A DNA stretch of 64,000 nt, from contig NZ_CP019388.1 in the NCBI RefSeq assembly GCF_001971725.1, positions 186,001-250,000 of the forward strand, read 5' to 3'. A program made the position numbers and the translations under genes. The notes under the pieces are model-generated. The model was not told the DNA's origin and ran no database searches. It worked only from the letters and a program-made list of their open reading frames with translations. This stretch comes from Winogradskyella sp. J14-2. Its GTDB lineage: Bacteria; Bacteroidota; Bacteroidia; Flavobacteriales; Flavobacteriaceae. Below are positions 1-64,000 of the stretch, in pieces; the first letter of the stretch is position 1; each line of letters begins with the position of its first letter.

Positions 1-453
1 ATAATCAAACTTAAGATATGTACTACTTAAAATATGAGAACCATAGGCATTGTTTTTAAAGTTGTTATTTCTGTGGTAAGGTTTGGTTGCGTATGTAATG
101 CCTTGCCCAACTCTAAAAACCAAATTTCGTTTTAAGAAATAGAAGTTAAAATGACCGTAGAGCCCGATGTTTTCGCCCAAAAATTCGTTTTTCATATCTT
201 GATACGATAATGAAAATCCCCAATCAGGGTAGTTATACCTACGTTCCCATTCGTTAAAACCGTAAGTTTTTCTGTTATAACTTATAATAACTCCAGTTGG
301 GTGATCTGTAATAAGATGCGATATATCTGGATTATGCTCTAGGATAGTGCCATAGAACATACTAAGATCTACCGAAAATGGTTTTTCTTCATTTTTTTGA
401 GCATAAGAAATTAGGTTCAATAAAAAAATAATAACCAAATAATGGCATTTCAT
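1..453 (-). CDS. Acyloxyacyl hydrolase-like (PagL-type) outer membrane protein, partial
   Basis: The start codon is at 453 and the 3' part lies outside the window, so about 150 N-terminal residues are visible. They begin with a short signal peptide (MKCHYLVIIFLLNLISYAQ) and continue with aromatic, alternating beta-strand sequence including HNPDISHLITDHPTG and YNRKTYGFNEWERRYNYPD. This N-terminal pattern is what I associate with Bacteroidota proteins annotated as acyloxyacyl hydrolase or lipid A deacylase (PagL-like), which act on lipid A in the outer membrane. The catalytic His/Ser region is not visible, so enzymatic activity cannot be judged. It lies downstream of dnaN on the same strand but is separated from it by a strong terminator. 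Confidence 0.75.
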   Translation of the reverse strand, partial: MKCHYLVIIFLLNLISYAQKNEEKPFSVDLSMFYGTILEHNPDISHLITDHPTGVIISYNRKTYGFNEWERRYNYPDWGFSLSYQDMKNEFLGENIGLYGHFNFYFLKRNLVFRVGQGITYATKPYHRNNNFKNNAYGSHILSSTYLKFDY

Positions 454-535
454 AAAAATCTATAGGATTTCGATAGGGGGAAGGATTTAATATTTTAAAA
501 ATAACACTTATTTTTTAATAGTATTAGTGTAAACT

Positions 536-568
536 AAAAAAAGCCCACTTAACAAGTAGGCTTTTTTT
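536..568 (-). terminator. Rho-independent terminator after dnaN
   Basis: An inverted repeat (AAGCCCACTT - AAC - AAGTAGGCTT, one mismatch) is flanked by an A-run on one side and a T-run on the other. It lies 19 bases downstream of the dnaN stop and should work in either direction. Confidence 0.85.
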
Positions 569-586
569 ATGTCATAAAATATTTTA

Positions 587-1705
587 TTAGTTGTTAAGCA
601 TTACTGGCATAACAAGCATAGTTACATTTTCGCCTTCATCTAATCCATCCACTGGTGTTAAAATACCTGCTCTGTTTGGTAAGCTCATTTCTAACTGTAC
701 GTCGTCAGAATTGAGGTTGTTTATCATTTCTGTTAAAAAGCGAGAGTTAAAGCCAATTTGCATATCGTCACCTTGGTAGTCACAAGTTAAACGCTCTTCT
801 GCTTTGTTGCTGTAGTCAATATCTTCTGCAGAGATATTAAGTTCTGCACCAGCAATTTTTAAACGGATTTGATGTGTTGTTTTGTTAGAGAAAATACTAA
901 CACGACGAACAGAATTTAAGAATTGTGTTCTGGCAATAACTAGTTTATTGGGATTCTCTTTAGGAATTACTGCTTCATAATTAGGGTATTTACCATCGAT
1001 TAATCGGCAAATTAATACGGAGTTATCAAAAGTAAACTTAGCATTAGATTCGTTGTATTCTACTAACACATCATCATCATTTCCGGCTAAAATTCCCTTT
1101 AAAAGGTTTAAAGGTTTTTTAGGCATAATAAATTCAGCAGATTCTGTTGCGCTGACGTCATCTCTTGTATATTTTACCAATTTATGAGCGTCCGTTGCCA
1201 CAAAAGTTAGATTGTCTTGAGAGAACTGAAAAAATACACCACTCATTACAGGTCTAAGGTCATCATTTCCTGCTGCAAAAATAGTTTTGCTAATTGCGGT
1301 AGCCAAAATGTCTCCCATTATAGTGGTTTTACTCGCATCTTCTACAGAAACAGCGTTTGGAAATTCAGCACCATCAGCATAAGCTAAAGCATATTTACCA
1401 TGATTAGAACTGATTTCTACAGTATTGTTTTCTTCTACGACAAACGTTAATGGTTGCTCAGGAAACGTTTTTAACGTGTCTAATAATAAACGCGCTGGTA
1501 AGGCAATACTACCTTCAGAATCACTCTCTACATCAATGGTAGAAGACATTGTTGTTTCTAAATCACTAGCCGAAATCGTAAGTTTCGATTGGCTTAATTC
1601 AAATAAGAAATTATCTAAAATAGGAAGAGTGTTACTGTTATTTATAACACCTCCTAATACCTGAAGTTGTTTGAGTAAATATGTACTTGAAACTATAAAT
1701 TTCAT
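587..1705 (-). CDS. dnaN: DNA polymerase III beta sliding clamp
   Basis: This is the ring-shaped processivity clamp that tethers DNA polymerase III to DNA and recruits other repair and replication proteins. The 372-residue length matches Bacteroidota DnaN. It opens with MKFIVSSTYLLKQLQVLGGV and ends in the family-typical VTMLVMPVMLNN. Three repeated clamp domains of about 120 residues fit the length, and the IDGKYPNYEAVIP segment in the third is characteristic. The gene is monocistronic here, with its own terminator downstream and a TATATTTG -7-like box upstream. It is not beside dnaA in this window. Confidence 0.97.
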   Translation of the reverse strand: MKFIVSSTYLLKQLQVLGGVINNSNTLPILDNFLFELSQSKLTISASDLETTMSSTIDVESDSEGSIALPARLLLDTLKTFPEQPLTFVVEENNTVEISSNHGKYALAYADGAEFPNAVSVEDASKTTIMGDILATAISKTIFAAGNDDLRPVMSGVFFQFSQDNLTFVATDAHKLVKYTRDDVSATESAEFIMPKKPLNLLKGILAGNDDDVLVEYNESNAKFTFDNSVLICRLIDGKYPNYEAVIPKENPNKLVIARTQFLNSVRRVSIFSNKTTHQIRLKIAGAELNISAEDIDYSNKAEERLTCDYQGDDMQIGFNSRFLTEMINNLNSDDVQLEMSLPNRAGILTPVDGLDEGENVTMLVMPVMLNN

Positions 1706-1744
1706 GCTAATAATTTAAAATTTTATCAATTATAACGTATCCTA

Positions 1745-1752
1745 CAAATATA
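1745..1752 (-). promoter_or_regulatory. Possible -7 box of the dnaN promoter
   Basis: On the minus strand this reads TATATTTG, matching the Bacteroidota TAnnTTTG box. It is about 40 bases upstream of the dnaN start. The nearest TTTG lies about 24 bases further upstream, longer than the usual 19-21, so the -33 element is weak. Confidence 0.45.
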
Positions 1753-1794
1753 TCTTAATCGTATAGATTTGTAAAACAAACTTATTAACAAATT

Positions 1795-3459
1795 CTAGGT
1801 GTATTTCTTCTTTCTAAAGAAGTTAAAAGCCAAACCAAAAAGACCAAGTAGTGCCAATGGTAATGCAATGTTTAAGAGTTGCCAAGTGCTGCTTTCTTCC
1901 TTTATTTTATCTTCATCAAGGTAAGCAACGCTAATTTCTTTGGCTCTAATGTTTATAAGTCCTGTATCGTCCAAGAGGTAGTTGATGGTATTAAGTAAAA
2001 ATTCTTTGTTGCCATAGAGAAAGCCTCTATAATCTACACCGAGTTCTAAAGGTCTTCTTTGTCTAACATCGTTTTTTATAACATCACCATCAGAAATAAC
2101 TACCATTTTGGTTGGTATACTTTTAGATTGAAAATTTTTCACCTTAAAAGGCAAAACACGTTGGTTGTAAACCGAAGTAAATTCACCCTCTAATAAAACA
2201 GCCAAGTTTTGTGGGCCAGAATTATATAAACGCTCATCAGGAGATTTGGTAACGTCATTTAGAGATATACTAGTTGGTACTCCTTCTAATCTAGATTTGG
2301 GGGAACTTTGAAGCAATATTGTTTTGTCTATACTATTTTTTAAGGTGTCTACAGGACTTGCAAAATCAAATCTAACAAGCTCTAAATTTTTGGTGATAGG
2401 ATGCTTTTGGTTAGACGCGGCCAAAGGTGCATATTGCCATTGTATAGGTTGTAATTGTGCTTGGCTTCCTTCACCAATTGCCAACATAATTGGTGCAGAG
2501 TAGAGGTCTTTTACCAAACTAGGATTAACTCTAACTCCGTATTTGAAAAAGAAGTCATTGAGGTTGAGGTCTCGCATAATGGAAACGCTAGAGTTTGTAG
2601 CATTTCGTAAGCTATCCTCATCCATTACTACAGACTCAGTAAGCCAAAGACTTTTTCCTCCTCTCATGGTATACTGATCGAGTACCAGTTTCTCTTCTTC
2701 TGAAAACGCTTGGGTTGGCTTAGCAACAACTATTAAATCGTATTGTTTTAGCTTATCTAAAGTACCTTGTGGGTTTGTAGCAACACTATCTAAAGTAAAA
2801 GGTGCAATTTTATAGTAAGACTGTGCTGTTTGTAGAAAATCTGCAATATTTAAATCAGCGAGTTCACCATTACCTTTTAAAACCGCTATAGTTTTAGATT
2901 TTGAATTTACCAGCTTATTAAAAGCGTCAGCAAACACATACTCCAGCCCTTGTACAGAGTTATTGATTTGATCTGATAAATTTTGAGTAATGCTTCGCTT
3001 CAATAGTGGAATTTTAACCGTTTGATCTTTGTAACTCGCAAAGGCCCACGGAAAAATTATTTCTTGAGTAACTTTCCCTGTGCTGTTATCTGTATTGATA
3101 TATGGCTCTAATCCAGAGCGCGTAAGTTCATCAATAATTTGTTCTCTTGTAGATTCATCTTCAATAGGGTCGATGTAATTAACCCTAATATTACTGGTTT
3201 TAAGCTGAAATTCTTCAATGATTTGTTTTGTCTCGGTTTGAAGTAATCTAAATTCTGAAGGAAATTCACCTTCTAAAAAGACATCAATTATTAACGGAGA
3301 ATCTATATGATCTATGATGGTATTAGTGGCATCAGATAATGTATAGCGTTTGTCTTTGGTTAAATCAAAACGACCATAAATAGAACTCGATATAGCGTTT
3401 ACTATTACCAGTGCAGCCAATACAATGAGTATGTATATTAGATTTTTATTCTTCTTCAT
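1795..3459 (-). CDS. gldG: Gliding-associated ABC transporter substrate-binding protein GldG
   Basis: GldG is the membrane-anchored extracytoplasmic partner of the GldA/GldF ABC transporter involved in flavobacterial gliding. The 554 residues start with an N-terminal membrane segment (LIYILIVLAALVIVNAISSS) followed by GRFDLTKDKRYTLS, the hallmark start of the GldG/ABC-type uncharacterised domain. A C-terminal membrane helix (LLNIALPLALLGLFGLAFNFF) and a short basic tail close the protein. It overlaps the preceding 166-residue gene by 14 bases, and that gene in turn overlaps gldF, so the three are very likely co-transcribed and translationally coupled. The ATPase GldA is not in the window. Confidence 0.95.
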   Translation of the reverse strand: MKKNKNLIYILIVLAALVIVNAISSSIYGRFDLTKDKRYTLSDATNTIIDHIDSPLIIDVFLEGEFPSEFRLLQTETKQIIEEFQLKTSNIRVNYIDPIEDESTREQIIDELTRSGLEPYINTDNSTGKVTQEIIFPWAFASYKDQTVKIPLLKRSITQNLSDQINNSVQGLEYVFADAFNKLVNSKSKTIAVLKGNGELADLNIADFLQTAQSYYKIAPFTLDSVATNPQGTLDKLKQYDLIVVAKPTQAFSEEEKLVLDQYTMRGGKSLWLTESVVMDEDSLRNATNSSVSIMRDLNLNDFFFKYGVRVNPSLVKDLYSAPIMLAIGEGSQAQLQPIQWQYAPLAASNQKHPITKNLELVRFDFASPVDTLKNSIDKTILLQSSPKSRLEGVPTSISLNDVTKSPDERLYNSGPQNLAVLLEGEFTSVYNQRVLPFKVKNFQSKSIPTKMVVISDGDVIKNDVRQRRPLELGVDYRGFLYGNKEFLLNTINYLLDDTGLINIRAKEISVAYLDEDKIKEESSTWQLLNIALPLALLGLFGLAFNFFRKKKYT

Positions 3460-3946
3460 TACTCTCGTATGTAATTTCTTCTTGATAATGTCTTAATGCT
3501 GTGACTTTATCATTCTTAAATATGATTTCTACACATTCTTTTTCGGCGTTAAAGGCTCCTGGTTCTATGCCTAAGCCGTAATTCCATTTATTGTTATCAT
3601 GATCTTTTATACTGTCATTCCATGTTAACCATTCGTATTTTCCTAAAAGGGAAGTAATTTTGGTTTTAGAAGCACCAATCAGTGTATCCGATTCTATAGT
3701 ATTATCGATCATTTCGTAACGTAAGGCTGGTTTTTCAATCCATGCTTCACTATCAAAATACTTTTGATGATGGTAATTGCTAATAATATTTACAAATGGA
3801 TAAAACATATAGAAATACACAAAAGGTGTTAAAACCAAACTGATTAATCCTGTTAACCATTTGCGTTTATCTACCGTATTCAAAAACAAAAAAAGTAGCA
3901 CAAAAACTACGATCATAAATATGACTAAAAAGGGTGTTATAATCAT
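3446..3946 (-). CDS. Small membrane protein between GldF and GldG
   Basis: I do not recognise a named family. The 166-residue protein has two N-terminal hydrophobic segments (about residues 4-22 and 33-55) followed by a soluble domain of about 100 residues. The soluble part (DTLIGASKTKITSLLGKYE ... WNYGLGIE ... CVEIIFKNDKV) resembles the two-helix/beta-strand SmpA/OmlA (BamE-like) or BLIP-type fold, where a small molecule-like 'GxSKxxIxxLLG' helix precedes strands; this is an inference from pattern only. Its ATG overlaps the gldF stop (ATGA) and its end overlaps the gldG start by 14 bases, so it sits inside the gld operon and may be tied to the transporter. It is acidic at the C-terminus (ESNEEE). 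Confidence 0.75.
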   Translation of the reverse strand: MIITPFLVIFMIVVFVLLFLFLNTVDKRKWLTGLISLVLTPFVYFYMFYPFVNIISNYHHQKYFDSEAWIEKPALRYEMIDNTIESDTLIGASKTKITSLLGKYEWLTWNDSIKDHDNNKWNYGLGIEPGAFNAEKECVEIIFKNDKVTALRHYQEEITYESNEEE

Positions 3947-4665
3947 TGTTTCTGAATTCTAAGTTTTGTGAATAATAAAAACGCTAAAGCTATACTTATA
4001 AAATAGACCAAATCTCTGGTATCTATAACTCCACGACTCATACTGTTATAATGCGCAGACATCCCAAGATTTTCCATATAGACTAAATCACCAAATACAT
4101 TATAGTTTGAAAGCCCTTCGAAACCAAAATACATAAAGAAGCAGATAAATACTGCAATGATAAATGCAACAATTTGGTTATCTGAAAGGGTAGAAGCAAA
4201 CACTCCTATTGAAGTGTAAGCAGCAACTAGGAAGAGTAGACCAAAGTAAGATCCTATGGTACTTCCCATATCTAAATTACCTTCTGGACTACCTAATTGA
4301 TAAACTGAATAAACATATAGTAGAGTTGGTATTAAGGCTAAGATAATAAGGATAAAAGCACCAAAATATTTACCCAACACAATCTGAAAATGTGAAATAG
4401 GCTTGGTAACTAATAGCTCTAAAGTACCTTGTTTTTTCTCATCACTAAAACTACGCATAGTTACAGCAGGAACTAAAAAGATAAGAATCCAAGGTGCTAA
4501 TAAAAAAAATGACGATAAGCTTGCGATACCATTATTAAAAATGTTGAAATCGCCTTTAAATACCCAAAGAAAAAGACCGTTTAATAATAAAAACACACCA
4601 ATAACCAAATAACCAATTGGAGAGGCAAAGAAGGTGTTTATTTCTTTTTTTAGTATTGCTAGCAT
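3943..4665 (-). CDS. gldF: Gliding-associated ABC transporter permease GldF
   Basis: This ABC-2 type permease forms a complex with GldA and GldG. The 240 residues include six predicted membrane segments: about 15-35, 50-70, 95-115, 130-150, 165-185 and 215-235. The start MLAILKKEINTFFASPIGY and the MRSFSDEKKQGTLELLVTKP motif after the second helix are typical of GldF and NosY-like ABC-2 permeases. It heads a tightly packed unit with the small membrane gene and gldG downstream. About 64 bases of repetitive CAGTTTTCAGT-like sequence separate it from the upstream ABM gene. Confidence 0.95.
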   Translation of the reverse strand: MLAILKKEINTFFASPIGYLVIGVFLLLNGLFLWVFKGDFNIFNNGIASLSSFFLLAPWILIFLVPAVTMRSFSDEKKQGTLELLVTKPISHFQIVLGKYFGAFILIILALIPTLLYVYSVYQLGSPEGNLDMGSTIGSYFGLLFLVAAYTSIGVFASTLSDNQIVAFIIAVFICFFMYFGFEGLSNYNVFGDLVYMENLGMSAHYNSMSRGVIDTRDLVYFISIALAFLLFTKLRIQKQ

Positions 4666-4729
4666 ATTTTCTAGTTTTCAGTTTCAGTTTTCAGTCTCAG
4701 TAAATCTGTTTACTGTTACTGCCAACTGT

Positions 4730-5026
4730 TTACTTGAGCGAAGCGACTTTACTCACACTCCAAGCTTCAGGTTTTGCATTAAACAAGGGTTTGGTTTTAG
4801 CCCAAACACTTTTAAATAAATCAGAATGTCTGTAATTATTTAAATCATCTTCAGAGTTCCAATAACTATACGTAAAAAAGATGTTGGTATTGTTCTGATC
4901 GCGATATAATTCTAAAAAATTACAACCTTCAAACCCTCTAATTTTAGATTTATTCGCTTCAAAATTAGCCAAGAATTCTTCAATCTTGGATGATTCAAAA
5001 CTCATTTTTACAATTCTTACTAACAT
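4730..5026 (-). CDS. Antibiotic biosynthesis monooxygenase (ABM) domain protein
   Basis: This is a 98-residue, single-domain protein of the dimeric ferredoxin-like ABM fold (YgiN/quinol monooxygenase-like). Supporting features are the start MLVRIVKMSFESSKIEEFLA, the GCNFLELYRDQNN strand and the FTYSYWNSEDDLNNYRHSD segment, all typical of small ABM proteins. The substrate cannot be inferred. It may be transcribed with gldF downstream or independently. The last residues (KVASLK) are encoded by a small palindromic stretch (GAGCGAAGCGAC), so the C-terminus may have been altered by an intergenic repeat. Confidence 0.8.
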   Translation of the reverse strand: MLVRIVKMSFESSKIEEFLANFEANKSKIRGFEGCNFLELYRDQNNTNIFFTYSYWNSEDDLNNYRHSDLFKSVWAKTKPLFNAKPEAWSVSKVASLK

Positions 5027-5049
5027 AATTTTAAAAGCCTTTCCTAAAT

Positions 5050-5066
5050 CCTTTCCAAAGGAAAGG
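5050..5066. repeat. Small palindromic intergenic repeat, copy 1
   Basis: CCTTTCC-AAA-GGAAAGG forms a perfect 7-bp hairpin followed by ACTT. A sister copy with the same layout lies at 5120-5136. It falls between the ABM gene and the SAM-hydroxide family gene. Confidence 0.7.
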
Positions 5067-5106
5067 ACTTTCTTACTTTTGTGAAACTATTTTTTTGGTT
5101 TTTGCT

Positions 5107-5976
5107 TCATCTTGGGCTTCCTTCCCACTGGGAAGGACTTAGGATGGGCAGGAAGTTTACCGTCACTGTGTCCATTGTTTTTAAACCCATAAGGGTAGAG
5201 GCACTACCAACAGTACTACAATTACTTTTATAGACTGCAATTTCTAAATAACCAGATGAATTAAAGACAACCAAACCTTTACCTTCATCATTTCGCTTAG
5301 CTTCTTCAATTTCAAAATTTACAATGTCGCTGTACCTGTTGTAAATTGTTCTAAACTTATGATTTCGAGCTGAGATTTCATATTGCCGTGTTTTTTGAAC
5401 TTCCTCAAAAAATTTCCTTTTAATGTTGGTAACAACATTACCATAATTATCTATATATATAACACTACCTATAATTTGATTTTTGTCATCATTAACAAAT
5501 GGGTTCAAATTTTTTATAGGCTTAATAGTGTTAATAACTTTTCCTATCACCTCAAGCGTACCTCCTCTTGCAATATGGCATGCTACTTTTACAAACACAT
5601 CCAGAACAGGAAAATTGGTTTCAATTTTATCATGGATATTAATTTCAACAATTTTCTCTGGTGCAATTTCTGAACAAATCATGCTCATTATACCATTGTT
5701 GGCACATATAAAGTAATGGTCGTCTAAACTAACTGCAATGTGCTTATTTTCAGGGCTTAACTCAGAATCAATTCCTATGATATGAATTGTTCCTTTTGGA
5801 AAACTGCTATACGCATTTAAGATAATATATGCTGCTTCAGAAATGTTGAAAGGAGACACAGAATGTGAAACATCAACAATTCTAACTTCAGGTAATTCGC
5901 TATAAATAGCACCTTTAATCGCACCAGCAAAGTGATCTTTTTCTCCAAAATCAGTGGTTAAAGTAATAATTGCCAT
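5107..5976 (-). CDS. SAM hydroxide adenosyltransferase family protein (DUF62)
   Basis: Members of this family hydrolyse S-adenosylmethionine to adenosine and methionine, and are related to fluorinase and chlorinase. The N-terminus MAIITLTTDFGEKDHFAGAIKG carries the conserved TTDFG-x-x-D motif near residue 8. DVSHSVSPFNISEAAYIL and CANNGIMS (binding-loop residues) follow, and YIDNYGNVVTNI marks the C-terminal domain. The catalytic Asp-Arg-His triad of the hydrolase subgroup was not assigned with certainty. The family core seems to end near DTVTVNF; the last 14 residues (LPILSPSQWEGSPR) are translated from a palindromic intergenic repeat. The gene is divergent from the PhoH-family gene. Confidence 0.88.
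   Translation of the reverse strand: MAIITLTTDFGEKDHFAGAIKGAIYSELPEVRIVDVSHSVSPFNISEAAYIILNAYSSFPKGTIHIIGIDSELSPENKHIAVSLDDHYFICANNGIMSMICSEIAPEKIVEINIHDKIETNFPVLDVFVKVACHIARGGTLEVIGKVINTIKPIKNLNPFVNDDKNQIIGSVIYIDNYGNVVTNIKRKFFEEVQKTRQYEISARNHKFRTIYNRYSDIVNFEIEEAKRNDEGKGLVVFNSSGYLEIAVYKSNCSTVGSASTLMGLKTMDTVTVNFLPILSPSQWEGSPR
5120..5136. repeat. Small palindromic repeat, copy 2, inside a gene end
   Basis: CCTTCCC-ACT-GGGAAGG forms a 7-bp hairpin followed by ACTT, the same layout as the copy at 5050-5066. It lies inside the 3' end of the SAM-hydroxide gene and encodes its unusual tail. Confidence 0.7.
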
Positions 5977-6049
5977 GGATTAATTGTTGATATTTTTTTT
6001 AGAATTGAGGTTGTAAAATTGTTAGATTTGTTTGTACACAATCGTTACA

Positions 6050-6057
6050 CAAAAGTA
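6050..6057 (-). promoter_or_regulatory. Possible -7 box for the SAM-hydroxide gene
   Basis: The minus strand reads TACTTTTG, a full match to TAnnTTTG, about 74 bases before the start codon. No clear TTTG lies 19-21 bases upstream, so this is tentative. Confidence 0.35.
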
Positions 6058-6230
6058 CATGAATTTTTTCATTTGAAAATTCTTAAAAACCAAATGAAAT
6101 AAATTTTTGGACTAACGAAGTGGTTCCTGAATTAAAACAAAATTTTGTTCTTTTTTTGATAAAAAATTTTGTTCTTAAAGAAGAAGACTAAGAAAAGAAA
6201 ACAGATTAACACACTAAATTAATTAGCCTT

Positions 6231-7184
6231 TTGAACGAACTTATTCTAGAATTAGAAGAAATTACTCCAAAAGAATTCTTCGGTGCCCAAAATGCCAATA
6301 TTGAACTATTAAAAAAATACTTCCCTAAACTAAAAATCGTTGCACGTGGTAATAAAATTAAAGCCTATGGTGATGAAGATTTACTTGAGGAATTTGATAC
6401 GCGAATGATGATGCTTATGAAGCATTTTGGTAAGTATAACAAGCTAGACGAAAATGTCATTGAGCGTATCTTAACTAGCAATAGTAGCGAAGATTATTCA
6501 ACCTCTGCAACAAGTGGCGAAGTCATAGTGCACGGAGTAGGAGGCAAATTAATAAAGGCACAAACCGTTAATCAGCGAAAACTGGTAGAGAGCATACGTA
6601 AAAATGATATGGTTTTTGCCATTGGTCCGGCAGGTACAGGTAAAACTTACACAGGTGTAGCATTGGCCGTACAAGCTTTAAAGAGTAAGGAAGTAAAACG
6701 CATTATACTAACCAGACCAGCTGTTGAGGCAGGTGAGAATCTTGGGTTTTTACCAGGTGATCTTAAAGAAAAATTAGATCCGTACATGCAGCCTTTATAT
6801 GACGCTTTACGCGATATGATTCCGCATGAAAAGTTAGAAAGCTACATAGAAAAAGGCGTAATACAAATAGCACCATTGGCTTTTATGCGTGGTCGTACAT
6901 TAGATAATGCATTTGTAATCCTAGACGAAGGCCAAAATACGACACATGCACAAATGAAAATGTTCTTAACACGTATGGGTAAAAATGCCAAGTTTTTATT
7001 GACAGGAGATCCTGGTCAGGTAGATTTACCACGTCGTACTATTTCTGGTTTAAAGGAAGCCCTACTTGTCCTTAAAAATGTTGAAGGGATTGGCATGGTT
7101 TATTTAGATGACAAAGACGTCATTCGTCATAAATTAGTTAAGAAAGTCATTGCAGCCTATAAAAGTATAGAAAACAGAGATTAA
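6231..7184 (+). CDS. PhoH family ATPase (YbeZ-like)
   Basis: PhoH-family proteins are cytoplasmic P-loop NTPases linked to RNA metabolism and ribosome maturation. The Walker A motif GPAGTGKTY is near residue 132 and the Walker B region VILDEGQN near residue 230. LTGDPGQVDLP, another family hallmark, follows around residue 258. The N-terminal domain of about 100 residues has the KH-like LKIVARGNKIKAYGDED segment of YbeZ-type proteins. The 317-residue length is normal. The most complete reading starts at TTG (6231), which gives the family-typical MNELILELEEITPKEFFGAQN; no ATG is available at the same site. No ybeY lies beside it here. Confidence 0.93.
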   Translation: MNELILELEEITPKEFFGAQNANIELLKKYFPKLKIVARGNKIKAYGDEDLLEEFDTRMMMLMKHFGKYNKLDENVIERILTSNSSEDYSTSATSGEVIVHGVGGKLIKAQTVNQRKLVESIRKNDMVFAIGPAGTGKTYTGVALAVQALKSKEVKRIILTRPAVEAGENLGFLPGDLKEKLDPYMQPLYDALRDMIPHEKLESYIEKGVIQIAPLAFMRGRTLDNAFVILDEGQNTTHAQMKMFLTRMGKNAKFLLTGDPGQVDLPRRTISGLKEALLVLKNVEGIGMVYLDDKDVIRHKLVKKVIAAYKSIENRD

Positions 7185-7210
7185 ATTTTTAGGAGCTATT
7201 TCCAGCTTTC

Positions 7211-7271
7211 CGCTATATCTTTTTATTTGCTGACTTCGACTACGCTCAGCCACCAAATAAAAAGGATGGCG
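7211..7271. repeat. Long hairpin repeat between phoH-family gene and purC
   Basis: Perfect arms CTTTTTATTTG (7219-7229) and CAAATAAAAAG (7254-7264) enclose a second inverted pair, GCTGA (7229-7233) and TCAGC (7246-7250). The stem can be extended outward with CGCTAT and ATGGCG. The surrounding segment (TTCGACTACGCTCAG) looks like a dispersed flavobacterial intergenic element. The rest of the 171-base gap contains A-rich near-repeats (CTAATAGCTAAT, GGCTAAAAGCTAAA). Confidence 0.75.
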
Positions 7272-7355
7272 CTTCAATCTGGGCTAGGGCTCAAACTAAA
7301 AGCAATAAGCACAACAAACTAATAGCTAATACCCAAAGGCTAAAAGCTAAATAAA

Positions 7356-8309
7356 ATGAGTAACACAATAACAGACACAAACTTTAATTTTCCGAATCAA
7401 AAAAGTGTTTATAAAGGCAAAGTAAGAGAGGTTTATAATATAGGCAATGAGCAATTGGTAATGATTGCTACGGATAGACTAAGTGCTTTTGATGTGGTGA
7501 TGCCAAAAGGAATTCCTTACAAAGGGCAAATTCTTAATCAGATTGCGACCAAAATGATGGCAGCTACCGAAGATTTGGTGCCAAATTGGTTGGTGGCTAC
7601 ACCAGATCCCAATGTGGCTGTTGGTCACCTTTGCGAGCCATTTAAAGTAGAAATGGTGATTAGAGGTTATATGTCAGGTCATTCAGCTAGAGAATATAAA
7701 GCAGGTAAACGATTACTTTGTGGTGTGCCAATGCCAGAAGGTATGAAAGAAAATGATAAATTTCCTGAGCCAATTATAACTCCAGCTACTAAAGCAGAAA
7801 TGGGAGACCATGATGAGGACATCTCCCGTGAAGATATTTTAAAACGTGGCATAGTCTCAGAAGAGGATTATGTAGTGTTAGAAGACTACACCAGAAAATT
7901 ATTTCAGCGAGGAACTGAAATTGCTGAGAAGCGAGGCTTAATTCTAGTGGACACAAAATACGAATTTGGAAAAACCAAGGATGGAAAGATTGTATTGATT
8001 GATGAAATCCATACACCAGATTCTTCTCGTTATTTCTACGCTGATGGTTACCAAGAACGTCAAGATAGAGGTGAAGCTCAAAAGCAGCTATCTAAAGAGT
8101 TTGTACGTCAGTGGTTAATATCTAATGGTTTTCAAGGTAAGGAAGGTCAGGAAGTCCCATTTATGAGTGATACATATATAGAATCCGTAAGTGAGCGTTA
8201 TATTGAGCTATACGAAAACATTACAGGTGAAACTTTTGTAAAAGCAGATGTGTCTGATATTCAAAGTAGGATAGAGGCTAATGTTTTGGGTTATTTGGAA
8301 AGAGCTTAG
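7356..8309 (+). CDS. purC: Phosphoribosylaminoimidazole-succinocarboxamide synthase
   Basis: PurC joins aspartate to CAIR in de novo purine synthesis, giving SAICAR, with ATP. The 317 residues begin with [28 protein letters not shown], the conserved nucleotide-binding start of SAICAR synthases, and include [14 protein letters not shown] near residue 220. The length (about 310) suits the longer fungal/Bacteroidota type rather than the 237-residue E. coli type. It stands alone, preceded by a hairpin repeat and followed by a repeat fragment and a convergent lipoprotein gene. Confidence 0.97.
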
Positions 8310-8336
8310 TTGTTTATTCTTGGATTTGTTTAGATG

Positions 8337-8358
8337 TGTCACACTGAGCTTGTCGAAG
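8337..8358. repeat. Half-copy of a dispersed intergenic repeat
   Basis: TGTCACACTGAGCTTGTCG, followed by AAG, is a sequence I recognise as a common intergenic repeat in flavobacterial genomes. Only one arm is present here, just after purC. Confidence 0.5.
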
Positions 8359-8375
8359 AGTTGTTTTAGAATCTA

Positions 8376-8942
8376 TTAATGGCTTGTAATTAAATATTCT
8401 CTATCAATAATTCTATTTTCACCATCATATTCCAAAACATATAGGATTTTTCTTGGTGAATAATTGATATTTGGATCTACTTGCTTATCAATAATTGTAA
8501 TTTTTATAGGTAGTAAGTTATTTACTCTTTTAGCGAAATTTAACCTCAAATTACAATCATCATTGTCATAATTAATAATGGAGTTATTAAAATTCATTAA
8601 AAAACCAGAAAATGAATAAATTGAATCAAAGACTTTAATTTTTTCAGATTCATTTATATTATCATACTTTTCAATGCTTTTGGTCATTATATATAAGGTA
8701 ATTGGGAAGTCTTCATGCGTAATAGGTTCTACATAATCACTTACTAGAAAGTTAAGTTTTTTACAATTACTTAAATCTGAATAATAGTTTTTAATCTTTT
8801 TAATAAAAATAGAGTCTTTGGAAACATACTTTAAAGCATTATCATATATAGTTAATTTGGATTTGTTTTTAATATTAGAATTTGTTTTGCAACAAACTAA
8901 AAGAATTGGGATACTAATAAGTATAAAAAGTCTATAAATCAT
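8376..8942 (-). CDS. Hypothetical lipoprotein
   Basis: I do not recognise the family. The 188-residue protein has a short signal peptide with a lipobox-like end (ISIPILLVCC, lipidated Cys about residue 17 or 18), then a lysine- and asparagine-rich linker. The rest is predicted mixed helix and strand, with no repeated motif or recognisable catalytic signature. Low GC and high Asn/Lys/Ile are in line with fast-evolving flavobacterial lipoproteins. It is convergent with purC and stands alone. Confidence 0.65.
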   Translation of the reverse strand: MIYRLFILISIPILLVCCKTNSNIKNKSKLTIYDNALKYVSKDSIFIKKIKNYYSDLSNCKKLNFLVSDYVEPITHEDFPITLYIMTKSIEKYDNINESEKIKVFDSIYSFSGFLMNFNNSIINYDNDDCNLRLNFAKRVNNLLPIKITIIDKQVDPNINYSPRKILYVLEYDGENRIIDREYLITSH

Positions 8943-9034
8943 AAATATAATTTTGAATTAAAGTATTAAATGTATTTTGTTGTAGAAAAATAGAAGAAGT
9001 AAAACTGCATAATGAATGAGTTTGAATAACTATC

Positions 9035-9105
9035 TGTCATTCTGAACTTGATTCAGAATCTAACAAATCTCTTGTGTGAGATGCAGAAATAAATTCAGCA
9101 TGACA
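9035..9105. repeat. Palindromic dispersed repeat (about 71 bp)
   Basis: The ends TGTCAT and ATGACA are inverted, and the arms TCTGAACTTGATTCAG and TAAATTCAGCA can pair to make a long imperfect hairpin. This is the sort of TCATTCTGAA...TTCAGAATGA element found many times in flavobacterial genomes. It ends 4 bases before the DinB gene's stop codon and so may act as its terminator. Confidence 0.75.
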
Positions 9106-9109
9106 AAAC

Positions 9110-9634
9110 TTAATATTTTTCTTTCAAAGTTATAGTATGATGCTCTACATGATAAGCTGTCCACATTATAATCTCGCGTATTGGCATTTTGCCCATGAGT
9201 GGATGTGGTAAAACTAGTTTATCCAAGTTTTTATCACTAATTCTTTTTGTCTTGTATTGCAGTTTTTTACTTTCGGTTTGTAATCGGTTTAGAATATATT
9301 GTTTTTCATCAATCTCAGGAATCTTCATATTCTGCGAACCTTTAAACGTTTTTCCTTTAGCATCTTTTAAACGCTCATGATATCGGTTAACAATAGTGTT
9401 GTAATCTCTAACAGGTCTATTTGCTTTTCCAAACTTATAGCGGATTAGGAATTTTGGAAGGCTTAAGGCATTATTGAGTGGAATGATACTCTGTAATAGA
9501 TGCAGTGCTTGTTGCCCTTGTGTCCACTTTCCTGTAGGACCTTGTAACCAGGTTTCATTAGGTTGTTGCTCTAACCAATTTATTAGTTCAGAATGCTTTG
9601 CATCGACGAGGCTAGCGATTTCTTCTTTATCCAT
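9110..9634 (-). CDS. DinB superfamily protein
   Basis: This 174-residue protein has the DinB four-helix bundle pattern: an early helix (MDKEEIASLVDAKHSELINWLEQQ), then KWTQGQQALHLLQSI with one potential metal-binding His, and HVEHH near the C-terminus (WTAYHVEHHTITLKE) with two more. Three histidines in this arrangement bind a divalent metal in many DinB proteins, some of which are thiol-dependent transferases. The substrate is unknown. The start is an ATG with the usual poor ribosome-binding site of Bacteroidota. It is flanked downstream by a palindromic repeat. Confidence 0.8.
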   Translation of the reverse strand: MDKEEIASLVDAKHSELINWLEQQPNETWLQGPTGKWTQGQQALHLLQSIIPLNNALSLPKFLIRYKFGKANRPVRDYNTIVNRYHERLKDAKGKTFKGSQNMKIPEIDEKQYILNRLQTESKKLQYKTKRISDKNLDKLVLPHPLMGKMPIREIIMWTAYHVEHHTITLKEKY

Positions 9635-9696
9635 AAGTGTTAATTTTAGATAAAGAAAAGATAGGAATTTTTGTTGAATGTTTATGAAGTTATAAA

Positions 9697-10437
9697 CTAC
9701 TCTTTTTCCGTTTCTTGTATTACAACTTTATCTTTCTTAAAGATAGGTACTAAGTAGGATAAGTTGAAACCAAAACCCGCTCCAAAGCGACCACTGTCGT
9801 AGGTACGATTAAAACCAGGTATATAAAGATTTTCATAATCATTTGGTGCCGTTTCGGTAATTAAACCTTTGAGTTGTGCATTAATACCAGCATAGAAATT
9901 ATTAAATAATTCTGCTTTTATTCCTATGATAATTTCTGCCCAAATTGCAGTAAGACCAGAAAACTCTGTACCTTCTTCAACAGTAAACTGTTGGTTCCAG
10001 TATTGGTTGTTAACATTATAAATGTTATAGCTATTTAAGGTTTGGCTAAATGTACTGGCTCCACCTCTAAACCCGATGTAGATCATATTTTCCATATCTA
10101 GCCAGTTCTTATAGAAGTTAAGGTCTATACCACCTTTAAAATAACTACCTTTAGTGGTGTTGTTGAGAACTTCATTTTCTAGAGTATATTCTTCGTTTCC
10201 TATCTCACCAGCTATATAGATACGCTTAGTAAGACGGTAGTCTCCCATAACTTCAAAACCCGAGTAGTTATCATCAAAAAAAGTACGCGCAAGTTTGCTT
10301 ATATCGGCACCTATACGCAATCCGTACTTTTGTTTATAAATTAAAGTATCTTTTACTGTTTTCTTTTCCTCTTGAGCTATTGCCATTGTAGAAAACAATA
10401 GCAATAGAATACTGCTTTTAATGTAAAATGCGTACAT
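9697..10437 (-). CDS. DUF6048 family outer-membrane beta-barrel protein
   Basis: The 246-residue protein has a signal peptide ending at AIAQ (about residue 22) and a series of amphipathic strands ending in an aromatic-rich barrel (GRFGAGFGFNLSYLVPIFKK). KYGLRIGADISKLARTFFDD near the start is what I associate with DUF6048. Function is unknown; it probably sits in the outer membrane. Its start overlaps the end of the DUF6452 gene by 20 bases, and the two families commonly occur together in Flavobacteriaceae downstream of rlmD, as here. Confidence 0.85.
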   Translation of the reverse strand: MYAFYIKSSILLLLFSTMAIAQEEKKTVKDTLIYKQKYGLRIGADISKLARTFFDDNYSGFEVMGDYRLTKRIYIAGEIGNEEYTLENEVLNNTTKGSYFKGGIDLNFYKNWLDMENMIYIGFRGGASTFSQTLNSYNIYNVNNQYWNQQFTVEEGTEFSGLTAIWAEIIIGIKAELFNNFYAGINAQLKGLITETAPNDYENLYIPGFNRTYDSGRFGAGFGFNLSYLVPIFKKDKVVIQETEKE

Positions 10438-10993
10438 GTACTACGTTTTCGTTTTCTACTTGCTCTATAGCGTCATTTATTTCAATGCTACTAATCCATG
10501 TGGTTCCGTCTGATGCTTCAAAGCTGACTTGTAAATTTTTAAATATGCTTTTGTAGCCACAAGCTCGAGAAACATAAACAAATTCGGTTTCGTATGATAT
10601 TTCTATGATATCTATATTAGAGTTAGTATTGTCATTATCATCTAATCTTAAGTTGGTATCTTTTTCTAGGATAAACCGTGATATTGTAGTTTCACCTTCA
10701 TTGTCAATGCGTAGTGGTAGTTCTGCTGTAGTAGCATTTGCATTATATACCAATGTGCCTTCCGTATTATCATCAGTTGGATTATTTGCTAAACCTTCTC
10801 CGTATATTGTTAATCGTGTTACGGGTTTTAGGTCTTCGGGTTCTGTAGCATCATTAAATTCTACTAAAAGCCTTGGTGTGGTTGGTGTGCTTTCTGCACA
10901 GATATCGTCGCGTTCGCAATTTTGAAATAGTAGTAGAGTAGTAAAGTACATTACCGAAACAACGATGGTCTTTATTTTTGTTTTAAAATTCAT
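10418..10993 (-). CDS. DUF6452 family lipoprotein
   Basis: A 191-residue protein with a signal peptide and lipobox (LLLFQNCERDD, lipidated Cys about residue 26), followed by ICAESTPTTPRLLVEFND, the conserved start of DUF6452. The rest is beta-rich and probably surface- or periplasm-facing. Function unknown. It overlaps the DUF6048 gene by 20 bases, pointing to coupled translation and a joint role with that outer-membrane protein. Confidence 0.85.
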   Translation of the reverse strand: MNFKTKIKTIVVSVMYFTTLLLFQNCERDDICAESTPTTPRLLVEFNDATEPEDLKPVTRLTIYGEGLANNPTDDNTEGTLVYNANATTAELPLRIDNEGETTISRFILEKDTNLRLDDNDNTNSNIDIIEISYETEFVYVSRACGYKSIFKNLQVSFEASDGTTWISSIEINDAIEQVENENVVHVRILH

Positions 10994-11009
10994 TAAATAG
11001 ATTATGCGT

Positions 11010-11378
11010 TTATTTGTTTAGTTGGTAATTACGTAACGCATTTAACATATTGGTTATTTTTTCAATTTTATTTCTTGCTAATATATAATCATTATCAGAC
11101 AAAAAGCCTAATTCTTTACTAATTAGTAATTGATTAAGAACTTCCATGGTAGAACTGAATGAAATTGTTGTAAAGTGTGCTTTGTCCTTTTGGGTCTTTC
11201 TTGATGTTCCTTCTGCTAAATCAGAAGAAATTGATATTGATGCTCGTCGTAGCTGATTAATTAATCCAAATTTTTCTTCTGATGGAAATGAATTCGTTAC
11301 ATCATATATAAATTTAACTAGTTCAACTGATTCTTTCCAGACCTCTAATCTTTCAAACGAGTACTTTTTCACTTTCAA
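11010..11378 (-). CDS. Four-helix-bundle protein (S23 / rRNA-intervening-sequence family)
   Basis: The 122-residue protein carries SFERLEVWKESVELVKFIYDVT, FGLINQLRRASISISSDLAEGTSR and the late helix LARNKIEKITNMLNAL. These match the small four-helix-bundle family first seen inside 23S rRNA intervening sequences and later as free-standing genes in Bacteroidota. The biochemical role is unknown. Here it is not in an rRNA operon but lies between rlmD and the DUF6452/DUF6048 pair, where other flavobacteria often have no gene, so it is probably an insertion. Confidence 0.9.
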   Translation of the reverse strand: MKVKKYSFERLEVWKESVELVKFIYDVTNSFPSEEKFGLINQLRRASISISSDLAEGTSRKTQKDKAHFTTISFSSTMEVLNQLLISKELGFLSDNDYILARNKIEKITNMLNALRNYQLNK

Positions 11379-11404
11379 ATAAACTAATCAACAAATAAAC
11401 AGAT

Positions 11405-12859
11405 TTACAAACGTTCAAACAAAACTACAGTTTCAATATGTGCAGTATGCGGAAACTGGTCTACCAAACTTAACTTTTTTATTTGATATCCTGCAAGTAA
11501 TAATTGCTCTGTATCTCTAGCTTGGGTAGCAGGATTACAAGATACATAAACCAAACGGTCTGCATTAAGGTTTATTATTTTTTTAAGGGTTTTTGGTGCA
11601 ATACCAGCTCTTGCAGGATCTAAAATTATGGTACGTATCTTATTTTGATATTCTGGATGCTCCGATAAAAATTTACCAACATCAGCAGCATAGAATTCTA
11701 AGCCTTTTATATTGTTTCGCTTAGCATTTTCTTTTGCATCTTCTATAGCCGAAGCTACAATATCTACACCAACAATTTTAGTGTTATTTGCTTTACTTGC
11801 TACAATTTGTCCGATAGTTCCTGTTCCACAGAAAAGATCTAAAACTACCGTATTGTCTATAGCTTCTTTATTTTCTAAAGCATAGTCAACTACTTTAGAA
11901 TATAGTTTTTCGGCGCATTTAGGATTGGTTTGAAAAAAGCTTTTCATACTAATTTCAAAGTTAAGTTCTAATAACTCTTCAATTATTTTGTCTTCTCCAT
12001 AAACTAATTGAATGCTTCCTGTAGTAGCTATAGTTCTGTCTCCAACCTCATCATTTATTGTATGAAGTAAACCTGCAACTCTGTTGCCAAATAATTCAAC
12101 TAAATAATTGGCAAAGGCATGTAAATCAAATTGGTCTAAGTCGTAAGAAGTGGTTACAAGGTTAAAAAGTAATTTATTTGTCTTGTAAGATTTCCTAACT
12201 ACAAAATATCTGAAAAACCCTTCTTTTTTTGGACTATGCCATGGTGCTAAACCCGTATTTTTACAGTATGCTCTAATATCTTTCAGGTGGTTTTCAACGT
12301 CCGCATCAAAAAGACCAGAATCACTATTTAGATTATCTCCACACCACCAAAGTCCTCTGCGCTTAAAGCCTAATGTAAATTCATCCACATCTGTATTTAC
12401 TTCACGATCAAAACCAATAGCAGAAAAGCCATACTCCATTTTATTACGATAGTGAAATGTATTTGGAGAAGCAACAAATGCATCAAACTTGGTTTCAATA
12501 TTTTTTACTTTACCAATACGTTTAAAAAGCTCTAAGGTACTTTGCTTTTTGTATTGATGCTGTTTTTCAATTGGTAAATTGATGTAGGGCGCACCAGGAA
12601 TATCTTGGTAAGGCATTTCTACTTCATCTTCCGAAGGTTTTAAAATCTCCAAAAGCTTGCACTCTGCATATTTTTTACTCGACTTTTTCACCTGTGCTTT
12701 TACCAGCTGACCGGGAAGTGTATTAGGTACAAAAACTACAAATTCACCATGTTCATTACGTATACGGCCAATTCCTTTACCACCAAAAGCGTAATCTTCA
12801 ATTAAGATATCTAAGGTTTCTCCGCGTTTTACAAATTTATTTCGTTCTCGTCTTGGCAT
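11405..12859 (-). CDS. rlmD: 23S rRNA (uracil-5-)-methyltransferase RlmD
   Basis: RlmD methylates a uridine of 23S rRNA (U1939 in E. coli) with SAM. From MPRRERNKF the protein has an N-terminal TRAM domain (RGETLDILIEDYAFGGKGIGRI), then a central domain and a Rossmann methyltransferase domain with VLDLFCGTGTIGQIVA. DPARAGIAP and YVSCNPATQARD carry the catalytic Cys. I chose the start at 12859: the open frame extends 56 codons further upstream to 13027, but that extension (basic, unlike the family) contains a TATATTTG -7 promoter box at 12878-12885. The Cys cluster for an iron-sulphur centre of the E. coli enzyme is not evident. Confidence 0.92.
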   Translation of the reverse strand: MPRRERNKFVKRGETLDILIEDYAFGGKGIGRIRNEHGEFVVFVPNTLPGQLVKAQVKKSSKKYAECKLLEILKPSEDEVEMPYQDIPGAPYINLPIEKQHQYKKQSTLELFKRIGKVKNIETKFDAFVASPNTFHYRNKMEYGFSAIGFDREVNTDVDEFTLGFKRRGLWWCGDNLNSDSGLFDADVENHLKDIRAYCKNTGLAPWHSPKKEGFFRYFVVRKSYKTNKLLFNLVTTSYDLDQFDLHAFANYLVELFGNRVAGLLHTINDEVGDRTIATTGSIQLVYGEDKIIEELLELNFEISMKSFFQTNPKCAEKLYSKVVDYALENKEAIDNTVVLDLFCGTGTIGQIVASKANNTKIVGVDIVASAIEDAKENAKRNNIKGLEFYAADVGKFLSEHPEYQNKIRTIILDPARAGIAPKTLKKIINLNADRLVYVSCNPATQARDTEQLLLAGYQIKKLSLVDQFPHTAHIETVVLFERL

Positions 12860-12877
12860 TAACTGCAAATTAGGCTG

Positions 12878-12885
12878 CAAATATA
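12878..12885 (-). promoter_or_regulatory. -7 box of the rlmD promoter
   Basis: The minus strand reads TATATTTG, a full match to TAnnTTTG, about 19 bases before the chosen rlmD start. A TTG lies about 22 bases further upstream. Transcription from here would give a very short leader and excludes the longer frame as coding. Confidence 0.55.
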
Positions 12886-13101
12886 GTCGCATTTTAGTAA
12901 TTGCCTTCAAGAATTTGGTCTCAACTTTAATCAAAATATGTGATAAATATTTATTAATTTGCACACTTCTAGGGATGATTTCTCTCCCACGCTGCTTTTT
13001 TAGGGCTTCACCATAACTTCTAAACATTGATGCGCAAAGTCTCTAAAAGAATAAAGGTAGAGTAGGAATGGTTATTTTTTCAACACTAAAAATTTATTAA
13101 A

Positions 13102-14379
13102 ATGGCTGTTTTAGAACACATTACGTCGCAAGAGGCGATGGCACTAGAAAATAAGTATGGTGCACAAAATTATCATCCCTTACCAGTAGTTCTTAGTAAG
13201 GGCGAAGGAGTTTATGTTTGGGATGTAGAAGGAAAAAAATACTACGATTTTTTATCTGCATATTCTTCATTAAACCAAGGACATTGTCACCCAAAAATTG
13301 TGAACGCCATGGTAGAGCAGGCACACCGATTAACCTTAACATCGCGTGCGTTTTATAACGATATGCTAGGGCGCTACGAAAAATATGCAACTGAGTATTT
13401 TAAGTTTGATAAGATGCTACCAATGAACTCTGGTGCAGAGGCTGTAGAAACAGCTTTAAAGCTTTGTAGAAAGTGGGCTTATGAGGTAAAGGGAATAGAT
13501 TTAAACAAAGCAGAGATAGTTGTTTGTAAAAATAATTTTCATGGAAGAACAACGACTATTATATCATTTTCTAACGATCCAGTAGCGCGTAAAAACTTTG
13601 GTCCGTATACAGACGGATTTATAAAAGTAGAATATGATAACCTTAAAGAATTAGAAGAGGTACTAAGTACTAACCCTAACGTAGCTGGTTTTATGGTTGA
13701 GCCCATACAGGGTGAAGCAGGTGTTTACGTACCAAGTGAAAACTACTTAATAGAAGCTAAAGCGCTTTGCGAAAAATATAACGTTCTTTTCATCGCAGAT
13801 GAAGTACAAACAGGAATTGCACGTACAGGGAGATTATTAGCTACTTGTGGTAATTGTACCTGTGAAAATAAAGATTGCTCTGGCACACCAGATGTAAAAC
13901 CTGATGTTTTAGTTCTGGGTAAAGCCCTTAGTGGTGGTTTGTATCCTGTATCTGCAGTAATGGCTAATAATGATATTATGAATGTTATTCAGCCAGGTAA
14001 CCACGGAAGTACTTTTGGTGGTAACCCTATTGCTGCTGCGGTGGCTATTGCTGCCTTAGAAGTAGTAAAAGAAGAACATTTAGCTGACAATGCAGATTAT
14101 TTAGGTAAGGTTTTTAGAGCAGAGATGAATAAATATATTAAAGATAGTACTATTGTGAGCTCTGTTAGAGGTAAAGGATTACTTAATGCTATTGTAATAA
14201 ATGATGATGAAGATAGCGATACAGCATGGAACATTTGTTTAAAGCTTCGCGATAATGGTTTATTAGCAAAGCCAACGCATGGCAATATTATTAGGTTTGC
14301 GCCACCATTAGTAATGACGGAAGAGCAGCTATTAGATTGTGTTTCTATTATAACTAAAACCTTAAAAACGTTTGAATAA
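13102..14379 (+). CDS. rocD: Ornithine--oxo-acid aminotransferase
   Basis: This PLP enzyme converts ornithine and 2-oxoglutarate to glutamate semialdehyde and glutamate, linking arginine and proline metabolism. The 425 residues start with [28 protein letters not shown], followed by [11 protein letters not shown], the class III aminotransferase signature [15 protein letters not shown], and the PLP lysine in [15 protein letters not shown]. An insert with several cysteines ([15 protein letters not shown], about residues 252-267) is typical of many Bacteroidota RocD proteins. It has its own downstream terminator. Confidence 0.95.
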
Positions 14380-14393
14380 GTATTAAAGTTTAA

Positions 14394-14433
14394 ATAAAAA
14401 AATACCACGATAAAATGTCGTGGTATTTTTTTG
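14394..14433. terminator. Bidirectional terminator after rocD
   Basis: AATACCACGA and TCGTGGTATT form a perfect 10-bp stem with flanking A and T runs. It lies between the rocD end and the convergent CCC-motif gene. Confidence 0.9.
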
Positions 14434-14449
14434 CTTTATTGTTTGCGTA

Positions 14450-14812
14450 TTATCTACATCCGGCATTTTCAGCGGCTTTATAAATTTGTTCCATGGACTC
14501 TGCAGGTACATTAGGATTATTTTCAAACATTCCTATATACCAATCAAAGAATGCACAAGGATTAACCATTACCCATATTATAAATGCAAGTCCTATAAAG
14601 GAAATACACAATGATACGATGGCAAATGTTCTTGCACTTTTCATTGCGGAGCCGTTGCTGTAAACTTCAGGAGTGGCATTGAATTTTTTAAGTTCTTGAT
14701 TCGCAATGACAATGGCTATTATAGCTGTAACTGTACCTAAACCATAGGCACAACAGCATATTATGCCTATTATAGATAAAATATAAACGAGAGTTGTGTT
14801 GAGTTTTTGCAT
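14450..14812 (-). CDS. CCC-motif membrane protein
   Basis: A 120-residue inner-membrane protein with two hydrophobic segments. The first contains the ICCCAYGLGTVTAIIAIVIA run that gives this Bacteroidota family its name; the second is FAIVSLCISFIGLAFIIWVMV. Between them lies an EVYSNGSAMKSARTFAI loop. Function is unknown. It probably forms an operon with the DUF2752 gene just upstream (12 bases apart), a pairing that I recall seeing in related genomes. Confidence 0.85.
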   Translation of the reverse strand: MQKLNTTLVYILSIIGIICCCAYGLGTVTAIIAIVIANQELKKFNATPEVYSNGSAMKSARTFAIVSLCISFIGLAFIIWVMVNPCAFFDWYIGMFENNPNVPAESMEQIYKAAENAGCR

Positions 14813-14824
14813 AAATAAAGTTAA

Positions 14825-15127
14825 TTAGTTAGTTAAAAATAGTTTTAAAGTATAGTTACCTACGGCAGCAATAAGAGTTAAGCACGCTAATGTGAGTTTT
14901 AGTTTTTCGCTATGTTTTATCTTTTTAAAAGTGTCAAAAATAAGAAAAGCAAAAAATAATAGCATAGGGTAGAGCGCAGGGTACATAAAAAATGAGGCTA
15001 CAAAATCACCTTTAATTAAAAGTACAGCAGAGCGCTGAAAACCACAACCTATGCAATCTAAACCAAAATGCGTCTTGCTCATACATGGCAGCATGTAATC
15101 TTCCAAAGTTTTTAAAAGTAAAACCAT
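14825..15127 (-). CDS. DUF2752 family membrane protein
   Basis: A 100-residue membrane protein with the DUF2752 signature: a cysteine-rich start (DYMLPCMSKTHFGLDCIGCGFQRSAVLLI) and then two or three hydrophobic helices (ASFFMYPALYPMLLFFAFLIF and LTLACLTLIAAVGNYTL). The CxGCG motif next to a membrane helix is diagnostic. Function is unknown. It is encoded just ahead of the CCC-motif protein and probably shares its promoter. Confidence 0.88.
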   Translation of the reverse strand: MVLLLKTLEDYMLPCMSKTHFGLDCIGCGFQRSAVLLIKGDFVASFFMYPALYPMLLFFAFLIFDTFKKIKHSEKLKLTLACLTLIAAVGNYTLKLFLTN

Positions 15128-15214
15128 AAGGCTAATTTAATAATTTACATTTACTTTAAATAGTATTAGAATAATTGTGCTAAATATTATTTTTGTTTTA
15201 AATTATTGAAGCTA

Positions 15215-15442
15215 ATGAATTTTTCAAGAATTGTTAATGCCGTTTGTGTTGTTTTTGGTGGTATAGTAGCGATATATGCTCAAGCGGGTGAGAAACAGAA
15301 CACTTATCTTTTAATGGGCGGTATTATACTTTTAATGTTTGGTGTTTACAGAACATCGCGCAATATTCCTAGTAAATACGAAAAGCAAGAAGACGAATCT
15401 TTTGTAAAATCTGAACCAATAGAAGATGATGAAAAAAGGTGA
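15215..15442 (+). CDS. Small two-helix membrane protein
   Basis: A 75-residue protein with two hydrophobic segments (IVNAVCVVFGGIVAIYAQA and YLLMGGIILLMFGVYRTSR) and a hydrophilic acidic tail. I do not know the family. The ATG at 15215 (MNFSRIVN) is preferred to an upstream TTG at 15206. Its end overlaps the Smr gene by 17 bases, so the two are probably translated together. Confidence 0.7.
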   Translation: MNFSRIVNAVCVVFGGIVAIYAQAGEKQNTYLLMGGIILLMFGVYRTSRNIPSKYEKQEDESFVKSEPIEDDEKR

Positions 15443-15980
15443 TATTGTTGAAACAATAGATGATGCCATTAGAGGAACGGTTAAACAAGTTTATGGTACA
15501 ATTATTACTATTGAAGATGCTGATGGTTTTGAATTTCAGTTTGAAGAAAGCGAATTAATGCTTGTACACACCAACGCATCGTTAGATAATGCCATTTACG
15601 ATGCAGATATAGAGTCTGTAAAGAAAGAAAAAGAGACCTCAAAACGAAAAACTGTACCAACAGTTAAGCCAAAAGAGCGTCACGCACCAAAATTTGAAGT
15701 TGACTTGCACATACATCAACTTACCGATTCTACAAAAGGCATGACTAATTTTGACATGATGAATCTACAGTTAGATACTGCCAGAAGACAATTAGAATTT
15801 GCCATCAGAAAGCGTATACCAAAAATGGTATTTATCCATGGAGTAGGAGAAGGCGTTTTACGACAGGAACTCGAAACGCTTTTAGGACGTTACAATAATG
15901 TTCAGTTTTACGATGCTGATTACAAAACATATGGTATAGGTGCTACTGAAGTTAGAATTTTTCAGAGTATAGAGCCTTAA
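15426..15980 (+). CDS. Smr-domain protein
   Basis: The 184-residue protein has a small N-terminal beta domain (MKKGDIVETIDDAIRGTVKQVY) and a C-terminal Smr domain. The Smr part contains EVDLHIHQL, MVFIHGVGEGVLRQEL (the HGxG motif) and GATEVRIF. Smr domains are nucleases or nucleic-acid-binding modules related to the MutS2 C-terminus; here MutS2 itself is absent, so this is a stand-alone version. The start is either of two adjacent ATGs (15426 or 15429). Confidence 0.9.
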   Translation: MMKKGDIVETIDDAIRGTVKQVYGTIITIEDADGFEFQFEESELMLVHTNASLDNAIYDADIESVKKEKETSKRKTVPTVKPKERHAPKFEVDLHIHQLTDSTKGMTNFDMMNLQLDTARRQLEFAIRKRIPKMVFIHGVGEGVLRQELETLLGRYNNVQFYDADYKTYGIGATEVRIFQSIEP

Positions 15981-16897
15981 TCATCAGCTTCTTCTATAAA
16001 AGTGATGTCGTAAGTTAAAGTACCAAAATCAATTTCTGTAGCAGATAATATATCTAAATTAAAATCCTCAATTAAAAAATTAACAGTAACAGTTCTTGTA
16101 TAGATGTTACCACCGGCAAGTCCAGGGTTGCCATGATCTGTTGCTTCCAAAACATTTAAATAATCTGGTACTTCAACACCTTCAGCGTTAAGATTTCGGT
16201 CATCTCTTGGGTCTTTATTTTGGTTAGCATCTTCTAATATAGTATCTACACCATCACCATCATCGTCTTCATCTAAATAATCGGCAATGCCATCACCATC
16301 AGTATCTAGGTTGTTAGAAGGATCTCCATCACCATCAATATCGTCGGTTTCAATCTCATTTATAGTTAAGACATTATCATTATCGTCATCCTGATCTATA
16401 TAATCCGGAAATTCATCATCATCAGAATTTCTAGGATTATCAATACCTCCAGGACCATATTCAAATGTGTTAGGTATACCATCATTGTCGTCGTCCTCTA
16501 TTGAAACTGTAGCGAAAGCAGTGCCAGCATCAGCTTCGTAATCCTCTACAATAGTAAGGTTTGCAGGTGGAATAGGTGAGCATAATTCGCCATCGACAAT
16601 ACTTCTATTATAGGTGCGATAAATAAAACGATTGCCTATTTGTTGTAAATTAAATTCTATAGGCTCACCTACTGGTGTGGCTTCGGTAAATGGAAACTCT
16701 TCATTGTTTCCTCTTGGAATAATCAATGATAAGGACTCATTAGGGTTTTCTCTCGTGTCGTAAATAAGAAATGACTCTGTATTGTTGGTACATAGGTCTA
16801 GCTCTTTATCAAATTCTAAATCTACAGTAATAATATCACCATCATCACACGCTGTTAAAAGTAGAAGTGCAAAAATTACATAAAGGTGGCGCATCAT
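15977..16897 (-). CDS. Lipoprotein with calcium-binding type repeats
   Basis: The 306-residue protein starts with a signal peptide and lipobox (LLLTACDDGD, Cys about residue 17). The middle (about residues 130-230) is a string of acidic repeats, such as DDDNDGIPNTFEYG, SDDDEFPDYIDQDDDNDNV and TDGDGIADYLDEDDDGDGV, of the thrombospondin type-3 kind that bind calcium in other proteins. The outer parts are beta-rich. I infer a surface lipoprotein of unknown role. It overlaps the Smr gene by 4 bases at its 3' end, convergent. Confidence 0.75.
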   Translation of the reverse strand: MMRHLYVIFALLLLTACDDGDIITVDLEFDKELDLCTNNTESFLIYDTRENPNESLSLIIPRGNNEEFPFTEATPVGEPIEFNLQQIGNRFIYRTYNRSIVDGELCSPIPPANLTIVEDYEADAGTAFATVSIEDDDNDGIPNTFEYGPGGIDNPRNSDDDEFPDYIDQDDDNDNVLTINEIETDDIDGDGDPSNNLDTDGDGIADYLDEDDDGDGVDTILEDANQNKDPRDDRNLNAEGVEVPDYLNVLEATDHGNPGLAGGNIYTRTVTVNFLIEDFNLDILSATEIDFGTLTYDITFIEEADD

Positions 16898-16984
16898 AAG
16901 CTTACGTTTTGAACAAAAATAATAGATTTGTAAAATTATAACGTTGCATTATCTAAATAATTTTATTTGCAATATTTTTGCACT

Positions 16985-18130
16985 ATGAGGCAAGTGTATT
17001 TAGACAATGCGGCTACAACAGCATTGCGACCAGAGGTTATAAATCGAATGGCAGAAGTTCTTACCAATACTTACGGCAATGCCTCTTCTACCCATAGTTT
17101 TGGACGCTCATCTAAAGCATTACTAGAGCAATGTCGTAAGAATATTGCTAATTATTTTAAGGTGTCGGCTTCTGAGATTGTTTTTACCTCAGGTGGTACA
17201 GAGGCAGATAATTTAGCTTTGCGTAGTGCTGTTAGAGATTTGGGAGTAACAGAAATTATTACCTCAAAAATAGAGCATCACGCTGTTTTGCATACAGCAC
17301 AACAGCTACAAAAAGAGTATGGTATTAAACTAAATTTTGTTGAGCTCGATGAATGTGGAGCGGTAAACTACGAGCATCTTAAGCGTTTATTGACAGATTC
17401 TAATAAATCTGTGGTGAGCTTGATGCATGTTAATAACGAAATAGGGAATATTCTTAATATTGAACTTGTAGCAAAATTATGCAAAGAATATAATGCTTTG
17501 TTTCATTCTGATTGCGTGCAGTCGGTAGGGCATTTTAAATTTGATTTGCAAGACATACCAATCGACTTTTTTGCAGCTAGTGCTCATAAGTTTCATGGTC
17601 CTAAAGGTGTAGGGTTCTGTTTTGTTAGAAAAGAGTCTGGGTTAAAACCACTGATTTTTGGTGGTGAGCAGGAAAGAGGTTATAGAGCAGGTACAGAGGC
17701 TATTCATAATATCGTTGGTATGGACGAAGCTCTGAAAATAGCACACGATACCATGGATATTGAAAGAGAAAAAATCACTTCAATAAAAACGTACTTTATT
17801 AATCAGCTAAAACAAGTAATACCTTCGGTGAGTTTTAATGGAGGTTGCGAGGATATAGCTAAAAGTACCTATACATTAGTTAATGTTTGTTTTCCAATAG
17901 AGCCATCAAAGGCATCTATGTTTCAATTTCAATTAGATCTAAAAGGTATCGCTTGCTCTAAAGGGAGCGCCTGCCAAAGTGGTAGTGGTCAACAATCTCA
18001 TGTACTATCAGAAATTTTAAAAGAAGATAAATTGAAACATCCTTCTGTGCGATTTTCTTTTAGCGCTTTTACAACAAAAGAAGAGATCGATTATACCGTA
18101 AATGTTTTAAAAGAAATTATTAGTGTTTAA
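16985..18130 (+). CDS. Cysteine desulfurase (NifS/IscS family)
   Basis: This PLP enzyme removes sulphur from cysteine as a protein-bound persulfide for Fe-S clusters or thiolation. From MRQVYLDNAATTALRPEV it shows the N-terminal signature and the PLP lysine context FFAASAHKFHGPKGVGFCFV. The late Cys loop is GIACSKGSACQSGSGQQSH, with Cys in the SACQSGS motif as the active site. The upstream codons (MQYFCT) give a longer frame, but ATG 16985 fits the family better. Its end overlaps the convergent T9SS cargo gene by 11 bases. iscU and other suf/isc genes are not beside it. Confidence 0.93.
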   Translation: MRQVYLDNAATTALRPEVINRMAEVLTNTYGNASSTHSFGRSSKALLEQCRKNIANYFKVSASEIVFTSGGTEADNLALRSAVRDLGVTEIITSKIEHHAVLHTAQQLQKEYGIKLNFVELDECGAVNYEHLKRLLTDSNKSVVSLMHVNNEIGNILNIELVAKLCKEYNALFHSDCVQSVGHFKFDLQDIPIDFFAASAHKFHGPKGVGFCFVRKESGLKPLIFGGEQERGYRAGTEAIHNIVGMDEALKIAHDTMDIEREKITSIKTYFINQLKQVIPSVSFNGGCEDIAKSTYTLVNVCFPIEPSKASMFQFQLDLKGIACSKGSACQSGSGQQSHVLSEILKEDKLKHPSVRFSFSAFTTKEEIDYTVNVLKEIISV

Positions 18131-20000
18131 TAATAATCTTTTCAGATTTTACTGTATTAGAATTTGAAGTAACATTAACTACATAAACGCCATCACTCAG
18201 ATTTACAGTTGATAATTCATAACGGTTAGAAACAGAATTATAAGCTTGATTAAGCATTCGTTTTCCTGCCACATCAAAAACTTCGATAGCTTTTACGTCT
18301 AAACCATTAGGGTTAACAACAGATAATTGTTGAATATTATTATCCTGACGAATAGTTAAATCACTTACTTCAAAGTCATCAATACTAAGAGCCTGGCCAG
18401 GCGTAAATACAATTTCAAAACGGTCAGTGTAGTTGCCTGGTTCTATATTAATATGGTAATTCTGAGCTCTAAGGTCTTGGTATACATCATAATTTGAGTC
18501 GTATATATAAATACCTTGATTATCATCAAAGTTTTGAATATCGTAAATACCAAAACTAAGTGGTTGTTGTTCTTCAATATCAATAACTAATGGTATTCTA
18601 AGTTCTGCGTCAAAAGCGTGCGCTTGTATAACAAAACTTTCGTCATCCTGAGTCCAATATGCATCAGATAATAGTTCGCTAGGTCGTTTTGCTTCTAAAC
18701 CATAGTCAAAACCTTCAGTTGCAGAATCGTGAAAGTTAGCTAATAACTCTCTGGAGTATAATTCATTAAAGCTAATTATTACTCTAAATCTTTTATAATC
18801 ATCAGGTACAATAAAATTGCCATTTTCATCATATTGAGATATAGGATCTGAGTTTGAACTGCTCTCTGTTGTTCCTCTAAAAAAATAACTTTCTGTTGAA
18901 CTCTCTTTTATAAAGTTTCTATGACTATTTTTTAGATAAACTAAAGAACCTCCCGGAATACCAGTGGCACCTTCAACCATAAATCCTTGCCCAACAGGTA
19001 TATAACGCCCCATTAGTCTAGATCCTGTACCAGCAGGAGGTGTTGCAGCAACAGAGCCGTCTGATAAATGGAAGTTATAAGGTGCATCTACAGTTGAAAT
19101 TACTACATTATCTGAACCGTCGGGCTCAGTACACGTAAAAGAGGCATAGCCACCAACATAATCTTCAATTAAGTGAGAATTAGAATTTGCAGGGTCTTGT
19201 TCCCAATAATAAATAGCACCAGTTGTACCGGCAGGTGGAGAGCTAACTTCATCTAAGTTAATGTTCTGAGGATCCCATAAAAAATCTGCTGCATCAAGCG
19301 CAGAAGGGTAAGGGTTGCCAATTAAAGTAAATTGCCCTGAAGCGATTGGATTTGTAATGCTACCATTGTTAGGTTTTCCTCTAAAATCAAAAATTTGATT
19401 TACAGCAGCACCACTTGGTCCCATACCTTTCATGGTAAAACCAAGTCCAGGGTTAATTGTACTAGTTTCTGTTAAGGGATTCCATTCACTGTATTCGTCG
19501 GAGACTTCAAATGTATATAACCATTTGGTTGAAATCACCAAATCTGGTGAAGTGGAAGTCATATTAGGTGTGCCGTTTAAAACATTTAGAAATGTTGGGT
19601 CACCGCTATCTATTGGAGTTGCGGTAATGTAGAGAGGGTCGTCAATTTGGTTTACTGTAAAGGGGTTATTTGCTGTACTAGCTGATATTCCACCAACGGG
19701 AGAGCACCAATAATGATAAGCAAATTGGTTTACCTCAGAATTTTGATAAACACTTAATTCACCAGTACCAGAATTACCAATATTATTTCCTTGAAGTAAC
19801 TGCGCATCATTACGTAAATAAATATGTGAGTTGGTTTCTAGATTAACATCGTCAGTAACAAAGATTGGTGCAACATTTGGACTGCTAGAAAAACCAGTAC
19901 CATCTACGTAGATGTAACTTCCGTTACTTACAAATAAATCTGCTTGTGCCGAAACAGCACCAATACATAGCATTACGCATGCAATGAAGGTATTTTTCAT
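18120..20000 (-). CDS. T9SS-secreted protein with type A sorting domain
   Basis: A 626-residue protein with a signal peptide ending at SAQA, then a region (about 20-330) of beta-rich sequence with a YHYWCSPVGG segment common in large flavobacterial surface proteins. The C-terminal 80 residues form a type A sorting domain (LTIRQDNN ... IEVFDVAGKRML ... LSDGVYVVNVTSNSNTVKSEKIIIKH), which directs export through the type IX secretion system. PorQ of that system is encoded at 58.5 kb. Cargo function is unknown. Confidence 0.85.
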   Translation of the reverse strand: MKNTFIACVMLCIGAVSAQADLFVSNGSYIYVDGTGFSSSPNVAPIFVTDDVNLETNSHIYLRNDAQLLQGNNIGNSGTGELSVYQNSEVNQFAYHYWCSPVGGISASTANNPFTVNQIDDPLYITATPIDSGDPTFLNVLNGTPNMTSTSPDLVISTKWLYTFEVSDEYSEWNPLTETSTINPGLGFTMKGMGPSGAAVNQIFDFRGKPNNGSITNPIASGQFTLIGNPYPSALDAADFLWDPQNINLDEVSSPPAGTTGAIYYWEQDPANSNSHLIEDYVGGYASFTCTEPDGSDNVVISTVDAPYNFHLSDGSVAATPPAGTGSRLMGRYIPVGQGFMVEGATGIPGGSLVYLKNSHRNFIKESSTESYFFRGTTESSSNSDPISQYDENGNFIVPDDYKRFRVIISFNELYSRELLANFHDSATEGFDYGLEAKRPSELLSDAYWTQDDESFVIQAHAFDAELRIPLVIDIEEQQPLSFGIYDIQNFDDNQGIYIYDSNYDVYQDLRAQNYHINIEPGNYTDRFEIVFTPGQALSIDDFEVSDLTIRQDNNIQQLSVVNPNGLDVKAIEVFDVAGKRMLNQAYNSVSNRYELSTVNLSDGVYVVNVTSNSNTVKSEKIIIKH

Positions 20001-20156
20001 GCTTTATGATTTACAACTGTAGCTTAGTAGGGTAACCTAAAGTGAATTAGACAATTACAAATTTATAAATTTTGCTGTATGTAACGGTGCATTACAACGA
20101 GGATATATGCGGTTTCGCTAAAAATTTGAAGATTTTAATAAGAATTTTACAAAAAG

Positions 20157-22622
20157 CTAAAACCTAGCCGATAATCTTAAGTTGAAGACACGAGGTGTCA
20201 AAAAATTAGGGATGGCAAACTGTCGTTTGGTATATACGTCTCTTACCCAAGTGTTGGTAATTGAGTTTTGATTATTAAACATATTGTAGATTTCAAAACC
20301 CAAAGCAAGTTCTCTAAATGTCTTTTTCCATTTCGCTTTGTAGGTTTTGGTAGGATTTACCAATTCTAACTGAATTCCTAAATCGGCACGTCTGTAATCT
20401 CTAAGTCTTATTTGAAAATCGTATGGGTCTGCGTAACTTGGTGAACCACCAGGAACTCCGGTATTGTATACCAAATTAAGGTACATTTTTAGATTTGGCA
20501 TGTTTGGTACATAATCTTGAAAGAGTGCACCAAACTTTAGGCGTTGATCTGTTGGTCTTGCTATATAACCTCGATTATTTATGTTTTCTTCGGTTTTAAG
20601 ATAGCCAAAGCTAAACCATGATTCTGTGCCTGGAACAAACTCACCATTTAGGCGCATATCTAATCCGTAGGCATAAGCCTTAGCATTATTTTCTGCCCTG
20701 TATCTTATCCTAACATTTTCTACCGTGTAGGCATTAACATCTGATAGGCCTTTGTAATACGCTTCTGTAACAAGTTTAAATGGTCTGTCCCAAATTTTAA
20801 AACTATATTCATTGCCCAATACAACATGAAATGACTTTTGTGCTTTTACATTAGGTTGCACAACACCTGAAGAGTCTCTTAGCTCTCTATAAAAAGGAGG
20901 CTGGTAATAGAGACCGCCAGCAACTCTAAAGAGCATGTCTTTTTCCCAATTTGGTTTTATGGCAAATTGAGCTCTTGGGCTAAATACGGTTTGCGTATTG
21001 CTTTGTAGGTTTTCGCCACTAACTGTCCAATTATGCACTCGTATACCAGCGTTGTAGAATACCTCATGACTATCCCATTCTGTGCGTTTGCTATATTGCG
21101 CAAAGGCTTGAATTCGGTCTATTTGAACTCTATTTAGCGCTCTAATATCTTCAAATGCAGTCAGTGGGCCTTCAAAAGGCTCGTAAGGTTGAAGGTTGGG
21201 AATGCTAAAATTAGGAGGACGGATGGAAAACCCAGCAGAGTCAATAATTTCATATTCTACCAAGCGATCTCTAATATCTTCGTGCGTGTATTTTACAGAC
21301 CATTCAACTGTAGATTCTTCATCAATATTATAATCACCTCTATGCTCTGCATTCACTATAAAGGCATCCAAATCGTTACGAGCATGTGTTAATTGCGACC
21401 CAATACCTTCGCTAAATTCTACTTCGCCTAAATTTTCGTCACCTATGTTTGTGTTTACTTCACCTAATCTGTATTGTGCAAAAATGTCAAAATACTCTTG
21501 CTCTAACGTATGATAGGCAGATCCAATAAATTTTAATGTTAAATCTTTATTTACATAGTAGTTTGCTTTTATGGCACCAAAATATGTTTGGTATGCGTCT
21601 TCTTCATTACCATCATAAAAAACCAATAGTGCAACGGGTTCTTGTAATGTACCAAAATTGGTTTGTCTATTTTCTGGTTGAAAATTATATTGGTTGAGTG
21701 ATATGTTTCCAAGAAAATTTAAATGGAATTTATCGGAAAAACGATAGGTCAAATACGTTTGTGCATCGGCAAAAACAGGCTCTACGTTTCCTTCGGTTTC
21801 AAGATTATTGAGGATTAAACTATTATCTCTATAACGCACACCAGCAATACCAGAGAATTTACCATTTTTTGATACAGCCTCTGCAGCAACACTCCCACCA
21901 AGTAAACTTAAATCGGTACGTACACCAAAGGCCACAGGGTTACGATAGGTTATGTCTAATACGGAAGATAATTTATCTCCGTATTTAGCTTGAAATCCAC
22001 CAGCAGAAAAATCGACATTGGAAACCAAATCTGTATTTACAAAGCTTAAACCTTCCTGATTACCAGAACGAATCAAAAACGGTCGATAGACTTCAATTTC
22101 GTTAACGTAAACAAGGTTTTCATCAAAATTGCCACCTCTCACAGAGTATTGTGTGCTCAATTCGTTAGAAATATTTACTCCAGGTAGTGTCTTAAGTATA
22201 TTTTCTATACCAGGTTGTGCACCTTTTATAGTTCTTAGTGTTCTTGGCGATATGGTAACAACTCCATCTTCATTTTGTCTTGTGTTAGTTGTAATGACAA
22301 CTTCTGCAAATTGCTCTGCTTCAACCTTCATTACAGGGTTAAATTCTAACTCCTGTCCATTTTTTAGTTGAAATTTCTGTACAATACGACTATGCCCTAA
22401 ATGTGTGAATTCTACAGTTACTTCAACATCAGAAGGTATTCTTAATTCGTAAAACCCATTAGTATTGGTAGCTGCTCCGTCACCTGTTGAAGCTTTTATA
22501 TTAACATTTTCAATTGGTAGGTTAGCCTCATCTAAAATAACACCTCTAATAATGGCAGATTGCGAAAAGGATAACATGCTATACAGTAAACATGTAAGGA
22601 GTGTAAAAAGTAAGCGTTTCAA
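20157..22622 (-). CDS. TonB-dependent receptor with carboxypeptidase-like N-terminus
   Basis: The 821-residue protein starts with a signal peptide (MKRLLFTLLTCLLYSMLSFSQ) and a CarboxypepD-regulatory-like domain (IIRGVILDEANLPIENVNI ... GFYELRIPSD). A plug domain (IENILKTLPGVNISNELSTQYSVRGG) and a 22-strand type barrel follow, ending with LRLSARF. Such receptors import large substrates in the outer membrane using TonB energy; the substrate is not predicted here. No SusD-like partner is adjacent. It lies 11 bases after the M23 peptidase gene, so they probably share a transcript. Confidence 0.92.
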   Translation of the reverse strand: MKRLLFTLLTCLLYSMLSFSQSAIIRGVILDEANLPIENVNIKASTGDGAATNTNGFYELRIPSDVEVTVEFTHLGHSRIVQKFQLKNGQELEFNPVMKVEAEQFAEVVITTNTRQNEDGVVTISPRTLRTIKGAQPGIENILKTLPGVNISNELSTQYSVRGGNFDENLVYVNEIEVYRPFLIRSGNQEGLSFVNTDLVSNVDFSAGGFQAKYGDKLSSVLDITYRNPVAFGVRTDLSLLGGSVAAEAVSKNGKFSGIAGVRYRDNSLILNNLETEGNVEPVFADAQTYLTYRFSDKFHLNFLGNISLNQYNFQPENRQTNFGTLQEPVALLVFYDGNEEDAYQTYFGAIKANYYVNKDLTLKFIGSAYHTLEQEYFDIFAQYRLGEVNTNIGDENLGEVEFSEGIGSQLTHARNDLDAFIVNAEHRGDYNIDEESTVEWSVKYTHEDIRDRLVEYEIIDSAGFSIRPPNFSIPNLQPYEPFEGPLTAFEDIRALNRVQIDRIQAFAQYSKRTEWDSHEVFYNAGIRVHNWTVSGENLQSNTQTVFSPRAQFAIKPNWEKDMLFRVAGGLYYQPPFYRELRDSSGVVQPNVKAQKSFHVVLGNEYSFKIWDRPFKLVTEAYYKGLSDVNAYTVENVRIRYRAENNAKAYAYGLDMRLNGEFVPGTESWFSFGYLKTEENINNRGYIARPTDQRLKFGALFQDYVPNMPNLKMYLNLVYNTGVPGGSPSYADPYDFQIRLRDYRRADLGIQLELVNPTKTYKAKWKKTFRELALGFEIYNMFNNQNSITNTWVRDVYTKRQFAIPNFLTPRVFNLRLSARF

Positions 22623-22633
22623 TAGGTGTAATT

Positions 22634-24319
22634 TTATTTTCTAAAAAAGGTTGCTTCAAATGTAGAACTATTTCCAACATTATCGGTAACAATTATCTTT
22701 AAATCGTTCTTGGTATCTTTAACGATATTATCATTAAAATCGTGTACCAGCATATTGGTTTTGTAATCGTATTCCATTAAAATCCATTTGCCATTTACGG
22801 TTGCCCTATATTTACTTATTCCAGATAAATCATCGTCAATTTTTACTTTAAGATACCTGTATTTACTCAACCATTTTTTATCCTTAAAGTTTATTGGTTT
22901 TATTGAGGGTGCTACAGTATCTACGGCCAGAGTATAGGTGCCAAAAACATTACTACCAGCACTTAGGGTGTGCCCCTTTCTTTTGGTGTAAACATAACTT
23001 GGTCTTTTGTAGTAGCCATAAAGTCTTGCAATAAAAATTTTATCGAGATCATCTGACTTATAATTGCTTAGATCGTAATTGATATAAAATTTTTTTTGAA
23101 GTGGTATGTTATCTTCGTGTAAGTTTAGTGTATCTGAATTTACACTAAAATCTATACCAACATCTTCATAAACAGTATTTTTATAAAAATTAACAGTAAC
23201 TAATCCAGATTTTAGCTCTGTTGCTTTATCTGAATAAATTAAGGTCTTATTAGACCAATCCTTTTCTGTTGTATTGTTGTATTCTCGCTTGCCCTTAATA
23301 GGGATGTTTACCCAAGTTTCGTTGTTTTTAAAGTCTCTTATTCTAATTTTATAGACTGAGGATGTGCTGTCTTCAACTCTAATATATCCATCATCGTAAG
23401 CGTTTTTATATAGACTTAGCGGGTTGTTTTTTTCAATAAACAGTTTTTGTATCCTAGATCTCTTGGTTTTAAAGTACTCATAATCTATCAATTTTTTAAT
23501 GTGCTTTGTTTCATTGAAACTGAAACGTTTAAAATCAATTTCGAGACTTTTATTGCCATTATAAAACGTCTGAATGTTATAAACACCGTTATTATTAGGT
23601 GCTAAATCTTGCCTATCGTAAGAAGTGATTCCAAAACCAATATTGCCATGAGCTGTAATTTTCTCTACGTCATAATCACCATTTTTTTGAGGTATTAAAC
23701 GAAGTGGTATGCGCTCGTTCTTACCGTTAATAATGGCGTTTTCATCTTTTGGGTAGGCATATATAGCTGATACAAACGGACGTGTAGTGTCTTTAATATC
23801 AATACCAAATAGCATAGGATTGATAGGGCGTTCTTGGTTGTCTCTAATCTCAAAATGCAAATGCGGCCCACCAGATCCTCCCGTATTTCCTGAAAATGCA
23901 ATAATTTCGTCTTTTGATACTAAAAGCTCTTGTGTGCTAGGAAAGACCTCTACCTCATAACTTTCCTTCTCATATTGGCATTCCTTAATATATTTTTCAA
24001 TACGATCAGAAAATTTCTGTAAATGTGCATACACTGTAGTATAGCCATTAGGGTGCGTAATATAAAGCGCTTTACCATAGCCGTAATGCGAAATTTTTAT
24101 TCTACTAACGTAACCATCTGCTGCTGCATAAACTTTTAAGCCAATTTTTTGCTGTGTTTTAATGTCTAATCCCGAATGAAAATGCGAGGATCTAAGTTCT
24201 GAAAACGTTCCTGATAATACCAATGTTATATCTAAAGGGTTTCTAAAATAGTCTTGTGGATATTCTGACTGGGAATAGATTGAACAGGTGATTAAAAAGA
24301 AGAGTATTAATTTTTTCAT
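22634..24319 (-). CDS. M23 family metallopeptidase
   Basis: A 561-residue secreted or envelope protein with a signal peptide (MKKLILFFLITCSIYSQ). The M23 (LytM) domain lies at residues about 35-170: SSHFHSGLDIKTQQKIGLKVYAAADGYV (HxxxxD zinc site) and GSGGPHLHFEIRD (HxH). A large C-terminal region of beta-domains follows, with late repeats such as DDDLSGISKYRATVNGKW. It probably cleaves peptidoglycan cross-links or regulates such enzymes. The TonB receptor follows it. A promoter-like TTTG-N19-TATTTTAG lies just upstream. Confidence 0.92.
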   Translation of the reverse strand: MKKLILFFLITCSIYSQSEYPQDYFRNPLDITLVLSGTFSELRSSHFHSGLDIKTQQKIGLKVYAAADGYVSRIKISHYGYGKALYITHPNGYTTVYAHLQKFSDRIEKYIKECQYEKESYEVEVFPSTQELLVSKDEIIAFSGNTGGSGGPHLHFEIRDNQERPINPMLFGIDIKDTTRPFVSAIYAYPKDENAIINGKNERIPLRLIPQKNGDYDVEKITAHGNIGFGITSYDRQDLAPNNNGVYNIQTFYNGNKSLEIDFKRFSFNETKHIKKLIDYEYFKTKRSRIQKLFIEKNNPLSLYKNAYDDGYIRVEDSTSSVYKIRIRDFKNNETWVNIPIKGKREYNNTTEKDWSNKTLIYSDKATELKSGLVTVNFYKNTVYEDVGIDFSVNSDTLNLHEDNIPLQKKFYINYDLSNYKSDDLDKIFIARLYGYYKRPSYVYTKRKGHTLSAGSNVFGTYTLAVDTVAPSIKPINFKDKKWLSKYRYLKVKIDDDLSGISKYRATVNGKWILMEYDYKTNMLVHDFNDNIVKDTKNDLKIIVTDNVGNSSTFEATFFRK

Positions 24320-24336
24320 TTAGACAACTATTACGG

Positions 24337-24367
24337 CTAAAATATCAAATTGCATAAAAAATGCAAA
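24337..24367 (-). promoter_or_regulatory. Promoter of the M23 peptidase gene
   Basis: On the minus strand TTTG (24364-24367) is followed after 19 bases by TATTTTAG (24337-24344), close to the Bacteroidota TTTG-N19-TAnnTTTG form. It is 18 bases upstream of the start codon. Confidence 0.5.
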
Positions 24368-24442
24368 CCATAAATATGTATTATTTTTCTGAACGTTTTA
24401 ATTTCTAAGTTGTTATGTCGACTAAAAATAATTGTAAAAGAA

Positions 24443-24473
24443 TTGTATTATTTCAATAGGTATGTTAAATTTG
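24443..24473 (+). promoter_or_regulatory. Promoter of the zapA-region operon
   Basis: TTG (24443-24445), a 20-base spacer and TAAATTTG (24466-24473) match the Bacteroidota promoter. The coiled-coil gene starts 25 bases downstream. Confidence 0.6.
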
Positions 24474-24497
24474 TTTCAATAGTATTGAATTACTTAA

Positions 24498-24788
24498 ATG
24501 AGTAAAATAGAAGAAATTGTTGATGCTTTAGAAAACAAAATCAGCAAGGTTTTACATAAGCAAGAAGTCTTAAAACAAACGAACGCGAGACTATCTCAAC
24601 AGCTTGAAGCGCAGCAACAAAAGCTTCTAGAACAGCAAAAAGAAATTGCTTCTTGGGCAGATAAATATGAAACACTCAAAATAGCAAATTCAATGCTTGG
24701 TAGTGACGAAAATAAACGAGAAACAAAGCTCAAAATAAATGCACTTATCAGAGAAATTGACCATTGTATTGCTCAACTCTCAGAATAA
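24498..24788 (+). CDS. Coiled-coil protein upstream of ZapA
   Basis: A 96-residue protein that is nearly all coiled coil, with heptad-like leucines and Gln-rich stretches (RLSQQLEAQQQKLLEQQKEI) between residues 10 and 60. It has no signal peptide or membrane segment. I do not assign a family, although size, composition and place beside zapA suggest a ZapB-like division accessory. It lies 19 bases before zapA and shares its promoter. Confidence 0.75.
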   Translation: MSKIEEIVDALENKISKVLHKQEVLKQTNARLSQQLEAQQQKLLEQQKEIASWADKYETLKIANSMLGSDENKRETKLKINALIREIDHCIAQLSE

Positions 24789-24807
24789 AGTTGTAAATTT
24801 AAACTAA

Positions 24808-25095
24808 ATGTCAGATCAATTAAAAATTAAACTTTCAATTGCCAATAGAGTGTATCCGTTGACAATAAATCCAAAGCAGGAAGAAGGTTTACGTAAGGCC
24901 ACAAAAAAGATAGAGGCCATGATTGGTCAGTTTGAGCAAAATTACTCTGTAAGAGATAAGCAAGATGTTTTGGCCATGTGTGCCCTACAGTTTGCTGCTC
25001 AGGTTGAGCAAAAATCAATTGATAAAGAGTATGTTAACGAAGAAGTTCAGGAAAAGTTACTTGCTATAAATGATCTTTTAACGCAGCATATCTAA
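24808..25095 (+). CDS. zapA: Cell division protein ZapA
   Basis: ZapA binds FtsZ filaments and stabilises the Z-ring. The 95 residues include KIKLSIANRVYPLTINPKQEEGLRKA and KIEAMIGQFEQNY, the conserved N-terminal domain, followed by DKQDVLAMCALQFAAQVEQK and a short C-terminal helix. It is followed by a probable 6S RNA and rny; zapA next to 6S RNA is also the arrangement in E. coli. Confidence 0.92.
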   Translation: MSDQLKIKLSIANRVYPLTINPKQEEGLRKATKKIEAMIGQFEQNYSVRDKQDVLAMCALQFAAQVEQKSIDKEYVNEEVQEKLLAINDLLTQHI

Positions 25096-25124
25096 CTCGT
25101 ACGTTCTTTAAAATACAAAAAGGT

Positions 25125-25306
25125 TACTGCCTACATTAGTTATATTTTTTGATAAACTCAACGTTAATTCTTTAAAAAGGGTGAGTTTAAATTGTAAAAG
25201 CATGCTGCTAATACTTAGTATTTGGGCAGATCCTTGATCAGTTTGTTAGCCCTAAACTTGTTTTTAAGGAGTTTATACAAAATCAGAGCTGATGTAGGCT
25301 TTTTTT
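25125..25306 (+). ncRNA. ssrS: Probable 6S RNA
   Basis: A gap of about 234 bases between zapA and rny holds a structured RNA candidate of about 180 bases. Its ends pair: GCCTACATTAGTT (25129-25141) with AGCTGATGTAGGC (25287-25299), 13 pairs counting G-U, followed by a run of seven T. Inside, AAACTCA pairs with TGAGTTT (about 25153-25195). 6S RNA has a long closing stem and a large central bubble, and zapA is its usual neighbour. No covariance model could be run, so the class call rests on position and the closing stem. Confidence 0.7.
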
Positions 25307-25329
25307 ATATATTAAACTAAACATAAAAC

Positions 25330-26907
25330 ATGGACATTAACACAATACTATATATTGTTGGCGGAGTGGTATTAGGACTAATACTTGGTTATATTATAGC
25401 TAAATCCTTAGAAAAAGGAAGGGCATCTAAGTTAATTGCTAATGCCGAGAGCGAATCTAAATCAATTTTAAAACAAGCCAAAGCAGATGCAGAGGCATTA
25501 AAAAAAGATAAAATACTCCAAGCAAAAGAAAAATTTATTGAGCTTAAAGCAGAGCACGAAAAAGTTATTTTATCTAGAGATAAAAAAATGGCAGAGGCTG
25601 AAAAGCGCATAAGAGATAAAGAGTCTCAAATTTCTAATGAGCTATCTAAAGCTAAAAAATCTAACCAGTCCTTGGACGATAAAATCAAAGATTACGACTT
25701 TAGGTTAGAGTTTTTAGAAAAAAAGAAGGACGAAATAGAAAAAGCACACAAAAGCCAAATAAAACAATTGGAAGTCATTTCGCAATTATCTGCAGAAGAA
25801 GCTAAAGAGCAGCTAGTAGCATCCTTAAAAGAAGAAGCGAAGACGGATGCCATGGCCTTTGTACAAGATCGTATCGAAGAAGCTAAGATGACCGCTCAAC
25901 AAGAAGCTAAAAAGATTATAATAAACACCATACAACGTATTGGTACTGAGGAAGCTATAGATAATTGTGTTTCTGTTTTTAATATCGAATCAGACGATGT
26001 TAAAGGAAGAATTATCGGTAGAGAAGGAAGAAACATTAGAGCTATTGAGGCGGCAACAGGCGTAGAGATTATTGTAGATGATACACCAGAAGCAATAATA
26101 TTATCTTGTTTTGATTCTGTAAGACGTGAGATTGCGCGTTTATCGCTTCATAAATTAGTGACCGATGGTAGAATACATCCAGCACGTATTGAAGAAGTCG
26201 TTAAGAAGACTACAAAACAAATAGAACAAGAGATTATAGAAGTCGGTAAGCGAACTGTAATAGATTTAGGTATCCATGGCTTACATCCAGAATTAATTAA
26301 AATGGTTGGTCGTATGAAGTATCGTTCTTCTTATGGTCAAAACTTACTACAACATTCCAGGGAAGTGGCTAAGCTTTGCGGTGTTATGGCTGCTGAATTA
26401 GGGTTGAATCCTAAACTAGCAAAGCGCGCAGGATTGTTGCACGATATAGGCAAAGTACCGTCTTCAGAGACAGATGTAGAAACTCCACACGCCATTTTAG
26501 GTATGCAATGGGCAGAGAAGCATGGTGAAAAACCAGAAGTTTGCAATGCTATTGGTGCACACCACGACGAGATAGAAATGACAACATTATTATCTCCAAT
26601 AATACAGGTGTGTGATGCTATTTCTGGTGCTAGACCAGGAGCAAGACGTCAAGTGCTAGACTCTTATATTCAACGTCTTAAAGATTTAGAAGACGTTGCA
26701 TTTGGTTTTACAGGTGTTAAAAAAGCGTATGCAATACAGGCAGGTCGAGAATTGCGTGTTATTGTGGAAAGTGAAAAAGTATCAGACGAGAAAGCTGCAA
26801 GCTTGTCTTTTGAAATATCTCAAAAAATTCAAACGGATATGACGTATCCAGGACAAGTTAAAGTTACAGTGATAAGAGAGACAAGAGCAGTGAATATTGC
26901 TAAATAA
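25330..26907 (+). CDS. rny: Ribonuclease Y
   Basis: RNase Y is a membrane-anchored endoribonuclease that starts mRNA decay. The 525 residues start with an N-terminal membrane helix ([20 protein letters not shown]), then a long coiled coil (residues about 30-185), a KH domain ([21 protein letters not shown]) and an HD domain ([19 protein letters not shown] ... AGLLHDIGK). HD at residue about 374 is the catalytic metal-binding pair. A terminator follows, and xerD converges on it. Confidence 0.96.
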
Positions 26908-26930
26908 AGAATAACTAACTCAAGTAATGT

Positions 26931-26964
26931 AAAAGGGTGTTCTATTAGTTTAGAGCGCCTTTTT
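26931..26964. terminator. Terminator between rny and xerD
   Basis: AAAAGGGTGTTCT and AGAGCGCCTTTTT form an imperfect stem with a T-run on the rny side. It overlaps the last bases of xerD. Confidence 0.7.
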
Positions 26965-27871
26965 ATTTTCTAGGATGAAACTTGTTTAAAACATCACTTA
27001 AGTGCGATCGGTCTACGTGCATATATACTTCTGTTGTGGTAATACTTTCGTGACCCAACATCATTTGTATGGCTCTGAGATCTGCACCATTTTCTAATAA
27101 GTGGGTAGCAAACGAATGTCTAAAGGTATGAGGAGACACTATTTTCTTTAAGCCAGACTTTTTAACCAGATTTTTAATTATAGTAAAAATCATGGCGCGT
27201 GTTAGTTTATTGCCCTTATAATTGAGAAATAAAATATCTTTAGATTCTGAATTTACATCTATTTGATTTCTTATGTCTTTCCAAATATTAATGAATTTTT
27301 TGGTAGACTCACCAATAGGAACAAAACGTTGTTTATCTCCTTTACCAGTAACTTTTATAAAGCCTTCGTCAAAAAACAAATCAGAAATTTTTAATTCTAT
27401 AAGTTCGCTAACACGAAGTCCACAACTGTACAAAGTTTCTATAATCGCTCTATTGCGCTCACCAAGATTTATACCTTGATACTCGTAGCCCAGATCAATG
27501 GTATTAATTAATAAATCTATATCGGCAACAGATAAAGTGTCTGGTAGTTTTCTGCCTATTTTAGGAGATTCAATTAAGTCCATAGGATTAGAGTCTCTAT
27601 AATTTTCAAAGACTAGGTAATCAAAAAAGTTTCTCAAGCCAGAGATTAACCGTCCTTGAGATCTTGGATTAATAGTTTTAGATGTGCTATAAATAAACTG
27701 TTTAATATGTTCTTGATCAATCTTATCTGGTGCCTCTTTAATTTGGTTGTTATCCAGATATTTTATAAGCTTTTTAATGTCGTAACAATAATTCTCTATA
27801 GAATTGTGTGATAACCCACGCTCAATTTGCAGATAATGTCTATAATCTTTAATTGCTTGAGGCCATTTCAT
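26963..27871 (-). CDS. xerD: Site-specific tyrosine recombinase XerD
   Basis: XerD works with XerC to resolve chromosome dimers at dif. The 302-residue protein has an N-terminal SAM-like core-binding domain (HYLQIERGLSHNSIENYCYDIKK) and a catalytic domain. Catalytic residues are Arg in YSCGLRVSELIEL, Lys in VTGKGDKQRFVPIG, HxxR in HTFRHSFATHLLENGADLRA, His in MLGHESITTTEVY and the final Tyr. No mobile-element partner is nearby, so this is the housekeeping enzyme rather than an integrase. The gene is convergent with rny. Confidence 0.95.
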   Translation of the reverse strand: MKWPQAIKDYRHYLQIERGLSHNSIENYCYDIKKLIKYLDNNQIKEAPDKIDQEHIKQFIYSTSKTINPRSQGRLISGLRNFFDYLVFENYRDSNPMDLIESPKIGRKLPDTLSVADIDLLINTIDLGYEYQGINLGERNRAIIETLYSCGLRVSELIELKISDLFFDEGFIKVTGKGDKQRFVPIGESTKKFINIWKDIRNQIDVNSESKDILFLNYKGNKLTRAMIFTIIKNLVKKSGLKKIVSPHTFRHSFATHLLENGADLRAIQMMLGHESITTTEVYMHVDRSHLSDVLNKFHPRK

Positions 27872-28085
27872 AAAACTTGTCTTTTAGGTGTAAAAAATAG
27901 TTAATTATCTACGTATTTCATCGTATTTTCTAAAAAAAATGTTAATAACATTTTTTTTAAAATACTGATTTATAAATATTTAAGATATAATGTTTATTAA
28001 ATTGTTAATAACTCCAAATAAAAATTTTAATATTATAAAAAAAAGGCTTTAGTTTGTATCAATCAATTTTAAAACTTAAAAGATT

Positions 28086-28631
28086 ATGAAAAAATTATTT
28101 TTAGCTGCATTCGCAGTTTTTGCTTTTGCAAGTGTTAGTGCTCAGGATGGTGATTCATCAAGTGCTCTTACAAAAGGTTCTTGGCTAGTTGAAGCCAATA
28201 CTGGCTTTGGTGGTGGTGCAACAGGTGCTGCTCACAGATCAACAACATCATTTGGCTTAACATCTATCGATGGAACTACAATTTGGTCAATTGGTGGTGA
28301 AGCAGGATACTTTGTAATGGACGATTTAGCGATAAAATTAGGACTTGGTTATAATGATTTTGATGGTGCTTCATCTTTTTCATACAAACTAGGTGCTAAG
28401 TATTATATTGCAAGTCAGTTTCCTGTACAGTTAGACTTTACTGGTGCATCTGGAGACGATGTATTTGGTGATGAAAGCCCTCTTTGGTTAGGTATTCAAG
28501 GTGGATACGCTTGGTTCGTCGCAGATAACATTTCAATTGAGCCAGGTCTTCGTTACAATCATTCTTTAAATGAAGATTTTACAGACGAAGGTGTACTAGA
28601 GTTAAACATCGGCTTTGCATTACACTTCTAA
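28086..28631 (+). CDS. Small outer-membrane beta-barrel protein
   Basis: A 181-residue protein with a signal peptide (MKKLFLAAFAVFAFASVSAQ) and alternating strands ending in GVLELNIGFALHF, the C-terminal aromatic residue typical of outer-membrane barrels. Gly- and Ser-rich stretches (NTGFGGGATGAAHRS) form loops. An 8-strand OmpA/OmpW-like porin is inferred. It is followed by a strong terminator. A second, frameshifted barrel gene of similar signal peptide and identical terminator core lies 196 bases downstream. Confidence 0.85.
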   Translation: MKKLFLAAFAVFAFASVSAQDGDSSSALTKGSWLVEANTGFGGGATGAAHRSTTSFGLTSIDGTTIWSIGGEAGYFVMDDLAIKLGLGYNDFDGASSFSYKLGAKYYIASQFPVQLDFTGASGDDVFGDESPLWLGIQGGYAWFVADNISIEPGLRYNHSLNEDFTDEGVLELNIGFALHF

Positions 28632-28650
28632 ATCTATTATTATAATTTTT

Positions 28651-28684
28651 AAAAAAACCGAAGCTAATCGCTTCGGTTTTTTTA
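28651..28684 (+). terminator. Terminator of the first barrel gene
   Basis: AAAACCGAAGC-TAATC-GCTTCGGTTTT is a perfect stem flanked by A and T runs. The stem is the same as that of the next barrel gene at 29443-29472. Confidence 0.92.
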
Positions 28685-28827
28685 TTTCGAAATTTTATAT
28701 AATTGGATTTATCAAAAATCTTTAAAGTCTAATACTTCCGATAAAGAGTACAAAAATTTAACTATTAAATAGCGAATTATTGTAGCTAAAAAGCTACGTT
28801 TGTGTAAACTATTAATTATAAATTCTT

Positions 28828-29422
28828 ATGAAAAAATTATTACTTTCTGCTGCTGTGGCAGTATTTTTTTAACTAGTGTAAATGCTCAAGAAAGATCTTC
28901 AGGAGATATAGAGCTTATACCACATGTTGGTTACATGTCGGCATTTTTAAATGGAGACGAAGTTGATGGCTTAGACCCTAGAGGATCGTTCAATTTTGGG
29001 GTTATAGGTGATTATTTTTTTAATGATAGATGGAGTCTTAGATCTGGAATTAATTTTGATTCTATGGGAGCGAGTATTCCAGGATCAGATTTAACACTGA
29101 ATTATATTAACATTCCTATTAATGCAAATTGGCATTTTGGTAGTACAAGAAAATGGAACTTAAACTTTGGTGTTACACCTGGTTTTTTAACCAAAGCAGA
29201 TTTAGATGGTGATGACGTAAAGGATGACTATAATTCATTTCAGCTAGGAATTTCTTACGGTATAGGTTATAAAATTGAAGTTCAGACAGCTTTAGCATAT
29301 TAGTGCACGGTCAGGGTCTAGTAGGCGTTACTAATATACTTTCAGAGGAAGCTGGTGGAGAAGACTTTACTAGATTAAATGCTGGTTCTACAATTAGTGT
29401 AGGTGGTGTATTTAAACTATAA
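28828..29422 (+). pseudogene. Outer-membrane barrel gene with two single-base frameshifts
   Basis: From ATG 28828 the frame reads a signal peptide (MKKLLLSAAVAVFF) and stops at a T7 run (28864-28870). One extra T there restores LTSVNAQERSSGDIEL and the frame down to GYKIEV. A second missing T near 29281 (GTTCA for GTTTCA) then restores SDSFSILVHGQGLVGVTN and the end GGVFKL at 29422. With both bases added, the gene codes a 198-residue outer-membrane barrel. Both defects are the loss of a T. They could be assembly errors, phase variation in the T-run or real decay; the rest of the coding sequence is unbroken, which favours recent change or error. The apparent open frame from 28800 is only its middle part. 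Confidence 0.8.
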
Positions 29423-29442
29423 AAATTACAATTTAAATTGGT

Positions 29443-29472
29443 AAAAACCGAAGCTACTGCTTCGGTTTTTTT
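29443..29472 (+). terminator. Terminator of the frameshifted barrel gene
   Basis: AAAAACCGAAGC-TACT-GCTTCGGTTTTT, a perfect stem with a T-run. It resembles the terminator at 28651-28684. Confidence 0.92.
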
Positions 29473-29499
29473 ATGCTCATATTTTAATATCTTTACGGA

Positions 29500-29919
29500 A
29501 TGAAGCAACTTATAATAATTAATGGTCCAAATCTTAACCTTTTAGGCAAACGTGAACCCGAGATTTATGGCAGCCAAACTTTTGACGACTATTTAAACAT
29601 ACTTAAGTCTAAATACAATAAAGTTAAGTTAGATTATTTTCAATCTAATATAGAAGGCGAACTCATTAATAAGTTGCAAGAAGCTGGTTTTAGTTACGAT
29701 GGTATTGTTTTGAATGCTGCAGCTTATACACATACTTCAGTTGGTATTGGTGATGCTGTAAAAGCCATAGAAACACCTGTTGTAGAGGTTCATATTTCAA
29801 ATACATTTTCTCGTGAGGCTTTTAGACATCAATCGTATATTTCTGCACACGCTAAAGGTGTTATTCTTGGTTTTGGCCTTAAAAGCTATGATTTGGCAAT
29901 AGAAAGTTTTATCTTATAA
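29500..29919 (+). CDS. aroQ: Type II 3-dehydroquinate dehydratase
   Basis: AroQ performs step three of the shikimate pathway, dehydrating 3-dehydroquinate to 3-dehydroshikimate. The 139 residues include IINGPNLNLLGKREPEIYG, where Tyr of the REPEIYG lid is catalytic, and YDGIVLNAAAYTHTSVGIGDA, VVEVHISN and the catalytic His in the same segment. Type II dehydratases are dodecameric and about 145 residues long. A barrel gene starts 3 bases later and shares the transcript. Confidence 0.96.
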   Translation: MKQLIIINGPNLNLLGKREPEIYGSQTFDDYLNILKSKYNKVKLDYFQSNIEGELINKLQEAGFSYDGIVLNAAAYTHTSVGIGDAVKAIETPVVEVHISNTFSREAFRHQSYISAHAKGVILGFGLKSYDLAIESFIL

Positions 29920-29921
29920 CC

Positions 29922-30395
29922 ATGAAGAAAATTATTCTATCTTTTGTTGCTATTAGTCTTTGCATTGTAACTACCGCTCAAACAGATTTTGGTGTTAAGG
30001 GCGGATTAAATTTTACCTTTTTTAAAGTTAATGAAGGTGATTTTGGTACTAACCCAGATACGGAGATAGGCTTTTATGGTGGTGTTACATTAGATTTTCC
30101 TATAGATAATGGATTTCATATTCAGCCAGAACTTTTGTATAAAGGTATTGGTGATTTTAGGTTTTTAAATGCTCCTATTTACTTAAAATACGATATCTAT
30201 AATACGCTTCATATTTTGGTAGGACCTAGTTTAAATTACTTTTTTGATTTTTTCTCTAATAAATTTAAGGTAAGAGCAGATCTTAGTTTAGATTATGATT
30301 TTTCTTCAGATTTAAGTATGCACATGAAATATACTATTGGTTTTGAAGAATTATCTCCCAACGTACTTTTCCTTGGACTAGGATATAGATTATAA
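29922..30395 (+). CDS. Small outer-membrane beta-barrel protein
   Basis: A 157-residue protein with a signal peptide (MKKIILSFVAISLCIVTTAQ) and an alternating-strand body ending in NVLFLGLGYRL. TDFGVKGGLNFTFF after the signal peptide is typical of the PorT-like/OMP_b-brl family. Role unknown. It follows aroQ by 2 bases and is closed by a terminator. Confidence 0.82.
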   Translation: MKKIILSFVAISLCIVTTAQTDFGVKGGLNFTFFKVNEGDFGTNPDTEIGFYGGVTLDFPIDNGFHIQPELLYKGIGDFRFLNAPIYLKYDIYNTLHILVGPSLNYFFDFFSNKFKVRADLSLDYDFSSDLSMHMKYTIGFEELSPNVLFLGLGYRL

Positions 30396-30427
30396 AAAAA
30401 GCGATTCATATTGAATCGCTTTTTTTA
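30394..30427. terminator. Bidirectional terminator
   Basis: AAAAAAAGCGATTCA-TAT-TGAATCGCTTTTTTT forms a long perfect stem. It lies between the barrel gene and the convergent lpdA gene and can serve both. Confidence 0.92.
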
Positions 30428-30445
30428 TGTATTGTGGATGTTTTA

Positions 30446-31822
30446 TTACAAATGTATCACTTCATCATAAGCATCTGCAACAGCTTCCATAACCGCTTCA
30501 CTCATTGTTGGGTGAGGATGAACCGCTTTTAATACTTCATGACCAGTTGTTTCTAATTTACGACCTAATACAGCTTCTGCAATCATATCTGTAACACCAG
30601 CACCAATCATATGGCAACCTAACCATTCACCATATTTAGCGTCAAAAATCACTTTTACAAAACCATCTTTGTTTCCACCTGCACTTGCTTTACCCGAAGC
30701 AGAGAACGGGAATTTTCCTATTTTAATATCATAACCCTGTTCCTTGGCTTGAGCTTCCGTAAGACCTACACTAGCAACTTCTGGTGAACAATATGTACAA
30801 CCAGGTATGTTTCCATAATCTAAAGCTTCAACATGCATACCAGCAATTTTTTCAACACAAAGTATGCCTTCAGCAGAAGCAACGTGGGCCAAAGCTTGTC
30901 CAGGTGTAACATCGCCAATTGCATAGTATCCAGGTATGTTAGTTTGGTAGTAGTCGTTTACTAAAATTTTATCTCTGTCAACTGCAATACCAACATCTTC
31001 TAATCCAATATTTTCAATGTTAGATTTTATACCTACTGCAGATAATACAATATCAGCTTCTAAAACTTCTTCACCTTTTTTTGTTTTTACAGTAGCCTTT
31101 ACACCTTCACCAGAGGTGTCCACAGAAGTAACTTCTGCAGAAGTCATGATTTTAATTCCAGATTTTTTGAAGCTACGCTCTAGTTGCTTGGATACTTCAT
31201 CATCTTCAACAGGGACAATTTTTGGCATATATTCTACGATAGTAACTTCCGTTCCCATTGAGTTGTAGAAGTAAGCAAATTCAACACCAATGGCTCCAGA
31301 ACCAACCACAATCATTTTTTTTGGTTGTTTATCTAAGGTCATTGCTTTTCTGTAACCTATTACTTTCTTACCATCTTGAGGTAGGCTAGGCAACTCGCGA
31401 GAACGAGCACCTGTTGCAATGATGATATGATCAGCCGAATACTCTTTGCCATCAACATCAACTTTTTTTCCTGGCTTAACTTTTCCGAAGCCCTCAATAA
31501 CATCAATTTTATTCTTTTTCATTAAGAACTTTACACCATTACTCATGCCATCTGCAACACCACGGCTTCGCTTAACAACAGCATCAAAATCGTGTTCTGC
31601 ATCTTTAACTTTTAAACCGTAATCTTCAGCGTGTTTTAAATATTCAAAAACCTGAGCAGACTTTAAAAGTGCTTTTGTAGGTATACAGCCCCAATTTAAA
31701 CATACACCTCCAAGACTTTCCTTCTCTACAACAGCGGTTTTAAAACCTAATTGAGATGCTCTAATTGCTGTTACGTAGCCACCAGGACCACTTCCTAATA
31801 CTATGATATCGTATTTACTCAT
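30446..31822 (-). CDS. lpdA: Dihydrolipoyl dehydrogenase
   Basis: This FAD flavoprotein reoxidises lipoamide in pyruvate and 2-oxoglutarate dehydrogenase complexes. The 458 residues show the FAD site VLGSGPGGYVTAIRASQLG, the redox disulphide GGVCLNWGCIPTKALLKSA (Cys about 41 and 46), an NAD site (MIVVGSGAIGVEFAYFYNSMG) and the C-terminal HAHPTM-type active site (AVHPHPTMSEAVMEA). It is encoded apart from the E1 and E2 genes here. Confidence 0.96.
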   Translation of the reverse strand: MSKYDIIVLGSGPGGYVTAIRASQLGFKTAVVEKESLGGVCLNWGCIPTKALLKSAQVFEYLKHAEDYGLKVKDAEHDFDAVVKRSRGVADGMSNGVKFLMKKNKIDVIEGFGKVKPGKKVDVDGKEYSADHIIIATGARSRELPSLPQDGKKVIGYRKAMTLDKQPKKMIVVGSGAIGVEFAYFYNSMGTEVTIVEYMPKIVPVEDDEVSKQLERSFKKSGIKIMTSAEVTSVDTSGEGVKATVKTKKGEEVLEADIVLSAVGIKSNIENIGLEDVGIAVDRDKILVNDYYQTNIPGYYAIGDVTPGQALAHVASAEGILCVEKIAGMHVEALDYGNIPGCTYCSPEVASVGLTEAQAKEQGYDIKIGKFPFSASGKASAGGNKDGFVKVIFDAKYGEWLGCHMIGAGVTDMIAEAVLGRKLETTGHEVLKAVHPHPTMSEAVMEAVADAYDEVIHL

Positions 31823-31879
31823 GAGTAATTTTTTAATTGAATTTTTGAGAGTACGAATTTACGAAACCAAAATGTAATA

Positions 31880-32431
31880 TTAAAGGTCTTCTGTAAAATG
31901 TCTTTTGCCTTTGTCTTTAGAAAATTTTTCTTTGTTGTAATCTTTTGATTTTCCTTTTGGTATAGATAAGGATTGCCAACGCTTTCCTTTAATGAGTTTT
32001 CCTAAAAATACAATCTGACCGACATGGTATGCATAATGCATCATTTGTCGATTTACAGCTTCAACCACTGTGTGACCTTGATTTCTTATGTAGATCAGAC
32101 GCTCTAAATCTTCATCCGTTAGAGATTTCATTGAGCCAAATAAGCAGTCCCAACCTTTATTCCAGTTGGCTAGAAATTCTTCTTTAGACGTAAACGAATC
32201 AATAAATTCTTCATCGCGTTGTCTCCATTCTTTTTCACCATCTTCGGTTAGAAAATTTGTCCAACGACTTAGCATGTTACCAACAAGGTGCTTTACTATT
32301 ATTGATATAGAATTAGAATCTTCAGAGAGCTCTCTTTTTAATTCATCAAAAGTTAACTGTGCAAAAGTTTTATCGCCAAGACTTTTGTAATATTCAAATT
32401 GCTTGATGCTGCTCTCAATGTAATTATTCAT
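31880..32431 (-). CDS. DUF1572/DinB-like protein
   Basis: The protein, 183 residues from MNNYIESSIKQFEYYKSLG, has a DinB-type helical core: SNSISIIVKHLVGNMLSRW carries a probable metal-binding His, and RQMMHYAYHVGQIVFLGKL two more, a pattern I associate with DUF1572. No cofactor or reaction can be named. The chosen start at 32431 overlaps the msrB stop by 8 bases (the open frame continues to 32455), so translation is likely coupled with msrB. Confidence 0.78.
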   Translation of the reverse strand: MNNYIESSIKQFEYYKSLGDKTFAQLTFDELKRELSEDSNSISIIVKHLVGNMLSRWTNFLTEDGEKEWRQRDEEFIDSFTSKEEFLANWNKGWDCLFGSMKSLTDEDLERLIYIRNQGHTVVEAVNRQMMHYAYHVGQIVFLGKLIKGKRWQSLSIPKGKSKDYNKEKFSKDKGKRHFTEDL

Positions 32432-32921
32432 CTTTTTTAGTGTCCTCTGGTACAAAATTTAATGCCACACCATTAATACAATGACGTTTTCCTGTGGTGT
32501 CTTTTGGGCCATCGTTAAACACGTGGCCTAAATGTCCTCCACATGTTGCGCAATGTTCTTCGGTACGAGCATAACCAATTTTGTAGTCTGTGGAAAAAGC
32601 AACATTACCTTCTATCTCTCTGTCAAAGCTTGGCCAGCCAGTACCAGAATCAAATTTATGTTCACTTTTAAATAACGGTGTATCACAAGCAGCACAATGG
32701 TAAACTCCTTTTTCGTAATTTTTGTTCAATGGACTCGAGAAAGCACGTTCGGTACCAGCCTCTCTAAGAACATAGTATTCCATTTCGGTTAATTCAGCCT
32801 TCCATTCAGCTTCGGTTTTTGTAATTGGGAACTCTTCCGACTCCTCATTTTCTTTTTTTTGAGCAGAGCCATTGCAATTGAATAAAATAGCGGTTAAGGA
32901 AAATAATAAGATCTTTTTCAT
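32424..32921 (-). CDS. msrB: Peptide-methionine (R)-S-oxide reductase, exported
   Basis: MsrB repairs oxidised methionine (R-sulfoxide) in proteins. The 165 residues have an N-terminal lipoprotein-like signal peptide (MKKILLFSLTAILFNCNGSAQ) followed by the SelR domain: YYVLREAGTERAFSSPLNKN, a zinc site of two CxxC pairs (CAACD and CATCG), and the catalytic Cys in GKRHCINGVALNF. The signal peptide implies an envelope-facing reductase. An export-linked thioredoxin partner is not present here. Confidence 0.94.
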   Translation of the reverse strand: MKKILLFSLTAILFNCNGSAQKKENEESEEFPITKTEAEWKAELTEMEYYVLREAGTERAFSSPLNKNYEKGVYHCAACDTPLFKSEHKFDSGTGWPSFDREIEGNVAFSTDYKIGYARTEEHCATCGGHLGHVFNDGPKDTTGKRHCINGVALNFVPEDTKKDE

Positions 32922-33186
32922 AGCTTAAATTTACAATTTTTAAATATACTTTTTGTCGTGTTAAGTTTTAAAAAATTACAAAGTTATCAGTGTAATTTTA
33001 TTATTAAGTAATTGGATTAAAGAGTTGATAAAATCATAATATTTAAGTACATTACATTGGTGTTTTTTTAAATACCTTTTTCCATCGTATTAGTTATGCC
33101 TAGTGGCTATTATAATGTGTTGTAAACATTCATTGTGTAAATAAGTAATTTAAATCTTGCAGCTAATAAGTATTAAATAAATTTAG

Positions 33187-34395
33187 ATGAAAGTATTGTT
33201 TCTTACCAGAGAATTTCCTCCTTACGTTTATGGCGGTGCAGGTGTGCACGTAGAATATTTAGCAAAGGAACTGTCTGATTTAATGGAAGTAGAAGTAAGA
33301 GCTTTTGGAGACCAAGATAAAACAACGAACAATCTCAGTATTAAAGGTTATCCTTTTGAAGATGGTTTTTTTAAAAATAGTGATGGTAAGCTTAAGTCTA
33401 TTTTTAAGACCTTAAGTACAGGACTTCATATAAATGCTGATACCATAGACGCAGATATTGTACACTGCCATACTTGGTACTCGCATTTTGCAGGTATTAT
33501 GGCAAAGTTGTGTTATGGAAAACCTTTAGTGGTTACTACACATTCCTTAGAGCCTTTAAGACCATGGAAACGTGAGCAATTAGGTAGAGGCTATGACGCT
33601 TCTTCTTGGGTAGAAAAAACCGCTATAGAAATGGCAGATTGTTTAATTGCTGTATCAGAAGAAACAAAACAAGACATTATCAAACATTTTGATGTTGATA
33701 AAAATAAAATTGAAGTCGTATATAATGGCATTGATTTAAAAGAGTATAGCATTGTAAACGAAACTAATGTTTTAGAGGCTTACGGCATTGACAAAAGCAA
33801 ACCCTATGTACTTTTTGTTGGTAGAATTACAAGACAAAAAGGAATAGTTCATTTAGTTAATGCTATTAAATATATTAATGCTGATACTCAAATTGTATTA
33901 TGTGCTGGCGCTCCAGATACAGAAGAAATTGCCAAGGAAATGAAAGATGCTGTTGCAGAAGCTTCTAAAACAAGAGATAACATCTTTTGGATTGATAAAA
34001 TGTTAGATAAAAAAGATGTTATTCAATTATATTCTCATGCAGATGTATTTTGTTGTCCATCGATTTATGAGCCATTTGGAATTATAAATATAGAGGCTAT
34101 GGCATGCGAAACAGCCGTAGTAGCAAGTGCAGTTGGTGGTATAAAAGAAGTAGTTGTTGAAGGTGAAACAGGCTTACTAGTAAATCTAGAGCAGCAAAAT
34201 GTTGCACCTTTTGAGCCTGTAAATCCAGACCAATTTTCTAGAGATTTAGCTAATGGTATCAATAAAGTTATTGGGAATAAGGAACTAAGAGAAAAAATGG
34301 CCAAGAATGGACGACAGCGTGTAGAAGAGTTTTTCGACTGGAAAGCCATTGCAAAGCAAACCAAAAGCATATATCAATCCTTAAGCGCTAAGTAA
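33187..34395 (+). CDS. GT4 glycogen synthase / maltose-1-phosphate synthase
   Basis: This 402-residue GT4 glycosyltransferase resembles the actinobacterial GlgA/GlgM type, not the GT5 E. coli GlgA. It opens with KVLFLTREFPPYVYGGAGVHVEYLAKELS (nucleotide-donor loop), includes DIVHCHTWYSHFAG and ends with the donor site EPFGIINIEAMACETAVVAS (the E-x7-E pattern). In actinobacteria this enzyme uses ADP-glucose and glucose-1-phosphate to make maltose-1-phosphate for GlgE; some members extend glucan directly. Which reaction dominates cannot be read from sequence. It is followed immediately, with no gap, by glgC, and GlgE lies two genes on, favouring the maltose-1-phosphate role. Confidence 0.88.
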   Translation: MKVLFLTREFPPYVYGGAGVHVEYLAKELSDLMEVEVRAFGDQDKTTNNLSIKGYPFEDGFFKNSDGKLKSIFKTLSTGLHINADTIDADIVHCHTWYSHFAGIMAKLCYGKPLVVTTHSLEPLRPWKREQLGRGYDASSWVEKTAIEMADCLIAVSEETKQDIIKHFDVDKNKIEVVYNGIDLKEYSIVNETNVLEAYGIDKSKPYVLFVGRITRQKGIVHLVNAIKYINADTQIVLCAGAPDTEEIAKEMKDAVAEASKTRDNIFWIDKMLDKKDVIQLYSHADVFCCPSIYEPFGIINIEAMACETAVVASAVGGIKEVVVEGETGLLVNLEQQNVAPFEPVNPDQFSRDLANGINKVIGNKELREKMAKNGRQRVEEFFDWKAIAKQTKSIYQSLSAK

Positions 34396-35664
34396 ATGAT
34401 AAACGACAAAGTATTAAGTATAATATTAGGTGGAGGACAAGGCTCTCGTCTTTATCCATTAACAGAAAGCAGATCTAAACCTGCTGTACCCATTGCCGGA
34501 AAGTATAGATTGGTAGACATACCTATTTCAAATTGCATCAATTCTGATATTAAACGTATGTATGTTTTAACACAGTTTAATTCAGCATCTTTAAACAGGC
34601 ATATAAAAAACACTTACCACTTTAGTTTTTTTAGTTCGGCATTTGTAGATGTTTTGGCAGCAGAACAAACTATTGCTAGTGATAAATGGTTTCAGGGTAC
34701 TGCAGATGCAGTTAGGCAGAGTTTGCATCACTTTTTAAGGCATGATTTTGAATATGCCTTAATACTTTCGGGTGATCAACTTTACCAAATGGATTTTAAC
34801 AAAATGATTGATGCGCATGAAGCAAGTGGCGCAGAAATTTCAATAGCAACTCAACCCGTAAACGCTAAGGATGCTACGTCTTTTGGTATATTAAAAACCG
34901 ATGATAATAATTTTATTTCTTCGTTTGTAGAAAAACCAGATGCTTCATTATTGCCCGATTGGACCTCGCCCGTAAGTGAAGACATGCAGAAAGCAGGAAG
35001 AAATTATTTGGCGTCAATGGGTATCTATATTTTTAATAAAGCGTTATTGGTTGAATTATTAAAAAATCCTGATACAGTTGACTTTGGAAGAGAAATAATT
35101 CCTGAGGCAATTAAAAACCATAAAACGTTAAGCTACCAATTTGAAGGCTATTGGACAGATATAGGAAATATTGATAGCTTTTTTGAAGCAAATCTTGGAT
35201 TGACAGACGATATACCGAAGTTTAACCTGTACGATAATGAAAGACGTATCTATACCAATGCTAGGATTTTACCAACTTCAAAAATATCAGGTACGCTTCT
35301 AGACAGAACTGTAATTTCTGAAGGTTCTATTATACATGCTGCAAAAATTGAACGTTCGGTAATTGGAATTCGTTCTAGAATTGGTGCAGAATCTACAGTT
35401 ATTAACTGCTACATGATGGGTTGTGATCGCTATGAGTCTTTAGAGGAAGTAGAATCAAAAAAGATTAAAATTTTTATGGGTATTGGTGAACGTTGTTTTA
35501 TAAAAAATGCAATTCTCGATAAAAACTGTAGAATAGGTGATGATGTTAGGATTAACGGCGGAAAGCAATTAAAAGATATTGAAACTGACAGTTATTTTGT
35601 TAAAGATGGCATTGTGGTTGTGAAAAAAAACGCAGTTATTCCGCCAAGAACCATTATTCAATAA
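34396..35664 (+). CDS. glgC: Glucose-1-phosphate adenylyltransferase
   Basis: GlgC makes ADP-glucose, the donor for glucan synthesis. The 422 residues contain the nucleotidyltransferase start SIILGGGQGSRLYPLTESRSKPAVPIAGKYRLVD, WFQGTADAVRQ, LSGDQLYQMD and EGYWTDIGNIDSFFEANL, followed by a left-handed beta-helix domain with hexapeptide-like repeats (IHAAKIERSVIGIRSRIG). The protein is a tetramer in other bacteria and is controlled by metabolites. Its ATG follows the preceding stop codon directly (TAA-ATG), so the two are translationally coupled. Confidence 0.96.
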   Translation: MINDKVLSIILGGGQGSRLYPLTESRSKPAVPIAGKYRLVDIPISNCINSDIKRMYVLTQFNSASLNRHIKNTYHFSFFSSAFVDVLAAEQTIASDKWFQGTADAVRQSLHHFLRHDFEYALILSGDQLYQMDFNKMIDAHEASGAEISIATQPVNAKDATSFGILKTDDNNFISSFVEKPDASLLPDWTSPVSEDMQKAGRNYLASMGIYIFNKALLVELLKNPDTVDFGREIIPEAIKNHKTLSYQFEGYWTDIGNIDSFFEANLGLTDDIPKFNLYDNERRIYTNARILPTSKISGTLLDRTVISEGSIIHAAKIERSVIGIRSRIGAESTVINCYMMGCDRYESLEEVESKKIKIFMGIGERCFIKNAILDKNCRIGDDVRINGGKQLKDIETDSYFVKDGIVVVKKNAVIPPRTIIQ

Positions 35665-35785
35665 TCAATAAATTTAGTAATACTTAATTAATTCAAACGT
35701 TGTAGTTTGCACCTCTTTATTTATTCCTTTTATATGTCGAGTTTGTATATTACTTTCGTTATGTAATCAACAATCAATTAGCAAG

Positions 35786-37723
35786 ATGCAGAACCAAAAA
35801 CGTGTTGTCATAGACGCAGTAAAACCACAAATAAATTGTGGTGAATTTTTTATAAAACGTATTGTAAACGAAATTGTAAATGTAGAAGCTCATGTACTGG
35901 TAGATGGACACGACGTTATTGCAGCTTCGGTCTTGTTTAAACACGAAAAAGCAAAAAAGTGGAGCGAGATAAGAATGCATCATGTAGTCAATGATGAATG
36001 GAAAGCCTCGTTTACTGTAGAAAAACAAGGGTTTTATGCATACAAGGTTGAAGGTTGGGTAGACTATGCATTGAATTGGCAACATGGTATTGAACGAAAA
36101 ATTGACGATAATCAACATGTAAAGTCAGAACTTTTAGAAGGAGTAACTTACCTTAAGCCTTTATTAAGCAAAGTTTCAAAAAAGGAAAAAGAGTACTTAG
36201 ACTACTGCATAGATTGTTTTGAAAATGAAAGTAAGTATGATGAGGCAATCAAAGAAGCAACATCTCACAAGCTACACGATATCTTTGTAAAATATCCAGA
36301 AAAGCATTTGGTTAATGAATCTAAAGAGTTACAAATCTATGTAGATAGAAAAAAAGCACTTTTTAGTACTTGGTATGAATTCTTCCCTAGATCTTCTTCT
36401 CAAACCGAAGGTCAACACGGCACATTTAAAGATTGTGAACGCTTGTTGCCTCGTATTGCCGAAATGGGTTTTGATACCTTGTATTTTCCGCCAGTGCATC
36501 CTATAGGCGAAGTTAATCGTAAAGGAAAAAACAATACAACTAATGCCAAAGAAGGCGATGTAGGCTCAGCTTGGGGAATTGGCTCGCAATATGGCGGACA
36601 TAAAGATATACACCCACAACTAGGAACTGTTGACGACTTTAAAGCTTTGGTTAAAAAAGCTAAAGATTTGGGTATTGAGGTTGCTATGGACTACGCATTG
36701 CAAGCAGCTCCAGATCATCCTTGGGTAAAAGCGCATCCCGATTGGTTTAAATGGCGACCAGACGGAACCGTTCAGTATGCCGAGAATCCACCAAAAAAAT
36801 ACCAAGATATTTTACCAATTTATTGGGAAAGCAAAGACTACAAAAACCTTTGGAAAGAATGTTTAGACATTTTAATGTATTGGATAGATTGCGACATCAA
36901 AGTATTTAGGGTAGACAACCCACATACTAAACCTTACTATTTCTGGAATTGGATTATTACTGAAGTAAAAAAACAACACCCAGATGTCCTTTTCTTAGCA
37001 GAAGCATTTACAAAACCAAAGGTTATGCAGCAATTAGCTAAACAAGGTTATACCCAATCATATACCTATTTTACTTGGCGGAATAATAAACAAGAGCTTA
37101 TTGAGTATATGACTGAGCTTACTCAAACCGATCAGCGTGAGTATATGAGACCGAATTTTTGGCCAAATACACCAGATATCAACCCATATCACTTGCAAGG
37201 CGCTAACGAGTCTAAATATATACAACGCTATGTATTAGCTGCAACATTAAGTTCTAATATTGGTATCTATGGCCCTGTATTTGAACAACAGTTAGATAAT
37301 GCTATTCCAGGAAAGGAAGAGTATTATATGTCTGAAAAGTTTGAAGTGAAGCACTACAATTGGGATGTGCAAAATAAATTGACGTCTATAATATCAAAGG
37401 TAAATGCTATCCGTCATCAACATGAAGCATTGCAACAAACAAATAACATTAAATTCTGTCATGTAGAGAATGATAATCTATTGGCTTATTACAAATGGAA
37501 TGATTCAAAAACAGACGAGTTACTAATCATTGTTAGTTTAGAACAATACTATGCACAACAGGGAACAGTTCAATTGCCTTTGCAAGATTTAGAAATTCAT
37601 TCTGGACAGCAAATAACTGTAAACGATTTAGTTACAGGAAGTAGTTATAATTGGCATAACGAATGGAATTTCATTGAGTTGCATCCCACCTTACCATTTC
37701 ATATATTTAAAATAAATAAATAG
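35786..37723 (+). CDS. glgE: Maltose-1-phosphate maltosyltransferase GlgE
   Basis: GlgE extends alpha-1,4-glucan with maltose from maltose-1-phosphate, releasing phosphate (GH13_3). The 645 residues have an N-terminal domain (VVIDAVKPQINCGEFFIKRIVNE), then a GH13 barrel: YFPPVHPIGEVNRKGKNNTTN, YALQAAPDHPWVKAHPDWFKW, IKVFRVDNPHTKPYYFW (nucleophile Asp, about residue 377) and VLFLAEAFTKPKVM (acid/base Glu). The tail has a beta-domain. The HPIGxxxRKGKNN and DNPHTKP motifs are diagnostic. It lies 2 bases before the maltokinase gene and 121 bases after glgC. Confidence 0.96.
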   Translation: MQNQKRVVIDAVKPQINCGEFFIKRIVNEIVNVEAHVLVDGHDVIAASVLFKHEKAKKWSEIRMHHVVNDEWKASFTVEKQGFYAYKVEGWVDYALNWQHGIERKIDDNQHVKSELLEGVTYLKPLLSKVSKKEKEYLDYCIDCFENESKYDEAIKEATSHKLHDIFVKYPEKHLVNESKELQIYVDRKKALFSTWYEFFPRSSSQTEGQHGTFKDCERLLPRIAEMGFDTLYFPPVHPIGEVNRKGKNNTTNAKEGDVGSAWGIGSQYGGHKDIHPQLGTVDDFKALVKKAKDLGIEVAMDYALQAAPDHPWVKAHPDWFKWRPDGTVQYAENPPKKYQDILPIYWESKDYKNLWKECLDILMYWIDCDIKVFRVDNPHTKPYYFWNWIITEVKKQHPDVLFLAEAFTKPKVMQQLAKQGYTQSYTYFTWRNNKQELIEYMTELTQTDQREYMRPNFWPNTPDINPYHLQGANESKYIQRYVLAATLSSNIGIYGPVFEQQLDNAIPGKEEYYMSEKFEVKHYNWDVQNKLTSIISKVNAIRHQHEALQQTNNIKFCHVENDNLLAYYKWNDSKTDELLIIVSLEQYYAQQGTVQLPLQDLEIHSGQQITVNDLVTGSSYNWHNEWNFIELHPTLPFHIFKINK

Positions 37724-37725
37724 AA

Positions 37726-39357
37726 ATGTCTAAAAAGAAATCTACAACAGTCAATCTAAAAACTCCTTACAATTTTGATGTAGAGTGGGAAGATTTGATG
37801 GAAAATAAAGATTTTGTAAAAACATTTCTTTCAGACGTTTTAGAAAAGTATATTATTAAGCAACGTTGGTATGGTGGCAAATCAAGCAAACTAAAATATA
37901 TTGAATTAGCTGAATATTTCAGAATTCAGCAAAATGAAGAAGTATATTATGGACTTATTTTAGAAGTTAATTTCACCGAAGCTTTTTACCAACACTATTT
38001 TTTGCCTATAGCGTTTGTGTCAGACGAAAGCTTCGCAAAAGACGACCGCATACTTCCCATAAGTATTCAAAACCAAGAAGGATTTATAATAGATGCCATA
38101 AATCTAGAAGCCTTTAGAAAAGTGGTTTTCGAGCGCATACTAAATGCTGTGCCAAAAGACAGAACTCGAGTACAGTATAAAAAAAGCTCAAATTTTTCAG
38201 ACTGCCATTACGAGTCGTCAAGATTCATGGGTATGGAGCAGAGTAATACTTCTATTGTATACAATGATAAGTATGTTTTAAAGTTTTTTAGACGCATCTA
38301 TGCAGACCGCAATCCAGATTACGAGATGAGTCGTTTTTTGTCCGAAAAGAAAGACTTTAAAAATACACCTGCTTATTTGGGCAGTATGCAAATTAAAGAC
38401 CATGAAAACACCAATATAACCATAGCTTTAATGAATGAATTGGTGCCAAATGAAGGCGATGCTTGGGACTATATGTTAAAAGAACTTCATAAGGTGTTTT
38501 CAAATTTAGAGTATAAAAACATTAACATAAATCGTCTGCCTCACACAGAACCTTTTGAGCGGTTGACTATTAGGGATATTCCTGCGCAAATTATTGATTG
38601 GGCAGGTTTAAATGTTTTTACAAAAATACAGACACTTGCCAAGCGTACTGCCGAGATGCACATAGCTTTGGGCTCTGAGTTTGAAGATACATCCTTTACT
38701 CCAGAAAGGTTTAATGGCGATTACACAGTATGGCTAAAAAACAGATTGCTTTACCAGTTCCAAAACCGTTTAAATGCGGTTGAAAACAATCTACACAAGT
38801 TAGATGGCTTAGCATTAGAACTAGCCAATGAATTTTTAGAACGTAAAAATGAAATTAGAAAACGATTCTTAAATTTTGATTGGACCAAGCTAAAAGGGGA
38901 ACGTTTGAGAGTACACGGAGATTACCACTTAGGTCAAGTTCTCGTTAAGAACGATGATTTCTACATTCTCGATTTTGAAGGTGAGCCAGAAAGTACCATT
39001 AGAGATAGAAAAGTAAAACAGCCACCATTAAAGGACGTTGCAGGTTTATTTAGATCGTTTCATTATGCTATATATGCGACAATCTTTAATAATCAAGATA
39101 AATATAAACAAAGTCAAGAAGAACTTTTTAAAGCTGGTGAAATCTTGTATCAATATTTTATTGGTTTGTTTTTAGGAACTTATGTTGTCGAAATTCAAAA
39201 TGCTAATATTAATATCGGCTATCAGCAAGAACGTATCTTTTTATTAAAATATTCACTATTAGAAAAAGCAGTTTACGAATTAGGTTACGAGCTTAATTCT
39301 CGACCACTTTGGGCAGTTATTCCTTTAAAAGGAATTTCAAATATTATCAACCACTAA
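37726..39357 (+). CDS. Maltokinase (Pep2-type)
   Basis: This 543-residue protein has the maltokinase N-terminal cap (YIIKQRWYGGKSSKLKYIELAEYF) and an aminoglycoside-phosphotransferase-like kinase domain with the catalytic HGDYHLGQVLV motif (about residue 398) and the metal-binding ILDFEGEP, where family members usually have an Asp-Phe-Glu. It phosphorylates maltose with ATP to give maltose-1-phosphate, the GlgE donor. It is not fused to a trehalose synthase. The gap to glgE is 2 bases and to glgB 4 bases, so these three are co-translated. Confidence 0.92.
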   Translation: MSKKKSTTVNLKTPYNFDVEWEDLMENKDFVKTFLSDVLEKYIIKQRWYGGKSSKLKYIELAEYFRIQQNEEVYYGLILEVNFTEAFYQHYFLPIAFVSDESFAKDDRILPISIQNQEGFIIDAINLEAFRKVVFERILNAVPKDRTRVQYKKSSNFSDCHYESSRFMGMEQSNTSIVYNDKYVLKFFRRIYADRNPDYEMSRFLSEKKDFKNTPAYLGSMQIKDHENTNITIALMNELVPNEGDAWDYMLKELHKVFSNLEYKNININRLPHTEPFERLTIRDIPAQIIDWAGLNVFTKIQTLAKRTAEMHIALGSEFEDTSFTPERFNGDYTVWLKNRLLYQFQNRLNAVENNLHKLDGLALELANEFLERKNEIRKRFLNFDWTKLKGERLRVHGDYHLGQVLVKNDDFYILDFEGEPESTIRDRKVKQPPLKDVAGLFRSFHYAIYATIFNNQDKYKQSQEELFKAGEILYQYFIGLFLGTYVVEIQNANINIGYQQERIFLLKYSLLEKAVYELGYELNSRPLWAVIPLKGISNIINH

Positions 39358-39361
39358 ATTT

Positions 39362-41272
39362 ATGGCAGAAGTAATTGCACACAGTTTATTTACAGATTTC
39401 GATATCAATTTGTTCAAATCTGGTAAACATTACCGTCTTTACGAAAAATTCGGTTCTCATATTACAACCGTTAATGGTATAGAAGGCACCTATTTTGCGG
39501 TTTGGGCACCAAGTGCTAAATCAGTTTCCGTTGTTGGTGATTTTAACTTTTGGTTAGAAGGAGATCATAAACTCAACGTGCGTTGGGACGAAAGTGGTAT
39601 ATGGGAAGGTTTCATACCAGGAGTTGGTAAAGGCAACATTTACAAGTATAAAATTCATAGTCATCATAACGATATAAAAACTGAGAAAGCAGATCCGTAT
39701 GCCAGACGTTGTGAGCATCCGCCAAATACAGCCTCTATTGTTTGGGATGATGATTATAAGTGGAAGGATAACAAATGGATGAAAAAACGTAAAGAACATA
39801 ACGCTTTAGATGCTCCTTTTTCAGTTTACGAAGTTCATTTAGGATCTTGGAAAAAGAAAGTTGAAGAAAATAGATTTTTAACCTATGAAGAACTTGCGGA
39901 AGATCTTGTAACTTACGTAAAGGATATGAACTTTACACACGTAGAGCTTATGCCAATTATGGAATATCCTTATGACCCATCTTGGGGTTATCAGTTAACA
40001 GGTTATTTTGCGCCAACATCACGTTTTGGTTATCCTGAAGATTTTAAACTACTAGTAGATAAACTACATCAAAACGATATAGGAATCATTTTAGATTGGG
40101 TACCATCGCATTTCCCAGAAGATGCTCATGGGCTTGGATTTTTTGATGGCTCAGCTTTATATGAGCATCCAGACAGGCGTAAAGGCTACCATCCAGATTG
40201 GAAAAGTTTGATCTTTAATTATGGTAGAAATGAAGTGAAATCATTTCTAATTAGTAATGCTATTTTTTGGCTAGATCAATATCACGCAGACGGTCTAAGG
40301 GTCGATGCTGTCGCCTCGATGTTGTTTTTAGATTACAGTAGGGAAGAAGGTGAGTGGAAACCAAATATGTTTGGAGGTAGAGAAAATCTTGAAGCCATTT
40401 CCTTTATGCGCGAAATGAATGAAGCGGTGTATAGTTCGTTTCCAGATGTACAAACAATTGCAGAAGAATCGACATCGTTTCCAATGGTTTCTAAGCCAAC
40501 TTATCTAGGTGGGTTAGGTTTTGGAATGAAATGGATGATGGGCTGGATGCACGATACCTTGCAATATTTTGCAAAAGAACCAATCTATAGAAAGCATCAT
40601 CAAAACGATTTAACCTTTAGTATGACTTATGCATTTACCGAGAATTTTATGTTGCCTCTAAGCCATGACGAAGTTGTTTATGGCAAGCACTCTATTTTGG
40701 GTAGAATGCCTGGTGATGAGTGGCAGCGATTTGCAAATCTTAGATTGTTGTATTCATATATGTTTACACATCCAGGGACAAAGTTATTATTTCAAGGTGC
40801 TGAATTTGGGCAAAGTGAAGAATGGAACTTTCAACAAAGTTTAGATTGGCATCTGCTGCAATATGCACCACACAAAGGTGTGCAAGCATTAATTAAAGAT
40901 TTAAATAGTTTATACAGAAAAGAACCGGCTTTGCACCAAAAGCAATTTACGGGAGAAGGTTTTGAATGGATAGATTATAACGATGCTGAGAATTCAGTAT
41001 TAGTTTACATCCGCAAAGGAGACAATACTAAAGATGATTTGGTTATAGCTTGCAATATGACACCAATACCTAGAGAAAACTACAAGATGGGTGTACCAAA
41101 AAAAGGAAAGCTGAAAGAGGTGTTTAATAGTGATTTAAAAAAGTATTTTGGATCGGGTTCTTACAAAAATAAAATGCAGAGTTCCGAAACTGAACCATGG
41201 CAATTTAGGGATAACTCAATCGCTATTACAATTCCACCATTAGGCATGGTAGTATTTAAGTACACGCAATAA
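39362..41272 (+). CDS. glgB: 1,4-alpha-glucan branching enzyme
   Basis: GlgB creates alpha-1,6 branches in glucan. The 636 residues have a carbohydrate-binding module-48-type N-terminus (GTYFAVWAPSAKSVSVVGDFNFW), then a GH13 barrel: VEVHLGSWK-like start (YEVHLGSWKKK), HADGLRVDAVASMLFLDYSR (nucleophile Asp) and TIAEESTSFPMVSKP (acid/base Glu). LPLSHDEVVYGKHSILGRMPGD is the branching-enzyme loop. The beta C-terminal domain closes the protein. The length is shorter than E. coli GlgB (728) but normal for this group, because the first N-domain is absent. Confidence 0.95.
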   Translation: MAEVIAHSLFTDFDINLFKSGKHYRLYEKFGSHITTVNGIEGTYFAVWAPSAKSVSVVGDFNFWLEGDHKLNVRWDESGIWEGFIPGVGKGNIYKYKIHSHHNDIKTEKADPYARRCEHPPNTASIVWDDDYKWKDNKWMKKRKEHNALDAPFSVYEVHLGSWKKKVEENRFLTYEELAEDLVTYVKDMNFTHVELMPIMEYPYDPSWGYQLTGYFAPTSRFGYPEDFKLLVDKLHQNDIGIILDWVPSHFPEDAHGLGFFDGSALYEHPDRRKGYHPDWKSLIFNYGRNEVKSFLISNAIFWLDQYHADGLRVDAVASMLFLDYSREEGEWKPNMFGGRENLEAISFMREMNEAVYSSFPDVQTIAEESTSFPMVSKPTYLGGLGFGMKWMMGWMHDTLQYFAKEPIYRKHHQNDLTFSMTYAFTENFMLPLSHDEVVYGKHSILGRMPGDEWQRFANLRLLYSYMFTHPGTKLLFQGAEFGQSEEWNFQQSLDWHLLQYAPHKGVQALIKDLNSLYRKEPALHQKQFTGEGFEWIDYNDAENSVLVYIRKGDNTKDDLVIACNMTPIPRENYKMGVPKKGKLKEVFNSDLKKYFGSGSYKNKMQSSETEPWQFRDNSIAITIPPLGMVVFKYTQ

Positions 41273-41425
41273 AGACAAGATTTAAAGACATAAAATTTAA
41301 ATTTTATCTATACTACGCTCTCGAAAACGATGTAGTTCATAAAACTGTATAAATACACGCATTTAAGCTTTTTAAAGTTCTTAATTTTCCGTTTTTTTAC
41401 GCGCCCTTTCATATTAAATCGAGCT

Positions 41426-43846
41426 ATGATAACAAATACAGAATTAGAAAATAAAGGAAATCAATTTCCTTCAAAAATAATAGGCTTTGAGAAAGATGTT
41501 GATAAACTTTATTTCTCAACCGATAACGATGTTATTCTACAATTAACTGTTGTTCGCGATAGTCTTTTAAGATTTAGATACACAACCGTAGGTACTTTTG
41601 ATAATGATTTCTCTTACGCCATAACCAAATATGCAAGTATTGGCTATAATAAACTTGAAATTGAAGAAAATGATGATTGTTACATTGTTATAACTTCTAA
41701 GTTGCGATGCGAAATTTCTAAAGAAAGTCTCCGTGTTTCAATATATGATGCTAAAGATGGCATTTTAATCAACCAAGACGAAATTGGTTTTCATTGGGAG
41801 GAAAGCTACGAATTTGGCGGTAATATCGTAAAAATGAGCAAAGTCTCTAACGATGGTGAAAGTTATTATGGACTCGGTGATAAGCCTAACCATCTGAACC
41901 TGAAAGGAAAGCGTTACGATAATTGGGTTACCGATTCTTACGCATACGGAAAAGATACAGACCCTATTTACAAAACCATTCCATTTTACACAGGCCTTCA
42001 TCATGGCAAAGCTTATGGGATTTTCTTTGATAATACTTTTAGGAGTTCTTTTGATTTTTCTCAAGAGCGACGAAATGTTACCAGTTTTTGGGCACAAGGC
42101 GGTGAAATGAACTATTACTTTTTCTATGGCCCAAATATGAGTGACGTGGTTGAAAGCTATACAGATTTAACAGGAAAACCACACCACTTACCACCATTAT
42201 GGGCACTTGGGTTTCATCAATGCAAATGGAGTTATTATCCCGAGAGTAAAGTAAAGGAAATAACAACAACCTTTAGAGAGCTTAAAATTCCATGCGATGC
42301 TATTTATTTAGATATCGATTACATGGACGGGTTTCGTTGCTTTACTTGGAATAAAGACTATTTTCCAGACCCAAAACGTATGGTTAAAGAATTGCAAGAT
42401 CAAGGTTTTAAAACAGTAGCTATAATAGACCCAGGTATTAAAATCGATAAAGACTATTCGGTTTTTAAAGAAGCATTAGAGAATGATTATTTCTGTAAGC
42501 GTGCCGATGGGCCTTACATGAAAGGAAAAGTATGGCCTGGCGAATGCTATTTTCCAGATTTTACAAATCCTGAAGTGAGAGAATGGTGGTCAGGACTTTT
42601 TAAGGAGTTAATCGAAGAGATTGGAATTAAAGGGGTTTGGAATGATATGAATGAACCTGCCGTAATGGAGGTGCCAAACAAAACCTTTCCAGATGATGTT
42701 AGGCACGATTACGATGGTAACCCTTGTAGCCATAGAAAAGCACATAATATTTATGGAATGCAAATGGCGCGAGCAACCTATCAAGGTTTAAAGAAATACT
42801 CGTTTCCAAAACGACCTTTTGTAATTACAAGGGCTGCATACTCAGGGACACAGCGCTATACATCTACATGGACAGGCGATAATGTAGCCACTTGGGAGCA
42901 TTTATGGATAGCGAATATTCAGGCACAACGTTTGGCCATGTCTGGCTTTTCATTTGCTGGTAGTGATATAGGTGGTTTTGCAGAACAACCTCAAGGTGAA
43001 TTGTTTACACGTTGGATTCAACTTGGTGTTTTTCATCCATTCTTCAGAGTACATTCATCTGGTGATCATGGAGACCAAGAACCATGGGCTTTCGATGAGG
43101 ATGTTACAGCCATAGTACGTAAGTTTATTGAACTTCGTTACCAATTATTACCATACTTGTATACTGCTTTTTGGAATTATACCGATCATGGTACACCTTT
43201 ACTTAAATCGTTAGTGTTATTCGATCAAGAGGATGTTCAAACACATTACAGAACAGACGAATTTATTTTTGGAGAACAGATTTTAGCCTGTCCTGTATTA
43301 GAACCCAATGCAAAAGGCAGACGCATGTACATACCAAGAGGCAACTGGTACAATTTTTGGACAGATGAGATTATTAAAGGTGGTAAAGAAATGTGGGTAG
43401 ATGCAGATATAGATAGCATGCCAATATTTATTAAAGAAGGATCGATTATCCCTAAATTCCCTGTACAACAATATGTTGGAGAGAAAGAAATTGAAGAAGT
43501 TGTTCTAGACGTTTACTACAAAAAGGGTAAAGAAGTTAGTGAATTATTTAGTGATGCCAATGATGGCTATGATTATACAAAAGGACGTTATAGCTTAAGA
43601 AGTTTCAGTTTAACAGGACGAGAAAATGAGTTAATAATCAATCAGCATAAGGAAGGAAAGTTTATTACAACCTACGAAACCTTCAAGATAAAAATTCATG
43701 GTTTACCATTTGATATTGAAGAAATTCAATTAGATAACGAAATTATCTCGCTAGAGCACTTAAAATCTAATGGAACAAATTCTTTCGTTGTAGATAAAAA
43801 CTTTTCAGAGCTTCATATTATAGGAAGCGAAGCAAAGTCTAAGTGA
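41426..43846 (+). CDS. Glycoside hydrolase family 31 alpha-glucosidase
   Basis: The 806-residue protein has the GH31 arrangement: an N-terminal beta-sandwich, then a barrel with IPCDAIYLDIDYMDGFRCFTW, GIKGVWNDMNEPAVMEVPNK (nucleophile Asp in WNDMNEP) and TWTGDNVATWEHLW (acid/base Asp). There is no signal peptide, so it probably acts in the cytoplasm on glucans or maltooligosaccharides, releasing glucose. Its place after glgB suggests glucan turnover. The 153-base gap after glgB may contain its own promoter; none was recognised. Confidence 0.95.
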   Translation: MITNTELENKGNQFPSKIIGFEKDVDKLYFSTDNDVILQLTVVRDSLLRFRYTTVGTFDNDFSYAITKYASIGYNKLEIEENDDCYIVITSKLRCEISKESLRVSIYDAKDGILINQDEIGFHWEESYEFGGNIVKMSKVSNDGESYYGLGDKPNHLNLKGKRYDNWVTDSYAYGKDTDPIYKTIPFYTGLHHGKAYGIFFDNTFRSSFDFSQERRNVTSFWAQGGEMNYYFFYGPNMSDVVESYTDLTGKPHHLPPLWALGFHQCKWSYYPESKVKEITTTFRELKIPCDAIYLDIDYMDGFRCFTWNKDYFPDPKRMVKELQDQGFKTVAIIDPGIKIDKDYSVFKEALENDYFCKRADGPYMKGKVWPGECYFPDFTNPEVREWWSGLFKELIEEIGIKGVWNDMNEPAVMEVPNKTFPDDVRHDYDGNPCSHRKAHNIYGMQMARATYQGLKKYSFPKRPFVITRAAYSGTQRYTSTWTGDNVATWEHLWIANIQAQRLAMSGFSFAGSDIGGFAEQPQGELFTRWIQLGVFHPFFRVHSSGDHGDQEPWAFDEDVTAIVRKFIELRYQLLPYLYTAFWNYTDHGTPLLKSLVLFDQEDVQTHYRTDEFIFGEQILACPVLEPNAKGRRMYIPRGNWYNFWTDEIIKGGKEMWVDADIDSMPIFIKEGSIIPKFPVQQYVGEKEIEEVVLDVYYKKGKEVSELFSDANDGYDYTKGRYSLRSFSLTGRENELIINQHKEGKFITTYETFKIKIHGLPFDIEEIQLDNEIISLEHLKSNGTNSFVVDKNFSELHIIGSEAKSK

Positions 43847-43925
43847 CCAACTAAAAAAAGCCGTGTCTAAAAACTACCCATAGATTTTTTGTATTTTAGT
43901 AATTGTATAAATTAAACCATCAGCT

Positions 43926-44756
43926 ATGACTTTTAAAAAAGGAATATCAATACTAGGAATAGTAGCAATTTTTGTTTCGTGTGCCACAAACCCATTTACA
44001 GGTAAGAAGACCATGGCATTTGTTTCTAACGATCAGTTATTTCCTTCGTCTTTTGCGCAGTACAACCAAGTTTTGAGTGAAAGTAAAGTAATTACAGGCA
44101 CTAAGGATGCAGAAATGATTACCAGAGTAGGGCAGCGCATTGCTGTTGCTGCTGAGCGTTGGTTAAATGCCAATGGACACCAAGGGTATTTAGAAGATTA
44201 TAAATGGGAGTATAAATTGATAGAGTCTGAACAAGTAAACGCATGGTGTATGCCAGGTGGAAAAATAGCGTTCTACACAGGGATTCTACCTATTGCTCAA
44301 AACGAAACAGGTGTTGCCGCCATAATGGGCCATGAGGTGGCGCATGCTTTAGCCAACCACGGCCAACAACGTATGAGTTCTGGAATGTTACAGCAGTTGG
44401 GCGGAATAGGAGTTGCTGTAGCTACTGGAAATGACAGCCCAGAGAAGCAACAAATGTGGATGCAAGCTTACGGATTGGCAAGTAATGTTGGCGGAATGTT
44501 ACCATTTAGTAGGTCTCACGAAACTGAGGCAGATAAAATTGGTGTAATTCTAATGGCAATTGCAGGTTATAATCCTGATGAAGCCGCAGAGTTATGGAAA
44601 CGTATGAAGGCAAATAGTGGCGGACAAGCACCACCAGAATTTTTAAGTACACACCCAAGTAACGACTCTAGAATTGCAACACTACAAGCGTTATCCTCAA
44701 AAGCAAAAGCGGAAGCTAAAAAGTTTGGTGTTACGTCGTTTAGACCAATAAATTAA
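43926..44756 (+). CDS. M48 family metallopeptidase lipoprotein
   Basis: The 276-residue protein has a signal peptide with lipobox (VAIFVSCATNPFTGKK, Cys about residue 20) and an M48 (LoiP/BepA-like) zinc domain: IMGHEVAHALANHGQQRM (HExxH) and a distal Glu in SRSHETEADKIGVILM, the third zinc ligand. FLSTHPSNDSRI marks the domain end. It should act in the periplasm on misfolded or outer-membrane proteins. It follows the GH31 gene by 79 bases and ends before a terminator. Confidence 0.94.
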   Translation: MTFKKGISILGIVAIFVSCATNPFTGKKTMAFVSNDQLFPSSFAQYNQVLSESKVITGTKDAEMITRVGQRIAVAAERWLNANGHQGYLEDYKWEYKLIESEQVNAWCMPGGKIAFYTGILPIAQNETGVAAIMGHEVAHALANHGQQRMSSGMLQQLGGIGVAVATGNDSPEKQQMWMQAYGLASNVGGMLPFSRSHETEADKIGVILMAIAGYNPDEAAELWKRMKANSGGQAPPEFLSTHPSNDSRIATLQALSSKAKAEAKKFGVTSFRPIN

Positions 44757-44786
44757 TATTGGCTTAAAAAATAAATGATTACTTTA

Positions 44787-44816
44787 GAAGCTGTTCAATA
44801 CGAACAGCTTTTTTTA
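44787..44816 (+). terminator. Terminator after the M48 gene
   Basis: AAGCTGTTC-AATAC-GAACAGCTT is a 9-bp perfect stem followed by a T-run, between the M48 and MFS genes. Confidence 0.85.
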
Positions 44817-44826
44817 ATTTATATCT

Positions 44827-46128
44827 ATGAGCAAACTTAAAAAAGGAAGTAAAAAACTTCTTAATGCCTGGGCATTTTATGATTGGGCAAATTCGGTTTA
44901 TACCCTTACCATTGCATCATCTATTTTCCCGATTTTTTATTCGGCATTATTTCTTTCAGAGATAAAAAAAATTACTGCCTTTGGATATGATTTTAAAAGT
45001 ACTGCGCTTATAACGTTTGTTACAGCATTTACATTTTTGGTGGTTGCTTTTTTATCACCAATTTTATCTGGTATCGCAGATTATATAGGTAACAAGAAGA
45101 ATTTTATGAAATTCTTCTGTTATGTAGGTTCTATAGGCTGTATAGGTTTATATTGGTTTAGTTTAGATAGAATTCACCTAAGTCTTCTCTTTTATTTTAT
45201 GGGATTAATTGGGTATTGGGGAAGTTTAGTCTTTTACAACTCTTATTTGCCAGATATTGCGTACGAAGAGCAACAAGATAGCATAAGTGCAAAAGGGTTT
45301 AGTTTAGGATATATCGGCAGTGTTTTGTTGTTGGTAATTAATTTAGCTATGGTAATGAGTCAAGAAGATGGTGCAGACAAAGTGCAAATGATGCGCTATT
45401 CATTTATTACCGTTGGTATATGGTGGGCAGGCTTTAGCCAATATACATTTTATGTGTTGCCAAAAGGTGTGTCATCAGGACACAAGGTAACTAAGGATGT
45501 TATATTTAATGGTTTTAAAGAATTAAAAGGAGTTTGGCGAGAACTCAAAGAAAACCTACGACTTAAGCGCTACTTATATGCGTTTTTTGTATTTAGTATG
45601 GCCGTACAAACTATTATGTTAGTCGCGGTATATTTTGGTGAAGAAGAAATTGCATGGGGAAGTGATGAAGCAAAAACAACAGGACTCATAGTGAGTATAT
45701 TAGTTATTCAACTTGTTGCAATTATAGGCGCTGTGTTAACCTCGAGAGCTTCATCAAAATTTGGAAATATACCTACTTTAATAGCTGTTAATTTTATTTG
45801 GATGTGTTTGTGCTTCTATGCCTATTTTATGAAAACACCAATACAGTTTTACATCGCAGCATCTTTGGTCGGTTTGGTTATGGGAGGTGTACAATCTTTA
45901 GCGAGATCTACATACTCAAAATTTTTACCAGAGACAGAAGATACAACATCGTATTTTAGTTTTTATGACGTTGCAGAAAAAATTGGTATTGTAATAGGCA
46001 TGCTTATTTATGGGTTTATAGACCAAGTCACAGGCAGCATGCGTAACTCTATTTTGTTTCTTTTCATTTTCTTTTTAATAGGAATTATTTTATTATTTAG
46101 AGTGCCAAAAAGACAGATTCAAAATTAA
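44827..46128 (+). CDS. MFS transporter, UMF1-like family
   Basis: A 433-residue integral membrane protein with about 12 hydrophobic segments. The N-terminus KLLNAWAFYDWANSVYTLTIASSIFPIFYS is the hallmark of UMF1/Atg22-like transporters of Bacteroidota. SPILSGIADYIGNKKNFMKFF is the conserved loop between helices 2 and 3, and GVQSLARSTYSKFLPETEDTTSYFSFYDVAEKIG the later one. Related yeast Atg22 exports amino acids from the vacuole; the bacterial substrate is unknown. Confidence 0.9.
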   Translation: MSKLKKGSKKLLNAWAFYDWANSVYTLTIASSIFPIFYSALFLSEIKKITAFGYDFKSTALITFVTAFTFLVVAFLSPILSGIADYIGNKKNFMKFFCYVGSIGCIGLYWFSLDRIHLSLLFYFMGLIGYWGSLVFYNSYLPDIAYEEQQDSISAKGFSLGYIGSVLLLVINLAMVMSQEDGADKVQMMRYSFITVGIWWAGFSQYTFYVLPKGVSSGHKVTKDVIFNGFKELKGVWRELKENLRLKRYLYAFFVFSMAVQTIMLVAVYFGEEEIAWGSDEAKTTGLIVSILVIQLVAIIGAVLTSRASSKFGNIPTLIAVNFIWMCLCFYAYFMKTPIQFYIAASLVGLVMGGVQSLARSTYSKFLPETEDTTSYFSFYDVAEKIGIVIGMLIYGFIDQVTGSMRNSILFLFIFFLIGIILLFRVPKRQIQN

Positions 46129-46147
46129 TTCTTAACTTTAGCCAGCT

Positions 46148-47053
46148 ATGGTTAAGAAAATATTTATGTTAGGAGCATTTGCTATGCTCTTTATGGCAGT
46201 AAACTGTGATAATGAGCCTTATGAAGGTGAAATTATCGTTGAAGACACCTCTTGTATAGAAGCTATTGAAACTACAGAAATAGCTGCTCAGAATTTCTTA
46301 AATGGAACACAAGAAGATTTTAGTGACCTGTGCCTTATTTATAAAGAAGCTTTATTAGATCAGATTGAAGCTTGTGGAGATGAAGACGGTAGCTTACAAT
46401 TACTTGCAGATGACTTGGGTACTTGTACAGAAGAAATCGATGTTTGCGAAGAAGCAATTGAAGCTTCTGAGTTGGCTCGTATTATATATGAAAGTGCTGC
46501 AGACGAAACCGCTGAAGTTCTTTGCAATGCTTACAAAGACGCACTTTTTTATCAAATAGAAGTTTGTGGAGATGATGGTACCTTACTGGCTGTTATAGAA
46601 GATCTCGGTAATTGTGAAATAGAAATGGTAGATGTTGTAGGTACTTGGAAACTAGTATCTTGGAATACCGATGAACTGAGAGACCTTAATAATGATGGCA
46701 TAGTAACAAACAACTACCTTGATGATATAGATTGTTATGATAATGAGACCATAGAATTTAATCCTGACGGCACAGGAACTATGTTTTTGAGATCTACAGC
46801 AGAGTTTACATTTACACCAACCGCAGACGGTGAAGACTATTTTACAGAATGCACCAGCATTATGGAGGATAAAACTTTTACATGGACTGAAACTATTAAC
46901 AGTGTAACCATGTTATATACAGATGGTACCAGTCTAAGTCTCTTTAAGAATGGGAATCTTTATACCGCAATTAATGATGCATTTTATGCTCAGAGTACAG
47001 TAGACAATTCTGTAATTACAGAACGCATAACCTTTGTTTATAATAAGCTTTAG
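46148..47053 (+). CDS. Lipoprotein with duplicated Cys module and lipocalin-like domain
   Basis: The 301-residue protein starts with a signal peptide and lipobox (MLFMAVNCDNEP). Residues about 30-155 hold two copies of a module: CIEAIETTE...DLCLIYKEALLDQIEACGDEDGSLQLL and CEEAIEASE...VLCNAYKDALFYQIEVCGDDGTLLAVI. Each ends in a DLGxC-like segment, so cysteine spacing is conserved in both. A C-terminal part (VVGTWKLVSWNTDEL ... CYDNETIEFNPDGTGTMFLR) looks like the lipocalin-like domain of flavobacterial lipoproteins. The role is unknown. Confidence 0.78.
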   Translation: MVKKIFMLGAFAMLFMAVNCDNEPYEGEIIVEDTSCIEAIETTEIAAQNFLNGTQEDFSDLCLIYKEALLDQIEACGDEDGSLQLLADDLGTCTEEIDVCEEAIEASELARIIYESAADETAEVLCNAYKDALFYQIEVCGDDGTLLAVIEDLGNCEIEMVDVVGTWKLVSWNTDELRDLNNDGIVTNNYLDDIDCYDNETIEFNPDGTGTMFLRSTAEFTFTPTADGEDYFTECTSIMEDKTFTWTETINSVTMLYTDGTSLSLFKNGNLYTAINDAFYAQSTVDNSVITERITFVYNKL

Positions 47054-47131
47054 GTTTTTTTACTATAACTTGGCATTTAATATAAATACTTCATAAATAT
47101 TCTTATATTGCCAGTAACTAAACACTCAATA

Positions 47132-47683
47132 ATGAAAAAGCTATTAATACTTTCAATCCTATCTTTAACTGTATTTTCATCATGTAGTAGTAAAGTAGAC
47201 CTTGCTATTGATAATCCAACAGATGCCTCTGTAGAAATCGTAGTAGATACTTTACGAGTTTTGGTTCCGCCAAAAGACGTTGTTTGGGTAGAAATGGGAC
47301 CAGGAGAACACCAGTTAACCTTAGAGAATGATAGTATTATAAAATATAATTTTACCGAATCTGTATACATGATTAACCCTTCGTTATCTGAGTACTTAGT
47401 AGCAGACGAATATTATGGACCACCAGCTTTTCAAAATTCTTATTCATCTACATTACCAAGTAAAGAAGTTACGTTTTTGGGCATGACGATTGAAGGAAAT
47501 TACGATGTCTTTGCTGATGTTATTAATAAAGTGACTTGGGATTACGGTCCACGAGAAACGTTACCAGAAATGGTAGAGGTAGATGCCGATGAATCTTATA
47601 CAACGCTTGTTAAAGTTTATGATTCTTATGAATTTATAAACATGATGCAAAATGCATATGACTCTTATTCTGAAGAAGAATAA
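47132..47683 (+). CDS. Hypothetical lipoprotein upstream of speD
   Basis: The start at 47132 (MKKLLILSILSLTVFSSCSS) gives a standard lipoprotein signal peptide; the open frame extends 8 codons further upstream from a TTG but this adds nothing. The rest of the 183-residue protein is acidic and beta-rich (LAIDNPTDASVEIVVDTLRVLVPPKDVVWVEMGPG), with a hydrophilic C-terminus rich in Tyr, Ser and Glu. I do not recognise the family. It ends 12 bases before speD and is probably in the same transcript, so it may belong to the polyamine cassette. Confidence 0.65.
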   Translation: MKKLLILSILSLTVFSSCSSKVDLAIDNPTDASVEIVVDTLRVLVPPKDVVWVEMGPGEHQLTLENDSIIKYNFTESVYMINPSLSEYLVADEYYGPPAFQNSYSSTLPSKEVTFLGMTIEGNYDVFADVINKVTWDYGPRETLPEMVEVDADESYTTLVKVYDSYEFINMMQNAYDSYSEEE

Positions 47684-47695
47684 ACCACACTAAGT

Positions 47696-48070
47696 TTGAA
47701 AACTTCTCTCGGTACTCATATCACTTGGGATGTGTATAACTGTAATGCAGATACACTATCGTTTATACCTACGGTAAAAACGGTATTAAATGCTATAGTT
47801 GAAGAATTACAGCTTACCAAGGTTAATGAATCCTACAAACAGTTTGAGCCTATTGGTGTTACTGGTTTTATTCTTTTAGAAGAAAGCCATGTAAGTATTC
47901 ATTCCTGGCCAGAGCATCAGTTTGCAGCAGTAGATATTTTTTCTTGTAGACCTTTTAATGCTAAAAAGATTCAGCAATTATTAATGAAGTCTTTTAGTTC
48001 GGATAAAGTTGTTATAAAACAGATTGTAAGGGGAGAGGGTATCTCTATTATTTCACCAGATCTTATATAA
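47696..48070 (+). CDS. speD: S-adenosylmethionine decarboxylase proenzyme
   Basis: SpeD makes decarboxylated AdoMet, the aminopropyl donor for spermidine synthesis. The 124-residue small bacterial/archaeal type has GTHITWDVYNCNAD at the start and LLEESHVSIHSWPEH, where Ser64 is the self-cleavage and pyruvoyl site. AAVDIFSC with a conserved Cys follows, and the VIKQIVRGE end is typical. The best start is TTG at 47696, giving MKTSLGTHITW; no ATG is suited. Its last 8 bases overlap the convergent ATP-grasp gene. Confidence 0.94.
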   Translation: MKTSLGTHITWDVYNCNADTLSFIPTVKTVLNAIVEELQLTKVNESYKQFEPIGVTGFILLEESHVSIHSWPEHQFAAVDIFSCRPFNAKKIQQLLMKSFSSDKVVIKQIVRGEGISIISPDLI

Positions 48071-49244
48071 TAAAGTGAGACATAAACTCACAATCATCAG
48101 TTATAATCTTAGATTCTTGTGTTCTTAAGTTTATGGCAGACGCTCTCGATGTATAGAACATTCCTATTTGATAAAAGTAATCTTCTTCATCCTTGTTTAA
48201 TGGATAAAACTTTTGAAACACCATATACTGATGCCCAAAATCACCTTTAGATCTAGCTTCAGAATTACCCATAGCTTCAATAGAAATATTTTCACCCAGT
48301 CGACCATAAACTGGCTTTTGTACATAATTGTATAAGCTTGGTTCTTTATTTAAATACGTTTCAGCCAAAATGTTATTTGGAAAGTTTTGTGTGATATAGG
48401 CCAAAAACTTTTTATTCTGCCAAATAGCCGTGTATGGTGGATTTAAAACTACAACTTTATCGTTTAAGATTAAATCTGAAAGGATGTGTGCCAATTCAGG
48501 TTCATCAATAAACATCCAATCCCAGGGAATCATTTTAAAAAGCACATCTACATCTTCATATTCATCACCAATTTGATGAAACACACCTTCATCAGAAAAA
48601 ATAACATGTTCTAAGTCCGAATAAAACGGTTTATAGCCTGCTTCGTAAGCTATATCTATAATGCAGTTAACGTTTTCTTTGTCTTCAATATACCCAAATG
48701 AAGTACCAAGAAATATAGGGTTGTCTTTACCAAAATAAGATTTTAGGTTAGACAAAGCATCCTTTATATCAAACTTTAAAGTATTAAAACTTTGCGGATT
48801 GCCTTTTAGTTGTTCTAATTGAAGAGGTTGCCACAATAACGTTTCAGGTAAGGTGCTGCATGTGTCTGCATTAAACTCAATAATGCGACCATAATCAGAT
48901 TTTAAACCTCCATTAATATCAAAACGACCATAGAGAAAAGGATGTTTATTTTTGTTCTTCCAGCTATGTTCAATACATTTTTGAAACGATAACGGAATGC
49001 CAAGCTCACCTAATTTATGTTCGGCTATAATTTTGTCTGTAGCGCGTTGAAATACATAAAACGCTTCGTCAGAAATACGACGTAGTTGCTCTACCTCAGA
49101 ACGGTAAATACCCAGTAATTCTTCAGAAAAATAATCTTCTTCTAAATACCAATGTAAGCGATGTGGAACGTGTTTCTTTTTAAGACGTTTTATCTCTTTA
49201 AAACGACTATCCTCCAAACGATCTAAACGACTTTCCGCTGCCAT
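48063..49244 (-). CDS. Glutathionylspermidine synthase-like ATP-grasp ligase
   Basis: This is a YgiC/YjfC-type ATP-grasp amidoligase (GSP_synth family). Visible motifs include YGRFDINGGLKSDYGRIIEFNADTCSTLPET (the EYNADTPTSLLE-like loop), LFKMIPWDWMFIDEP, VVVLNPPYTAIWQNKKFLAY and VQKPVYGRLGENISI (the KPLxGREGxN-like ATP loop). The E. coli glutathionylspermidine synthase links spermidine to the Gly carboxylate of glutathione; this protein lacks the amidase half. The start is uncertain: the frame runs from 49271, overlapping the upstream lipoprotein gene by 65 bases; I prefer ATG 49244, with a 38-base overlap. It is directly downstream of a Gly-Gly-ended lipoprotein. Confidence 0.9.
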   Translation of the reverse strand: MAAESRLDRLEDSRFKEIKRLKKKHVPHRLHWYLEEDYFSEELLGIYRSEVEQLRRISDEAFYVFQRATDKIIAEHKLGELGIPLSFQKCIEHSWKNKNKHPFLYGRFDINGGLKSDYGRIIEFNADTCSTLPETLLWQPLQLEQLKGNPQSFNTLKFDIKDALSNLKSYFGKDNPIFLGTSFGYIEDKENVNCIIDIAYEAGYKPFYSDLEHVIFSDEGVFHQIGDEYEDVDVLFKMIPWDWMFIDEPELAHILSDLILNDKVVVLNPPYTAIWQNKKFLAYITQNFPNNILAETYLNKEPSLYNYVQKPVYGRLGENISIEAMGNSEARSKGDFGHQYMVFQKFYPLNKDEEDYFYQIGMFYTSRASAINLRTQESKIITDDCEFMSHFII

Positions 49245-49767
49245 ATCCTCTAGATGATTTTCCTGGTACACTTACTCTTCGAGATGTTGCAGAGCTTCTT
49301 AAATCGTTTTTTAATCCTGTAGATTTATTATAAGCAGAAGCATTTTTGTAGTTACTTTGGTTTGGTGTAACATTACGTAAACTTCTGTTAAAAAAAGAAG
49401 CTGCTAACGAGTAGTATAGGATGCTTCTTAAACCCGAATGACGACTGTAAGATGACTCGTCATTTTTCATTTTTCTTAAAGATAATGTATCTGTTGTTCC
49501 TTCTAATGTGTGTACAATAGCAATAGATTTATCTTTATCGTCAATTAAACGCTCATCGATGATTTTATAATCATTTCCTGGTTCTACTTCTTCAACCTCA
49601 GTGATAACACCTTGAGTAGTTTCGTAAACCGTTTCTTGCTGTGCATCTTTAATGCGTGGACTAGGATCGTTATCGCCACAACTTTGAAATGTTAATGCAG
49701 CCGCTACAGCAGCCATTAACGTTATTTTTTTAGTTAAAGCAAGACCAGTTATAATTTTTTTATTCAT
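49207..49767 (-). CDS. Small lipoprotein with C-terminal Gly-Gly (YgiB-like role)
   Basis: From ATG 49767 the 186-residue protein has a signal peptide with lipobox (AALTFQSCGDND, Cys about residue 30), a soluble part with a VYETTQGVITEVEEVEPGNDY strand pair, a hydrophobic SGLRSILYYSLAASFFNRS stretch, and a flexible Ser/Arg/Gly-rich tail ending ...RGYGSGKSFRSFGG. I do not find a family with certainty. E. coli YgiB, encoded beside the YgiC ligase, also has a Ser/Arg/Gly tail ending in Met-Gly-Gly by my recollection. Its stop overlaps the ATP-grasp start, so the two are co-translated. An upstream in-frame start at 49800 is less likely. Confidence 0.72.
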   Translation of the reverse strand: MNKKIITGLALTKKITLMAAVAAALTFQSCGDNDPSPRIKDAQQETVYETTQGVITEVEEVEPGNDYKIIDERLIDDKDKSIAIVHTLEGTTDTLSLRKMKNDESSYSRHSGLRSILYYSLAASFFNRSLRNVTPNQSNYKNASAYNKSTGLKNDLRSSATSRRVSVPGKSSRGYGSGKSFRSFGG

Positions 49768-49806
49768 CTTTGACAGGTTAATTTCCTCAAACATAATCAA
49801 TTTTTA

Positions 49807-51333
49807 ATGAATAAAAAAGCACTAATTCCATTTGCTGTATTTATTGCAGGTTTATGTTCAATCATCTACGAATTGCTAATAAGCACAACTGCAACTTATT
49901 TTTTAGGAGATGGTGTAAGACAGTTTTCCATAATTATTGGTGTGTATCTGTTTTCTATGGGAATAGGCGCCTTTTTATCCAAATTTTTTAAGGACAAACC
50001 ACTTACATTTTTTATCAATGTAGAGTATCTGCTCGGTTTTATTGGTGGTGTTTCTGTGCCACTGCTTTATATGCTGTTTGTGTATGTGTCGCCAATGATA
50101 TTACAAATAAGTTGTTTGGCTATCATATTTGTAATTGGCTTACTTACAGGTATGGAAGTGCCTTTATTGACTTTTGCCTTAGAGGAGAGCAATATTAAAA
50201 ATAACTTGTCTAACGTGTTGTCGTTAGATTATATAGGTGGACTTATTGCGACCTTGATTTTTCCATTTATCATACTTCCATTTGTTGGCTTGTACTATTC
50301 GTCGCTAATCTTTGGAATTGTAAATATTGTCTTAGGTATTCTTTTGAATTACACTTTGCTCAAAGACAAAAAACGAAACAGCATTTTTGGCTTTTTGGCC
50401 GTTATTGCTTTAGTTGTTTTAGTGTTGCTTGGCGGTAAACTTTTAAAGGTTTGGGATCAGAAAATATACAAGCGTCCTATTGTATTGAATGAGCAAACGC
50501 CGTATCAAAAAATTGTAATGACCAAAACACAAGGAGATGTTCGTTTGTATCTTAATAGAGTGATACAGTTTTCATCTTCAGATGAGCATCGTTACCATGA
50601 GTCTTTGGTACATATTCCTTTAGCAATGCATTACAATCCAAAGCGTGTTTTAATTCTTGGAGGTGGCGAAAATTTAGCAAGTAGAGAAGTGCTAAAACAT
50701 AGCTCTATTCAGCGTGTTGATGTTGTAGATATTGATAGTACCATGTTTTATCTGGCTAAAGAGAACAAATATCTAAAGGATATTAACGCTGATGCTGCCA
50801 AAAATGAAAAAGTAAATCTTATACCAGAAGATGCGTTTACGTACCTTTTTAATAATACTGAAAAGTACGACGTAATTATTGCAGATTTGCCAGACCCAAC
50901 CAACCAGGCATTGGCAAGATTGTACAGCAAGCAGTTTTTTTTAATGGCGAAGCGAAATCTTAAAAAGGACGGTGTTTTTGTAACACAATCTGGTGAAATT
51001 TATTTCTCAAACAAAGTCTTTAGTTGTATCAACAATACCTTGGCATCAGTTTTTGAAGACGTACAACCTTATCACACGTATATACCATCGTTTGGAGATT
51101 GGGGATTTATTATTGCAAGGCATGATGGTAACAACAGTAAAGTGGATACTAAAGCTTTGCCAGAAGATTTAAAATATCTCAACCAAAACCAAATAGAGCA
51201 AGCCTTTATTTTCCCTAAGGATATTACCATTGCCGACACTAAACAGAATACTTTAGACAATCCAATTATCCTTAACTATTTCTTAGACGAATGGGAAAAA
51301 TGGAAAGTAGATTTTGAAGCTGGAACGAAGTAA
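49807..51333 (+). CDS. Membrane-embedded spermidine synthase-like protein
   Basis: A 508-residue protein with about seven membrane helices (residues about 5-205) followed by a cytoplasmic aminopropyltransferase domain. The domain contains YQKIVMTKTQGDVRLYLNRVIQFSSSDEHRYHESLVHIP, the nucleotide-binding VLILGGGENLASREVLKH, VDVVDIDSTMF, LIPEDAFTYL and the substrate site VIIADLPDPTNQALARLYSKQFF. Such membrane SpeE proteins are proposed to add aminopropyl groups from decarboxylated AdoMet, here supplied by SpeD. The Gly-rich loop is GGGEN instead of GGGDG. It is divergent from the lipoprotein gene, with a short gap. Confidence 0.88.
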   Translation: MNKKALIPFAVFIAGLCSIIYELLISTTATYFLGDGVRQFSIIIGVYLFSMGIGAFLSKFFKDKPLTFFINVEYLLGFIGGVSVPLLYMLFVYVSPMILQISCLAIIFVIGLLTGMEVPLLTFALEESNIKNNLSNVLSLDYIGGLIATLIFPFIILPFVGLYYSSLIFGIVNIVLGILLNYTLLKDKKRNSIFGFLAVIALVVLVLLGGKLLKVWDQKIYKRPIVLNEQTPYQKIVMTKTQGDVRLYLNRVIQFSSSDEHRYHESLVHIPLAMHYNPKRVLILGGGENLASREVLKHSSIQRVDVVDIDSTMFYLAKENKYLKDINADAAKNEKVNLIPEDAFTYLFNNTEKYDVIIADLPDPTNQALARLYSKQFFLMAKRNLKKDGVFVTQSGEIYFSNKVFSCINNTLASVFEDVQPYHTYIPSFGDWGFIIARHDGNNSKVDTKALPEDLKYLNQNQIEQAFIFPKDITIADTKQNTLDNPIILNYFLDEWEKWKVDFEAGTK

Positions 51334-51345
51334 TTTATTTAGATT

Positions 51346-51834
51346 ATGAAAAGCCTAATATCTATATTCTTATTGATTTTAATTAGTAGCCTTTTTAATA
51401 ATGAAAGAATTTCAGAGTATGAAAAAGCATTAAATGTTATTCTTGATTCAGAAGAGTACACGTCTATAACTAAAAATAAAAAACAATTTCATGTGTCTAG
51501 TGAGGTTGTGGTTTTTGAGAAAATGGGAAAGTTCTTTATAGAAGAGTTACAGAATAATAGTATATACTTATCTGCTGAGAACATAATACTTGGCGAAAAG
51601 AAAGAGAATTTTAACAATGAAGGTTTGGAAAAATTGAATTGTAAAAAGAGAGGTAAAGTACAAGCTTATTTTTCAGAAATCAAAAATGATGTGTTTTTTG
51701 CAGAAATTGTCGAGTCAAAGAAAAAGAGCTCTTATGAAAAAAAGATTGGGTTTGGTACAACTTCCATATTTATGTTTAAAATTTCAAATAATGAACTGGA
51801 GTTAATTTCCGTCAAAAAACTAATATATGGATGA
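51346..51834 (+). CDS. Hypothetical exported protein
   Basis: A 162-residue protein with an N-terminal hydrophobic segment (SLISIFLLILISSLF) that is a signal peptide or anchor, followed by Lys- and Glu-rich sequence with no motif I recognise. It lies 12 bases after the spermidine-synthase-like gene and ends before a terminator, so it is probably in the same transcript. Its composition is strongly A/T-biased, as expected of a small flavobacterial exported protein. Confidence 0.6.
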   Translation: MKSLISIFLLILISSLFNNERISEYEKALNVILDSEEYTSITKNKKQFHVSSEVVVFEKMGKFFIEELQNNSIYLSAENIILGEKKENFNNEGLEKLNCKKRGKVQAYFSEIKNDVFFAEIVESKKKSSYEKKIGFGTTSIFMFKISNNELELISVKKLIYG

Positions 51835-51842
51835 TGGAAACT

Positions 51843-51873
51843 AAAAAAGGACAAGCCAACACTTGTCCTTTCT
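51843..51873 (+). terminator. Terminator at the end of the polyamine cassette
   Basis: AAAGGACAAG-CCAACA-CTTGTCCTTT is a 10-bp perfect stem flanked by A and T runs. Confidence 0.88.
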
Positions 51874-51898
51874 CCTTTTTTGGTTGATTGATTGAGCA

Positions 51899-52624
51899 CT
51901 AGTTGCTAACGCTACCAGAGCCTGTCACTTTAGTGTCTTTGTTGGTTGGATTACCTGAATATTTTACATCACCAGAGCCTGTAATTCTTACTTTAAGCTC
52001 ACCATTACAAACCACATTAGATCCACCAGAACCAGTGATTTTTGCAGTGACATTAGTGCTGTCTAGGTCGCTACCATCAAAATCGCCAGAGCCTGTTACT
52101 TTTGTCGTCAAATCTTTTGTTGAGCCACTTAATTCTATATCACCAGATCCCGAAATACTACTTTCAACAGAGTTAGAGCTAATCTTTAAACTGATGTCGC
52201 CAGAGCCTGCTAAGGACACATCAAAATCGTTAGCTTTAATTGTGCCTGAATTTTCAATATCACCTGAGCCAGCCAAGGAGACAGAATTGATAGATTCGTA
52301 AGGTACGGTAACTACAATAGTTTTTGTAGGTTTCAGATTAATACCATTTTCAACTTTTACAACAAGTTTACTACCTTTTACCTCAGTAATGATGTATTGC
52401 ATTAAATTGGCATCACCTTCAATAGTAATAGTTCCCTCATTACCTTGGACTAATTTAAAATCCATTGGTCCTGCAGCCTCAAGACCATCATAATCACCTG
52501 TAGATCTGTTTTCTGTAGTAATGTTTCCGTTGCCTTTTTCTTTTTTCCATTTTCCCCATTGTGCACAAGATGTTGTAACACTAAAAAGGAATGCGACTAA
52601 TGTAATTGATTTTAATAATTTCAT
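51899..52624 (-). CDS. Head-GIN domain (DUF2807) secreted protein
   Basis: The 241-residue protein has a signal peptide ending at SCAQ (lipobox-like LFSVTTSCAQ) and a beta-helix-type body of the DUF2807 family. The second half holds about seven repeats with the GSGD core (VSLAGSGDIENSG, VSLAGSGDISLKI, SSISGSGDIELSG, TKVTGSGDFDGSD and others). DUF2807 occurs in putative adhesins and surface proteins. It is on the same strand as the sigma/anti-sigma unit upstream but separated by 154 bases containing a hairpin repeat. Confidence 0.88.
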   Translation of the reverse strand: MKLLKSITLVAFLFSVTTSCAQWGKWKKEKGNGNITTENRSTGDYDGLEAAGPMDFKLVQGNEGTITIEGDANLMQYIITEVKGSKLVVKVENGINLKPTKTIVVTVPYESINSVSLAGSGDIENSGTIKANDFDVSLAGSGDISLKISSNSVESSISGSGDIELSGSTKDLTTKVTGSGDFDGSDLDSTNVTAKITGSGGSNVVCNGELKVRITGSGDVKYSGNPTNKDTKVTGSGSVSN

Positions 52625-52695
52625 GTTTTTGAATTGTTTGGTTACTGTTCGTTTTTTGATTTTTATATCAGTTCGAGCGATTTCGAGAATCGGAA

Positions 52696-52733
52696 TTGTA
52701 TCGAGAACACTTTTATTTGTCTTCTCGATACAA
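52696..52733. repeat. Perfect inverted repeat in the DUF2807 upstream gap
   Basis: TTGTATCGAGAA (52696-52707) and TTCTCGATACAA (52722-52733) are exact inverted copies separated by 14 bases. Nearby TTCGAGCGATTTCGAGAATC is related sequence, so this is likely a dispersed intergenic element. Confidence 0.75.
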
Positions 52734-52778
52734 ATTCATTAAATAAAATCCTCTGAATTCATTCGAAGTGACGATAAA

Positions 52779-53867
52779 TTATTGTTGTTTAAAGCTAACG
52801 CTTCCGTATTCCGATTTTATTTTCACATAGTTGCCAGACCCTTTTGTGCCATGGTAACCATTGTACTTTTTCTCGAAAGAATCGACTTCTTTATTTGTAA
52901 AATTAAAGGCATCAGAATCTCTTAATGAAGCATATTCTAAATCGATATTAAAATCAAAGCTGTAATTACTATCATAACCAATAGTAATGCCCATAAACTC
53001 AGAATCGATTTCTACATTATTTGCTTTTGAGGCGATGCGATCTATCTTTAAAGATCCATAATCGGCTTTTAAGTTAATACTTTTATATATGTTAACTATA
53101 CGTAAGGTAAGATAATCAGCGTTTCCTTCAACATTATTTATGTTATCTATTCTTAACGAACCGTAGTCGCAGTTGAATTCTACATCTTCCGAATTTTCGA
53201 TTATAGAATTTGTATACCCAGTGTTTAAGTAAAGGGATTTTGTCTTGGCTATGGTAAAGTCGCTATAATCTGCATATAATTTACCACTTTTAATAAATTC
53301 AAAATAACAACCTTTACTGTAATCAAAATTAACGTAGTTGTCATCTGCCATAAGTTCTTTGGTGGTTATTTTCCCATAGCTACAGTGAATTTTGGCTTTG
53401 CCTTTTAGTCTATCTAAATTTATGGTGCCATAATTATTATCTAAATCTACGTTATTGGTTATTGGCATTTTTACACGGTAGTGCACTTCGATCTTTAATT
53501 TTTTGTTGTTATTCCAACTCCACCAATTTTTGTCTTTATTTTCAAAATTTGTTTTGGCCGTTACTAAATCTTTAGTGTTATTAAAACTAACTGAAATTTC
53601 ATTAAGTCGTTCTTCAACTTTGTCGGCATTATTGCCAGTCACTTCAATAGTAATATCAAACTCAATGCGATTCTGGTCCCAAGTTACAATGTCTAAGTTG
53701 CCATAGCTATTATCTATTTTTAATGTAGCATCAGCAGATACATCAAATGACTTTTTTATGTTGCGTTCTTTCGTCGTTTTTGCAATTTCAGCGTTTGTGT
53801 TTGCCGACGCTAAAAATGGCATTAGCAATAGAAGCATTGCTATTCTAAAATGTATTTTTTGGTTCAT
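52779..53867 (-). CDS. Secreted DUF4097-like beta-repeat protein
   Basis: From ATG 53867 the 362-residue protein has a signal peptide (AMLLLLMPFLASANT) and a beta-helix-like body. Its repeating strands resemble those of DUF4097 adhesin-like proteins: DNSYGNLDIVTWDQNRIEFD, NYGTINLDRLKG, DYGSLRIDNINN and ADYGSLKIDRI occur at about 20-residue spacing. Its start overlaps the anti-sigma gene by 23 bases. An extra-cytoplasmic stress or envelope role is likely but not shown. Confidence 0.78.
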   Translation of the reverse strand: MNQKIHFRIAMLLLLMPFLASANTNAEIAKTTKERNIKKSFDVSADATLKIDNSYGNLDIVTWDQNRIEFDITIEVTGNNADKVEERLNEISVSFNNTKDLVTAKTNFENKDKNWWSWNNNKKLKIEVHYRVKMPITNNVDLDNNYGTINLDRLKGKAKIHCSYGKITTKELMADDNYVNFDYSKGCYFEFIKSGKLYADYSDFTIAKTKSLYLNTGYTNSIIENSEDVEFNCDYGSLRIDNINNVEGNADYLTLRIVNIYKSINLKADYGSLKIDRIASKANNVEIDSEFMGITIGYDSNYSFDFNIDLEYASLRDSDAFNFTNKEVDSFEKKYNGYHGTKGSGNYVKIKSEYGSVSFKQQ

Positions 53868-54408
53868 CACTGTTGATTTTTAATTCTCTAATTGTTTCAA
53901 TTTGTTCTAAAACTGTATTCAAAATATCTATCCTGTTCTGAAAGTTGCTAATCATAGCGTAGATAACGCGCTGATCCTTATTACTTTCAGTTAAATCTGT
54001 TTTTAGTTTTTGATAGTCTTTTTCTAACAGTTCAATTCGGTTCAGCGCATCTGTTATAACTTGTTCGGTTAAAGGCGAGCGCTCATTGTTAAGCTTTTTT
54101 AATTCTGCATAAATTGTTGCTGTAAAGAAATCTTGCGTTTCGGACATTTCTGGTGATACGCTTGCCAAATCCATAACTTCTGGCTGCGCAGTTGACGTTG
54201 TAAATACAGCTAAGCAAATCACCAAAGAAGCTGCTATGGCTAAAAATGGTTTCCAATTAAAACCTGAAGACTTCATCTCTTTTGTAGAAGCTACTGTATT
54301 TGTATTGAGCTTTTCTAAAAAGCGATCTTGATGACCAGCATTTGGTTCATTGATATCAAACTCACCTTTGAGGTTATCAAATAATTCATCAATGTTATCT
54401 TTCTTCAT
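53845..54408 (-). CDS. Anti-sigma factor-like membrane protein
   Basis: The 187-residue protein has one membrane segment (FLAIAASLVICLAVFTTS, about residues 52-70), a cytoplasmic N-terminal part and a long periplasmic helical region rich in Leu, Glu and Asn (DALNRIELLEKDYQKLKTDLTESN). There is no ZAS-type HxxxCxxC motif, so it is not a classical zinc anti-sigma factor. Its position 12 bases after the ECF sigma gene supports an anti-sigma role, which I infer from context only. Confidence 0.75.
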   Translation of the reverse strand: MKKDNIDELFDNLKGEFDINEPNAGHQDRFLEKLNTNTVASTKEMKSSGFNWKPFLAIAASLVICLAVFTTSTAQPEVMDLASVSPEMSETQDFFTATIYAELKKLNNERSPLTEQVITDALNRIELLEKDYQKLKTDLTESNKDQRVIYAMISNFQNRIDILNTVLEQIETIRELKINSDEPKNTF

Positions 54409-54420
54409 AATTCTTCGTTT

Positions 54421-54972
54421 TTAAGCAGTTGGCACTAACTTTTTACGTAAACTTTCTTTAGCTCTGGATATCATGGTTCTGCAATTGGCGTAGGATATGT
54501 CCATAATCTCACAGATTTCTTCGTAATCATAACCTTCGATAAGATGCAGGGTTAGCCCTAAATTATAATTGGGTTTTAGTGTTTTCATAACACTAATAAT
54601 TTGCTTCACCTTAGCATTATTTTGATTATAACTTTCAATGCGGTTATCATCTTCAACTTTGTACATAATTGGCTCTAGAGGCACTTCGTTTTGTTTTATG
54701 GTTTTGTTGTAATGTGCTATACTATTATTCACTACAATACGTTTTAACCATGCGCCAAATAGTTTGGCGTCCTCTAATGTTTCAAGTTTTGTAAAAGCCG
54801 TTAAAAATGACTCTTGCATAATGTCTTCAGCCTTAAAAGAATCTTTTACAATTCTCAATGCTGTGTTATACATGGCTTTGTGGTATCTATTGTAAACTTC
54901 TAACTGCGCACGTTGGTTACAAGATTTACAAAGCACTAATAACTGTTCGATATTTTGATTGGTTGATGTCAA
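54421..54972 (-). CDS. ECF-type RNA polymerase sigma factor
   Basis: The 183-residue protein has sigma region 2 (AMYNTALRIVKDSFKAEDIMQESFLTAFTKLETL) and region 4 (YNLGLTLHLIEGYDYEEICEIMDISYANCRTMISRAKESLRKKL), the helix-turn-helix for the -35 element. It initiates transcription at a small set of promoters, probably its own operon. The anti-sigma-like and adhesin-like genes follow. No canonical promoter was recognised in the 231-base gap shared with lon. Confidence 0.95.
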   Translation of the reverse strand: MTSTNQNIEQLLVLCKSCNQRAQLEVYNRYHKAMYNTALRIVKDSFKAEDIMQESFLTAFTKLETLEDAKLFGAWLKRIVVNNSIAHYNKTIKQNEVPLEPIMYKVEDDNRIESYNQNNAKVKQIISVMKTLKPNYNLGLTLHLIEGYDYEEICEIMDISYANCRTMISRAKESLRKKLVPTA

Positions 54973-55069
54973 AAAAACAATTGCTTTATTCTATAGATGA
55001 AGGCGTTTTGGCTTTGTTACACTTTTGATAAAAAAACTTTTAATAAAGTCTAAAGGTAATGGCATAACA

Positions 55070-55099
55070 ATTGAATTATTACTAGTGTGAATAACTTTG
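55070..55099 (+). promoter_or_regulatory. Promoter of lon
   Basis: ATTG (55070-55073), an 18-base spacer and TAACTTTG (55092-55099) match the Bacteroidota form. It lies about 105 bases upstream of the lon start. Confidence 0.5.
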
Positions 55100-55203
55100 A
55101 ATATCTTGTAATGTATTGGTATTCAATATAAAGTTAATTATTAATACATTTAAACTCATGCTTTTCTATCATTATAACGTGACAGAATGGCTTAAACATA
55201 TTT

Positions 55204-57654
55204 ATGAAGAAATCAAATTTTTTAAGTCTTGACAGTTTGTCATTTCAAGATTTTGACGAAAATTCAGAATTAATTCCGTTGATGACTCCAGAGGATGAGG
55301 AATTAATTAATAACGAATCCTTACCAGAATCGCTCCCAATTTTACCGTTAAGAAATACAGTGTTATTTCCTGGTGTTGTAATTCCTATCACAGCTGGTAG
55401 AGACACCTCTATAAAGCTAATAGACGATGCTAATAAAGGAGGAAAAGTTGTTGGTGTTGTAGCTCAAAAAGACGAGACTATAGAAAAACCTTCTGCTAGC
55501 GATATATACCAAACCGGTACCGTAGCACGCATACTTAAGGTGCTAAAAATGCCAGATGGTAATACTACGGTAATAATACAAGGTAAAAAGCGTTTTCAGA
55601 TTAATGAAATTATTTCTGAAAAGCCTTACTTAACGGCAACAATTTCTGATATTCCTGAGGCTAAACCAGCTGCGGATAACGAAGAATTTAATGCTATAAT
55701 AGATTCTATTAAAGATCTTTCATTAGAGATTATAAAGGAAAGCCCAAATATTCCTACTGAAGCCTCTTTTGCTATTAAGAACATTGAGAGTAATTCGTTC
55801 TTAGTGAATTTTGTGTCTTCTAACATGAATCTTAAAGTGGAAGAAAAGCAAGAACTTTTAAAAATTAATGATTTAAAAGAACGTGCGCTTCAGACTTTAA
55901 AATACATGAATTTAGAATATCAAAAACTTGAGTTAAAAAACGATATTCAGAGCAAGGTTCAGAGTGATATGAACCAGCAGCAACGTGAGTATTTCTTGCA
56001 CCAACAGATGAAAACCATACAAGAAGAACTTGGAGGTGTATCATCTGGTGAAGAGATTGAAGATATGAGAGCGCGAGCCAAAGACAAGAATTGGAACGAT
56101 AAAGTGAAAGCGCATTTTGATAAGGAACTAGCCAAAATGCAACGTATGAATCCTCAGGTTGCCGAGTATTCTATTCAACGTAATTATCTAGATTTGTTCT
56201 TAGATCTACCATGGAATGAGTTTAGCGAAGATCAATTTGATCTTAAACGTGCCATGGAAATCCTAGATCGCGACCATTTTGGATTAGACGATGTAAAAAA
56301 ACGAATTATTGAGTATTTGGCTGTTTTAAAACTTCGTAATGATATGAAGTCGCCAATACTTTGTCTGTATGGACCTCCAGGTGTTGGTAAAACCTCATTA
56401 GGTAAATCTATAGCCGAAGCCTTAGGAAGAGAATATGTTAGAATTTCACTGGGTGGTCTGCGTGACGAGGCTGAAATACGTGGGCATAGAAAAACCTACA
56501 TTGGTGCAATGCCAGGACGAATCATTCAGAGTTTAAAGAAAGCTGGCACTTCAAACCCTGTATTTGTTTTAGACGAAATAGATAAATTATCTACTGGCAA
56601 TCAAGGAGACCCATCTTCTGCAATGTTAGAGGTTTTAGACCCTGAACAAAACAACGAGTTTTACGATAATTTCTTAGAAATGGGTTATGACCTTTCTAAA
56701 GTAATGTTTATTGCAACTTCTAATAGTCTTAATACCATTCAGCCTGCTTTAAGAGACCGTATGGAGATCATTAATGTCACAGGTTATACTATTGAAGAAA
56801 AAGTAGAAATTGCTAAACGTCATTTATTGCCAAAACAATTAAAAGAACACGGACTAGATAGTAAAGCATTAAAAATAGGTAAACCACAACTTGAAAAAAT
56901 CGTTGAGGGTTACACGAGGGAATCTGGCGTAAGAGGTCTTGAAAAGCAAATTGCAAAAATGGTACGTTACGCTGCCAAAAATATTGCAATGGAAGAGGAC
57001 TATAACGTGAAAATATCTAACGATGATGTTATTGAAGTATTAGGTTCGCCACGACTAGAACGCGATAAATACGAAAATAATAATGTAGCAGGTGTAGTAA
57101 CTGGTTTAGCTTGGACTAGAGTGGGTGGAGATATCTTATTTATAGAGTCTATTTTATCTAAAGGAAAAGGCAATCTCAACATTACAGGAAACTTAGGAAA
57201 AGTTATGCGTGAGTCAGCTACTATAGCCATGGAATATATTAAAGCCAATGCAGATAAGTTTGAAATAAACCCAGAAGTTTTTGATAAGTACAATGTACAC
57301 ATACACGTACCAGAAGGTGCAACACCAAAAGATGGTCCAAGTGCAGGTGTTACGATGTTAACATCATTAGTCTCGTTGTTTACGCAGCGTAAAGTAAAGA
57401 AAAGTATAGCGATGACAGGTGAGATTACACTGCGTGGAAAAGTACTTCCTGTAGGTGGTATTAAAGAGAAGATTTTAGCGGCTAAACGCGCAAAAATTAA
57501 AGAGATTCTTTTGTGTGAAGACAATAAACGCGATATTGATGAAATAAAGCCAGATTATCTAAAAGGGCTAACCTTTCATTATGTGAAAGATATGAGTGAA
57601 GTTTTAGATATTGCTATTACAAATCAAAAAGTAAAGAATGCTAAAAAACTCTAA
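55204..57654 (+). CDS. lon: Lon ATP-dependent protease
   Basis: Lon degrades damaged and regulatory proteins in the cytoplasm. The 816 residues have an N-terminal substrate domain ([19 protein letters not shown]), a coiled coil, an AAA+ domain with Walker [10 protein letters not shown] near residue 390 and Walker [11 protein letters not shown], and a C-terminal protease domain with the catalytic dyad Ser about 713 ([10 protein letters not shown]) and Lys about 754 (VGGIKEKIL). The full length and all motifs are present. It overlaps the LysM gene by 17 bases. Confidence 0.97.
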
Positions 57655-58417
57655 GCTAGTTGTTGTTATCAGTATAATGCTCTTTTTCTGGCTGAATAGT
57701 TTTAGTCAGGCAGACGGACAGTTCAAAGATGTTATCTTAGATGGCAAGCCTGCAAAACTTAATGTGATTACCGGAGAAATTACTTTAGTCAATTCAGACG
57801 GTAAAAAAGTAATTATTGAAAACGATTCTCTTTCAAAGACATCTAGCAGTAAAGTCAACGAACCCTCAGTAACACAAATCGAGACAGATTACCATACTGT
57901 AAAGGAGAACGAAACGCTTTTAGATATCGCTAATCGCTATAAAACAACTTTAACAGCTCTTAAAGAAGCCAATAATTTAGAGACAACTTTAGTCGACGTA
58001 GGCCAAAAGCTAAGAGTTAGTAATTTTAATAAACAACGAGAAAGTACTGTAAATACTTCAAATGAGAAAGCACTGGCTGAAGAACCTGTATTAAAAGACG
58101 CATCTGGTATTCATATAGTAGAAAATGACGATACTTTATATAGTCTTAGTAAGCGTTATGGTTTTACAGTTGATGAATTAAAAAGTAAAAACGGGTTAAC
58201 TTCAAACTTAATAAAAGTAGGTCAAGAGTTAAATGTCTCGCATTCCGACTATAAAAAATCATCAACAAATAAATCCATTTGGACTGTATCTAAAGGTGAT
58301 ACGTTATACAATATTGCCAAGCGAAATGGGCTTACAGTTGATGAATTAAAATCTCTAAACGGACTTACTGATAATCTAATTTTAATCGGACAGATCTTAA
58401 AACTAAAGCAGAAATAA
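57638..58417 (+). CDS. Protein with three LysM domains
   Basis: The 259-residue protein has a signal peptide-like start ([19 protein letters not shown]) and three LysM domains: [20 protein letters not shown] (about 87-130), [19 protein letters not shown] (about 155-200) and [19 protein letters not shown] (about 212-258). LysM binds peptidoglycan. There is no catalytic domain. The gene overlaps lon by 17 bases and is followed by porQ, so it may help place T9SS or cell wall proteins in the envelope, although this is context only. Confidence 0.88.
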
Positions 58418-58483
58418 AACACCTCAAAAAATAAAAAAATCATATCATCGTTTTAAGATAGATTTGTTTATTTTGCAAAATCT

Positions 58484-59518
58484 ATGATAAAGAGGGTTAC
58501 CCAATTCTGTTTTATGCTTTTAGCGTTGCCATTGTTTGCACAATTGGGTGGTGAATCTACTTATCAATTTCTTAATCTTGTATCGTCACCCAGACAAGCA
58601 GCTTTAGGTGGTAAAATTATCACTAACTTTGATCATGATGTTTCTGAAGCACTTTACAATCCTGCCTCTTTAAACTGGCAAATGCACAATCAATTAGCAG
58701 TAAATGTATCGAGCTTTCTAGGCGGTATTACATATGGTACAGCAGCTTATGCTTATACTTGGGACAGACACGTACAAACATTTCATTTTGGTGTAACATA
58801 TATTAATTACGGAACGTTTGATGGTTATGATGTTAATGGTAATTCTACCGGAACATTTAGTGGAAACGAAGCAGCAATTTCAGCAGGCTATAATTACAAC
58901 ATTCCTTTTACCGATTTTTATATAGGTGCCAATGTAAAAGTTATTACTTCTTTATTAGAGCAATATAATTCTGTTGGTGGAGCAGTAGATTTGGGTATAA
59001 TGTATATTAATGAAAAGTTAGATTTTCATGCAGCTTTAACCGTTAGAAATTTAGGAACTCAATTTACAACCTACGCAGGTCAAAATGAACCTTTACCGTT
59101 TGAAGTTAATTTTGGGATGTCTCAGACATTAGAAAACGTTCCTATTAGATGGCATTTAACTATGGAAAACTTACAAGAATGGCCAATAGGAGTATCTAAT
59201 CCTGCTAGAGCCACGACAGATTTAGATGGTACCCAAACCCAAGAAAAAGTCGGATTTTTCAATAATGCGTTACGTCATTTAATTTTAGGTGCTGAGCTTT
59301 GGCCAGAACGTGGATTTAATCTAAGATTTGGTTATAACTTTAGACGCGCAGAAGAATTAAGAATTGTAGATCAAAGAAATTTTTCGGGACTATCTGTTGG
59401 TGTAGGTATTCGATTAAACTCAATGCGGTTTAGTTATACACATGCCAGATACACAAGTGCATCAAACACCAGCTTTTTTGGACTTCAAATAGATTTAGAC
59501 GGAAGACGAAGACGATAA
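58484..59518 (+). CDS. porQ: Type IX secretion system protein PorQ
   Basis: PorQ is a T9SS component of the outer membrane with a barrel fold. The 344 residues have a signal peptide (MIKRVTQFCFMLLALPLFAQ), then GGESTYQFLNLVSSPRQAALGG, the conserved PorQ start, and a GLSVGVGIRLNSMRFSYTHARY C-terminus. It is three bases before the annotated cmk region. The sequence accords with a system able to export the sorting-domain protein at 18-20 kb. porU, porV and gldKLMN are not in this window. Confidence 0.92.
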   Translation: MIKRVTQFCFMLLALPLFAQLGGESTYQFLNLVSSPRQAALGGKIITNFDHDVSEALYNPASLNWQMHNQLAVNVSSFLGGITYGTAAYAYTWDRHVQTFHFGVTYINYGTFDGYDVNGNSTGTFSGNEAAISAGYNYNIPFTDFYIGANVKVITSLLEQYNSVGGAVDLGIMYINEKLDFHAALTVRNLGTQFTTYAGQNEPLPFEVNFGMSQTLENVPIRWHLTMENLQEWPIGVSNPARATTDLDGTQTQEKVGFFNNALRHLILGAELWPERGFNLRFGYNFRRAEELRIVDQRNFSGLSVGVGIRLNSMRFSYTHARYTSASNTSFFGLQIDLDGRRRR

Positions 59519-59527
59519 AAATTGATT

Positions 59528-60214
59528 ATGAATAAGAAGATAATTATAGCCATAGATGGATTTTCTTCAACAGGTAAGAGTACCATTGCAAAGCAAATTG
59601 CAAAACAACTCAACTATATTTATGTTGATACAGGTGCTATGTATAGGGCTGTTACTTATTTTGCCATGAAAAACAAATTGATTGGAGAAGACTTCTTTCA
59701 TTCTAAAAAACTCATTGAACGACTCAATGAAATACATATAACCTTTATATTTAATGAAGCGTTAGGGTTTGCCGAAGTCTACTTAAATGGTGAAAACATT
59801 GAGAAGGAGATTAGAACTCTAGAAGTCTCAAAATATGTAAGTCCCGTAGCAACAATTTCTCAAGTGCGTCAAAAATTAGTAGAGCAGCAACAATTAATGG
59901 GCAAAGACAAAGGCATTGTAATGGATGGTAGAGATATTGGCACTGTTGTTTTTCCTGATGCTGAGTTAAAAATATTTATGACAGCTTCTGCTGAAACCAG
60001 AGCGCAAAGACGTTATAAAGAATTATTAGAACGTGGTCACAACCTGAGTTATGACGACGTTTTAGAAAATGTAACCACAAGAGATCGTATAGACTCTACT
60101 AGAGAAGACTCACCTTTAGTGAAAGCGGATGATGCTATAGAAATTGATAATTCAGATTTAACCATAGAAGAGCAAATAAAAACACTTTTAGAATTAGCAG
60201 CATCTAAAACATAA
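59528..60214 (+). CDS. cmk: Cytidylate kinase
   Basis: Cmk phosphorylates CMP and dCMP with ATP. From ATG 59528 the protein has Walker A IAIDGFSSTGKSTIAKQ, IYVDTGAMYRAVTYFA, MDGRDIGTVVFPDAELKIFMTASAETRAQRR and the LID region. The length of 228 residues is normal. The frame reads two codons further upstream from TTG 59522 but the ATG is preferred. It follows porQ closely and ends at a terminator. Confidence 0.96.
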   Translation: MNKKIIIAIDGFSSTGKSTIAKQIAKQLNYIYVDTGAMYRAVTYFAMKNKLIGEDFFHSKKLIERLNEIHITFIFNEALGFAEVYLNGENIEKEIRTLEVSKYVSPVATISQVRQKLVEQQQLMGKDKGIVMDGRDIGTVVFPDAELKIFMTASAETRAQRRYKELLERGHNLSYDDVLENVTTRDRIDSTREDSPLVKADDAIEIDNSDLTIEEQIKTLLELAASKT

Positions 60215-60242
60215 AAAAAGCGACCAATCAGTCGCTTTTTTT
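60213..60242. terminator. Bidirectional terminator after cmk
   Basis: AAAAAAAGCGAC-CAATCA-GTCGCTTTTTTT is a perfect stem between cmk and the convergent LysM gene. Confidence 0.92.
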
Positions 60243-60258
60243 ATTATATATATCTAAA

Positions 60259-60636
60259 TTATAGATTAGGAATCACTAATTCCTGGTCTGGATGAATTAA
60301 ATCTGGATTTTTAAGGATATTGGTGTTAGCTTCAAAAATTTCTTTGTACTTCATTGCATCACCATAGTAGTGCTTGGCAATTTTTCCTAAGGTTTCACCA
60401 GATTTTACAGTGTGTCTGGCGTATACAGACTCATCGGCAACTTTTATGTCTGCCATAATATCAGAAGGCTCATCACCACCTATTTCTTTTATCTTATCCC
60501 AAAGTAAGTTTTTTTCGTACTGTGTAGCTGCTGTTCCCCAAACTTTTAATTGTCCGTTTGTTTCTTCAACTTTACCGTTTTGAATGTTTAATTGTTCCCC
60601 TAAGTCTAGAACGTCTTGGTATTTAGCTTTAACCAT
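60259..60636 (-). CDS. Kbp-like BON and LysM domain protein
   Basis: The 125-residue protein has no signal peptide. Its N-terminal half (DLGEQLNIQNGKVEETNGQLKVWGTAATQYEKNLLWDKI) resembles the BON-like domain of E. coli Kbp/YgaU, a potassium-binding protein, and the C-terminal half is a LysM domain (RHTVKSGETLGKIAKHYYGDAMKYKEIFEANTN). The cytoplasmic setting with a LysM domain is the same as for Kbp. A potassium sensor or similar role is inferred by resemblance. Confidence 0.88.
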   Translation of the reverse strand: MVKAKYQDVLDLGEQLNIQNGKVEETNGQLKVWGTAATQYEKNLLWDKIKEIGGDEPSDIMADIKVADESVYARHTVKSGETLGKIAKHYYGDAMKYKEIFEANTNILKNPDLIHPDQELVIPNL

Positions 60637-60778
60637 AATTGTTTTGTTTTTAAGTATTAATAGTGTTGTAAATATACCAATTTAAATGCCAAATTTTAGA
60701 ATTTTTAAAGCATCAAACTTGTATTCAATTATTTGACACTTAAAACGTACTTTAGTCACATTTTCAATAGCAATAAAC

Positions 60779-61180
60779 TTATTGTTTATTGTAGGTTGTC
60801 CAATTTCTATTAGTACCTTCAAGATACCAAACTTCTAGTGTATTATTGTTAACTGAATACGCTACGCTGTTCATATTATTATTTTCTGTAAAGTATTCGA
60901 TAGTATTTTCTTCTGCATTAACTGTAAAAATACCATTAGTTACAACACCTTGTTGATTAAACGTGTAAGATCCTATTAAATCGCGTAGATTATTGTCGTC
61001 CAAAAAAGTTAAAGTTTCGCAACAAAACACCTCTAGAGATAGAACGTTGTTAGTGCCACGGCCATTTATTTCCCATTCTCCAATAAGTCCAGTTTCTATT
61101 AAAGGGTTAATTGTACCGTCATTATCATTATCGCAGCTTAAGATTAAAATAGGCATAAAAAAAAATATTAATAGTCTCAT
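60779..61180 (-). CDS. Hypothetical lipoprotein (lipocalin-like)
   Basis: The 133-residue protein has a lipobox signal peptide (MRLLIFFFMPILILSCDND), a short acidic linker and a lipocalin-like part: GLIGEWEINGRG and CCETLTFLDDNNLRDLIGSYTF, then strands ending LEVWYLEGTNRNWTTYNKQ. This resembles the small lipocalin-like lipoproteins of flavobacteria. It stands alone between the Kbp-like gene and rpsA. Confidence 0.7.
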   Translation of the reverse strand: MRLLIFFFMPILILSCDNDNDGTINPLIETGLIGEWEINGRGTNNVLSLEVFCCETLTFLDDNNLRDLIGSYTFNQQGVVTNGIFTVNAEENTIEYFTENNNMNSVAYSVNNNTLEVWYLEGTNRNWTTYNKQ

Positions 61181-61293
61181 GGTACTTTACGTTTATCGTA
61201 CAAATAAAGTTAATATAATCAGGTTGCTGTTGTATTAAGTGACCGTTAAATTTTGGTTAACGGAACTGCTACTTCATTAAATAGGTTATTTTA

Positions 61294-61324
61294 TTTGTTA
61301 ATTATTTGAAAATGATTAATTTTG
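61294..61324 (+). promoter_or_regulatory. Promoter of rpsA
   Basis: TTTG (61294-61297), exactly 19 bases, then TAATTTTG (61317-61324), a full match to the Bacteroidota consensus. It implies a 5' leader of about 110 bases before the rpsA start, rather long and possibly used for autoregulation. Confidence 0.72.
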
Positions 61325-61444
61325 CGCTCCTTTTTAGCGGACTTGTGAAAGTAAAAAAGGTAAATAAATCAAACTTTAATTAGCTTCTGTAGATTTTTCC
61401 GCATTGCTTTCAAAAAAATACAGAATACAAATTTTTAATCAGCA

Positions 61445-63280
61445 ATGGCTGAAAACAAAACAAATCAAGCTGAGGTTGAAGCAACTGAAGCAAAAACAGT
61501 TGAAGCTCCAGTAGTTTCTGAAGCTCAAGCAAATCCAGAAAAATTCTTAAAAGAGTTCAATTGGCACAATTACGAAGAAGGAATTGAGCAGGTAGAGGAC
61601 AAAAAACTAGCAGAATTTGAAAAATTAGTATCTGAAAATTTCGTTGACACTTTAGATGACGAGGTTGTAGAAGGTGAAGTAATCCACATCACTGATAGAG
61701 ATGCAATAATCGACATTAACGCTAAGTCTGAAGGTGTAATTTCTCTTAACGAGTTTCGTTACAACCCAGATTTAAAAGTTGGTGATAAAGTAGAGGTATT
61801 AATTGATGTACGCGAAGACGCTACAGGTCAGTTAGTATTATCTCACAGAAAAGCCAGAGTAATCAAGGCTTGGGATCGTGTAAATAATGCACATGATACA
61901 GGTGAAATCGTTAATGGTTTTGTGAAGTGCAGAACTAAAGGTGGTATGATTGTTGACGTTTTTGGAATCGAAGCATTCTTACCAGGATCTCAAATAGACG
62001 TTAAGCCAATTAGAGATTACGACCAGTACGTTAACAAAACTATGGAATTTAAAGTTGTTAAGATCAACCACGAATTTAAGAACATAGTAGTGTCTCATAA
62101 AGCACTTATTGAAGCTGATATTGAGGAGCAAAAGAAAGAAATCATTGGCCAGTTAGAAAAAGGACAAGTATTAGAAGGTGTTGTTAAAAACATTACGTCT
62201 TACGGTGTGTTTATCGATTTAGGTGGTGTAGATGGTTTAATTCACATTACAGATTTATCATGGTCTCGTATCAACCATCCAAATGAGATTGTTGAGTTAG
62301 ATCAGAAGTTAAATGTTGTAATTCTTGATTTTGATGAAAACAAATCTAGAATTCAATTGGGTCTAAAGCAATTATCTAAGCATCCATGGGAAGCTTTAGG
62401 TGAAGATCTTAAAGTTGGTGACAAAGTAAAAGGTAAAGTAGTAGTTATTGCTGATTACGGTGCTTTTGTAGAAGTTGCTGATGGAGTTGAAGGTTTAGTT
62501 CACGTTAGTGAAATGTCGTGGTCTACGCACTTACGTTCTGCTCAAGATTTTGTTTCAGTAGGAGACGAAATCGAAGCGCAAGTATTAACTTTAGACAGAG
62601 AAGATCGTAAAATGTCCCTTGGTATTAAGCAATTAACACCAGATCCATGGACAGATATTACATCAAAATACCCAGTAGGCTCTAGACACGTAGGTATTGT
62701 TCGTAACTTTACAAACTTTGGAGTATTTGTTGAGTTAGAAGAAGGTATTGATGGATTAATTTACATCTCAGATTTATCTTGGACTAAGAAGATTAAGCAT
62801 CCATCAGAATTCTGTAACGTTGGAGATAAACTAGACGTTGTAGTTTTAGAACTAGATGTAGAAGGACGTAAATTATCTTTAGGACATAAACAAACAGAAG
62901 AAAACCCTTGGGATAAATACGAAACTGAGTTTGCTGTTGGTACGTCTCATACTGCTGCTATTACTGAGATAGTAGATAAAGGCGCTACAATAGAATTTAA
63001 CGAAGATATCGTTGCTTTTGTGCCTGCACGTCACTTAGAGAAAGAAGATGGTTCTAAACTTAAGAAAGGTGAAGAAGCAGAATTCAAAATCATTGAGTTC
63101 AATAAAGAGTTTAAACGTGTTGTAGCATCTCATACTGCAGTATTTAGAGAAGAAGAAGCTAAAATCGTAAAGCAAGCTGTTAAGAAAGCAGAAGCACAAG
63201 CGGCAGAGGCTAAACCTACTTTAGGTGATGCAAACGATGCGTTACAAGCACTTAAAGATAAAATGGACGGAAAGAAGTAA
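61445..63280 (+). CDS. rpsA: 30S ribosomal protein S1
   Basis: S1 binds mRNA leaders and helps start translation on the 30S subunit. The 611 residues contain about six S1 domains: residues about 70-140, 160-225, 243-310, 329-398, 416-485 and 500-565. Each domain has the G-x-V-x-x-I-x-x-G/F-V-E pattern, such as VLEGVVKNITSYGVFIDLGGVDGLIHITDLSW and KVKGKVVVIADYGAFVEVADGVEGLVHVSEMSW. A long acidic-basic N-terminus and Lys-rich tail bracket the domains. A terminator follows. Confidence 0.97.
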   Translation: MAENKTNQAEVEATEAKTVEAPVVSEAQANPEKFLKEFNWHNYEEGIEQVEDKKLAEFEKLVSENFVDTLDDEVVEGEVIHITDRDAIIDINAKSEGVISLNEFRYNPDLKVGDKVEVLIDVREDATGQLVLSHRKARVIKAWDRVNNAHDTGEIVNGFVKCRTKGGMIVDVFGIEAFLPGSQIDVKPIRDYDQYVNKTMEFKVVKINHEFKNIVVSHKALIEADIEEQKKEIIGQLEKGQVLEGVVKNITSYGVFIDLGGVDGLIHITDLSWSRINHPNEIVELDQKLNVVILDFDENKSRIQLGLKQLSKHPWEALGEDLKVGDKVKGKVVVIADYGAFVEVADGVEGLVHVSEMSWSTHLRSAQDFVSVGDEIEAQVLTLDREDRKMSLGIKQLTPDPWTDITSKYPVGSRHVGIVRNFTNFGVFVELEEGIDGLIYISDLSWTKKIKHPSEFCNVGDKLDVVVLELDVEGRKLSLGHKQTEENPWDKYETEFAVGTSHTAAITEIVDKGATIEFNEDIVAFVPARHLEKEDGSKLKKGEEAEFKIIEFNKEFKRVVASHTAVFREEEAKIVKQAVKKAEAQAAEAKPTLGDANDALQALKDKMDGKK

Positions 63281-63301
63281 TGTATTCTTTGAATATATTT
63301 T

Positions 63302-63332
63302 AAAGCCTCTCAATTTTTGAGAGGCTTTTTTT
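63302..63332 (+). terminator. Terminator after rpsA
   Basis: AAAGCCTCTCAA-TTT-TTGAGAGGCTTT is a 12-bp perfect stem followed by a T-run. Confidence 0.92.
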
Positions 63333-63347
63333 ATGGTATATCTTAAA

Positions 63348-63378
63348 TTTGAAACTCTAAGAAATTAGCTTAACTTTG
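63348..63378 (+). promoter_or_regulatory. Promoter of pyrR
   Basis: TTTG (63348-63351), exactly 19 bases, then TAACTTTG (63371-63378), an ideal Bacteroidota promoter. Transcription would start about 18 bases before the pyrR ATG. Confidence 0.72.
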
Positions 63379-63403
63379 CCAATCAATAACGTTTGCATAA
63401 TAC

Positions 63404-63943
63404 ATGAGTCAAAAAATATTACTCAATTCTAAAGAAGTCAATATTATACTGCACAGATTGGCTTGCCAACTTATTGAAAACCATGATGATTTTTCGGAAA
63501 CCGTCTTAATAGGTATACAACCAAGGGGTAAATTTTTAGCTGACCGTTTAGCGCAAATGCTAATAGAAGACTACAACATCAAAGCTATTAAATTAGGACA
63601 TTTAGATATTACTTTTTTTAGGGACGACTTTAGGCGAGGCGAAAAACCTCTAGAGGCCAACACTACAGAAATTGATTTTATAGTCGAAAATAAAAATGTT
63701 GTTTTTATAGACGATGTATTATATACAGGTCGTAGCATAAGATCTGCACTTACTGCGATTCAATCTTTTGGTAGACCAAACAATATAGAATTACTGACCT
63801 TAATAGATAGGCGATTTAGTAGACATTTGCCAATTCAACCCAACTACAAAGGACGACAAGTAGATGCTATAGATAACCAGAAAGTTAAAGTAAACTGGAT
63901 TGAAAATGGAGGAGAAGATGCAGTGTATTTAATTGATAAATAG
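63404..63943 (+). CDS. pyrR: PyrR bifunctional regulator / uracil phosphoribosyltransferase
   Basis: PyrR makes UMP from uracil and PRPP and in some bacteria also controls the pyr operon by binding its RNA. The 179 residues show the phosphoribosyltransferase fold with the PRPP loop NVVFIDDVLYTGRSIRSALTAI and ETVLIGIQPRGKFLADRLAQ. DRRFSRHLPIQPNYKGRQVD is the PyrR C-terminal signature. It is followed 14 bases later by pyrB. The leader is too short for an upstream PyrR-binding attenuator. Confidence 0.95.
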   Translation: MSQKILLNSKEVNIILHRLACQLIENHDDFSETVLIGIQPRGKFLADRLAQMLIEDYNIKAIKLGHLDITFFRDDFRRGEKPLEANTTEIDFIVENKNVVFIDDVLYTGRSIRSALTAIQSFGRPNNIELLTLIDRRFSRHLPIQPNYKGRQVDAIDNQKVKVNWIENGGEDAVYLIDK

Positions 63944-63957
63944 AAAATTAACTAGCA

Positions 63958-64000
63958 ATGAGTGAACTAAGTGTTAAACACTTATTAGGAATAAAATATC
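63958..64000 (+). CDS. pyrB: Aspartate carbamoyltransferase, N-terminal fragment
   Basis: Only 14 codons are visible at the window end: MSELSVKHLLGIKY. This is the usual start of flavobacterial PyrB, the aspartate transcarbamylase of pyrimidine synthesis. Its ATG lies 14 bases after the pyrR stop, giving a pyrR-pyrB operon. The rest lies beyond the window. Confidence 0.8.
   Translation, partial: MSELSVKHLLGIKY

Follow-up and report, generated by a model that had tools for sequence, protein, structure and literature searches.

A candidate gene cassette for polyamine assembly on the C-terminal end of a membrane lipoprotein in Bacteroidota

A gene cassette of Winogradskyella sp. J14-2 probably assembles a polyamine on the C-terminal end of a lipoprotein that is anchored in the membrane, a reading that is given a probability of about 0.6. 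The cassette was studied in a DNA stretch of 64,000 nucleotides, which is referred to as the window. A sequence-only reading of this stretch had proposed that speD, a ligase related to glutathionylspermidine synthase but devoid of its amidase half, a lipoprotein ending in Gly-Gly and a membrane-embedded spermidine synthase-like enzyme (SpdSyn) lie side by side; all four genes are present as described. The cassette ties two orphan lines, the peptide-spermidine ligases and the pair of AdoMet decarboxylase and membrane aminopropyltransferase, to one protein tail. The conjugation idea itself is largely precedented by the Escherichia coli ligases YgiC and YjfC and their partners ending in Gly-Gly. 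New here are loci in which the membrane enzyme occurs without a ligase but with a Lys-ended partner, and a proposed substrate for the membrane enzyme. If the proposal is true, C-terminal polyamine tagging would be a little-noticed modification of the bacterial envelope that is reached by at least two routes. The following features were located in the window:

47132..47683, + strand: LP1, a small exported lipoprotein (lipobox ..FSSC) without a Pfam family, which travels with speD
47696..48070, + strand: SpeD, a class 1b AdoMet decarboxylase with a TTG start (PF02675, E 3.5e-31; TIGR03330, 105 bits)
48063..49244, - strand: YgiC/YjfC-type ATP-grasp ligase consisting of the GSP_synth domain alone, without the amidase half (PF03738, E 1.7e-67)
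49207..49767, - strand: tail lipoprotein with a conserved tail, the proposed acceptor (lipobox ...LTFQSC; C-terminus SSRGYGSGKSFRSFGG)
49210..49257, - strand: conserved C-terminal tail, free of Asp and Glu by their count in the last 20 residues
49768..49806, no strand: divergent intergenic stretch of 39 bp that separates the lipoprotein-ligase pair from the membrane enzyme
49807..51333, + strand: membrane aminopropyltransferase (SpdSyn) (PF01564, E 2.6e-44; NCBIfam PRK03612, 551 bits)
51346..51834, + strand: exported ORF without relatives in 37 regions, excluded from the cassette

The 3' end of the lipoprotein gene overlaps the start of the ligase gene by 38 nt. Starting the ligase at the ATG at 49244 gives 48063-49244, with the GTG at 49271 as an alternative. 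In the genome of this strain, speD is the single match to PF02675 and the ligase the single match to PF03738. Two exported proteins had also been proposed to flank the cassette, and this suggestion held for one of them. LP1 (47132-47683) does belong to the cassette, because it adjoins speD in 10 of the 21 cassette loci that were taken as representatives. The ORF at 51346-51834 was removed, as tblastn (E<=1e-3) returned no match to it across 37 fetched related regions.

The families recur together both within the genus and in other Bacteroidota, so that the sequence-only reading withstood the refutation that it had set for itself, a lack of co-occurrence in related genomes. The cassette was detected in Flavobacteriales, Saprospiraceae and Chitinophagales, the last being represented by one MAG. 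The gene order speD-ligase-lipoprotein-SpdSyn is retained in the 14 fetched loci of the same genus, as far as the contigs extend. It was also found in another genus of the family and, at 31-44% identity, in two genomes from a second family, in both of which the orientation of speD is reversed within the cassette. This order is more than chance. Among 60 genomes of the genus, PF03738 was present in 15, PF02675 in 14 and a strong PF01564 match (>140 bits) in 13, and all genomes with PF02675 and strong PF01564 fall within the same 15 genomes that are positive for PF03738. Contig ends excepted, the ligase, speD and the membrane enzyme are jointly present or absent in these 60 genomes, and this strict co-occurrence argues for one pathway that includes all three. 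A genus-wide spermidine pathway was considered separately and is weakened by the 45 of 60 genomes that contain neither the ligase nor speD. Two loci, L063 and L064, gave weak PF03738 matches alone and the window genes are absent from them.

In the ligase, residues 41-401 of 402 are covered by positions 12-371 of the 371-position PF03738 model, other families gave no match at E<=1, and no amidase half was detected in Pfam and NCBIfam profile searches. A comparison with PDB structures was performed with a profile of nine ligases (A1, window sequence first). The closest structures were those of YgiC (7uk8/7uka, 198 bits) and YjfC (7uk6/7uk7, 188 bits), before GspSA (121 bits). The assignment as a glutathionylspermidine synthase that acts on glutathione was therefore rejected, as the ligase also reaches only 79 bits with the equivalog model for the bifunctional Gss synthetase/amidase, compared to a cut-off of 882. 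E. coli Gss/GspSA shares the GSP_synth domain and the catalytic residues with the window ligase, while the amidase half is found in Gss only. The Gss residues R316, D318, E330, N332, K498, K533, R538 and R598, which we take to be catalytic, are identical in the window ligase, YgiC, YjfC and 28 of 28 relatives. Gss E391/E392 aligns with E196 and D197 of the window ligase, and these E and D residues are found in 26/28 and 27/28 relatives, respectively. Gss D610 aligns with E395 and provides an example of a differing residue near the active site. Taken from sequence comparison, an assignment of the enzyme as a YgiC/YjfC-type candidate peptide-polyamine ligase is supported.

The link to YgiC/YjfC that the sequence-only reading had drawn from comparative genomics was borne out by the E. 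coli RefSeq annotation, where both enzymes are named 'peptide--spermidine ligase' and each adjoins a DUF1190 protein ending in Gly-Gly. In the literature examined, no substrate of peptide-spermidine ligases within the cell was found. The E. coli pairs YgiB-YgiC and YjfM-YjfC resemble the window in ligase domain, catalytic residues and the tail gene, which lies immediately upstream of the ligase gene in all three cases. All three are Gly/Ser/Arg tails and end in GG (SFRSFGG in the window lipoprotein, SSRSMGG in YgiB and ARGHWGG in YjfM). Unlike the window, the E. coli stretches around YgiC and YjfC (8.5 and 11 kb) contain neither speD nor a membrane aminopropyltransferase, and a blastn search of the window ligase against E. 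coli gave no match. The E. coli partners are DUF1190 proteins, whereas Pfam DUF1190 (PF06693) does not score above its cut-off in the window lipoprotein or in the 23 members of its set (A2). PF06693 matches 4 of 22 proteins of set A3, which includes YgiB and YjfM; one of the others, L158, falls short of the cut-off of 22 with 19.1 bits. Alignment of A2 and A3 with hhalign yielded a probability of 99.9% (E 4.3e-35), but Cytophagales, Saprospiraceae and Campylobacterota proteins make up most of A3.

The ends of the tail proteins were counted for the ORF directly upstream of the ligase, which was picked without regard to its tail. A Gly-Gly end was found in 33/33 cassette loci, 14 of which belong to one genus, compared to 7/1291 control ORFs; a 34th cassette locus (L061), whose tail is lost at a contig edge, lies outside this count. 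Asp or Glu occurs within the last 20 residues of 0/33 cassette tails versus 1159/1291 control ORFs, and thus the alpha-carboxylate of the terminal Gly is the sole carboxylate of the conserved tail. Across 23 lipoprotein orthologues, invariant positions number 6 among the last 13 and 8 among the preceding 175. This strongly conserved, Asp/Glu-free tail with its GG end fits a dedicated lipoprotein. The lipobox Cys is not invariant, as two genomes of the genus Portibacter carry a hydrophobic N-terminus instead. A universal GG end for every ligase locus was discarded, since the upstream ORF ends differently in 28 of 58 ligase-only loci, some of which ORFs may not be lipoproteins (GS in 10; HA, HG, HS, RS and SG in two each; eight others once). 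Two of these 28 ORFs end in Lys, one of them probably that of L114, whose tail appears frame-shifted and for which an earlier 'KK' was read from the wrong ORF. The tail counts omit five duplicate loci (L087=L057, L088=L049, L089=L056, L098=L081, L159=L073). In the first count, over loci L048-L166, 16 loci gave no tail: L063, L064 and L084 without a ligase match, L061 at the contig edge and 12 without a candidate ORF.

The membrane enzyme scores above the cut-off of 472 bits for the NCBIfam membrane SpdSyn family PRK03612 (NF002956) with 551 bits, and its 174 bits with the canonical SpeE model TIGR00417 are below the cut-off of 249.6. Seven long N-terminal helices, which are read as transmembrane, precede a spermidine synthase domain in an AlphaFold2 model with a pLDDT of 89. 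Q254, DE.RYHE, GGGE, D310 and DLPDP, presumably the aminopropyltransferase motifs, are invariant in 20/20 membrane SpdSyn sequences, and the catalytic residues match those of ordinary aminopropyltransferases. The N-terminal tetramerisation domain PF17284 gave no match at E<=1 in the membrane enzyme and is found in the soluble fusion of locus L101. Loop charges and the seven helices lean towards an SpdSyn domain that lies on the outer side of the inner membrane. The donor would then need to be exported; were the domain inside instead, modification of the tail would have to precede export.

We know of no identified acceptor for the PRK03612-type membrane enzyme, which is present in many bacteria. 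Fusions of a membrane protein and spermidine synthase with AdoMetDC were reportedly described by Li, Kurihara, Kim, Liang and Michael in Biochem J in 2019. As in the window, these are PRK03612-type enzymes near speD; the window differs by the added YgiC-type ligase and Gly-Gly tail lipoprotein. Polyamine operons with PspA, CesT-Tir and DUF350 genes share enzyme families and a lipoprotein with the cassette, and the accessible part of their description raises aminopropylation of other substrates and does not mention tail ends (Ravi et al. 2024, PMC11237479). PspA, DUF350 and DUF4178 gave no match in the ten proteins scanned from positions 44827 to 53870 of the window.

From these observations we infer a series of chemical steps. 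SpeD would provide decarboxylated AdoMet. The ligase would use ATP to activate the alpha-carboxylate of the terminal Gly-Gly of the lipoprotein and would join a di- or polyamine to this end, and the membrane aminopropyltransferase would transfer an aminopropyl group from decarboxylated AdoMet to the amine that the tail then carries. The choice of amine, the sequence of the steps and their side of the membrane are likewise conjectural. Attachment of a polyamine to the lipoprotein tail by the ligase is quite likely, and action of the membrane enzyme on a tail-borne rather than a free amine has slightly less than an even chance. The proposal would assign a substrate to an enzyme that is reported to stand outside spermidine and spermine synthesis.

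The strongest competing explanation, a serious contender of lower probability, is the version of the sequence-only reading, a dedicated supply in which SpeD and the membrane enzyme produce a free amine such as spermidine or a related compound, possibly at the membrane, for the ligase to attach ready-made. In its favour, the enzyme carries the catalytic residues of ordinary aminopropyltransferases, and no nspC match was found in the genome of this strain, so that the cassette is the sole aminopropyl route seen there. A strong nspC match, a sign of a genome's own spermidine route, is absent from 10 of 17 cassette genomes searched and from the window's own genome, and hence simple supply of spermidine could apply in genomes free of strong nspC. 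Genomes with ligase-only loci mostly carry nspC over the cut-off (15/18). Against supply, the other 7 of the 17 cassette genomes keep the membrane enzyme despite strong nspC, with speD visible in the cassette locus of 6 of these 7. A Saprospiraceae MAG with strong nspC (L101) carries, next to the membrane enzyme, a cassette speD that itself forms a fusion with a soluble spermidine synthase. Supply is also at odds with a study according to which bacterial membrane-aminopropyltransferase fusions have been shown to play no part in spermidine/spermine biosynthesis (PMC12803844), and it leaves the Lys-ended partners of ligase-free clusters (below) unexplained.

Attachment of an amino acid, a peptide or the host's homospermidine by the ligase, with SpeD and the membrane enzyme forming a separate pair in membrane physiology, is unlikely. 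In its favour, some residues near the Gss active site differ (such as Gss D610, aligned with E395), and a deoxyhypusine/homospermidine-synthase-type gene is carried by the host. There, PF02784 and PF01916 matches lie side by side with a putative agmatinase gene, a cluster whose predicted products are putrescine and probably homospermidine. Retention of the acidic pair of Gss E391/E392 and the strict co-occurrence of the three genes in the genus speak against this explanation.

The proposed action on a tail-borne amine can be extended to loci in which the membrane enzyme was found without a ligase. A nearby Lys-ended protein occurs in 39/39 such loci examined (32/32 Bacteroidota and 7/7 plasmid loci), a count that includes inspection by eye and relies on a tail pattern composed after the tails had been seen; the Lys rule was noticed and counted largely on the same, related loci, and the plasmid loci, found later, were examined in the expectation of Lys ends. 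In a positional test, in which the ORF was picked blind to its last residue, the longest ORF between the two genes of DUF4178/DUF350 clusters ends in Lys in 22/24 loci, and in the two exceptions a shorter ORF does. This test skipped 15 of the 39 loci (13 without a same-strand DUF4178-DUF350 pair, one without a gap and one without an ORF). A composition filter, which ignored the last residue but favoured Lys, excluded Asp/Glu in the last 14 residues and covered the enzyme's strand only, recovered a Lys-ended ORF in 28/32 Bacteroidota loci. It passed 44 ORFs in the 32 loci, 30 of them Lys-ended, including two that are probably spurious (L234 and L238), and 27 of the 31 passed ORFs with a hydrophobic stretch or lipobox end in Lys. 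As 64/407 ORFs of the 32 loci end in Lys, a single Lys terminus means little, and the weight of the rule is its recurrence across unrelated proteins. Sets A6 and A7 consist of chosen tail proteins, some selected for their Lys end, and their Lys invariance arises partly by construction.

The proximity of a ligase-free membrane enzyme to Lys-ended proteins suggests that this enzyme acts directly on the tail. In such clusters it would modify the side-chain amine of the encoded C-terminal lysine, whose aminobutyl chain resembles putrescine. We tentatively propose, at less than even odds, that the membrane enzyme is a protein aminopropyltransferase that takes as its acceptor the amine at the C-terminal end of a dedicated tail protein anchored in the membrane. 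This amine would belong to an encoded terminal Lys in loci that lack a ligase and, in loci with a YgiC-type ligase, to the polyamine that the ligase attached to Gly-Gly. Low-complexity Gly/Ser/Arg tails could in general bind lipids or other proteins, and yet a mere signal for localisation, assembly or proteolysis, with the substrates of both enzymes elsewhere, is the least likely explanation, as the end residue follows the enzyme set (GG in 33/33 cassette loci versus Lys in 22/24 ligase-free clusters), which is unexpected for a generic signal.

If the protein aminopropyltransferase proposal is true, aminopropyl-lysine would be a protein-borne analogue of spermidine, and two unrelated routes would arrive at an equally charged terminus, the window being a hybrid of both. 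Such tails would likewise be protein-borne aminopropyl chains, in analogy to diatom silaffins and long-chain polyamines. From the Gly-Gly-or-Lys rule follows a prediction that mass spectrometry of ordinary laboratory bacteria could test. Counting against the rule, some Lys-ended tails (L232 and L233) are not rich in Gly, Ser and Arg, and in Burkholderia the Lys-ended gene is located on the strand opposite to that of the enzyme.

Five cassette genes lie within positions 47132-51333 of the window, in a genome (Winogradskyella sp. J14-2) that consists of a single contig of 3.35 Mb:

47132-47683, + strand, small exported lipoprotein (LP1)
47696-48070, + strand, speD
48063-49244, - strand, ATP-grasp ligase
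49207-49767, - strand, tail lipoprotein
49807-51333, + strand, membrane aminopropyltransferase

The lipoprotein and ligase genes overlap by 38 nt; the lipoprotein and membrane-enzyme genes diverge across a 39-bp gap. The sequence-only reading had described speD, ligase, lipoprotein and membrane enzyme as neighbors; all four were confirmed as contiguous genes whose order is kept in relatives. The only matches in this genome to PF03738 (ligase) and PF02675 (SpeD), one each, are at the cassette. In a tblastn analysis of 37 fetched regions, each of the 14 same-genus loci keeps the order of the four genes up to where its contig ends. The order is also present in one other genus of the same family (54-70% identity) and, with speD inverted, in two genomes from a second family (31-44% identity). 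Two exported genes had also been assigned to the cassette as flanking members. LP1 does go with it, adjoining speD in 10 of 21 representative loci. The ORF at 51346-51834 had no tblastn match in any of the 37 related regions and was ruled out as a member.

The expectation that the families co-occur in related genomes was borne out. PF03738 was detected in 15 of 60 genomes of the genus (own genome counted), PF02675 in 14 and strong PF01564 (SpdSyn) matches of more than 140 bits in 13, every one inside the PF03738-positive 15; weaker PF01564 matches are present in most of the 60. At the three misses (speD in G204, the membrane enzyme in G192 and G193) the contig breaks off within the ligase gene or next to it. 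In a set of 149 family genomes that takes one genome from each genus, PF03738 exceeded the cut-off in the own genome and G096, with two further weak matches, and it was found in 32 of 395 phylum genomes. Scanning 84,980 species genomes yielded at least 551 confirmed loci. Among the best 80 of 551, which were retained, four-seed profiles picked out loci of Aquimarina, Maribacter, Cellulophaga, Chryseobacterium, Saprospiraceae and Chitinophagales in which speD and/or SpdSyn accompany the ligase. In one Chitinophagales MAG (L106, 2140-3435) the ligase is spread over two reading frames.

By sequence, the ligase profile best matches the crystal structures of YgiC and YjfC. The window ligase, YgiC, YjfC and 28 of 28 relatives share the same residues at Gss R316, D318, E330, N332, K498, K533, R538 and R598, which we take to be the catalytic positions. 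In E. coli, ygiC and yjfC are both annotated in RefSeq as 'peptide--spermidine ligase', a name that apparently traces to Pederick et al. Each adjoins a gene for a DUF1190 protein, with the tails ..SSRSMGG (by ygiC) and ..RGGYGRSSSARGHWGG (by yjfC); the link to YgiC/YjfC ligases drawn in the sequence-only reading is correct. The cassette lipoprotein family aligns with tail proteins from loci that carry the ligase without speD or SpdSyn nearby (hhalign 99.9%); its putative link to DUF1190 proper is thin. The ligase with its tail lipoprotein is of a kind already known from E. coli; relative to those ligase/tail pairs, the presence of a dedicated SpeD and membrane enzyme in one cassette is new.

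Picked blind to its end, the ORF immediately upstream of the ligase gene terminates in Gly-Gly in all 33 loci with speD or SpdSyn (14 of them Winogradskyella), as had been noticed for the window; a 34th locus (L061) begins inside the ligase and was left out of this count. Only 7 of 1291 control ORFs from the examined loci end in GG. None of the 33 tails contains Asp or Glu within its last 20 residues, whereas 1159 of 1291 controls do, and the tail therefore carries one carboxylate, the C-terminal one. An alignment of 23 cassette-type tail lipoproteins, mostly but not wholly from loci with SpdSyn, has 14 invariant columns, six of which fall within the C-terminal 13 residues (GxG, two Ser and the final GG). 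The lipobox Cys is not among the 14, as a hydrophobic N-terminus takes its place in two genomes of the genus Portibacter. At ligase loci without speD or SpdSyn nearby, the upstream ORF ends in GG in 30 of 58 cases, in GS in 10, in Lys in two and variously in the others; a further 17 loci of this type (75 in all) yielded no ORF inside the limits. In four loci with a cassette-type tail and no SpdSyn nearby (L100, L104, L123 and L125) the enzyme is elsewhere in the genome (in L125 as a fragment); no membrane enzyme was found in the L111 genome.

The membrane enzyme matches PRK03612 with 551 bits, and its best PDB sequence match is the thermospermine synthase 6bq2. Its donor-binding and catalysis motifs are invariant in 20 of 20 sequences. 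The predicted model (pLDDT 89, pTM 0.69) has seven long helices, which are read as transmembrane, followed by the SpdSyn domain. Mean charge in the 20 sequences is positive at the N-terminus and in loops 2-3 and 6-7. Together with seven helices, these charges would place the SpdSyn domain on the outer side of the inner membrane, a side on which the aminopropyl donor is not expected.

The membrane enzyme was detected in 29 of 395 phylum genomes (protein search, E<=1e-40), three of which are ligase cassettes. The remaining 26 loci were fetched; six second clusters, each in a genome with its ligase at another site, bring the ligase-free set to 32 loci. A composition filter that was not aimed at the last residue found a Gly/Ser/Arg-rich ORF ending in Lys on the enzyme's strand in 28 of these; the other four, viewed by eye, have ends SHK or YHK. 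Seven plasmid loci (Ensifer, Burkholderia stagnalis, two Novosphingobium, Tritonibacter, Gemmatirosa and Alteromonas), out of 12 plasmid records with a near-full-length match, were searched specifically for Lys-ended ORFs and each has one. This brings the count to 39 of 39, for a pattern composed after the tails were known; the background in the 32 loci is 64 Lys-ended ORFs of 407. A test by position only took the longest ORF lying between DUF4178 and DUF350: of the 24 loci having one, 22 show a terminal Lys, and in the two exceptions (L187, L246) a shorter or annotated ORF there has it. The 21 small tail proteins share 27% mean column identity, and their only invariant columns, partly by selection, are the final His-Lys. 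Six lipoproteins and one DUF4178-fused protein end in Gly-Lys; past the signal peptide they do not align with the Gly-Gly family. Judged by their sequences, the Lys-ended tail proteins are not one family. In L222 (8695-10089) and L240 (5260-5964) the Lys end lies behind DUF4178 in the same reading frame, which suggests that DUF4178 may work on or with the tail protein. DUF4178, DUF350, an FAD amine-oxidase-like gene and speD surround the membrane enzyme and Lys-ended protein in L183-L188, L219-L227 and L230-L234 (genes called by own profiles, with Pfam for some only), and the FAD enzyme could act on a modified tail. PMC11237479 describes operons in which enzyme families shared with the cassette occur together with PspA, DUF350, DUF4178 and lipoproteins, and the paper also mentions other substrates for aminopropylation.

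Terminal residues track the ligase: cassettes with it have a Gly-Gly tail and membrane enzymes without it a lysine, a pattern resting on loci of shared ancestry. We infer, as the simplest joint explanation of both ends, that the membrane enzyme would need the tail to end in an amine, whether encoded or added by the ligase. As the lysine side chain is an aminobutyl group, aminopropyl-lysine resembles spermidine. Neither the Gly-Gly-or-Lys rule nor a protein-borne acceptor for the membrane enzyme was found in a literature search covering few subscription papers, and both may be in print elsewhere.

Alternatively, speD and the membrane enzyme might do no more than supply spermidine. In the own genome, a gene read as agmatinase stands between a SpeA-like (PF02784) and a deoxyhypusine-synthase-like (PF01916) gene, and there is no match to nspC, which alone served as marker of the carboxyspermidine route. 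Across 38 surveyed genomes (a set outside which L095 lies), 17 carry a cassette with SpdSyn in the locus; nspC is over the cut-off in seven and not in ten, several of the latter being MAGs. Some hosts thus retain the membrane enzyme although another spermidine route probably exists in them. Genomes of ligase-only loci have nspC over the cut-off in 15 of 18 cases and the membrane enzyme elsewhere in six of 18; in three further genomes with a cassette-type tail and no SpdSyn in the locus, nspC is over the cut-off in one, just under it in another and far below it in the third. The nspC-positive Saprospiraceae MAG L101 encodes, beside the membrane enzyme, a cassette speD fused to a soluble spermidine synthase with the motifs GGGDGG and DAPDP (9184-10557). 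PMC12803844 states, citing Li et al. 2019, that bacterial homologues of a membrane-aminopropyltransferase fusion were shown to be uninvolved in spermidine/spermine biosynthesis, and reports homologues throughout Fungi.

Beside the cassette, window positions 51899-54972 encode a DUF2807 protein ('Toastrack' family in PMC11237479), two further genes with no Pfam match over cut-off and an ECF-type sigma factor. This block also occurs near the cassette in G096, Maribacter and, for the most part, Cellulophaga, and its recurrence hints at envelope-stress control.
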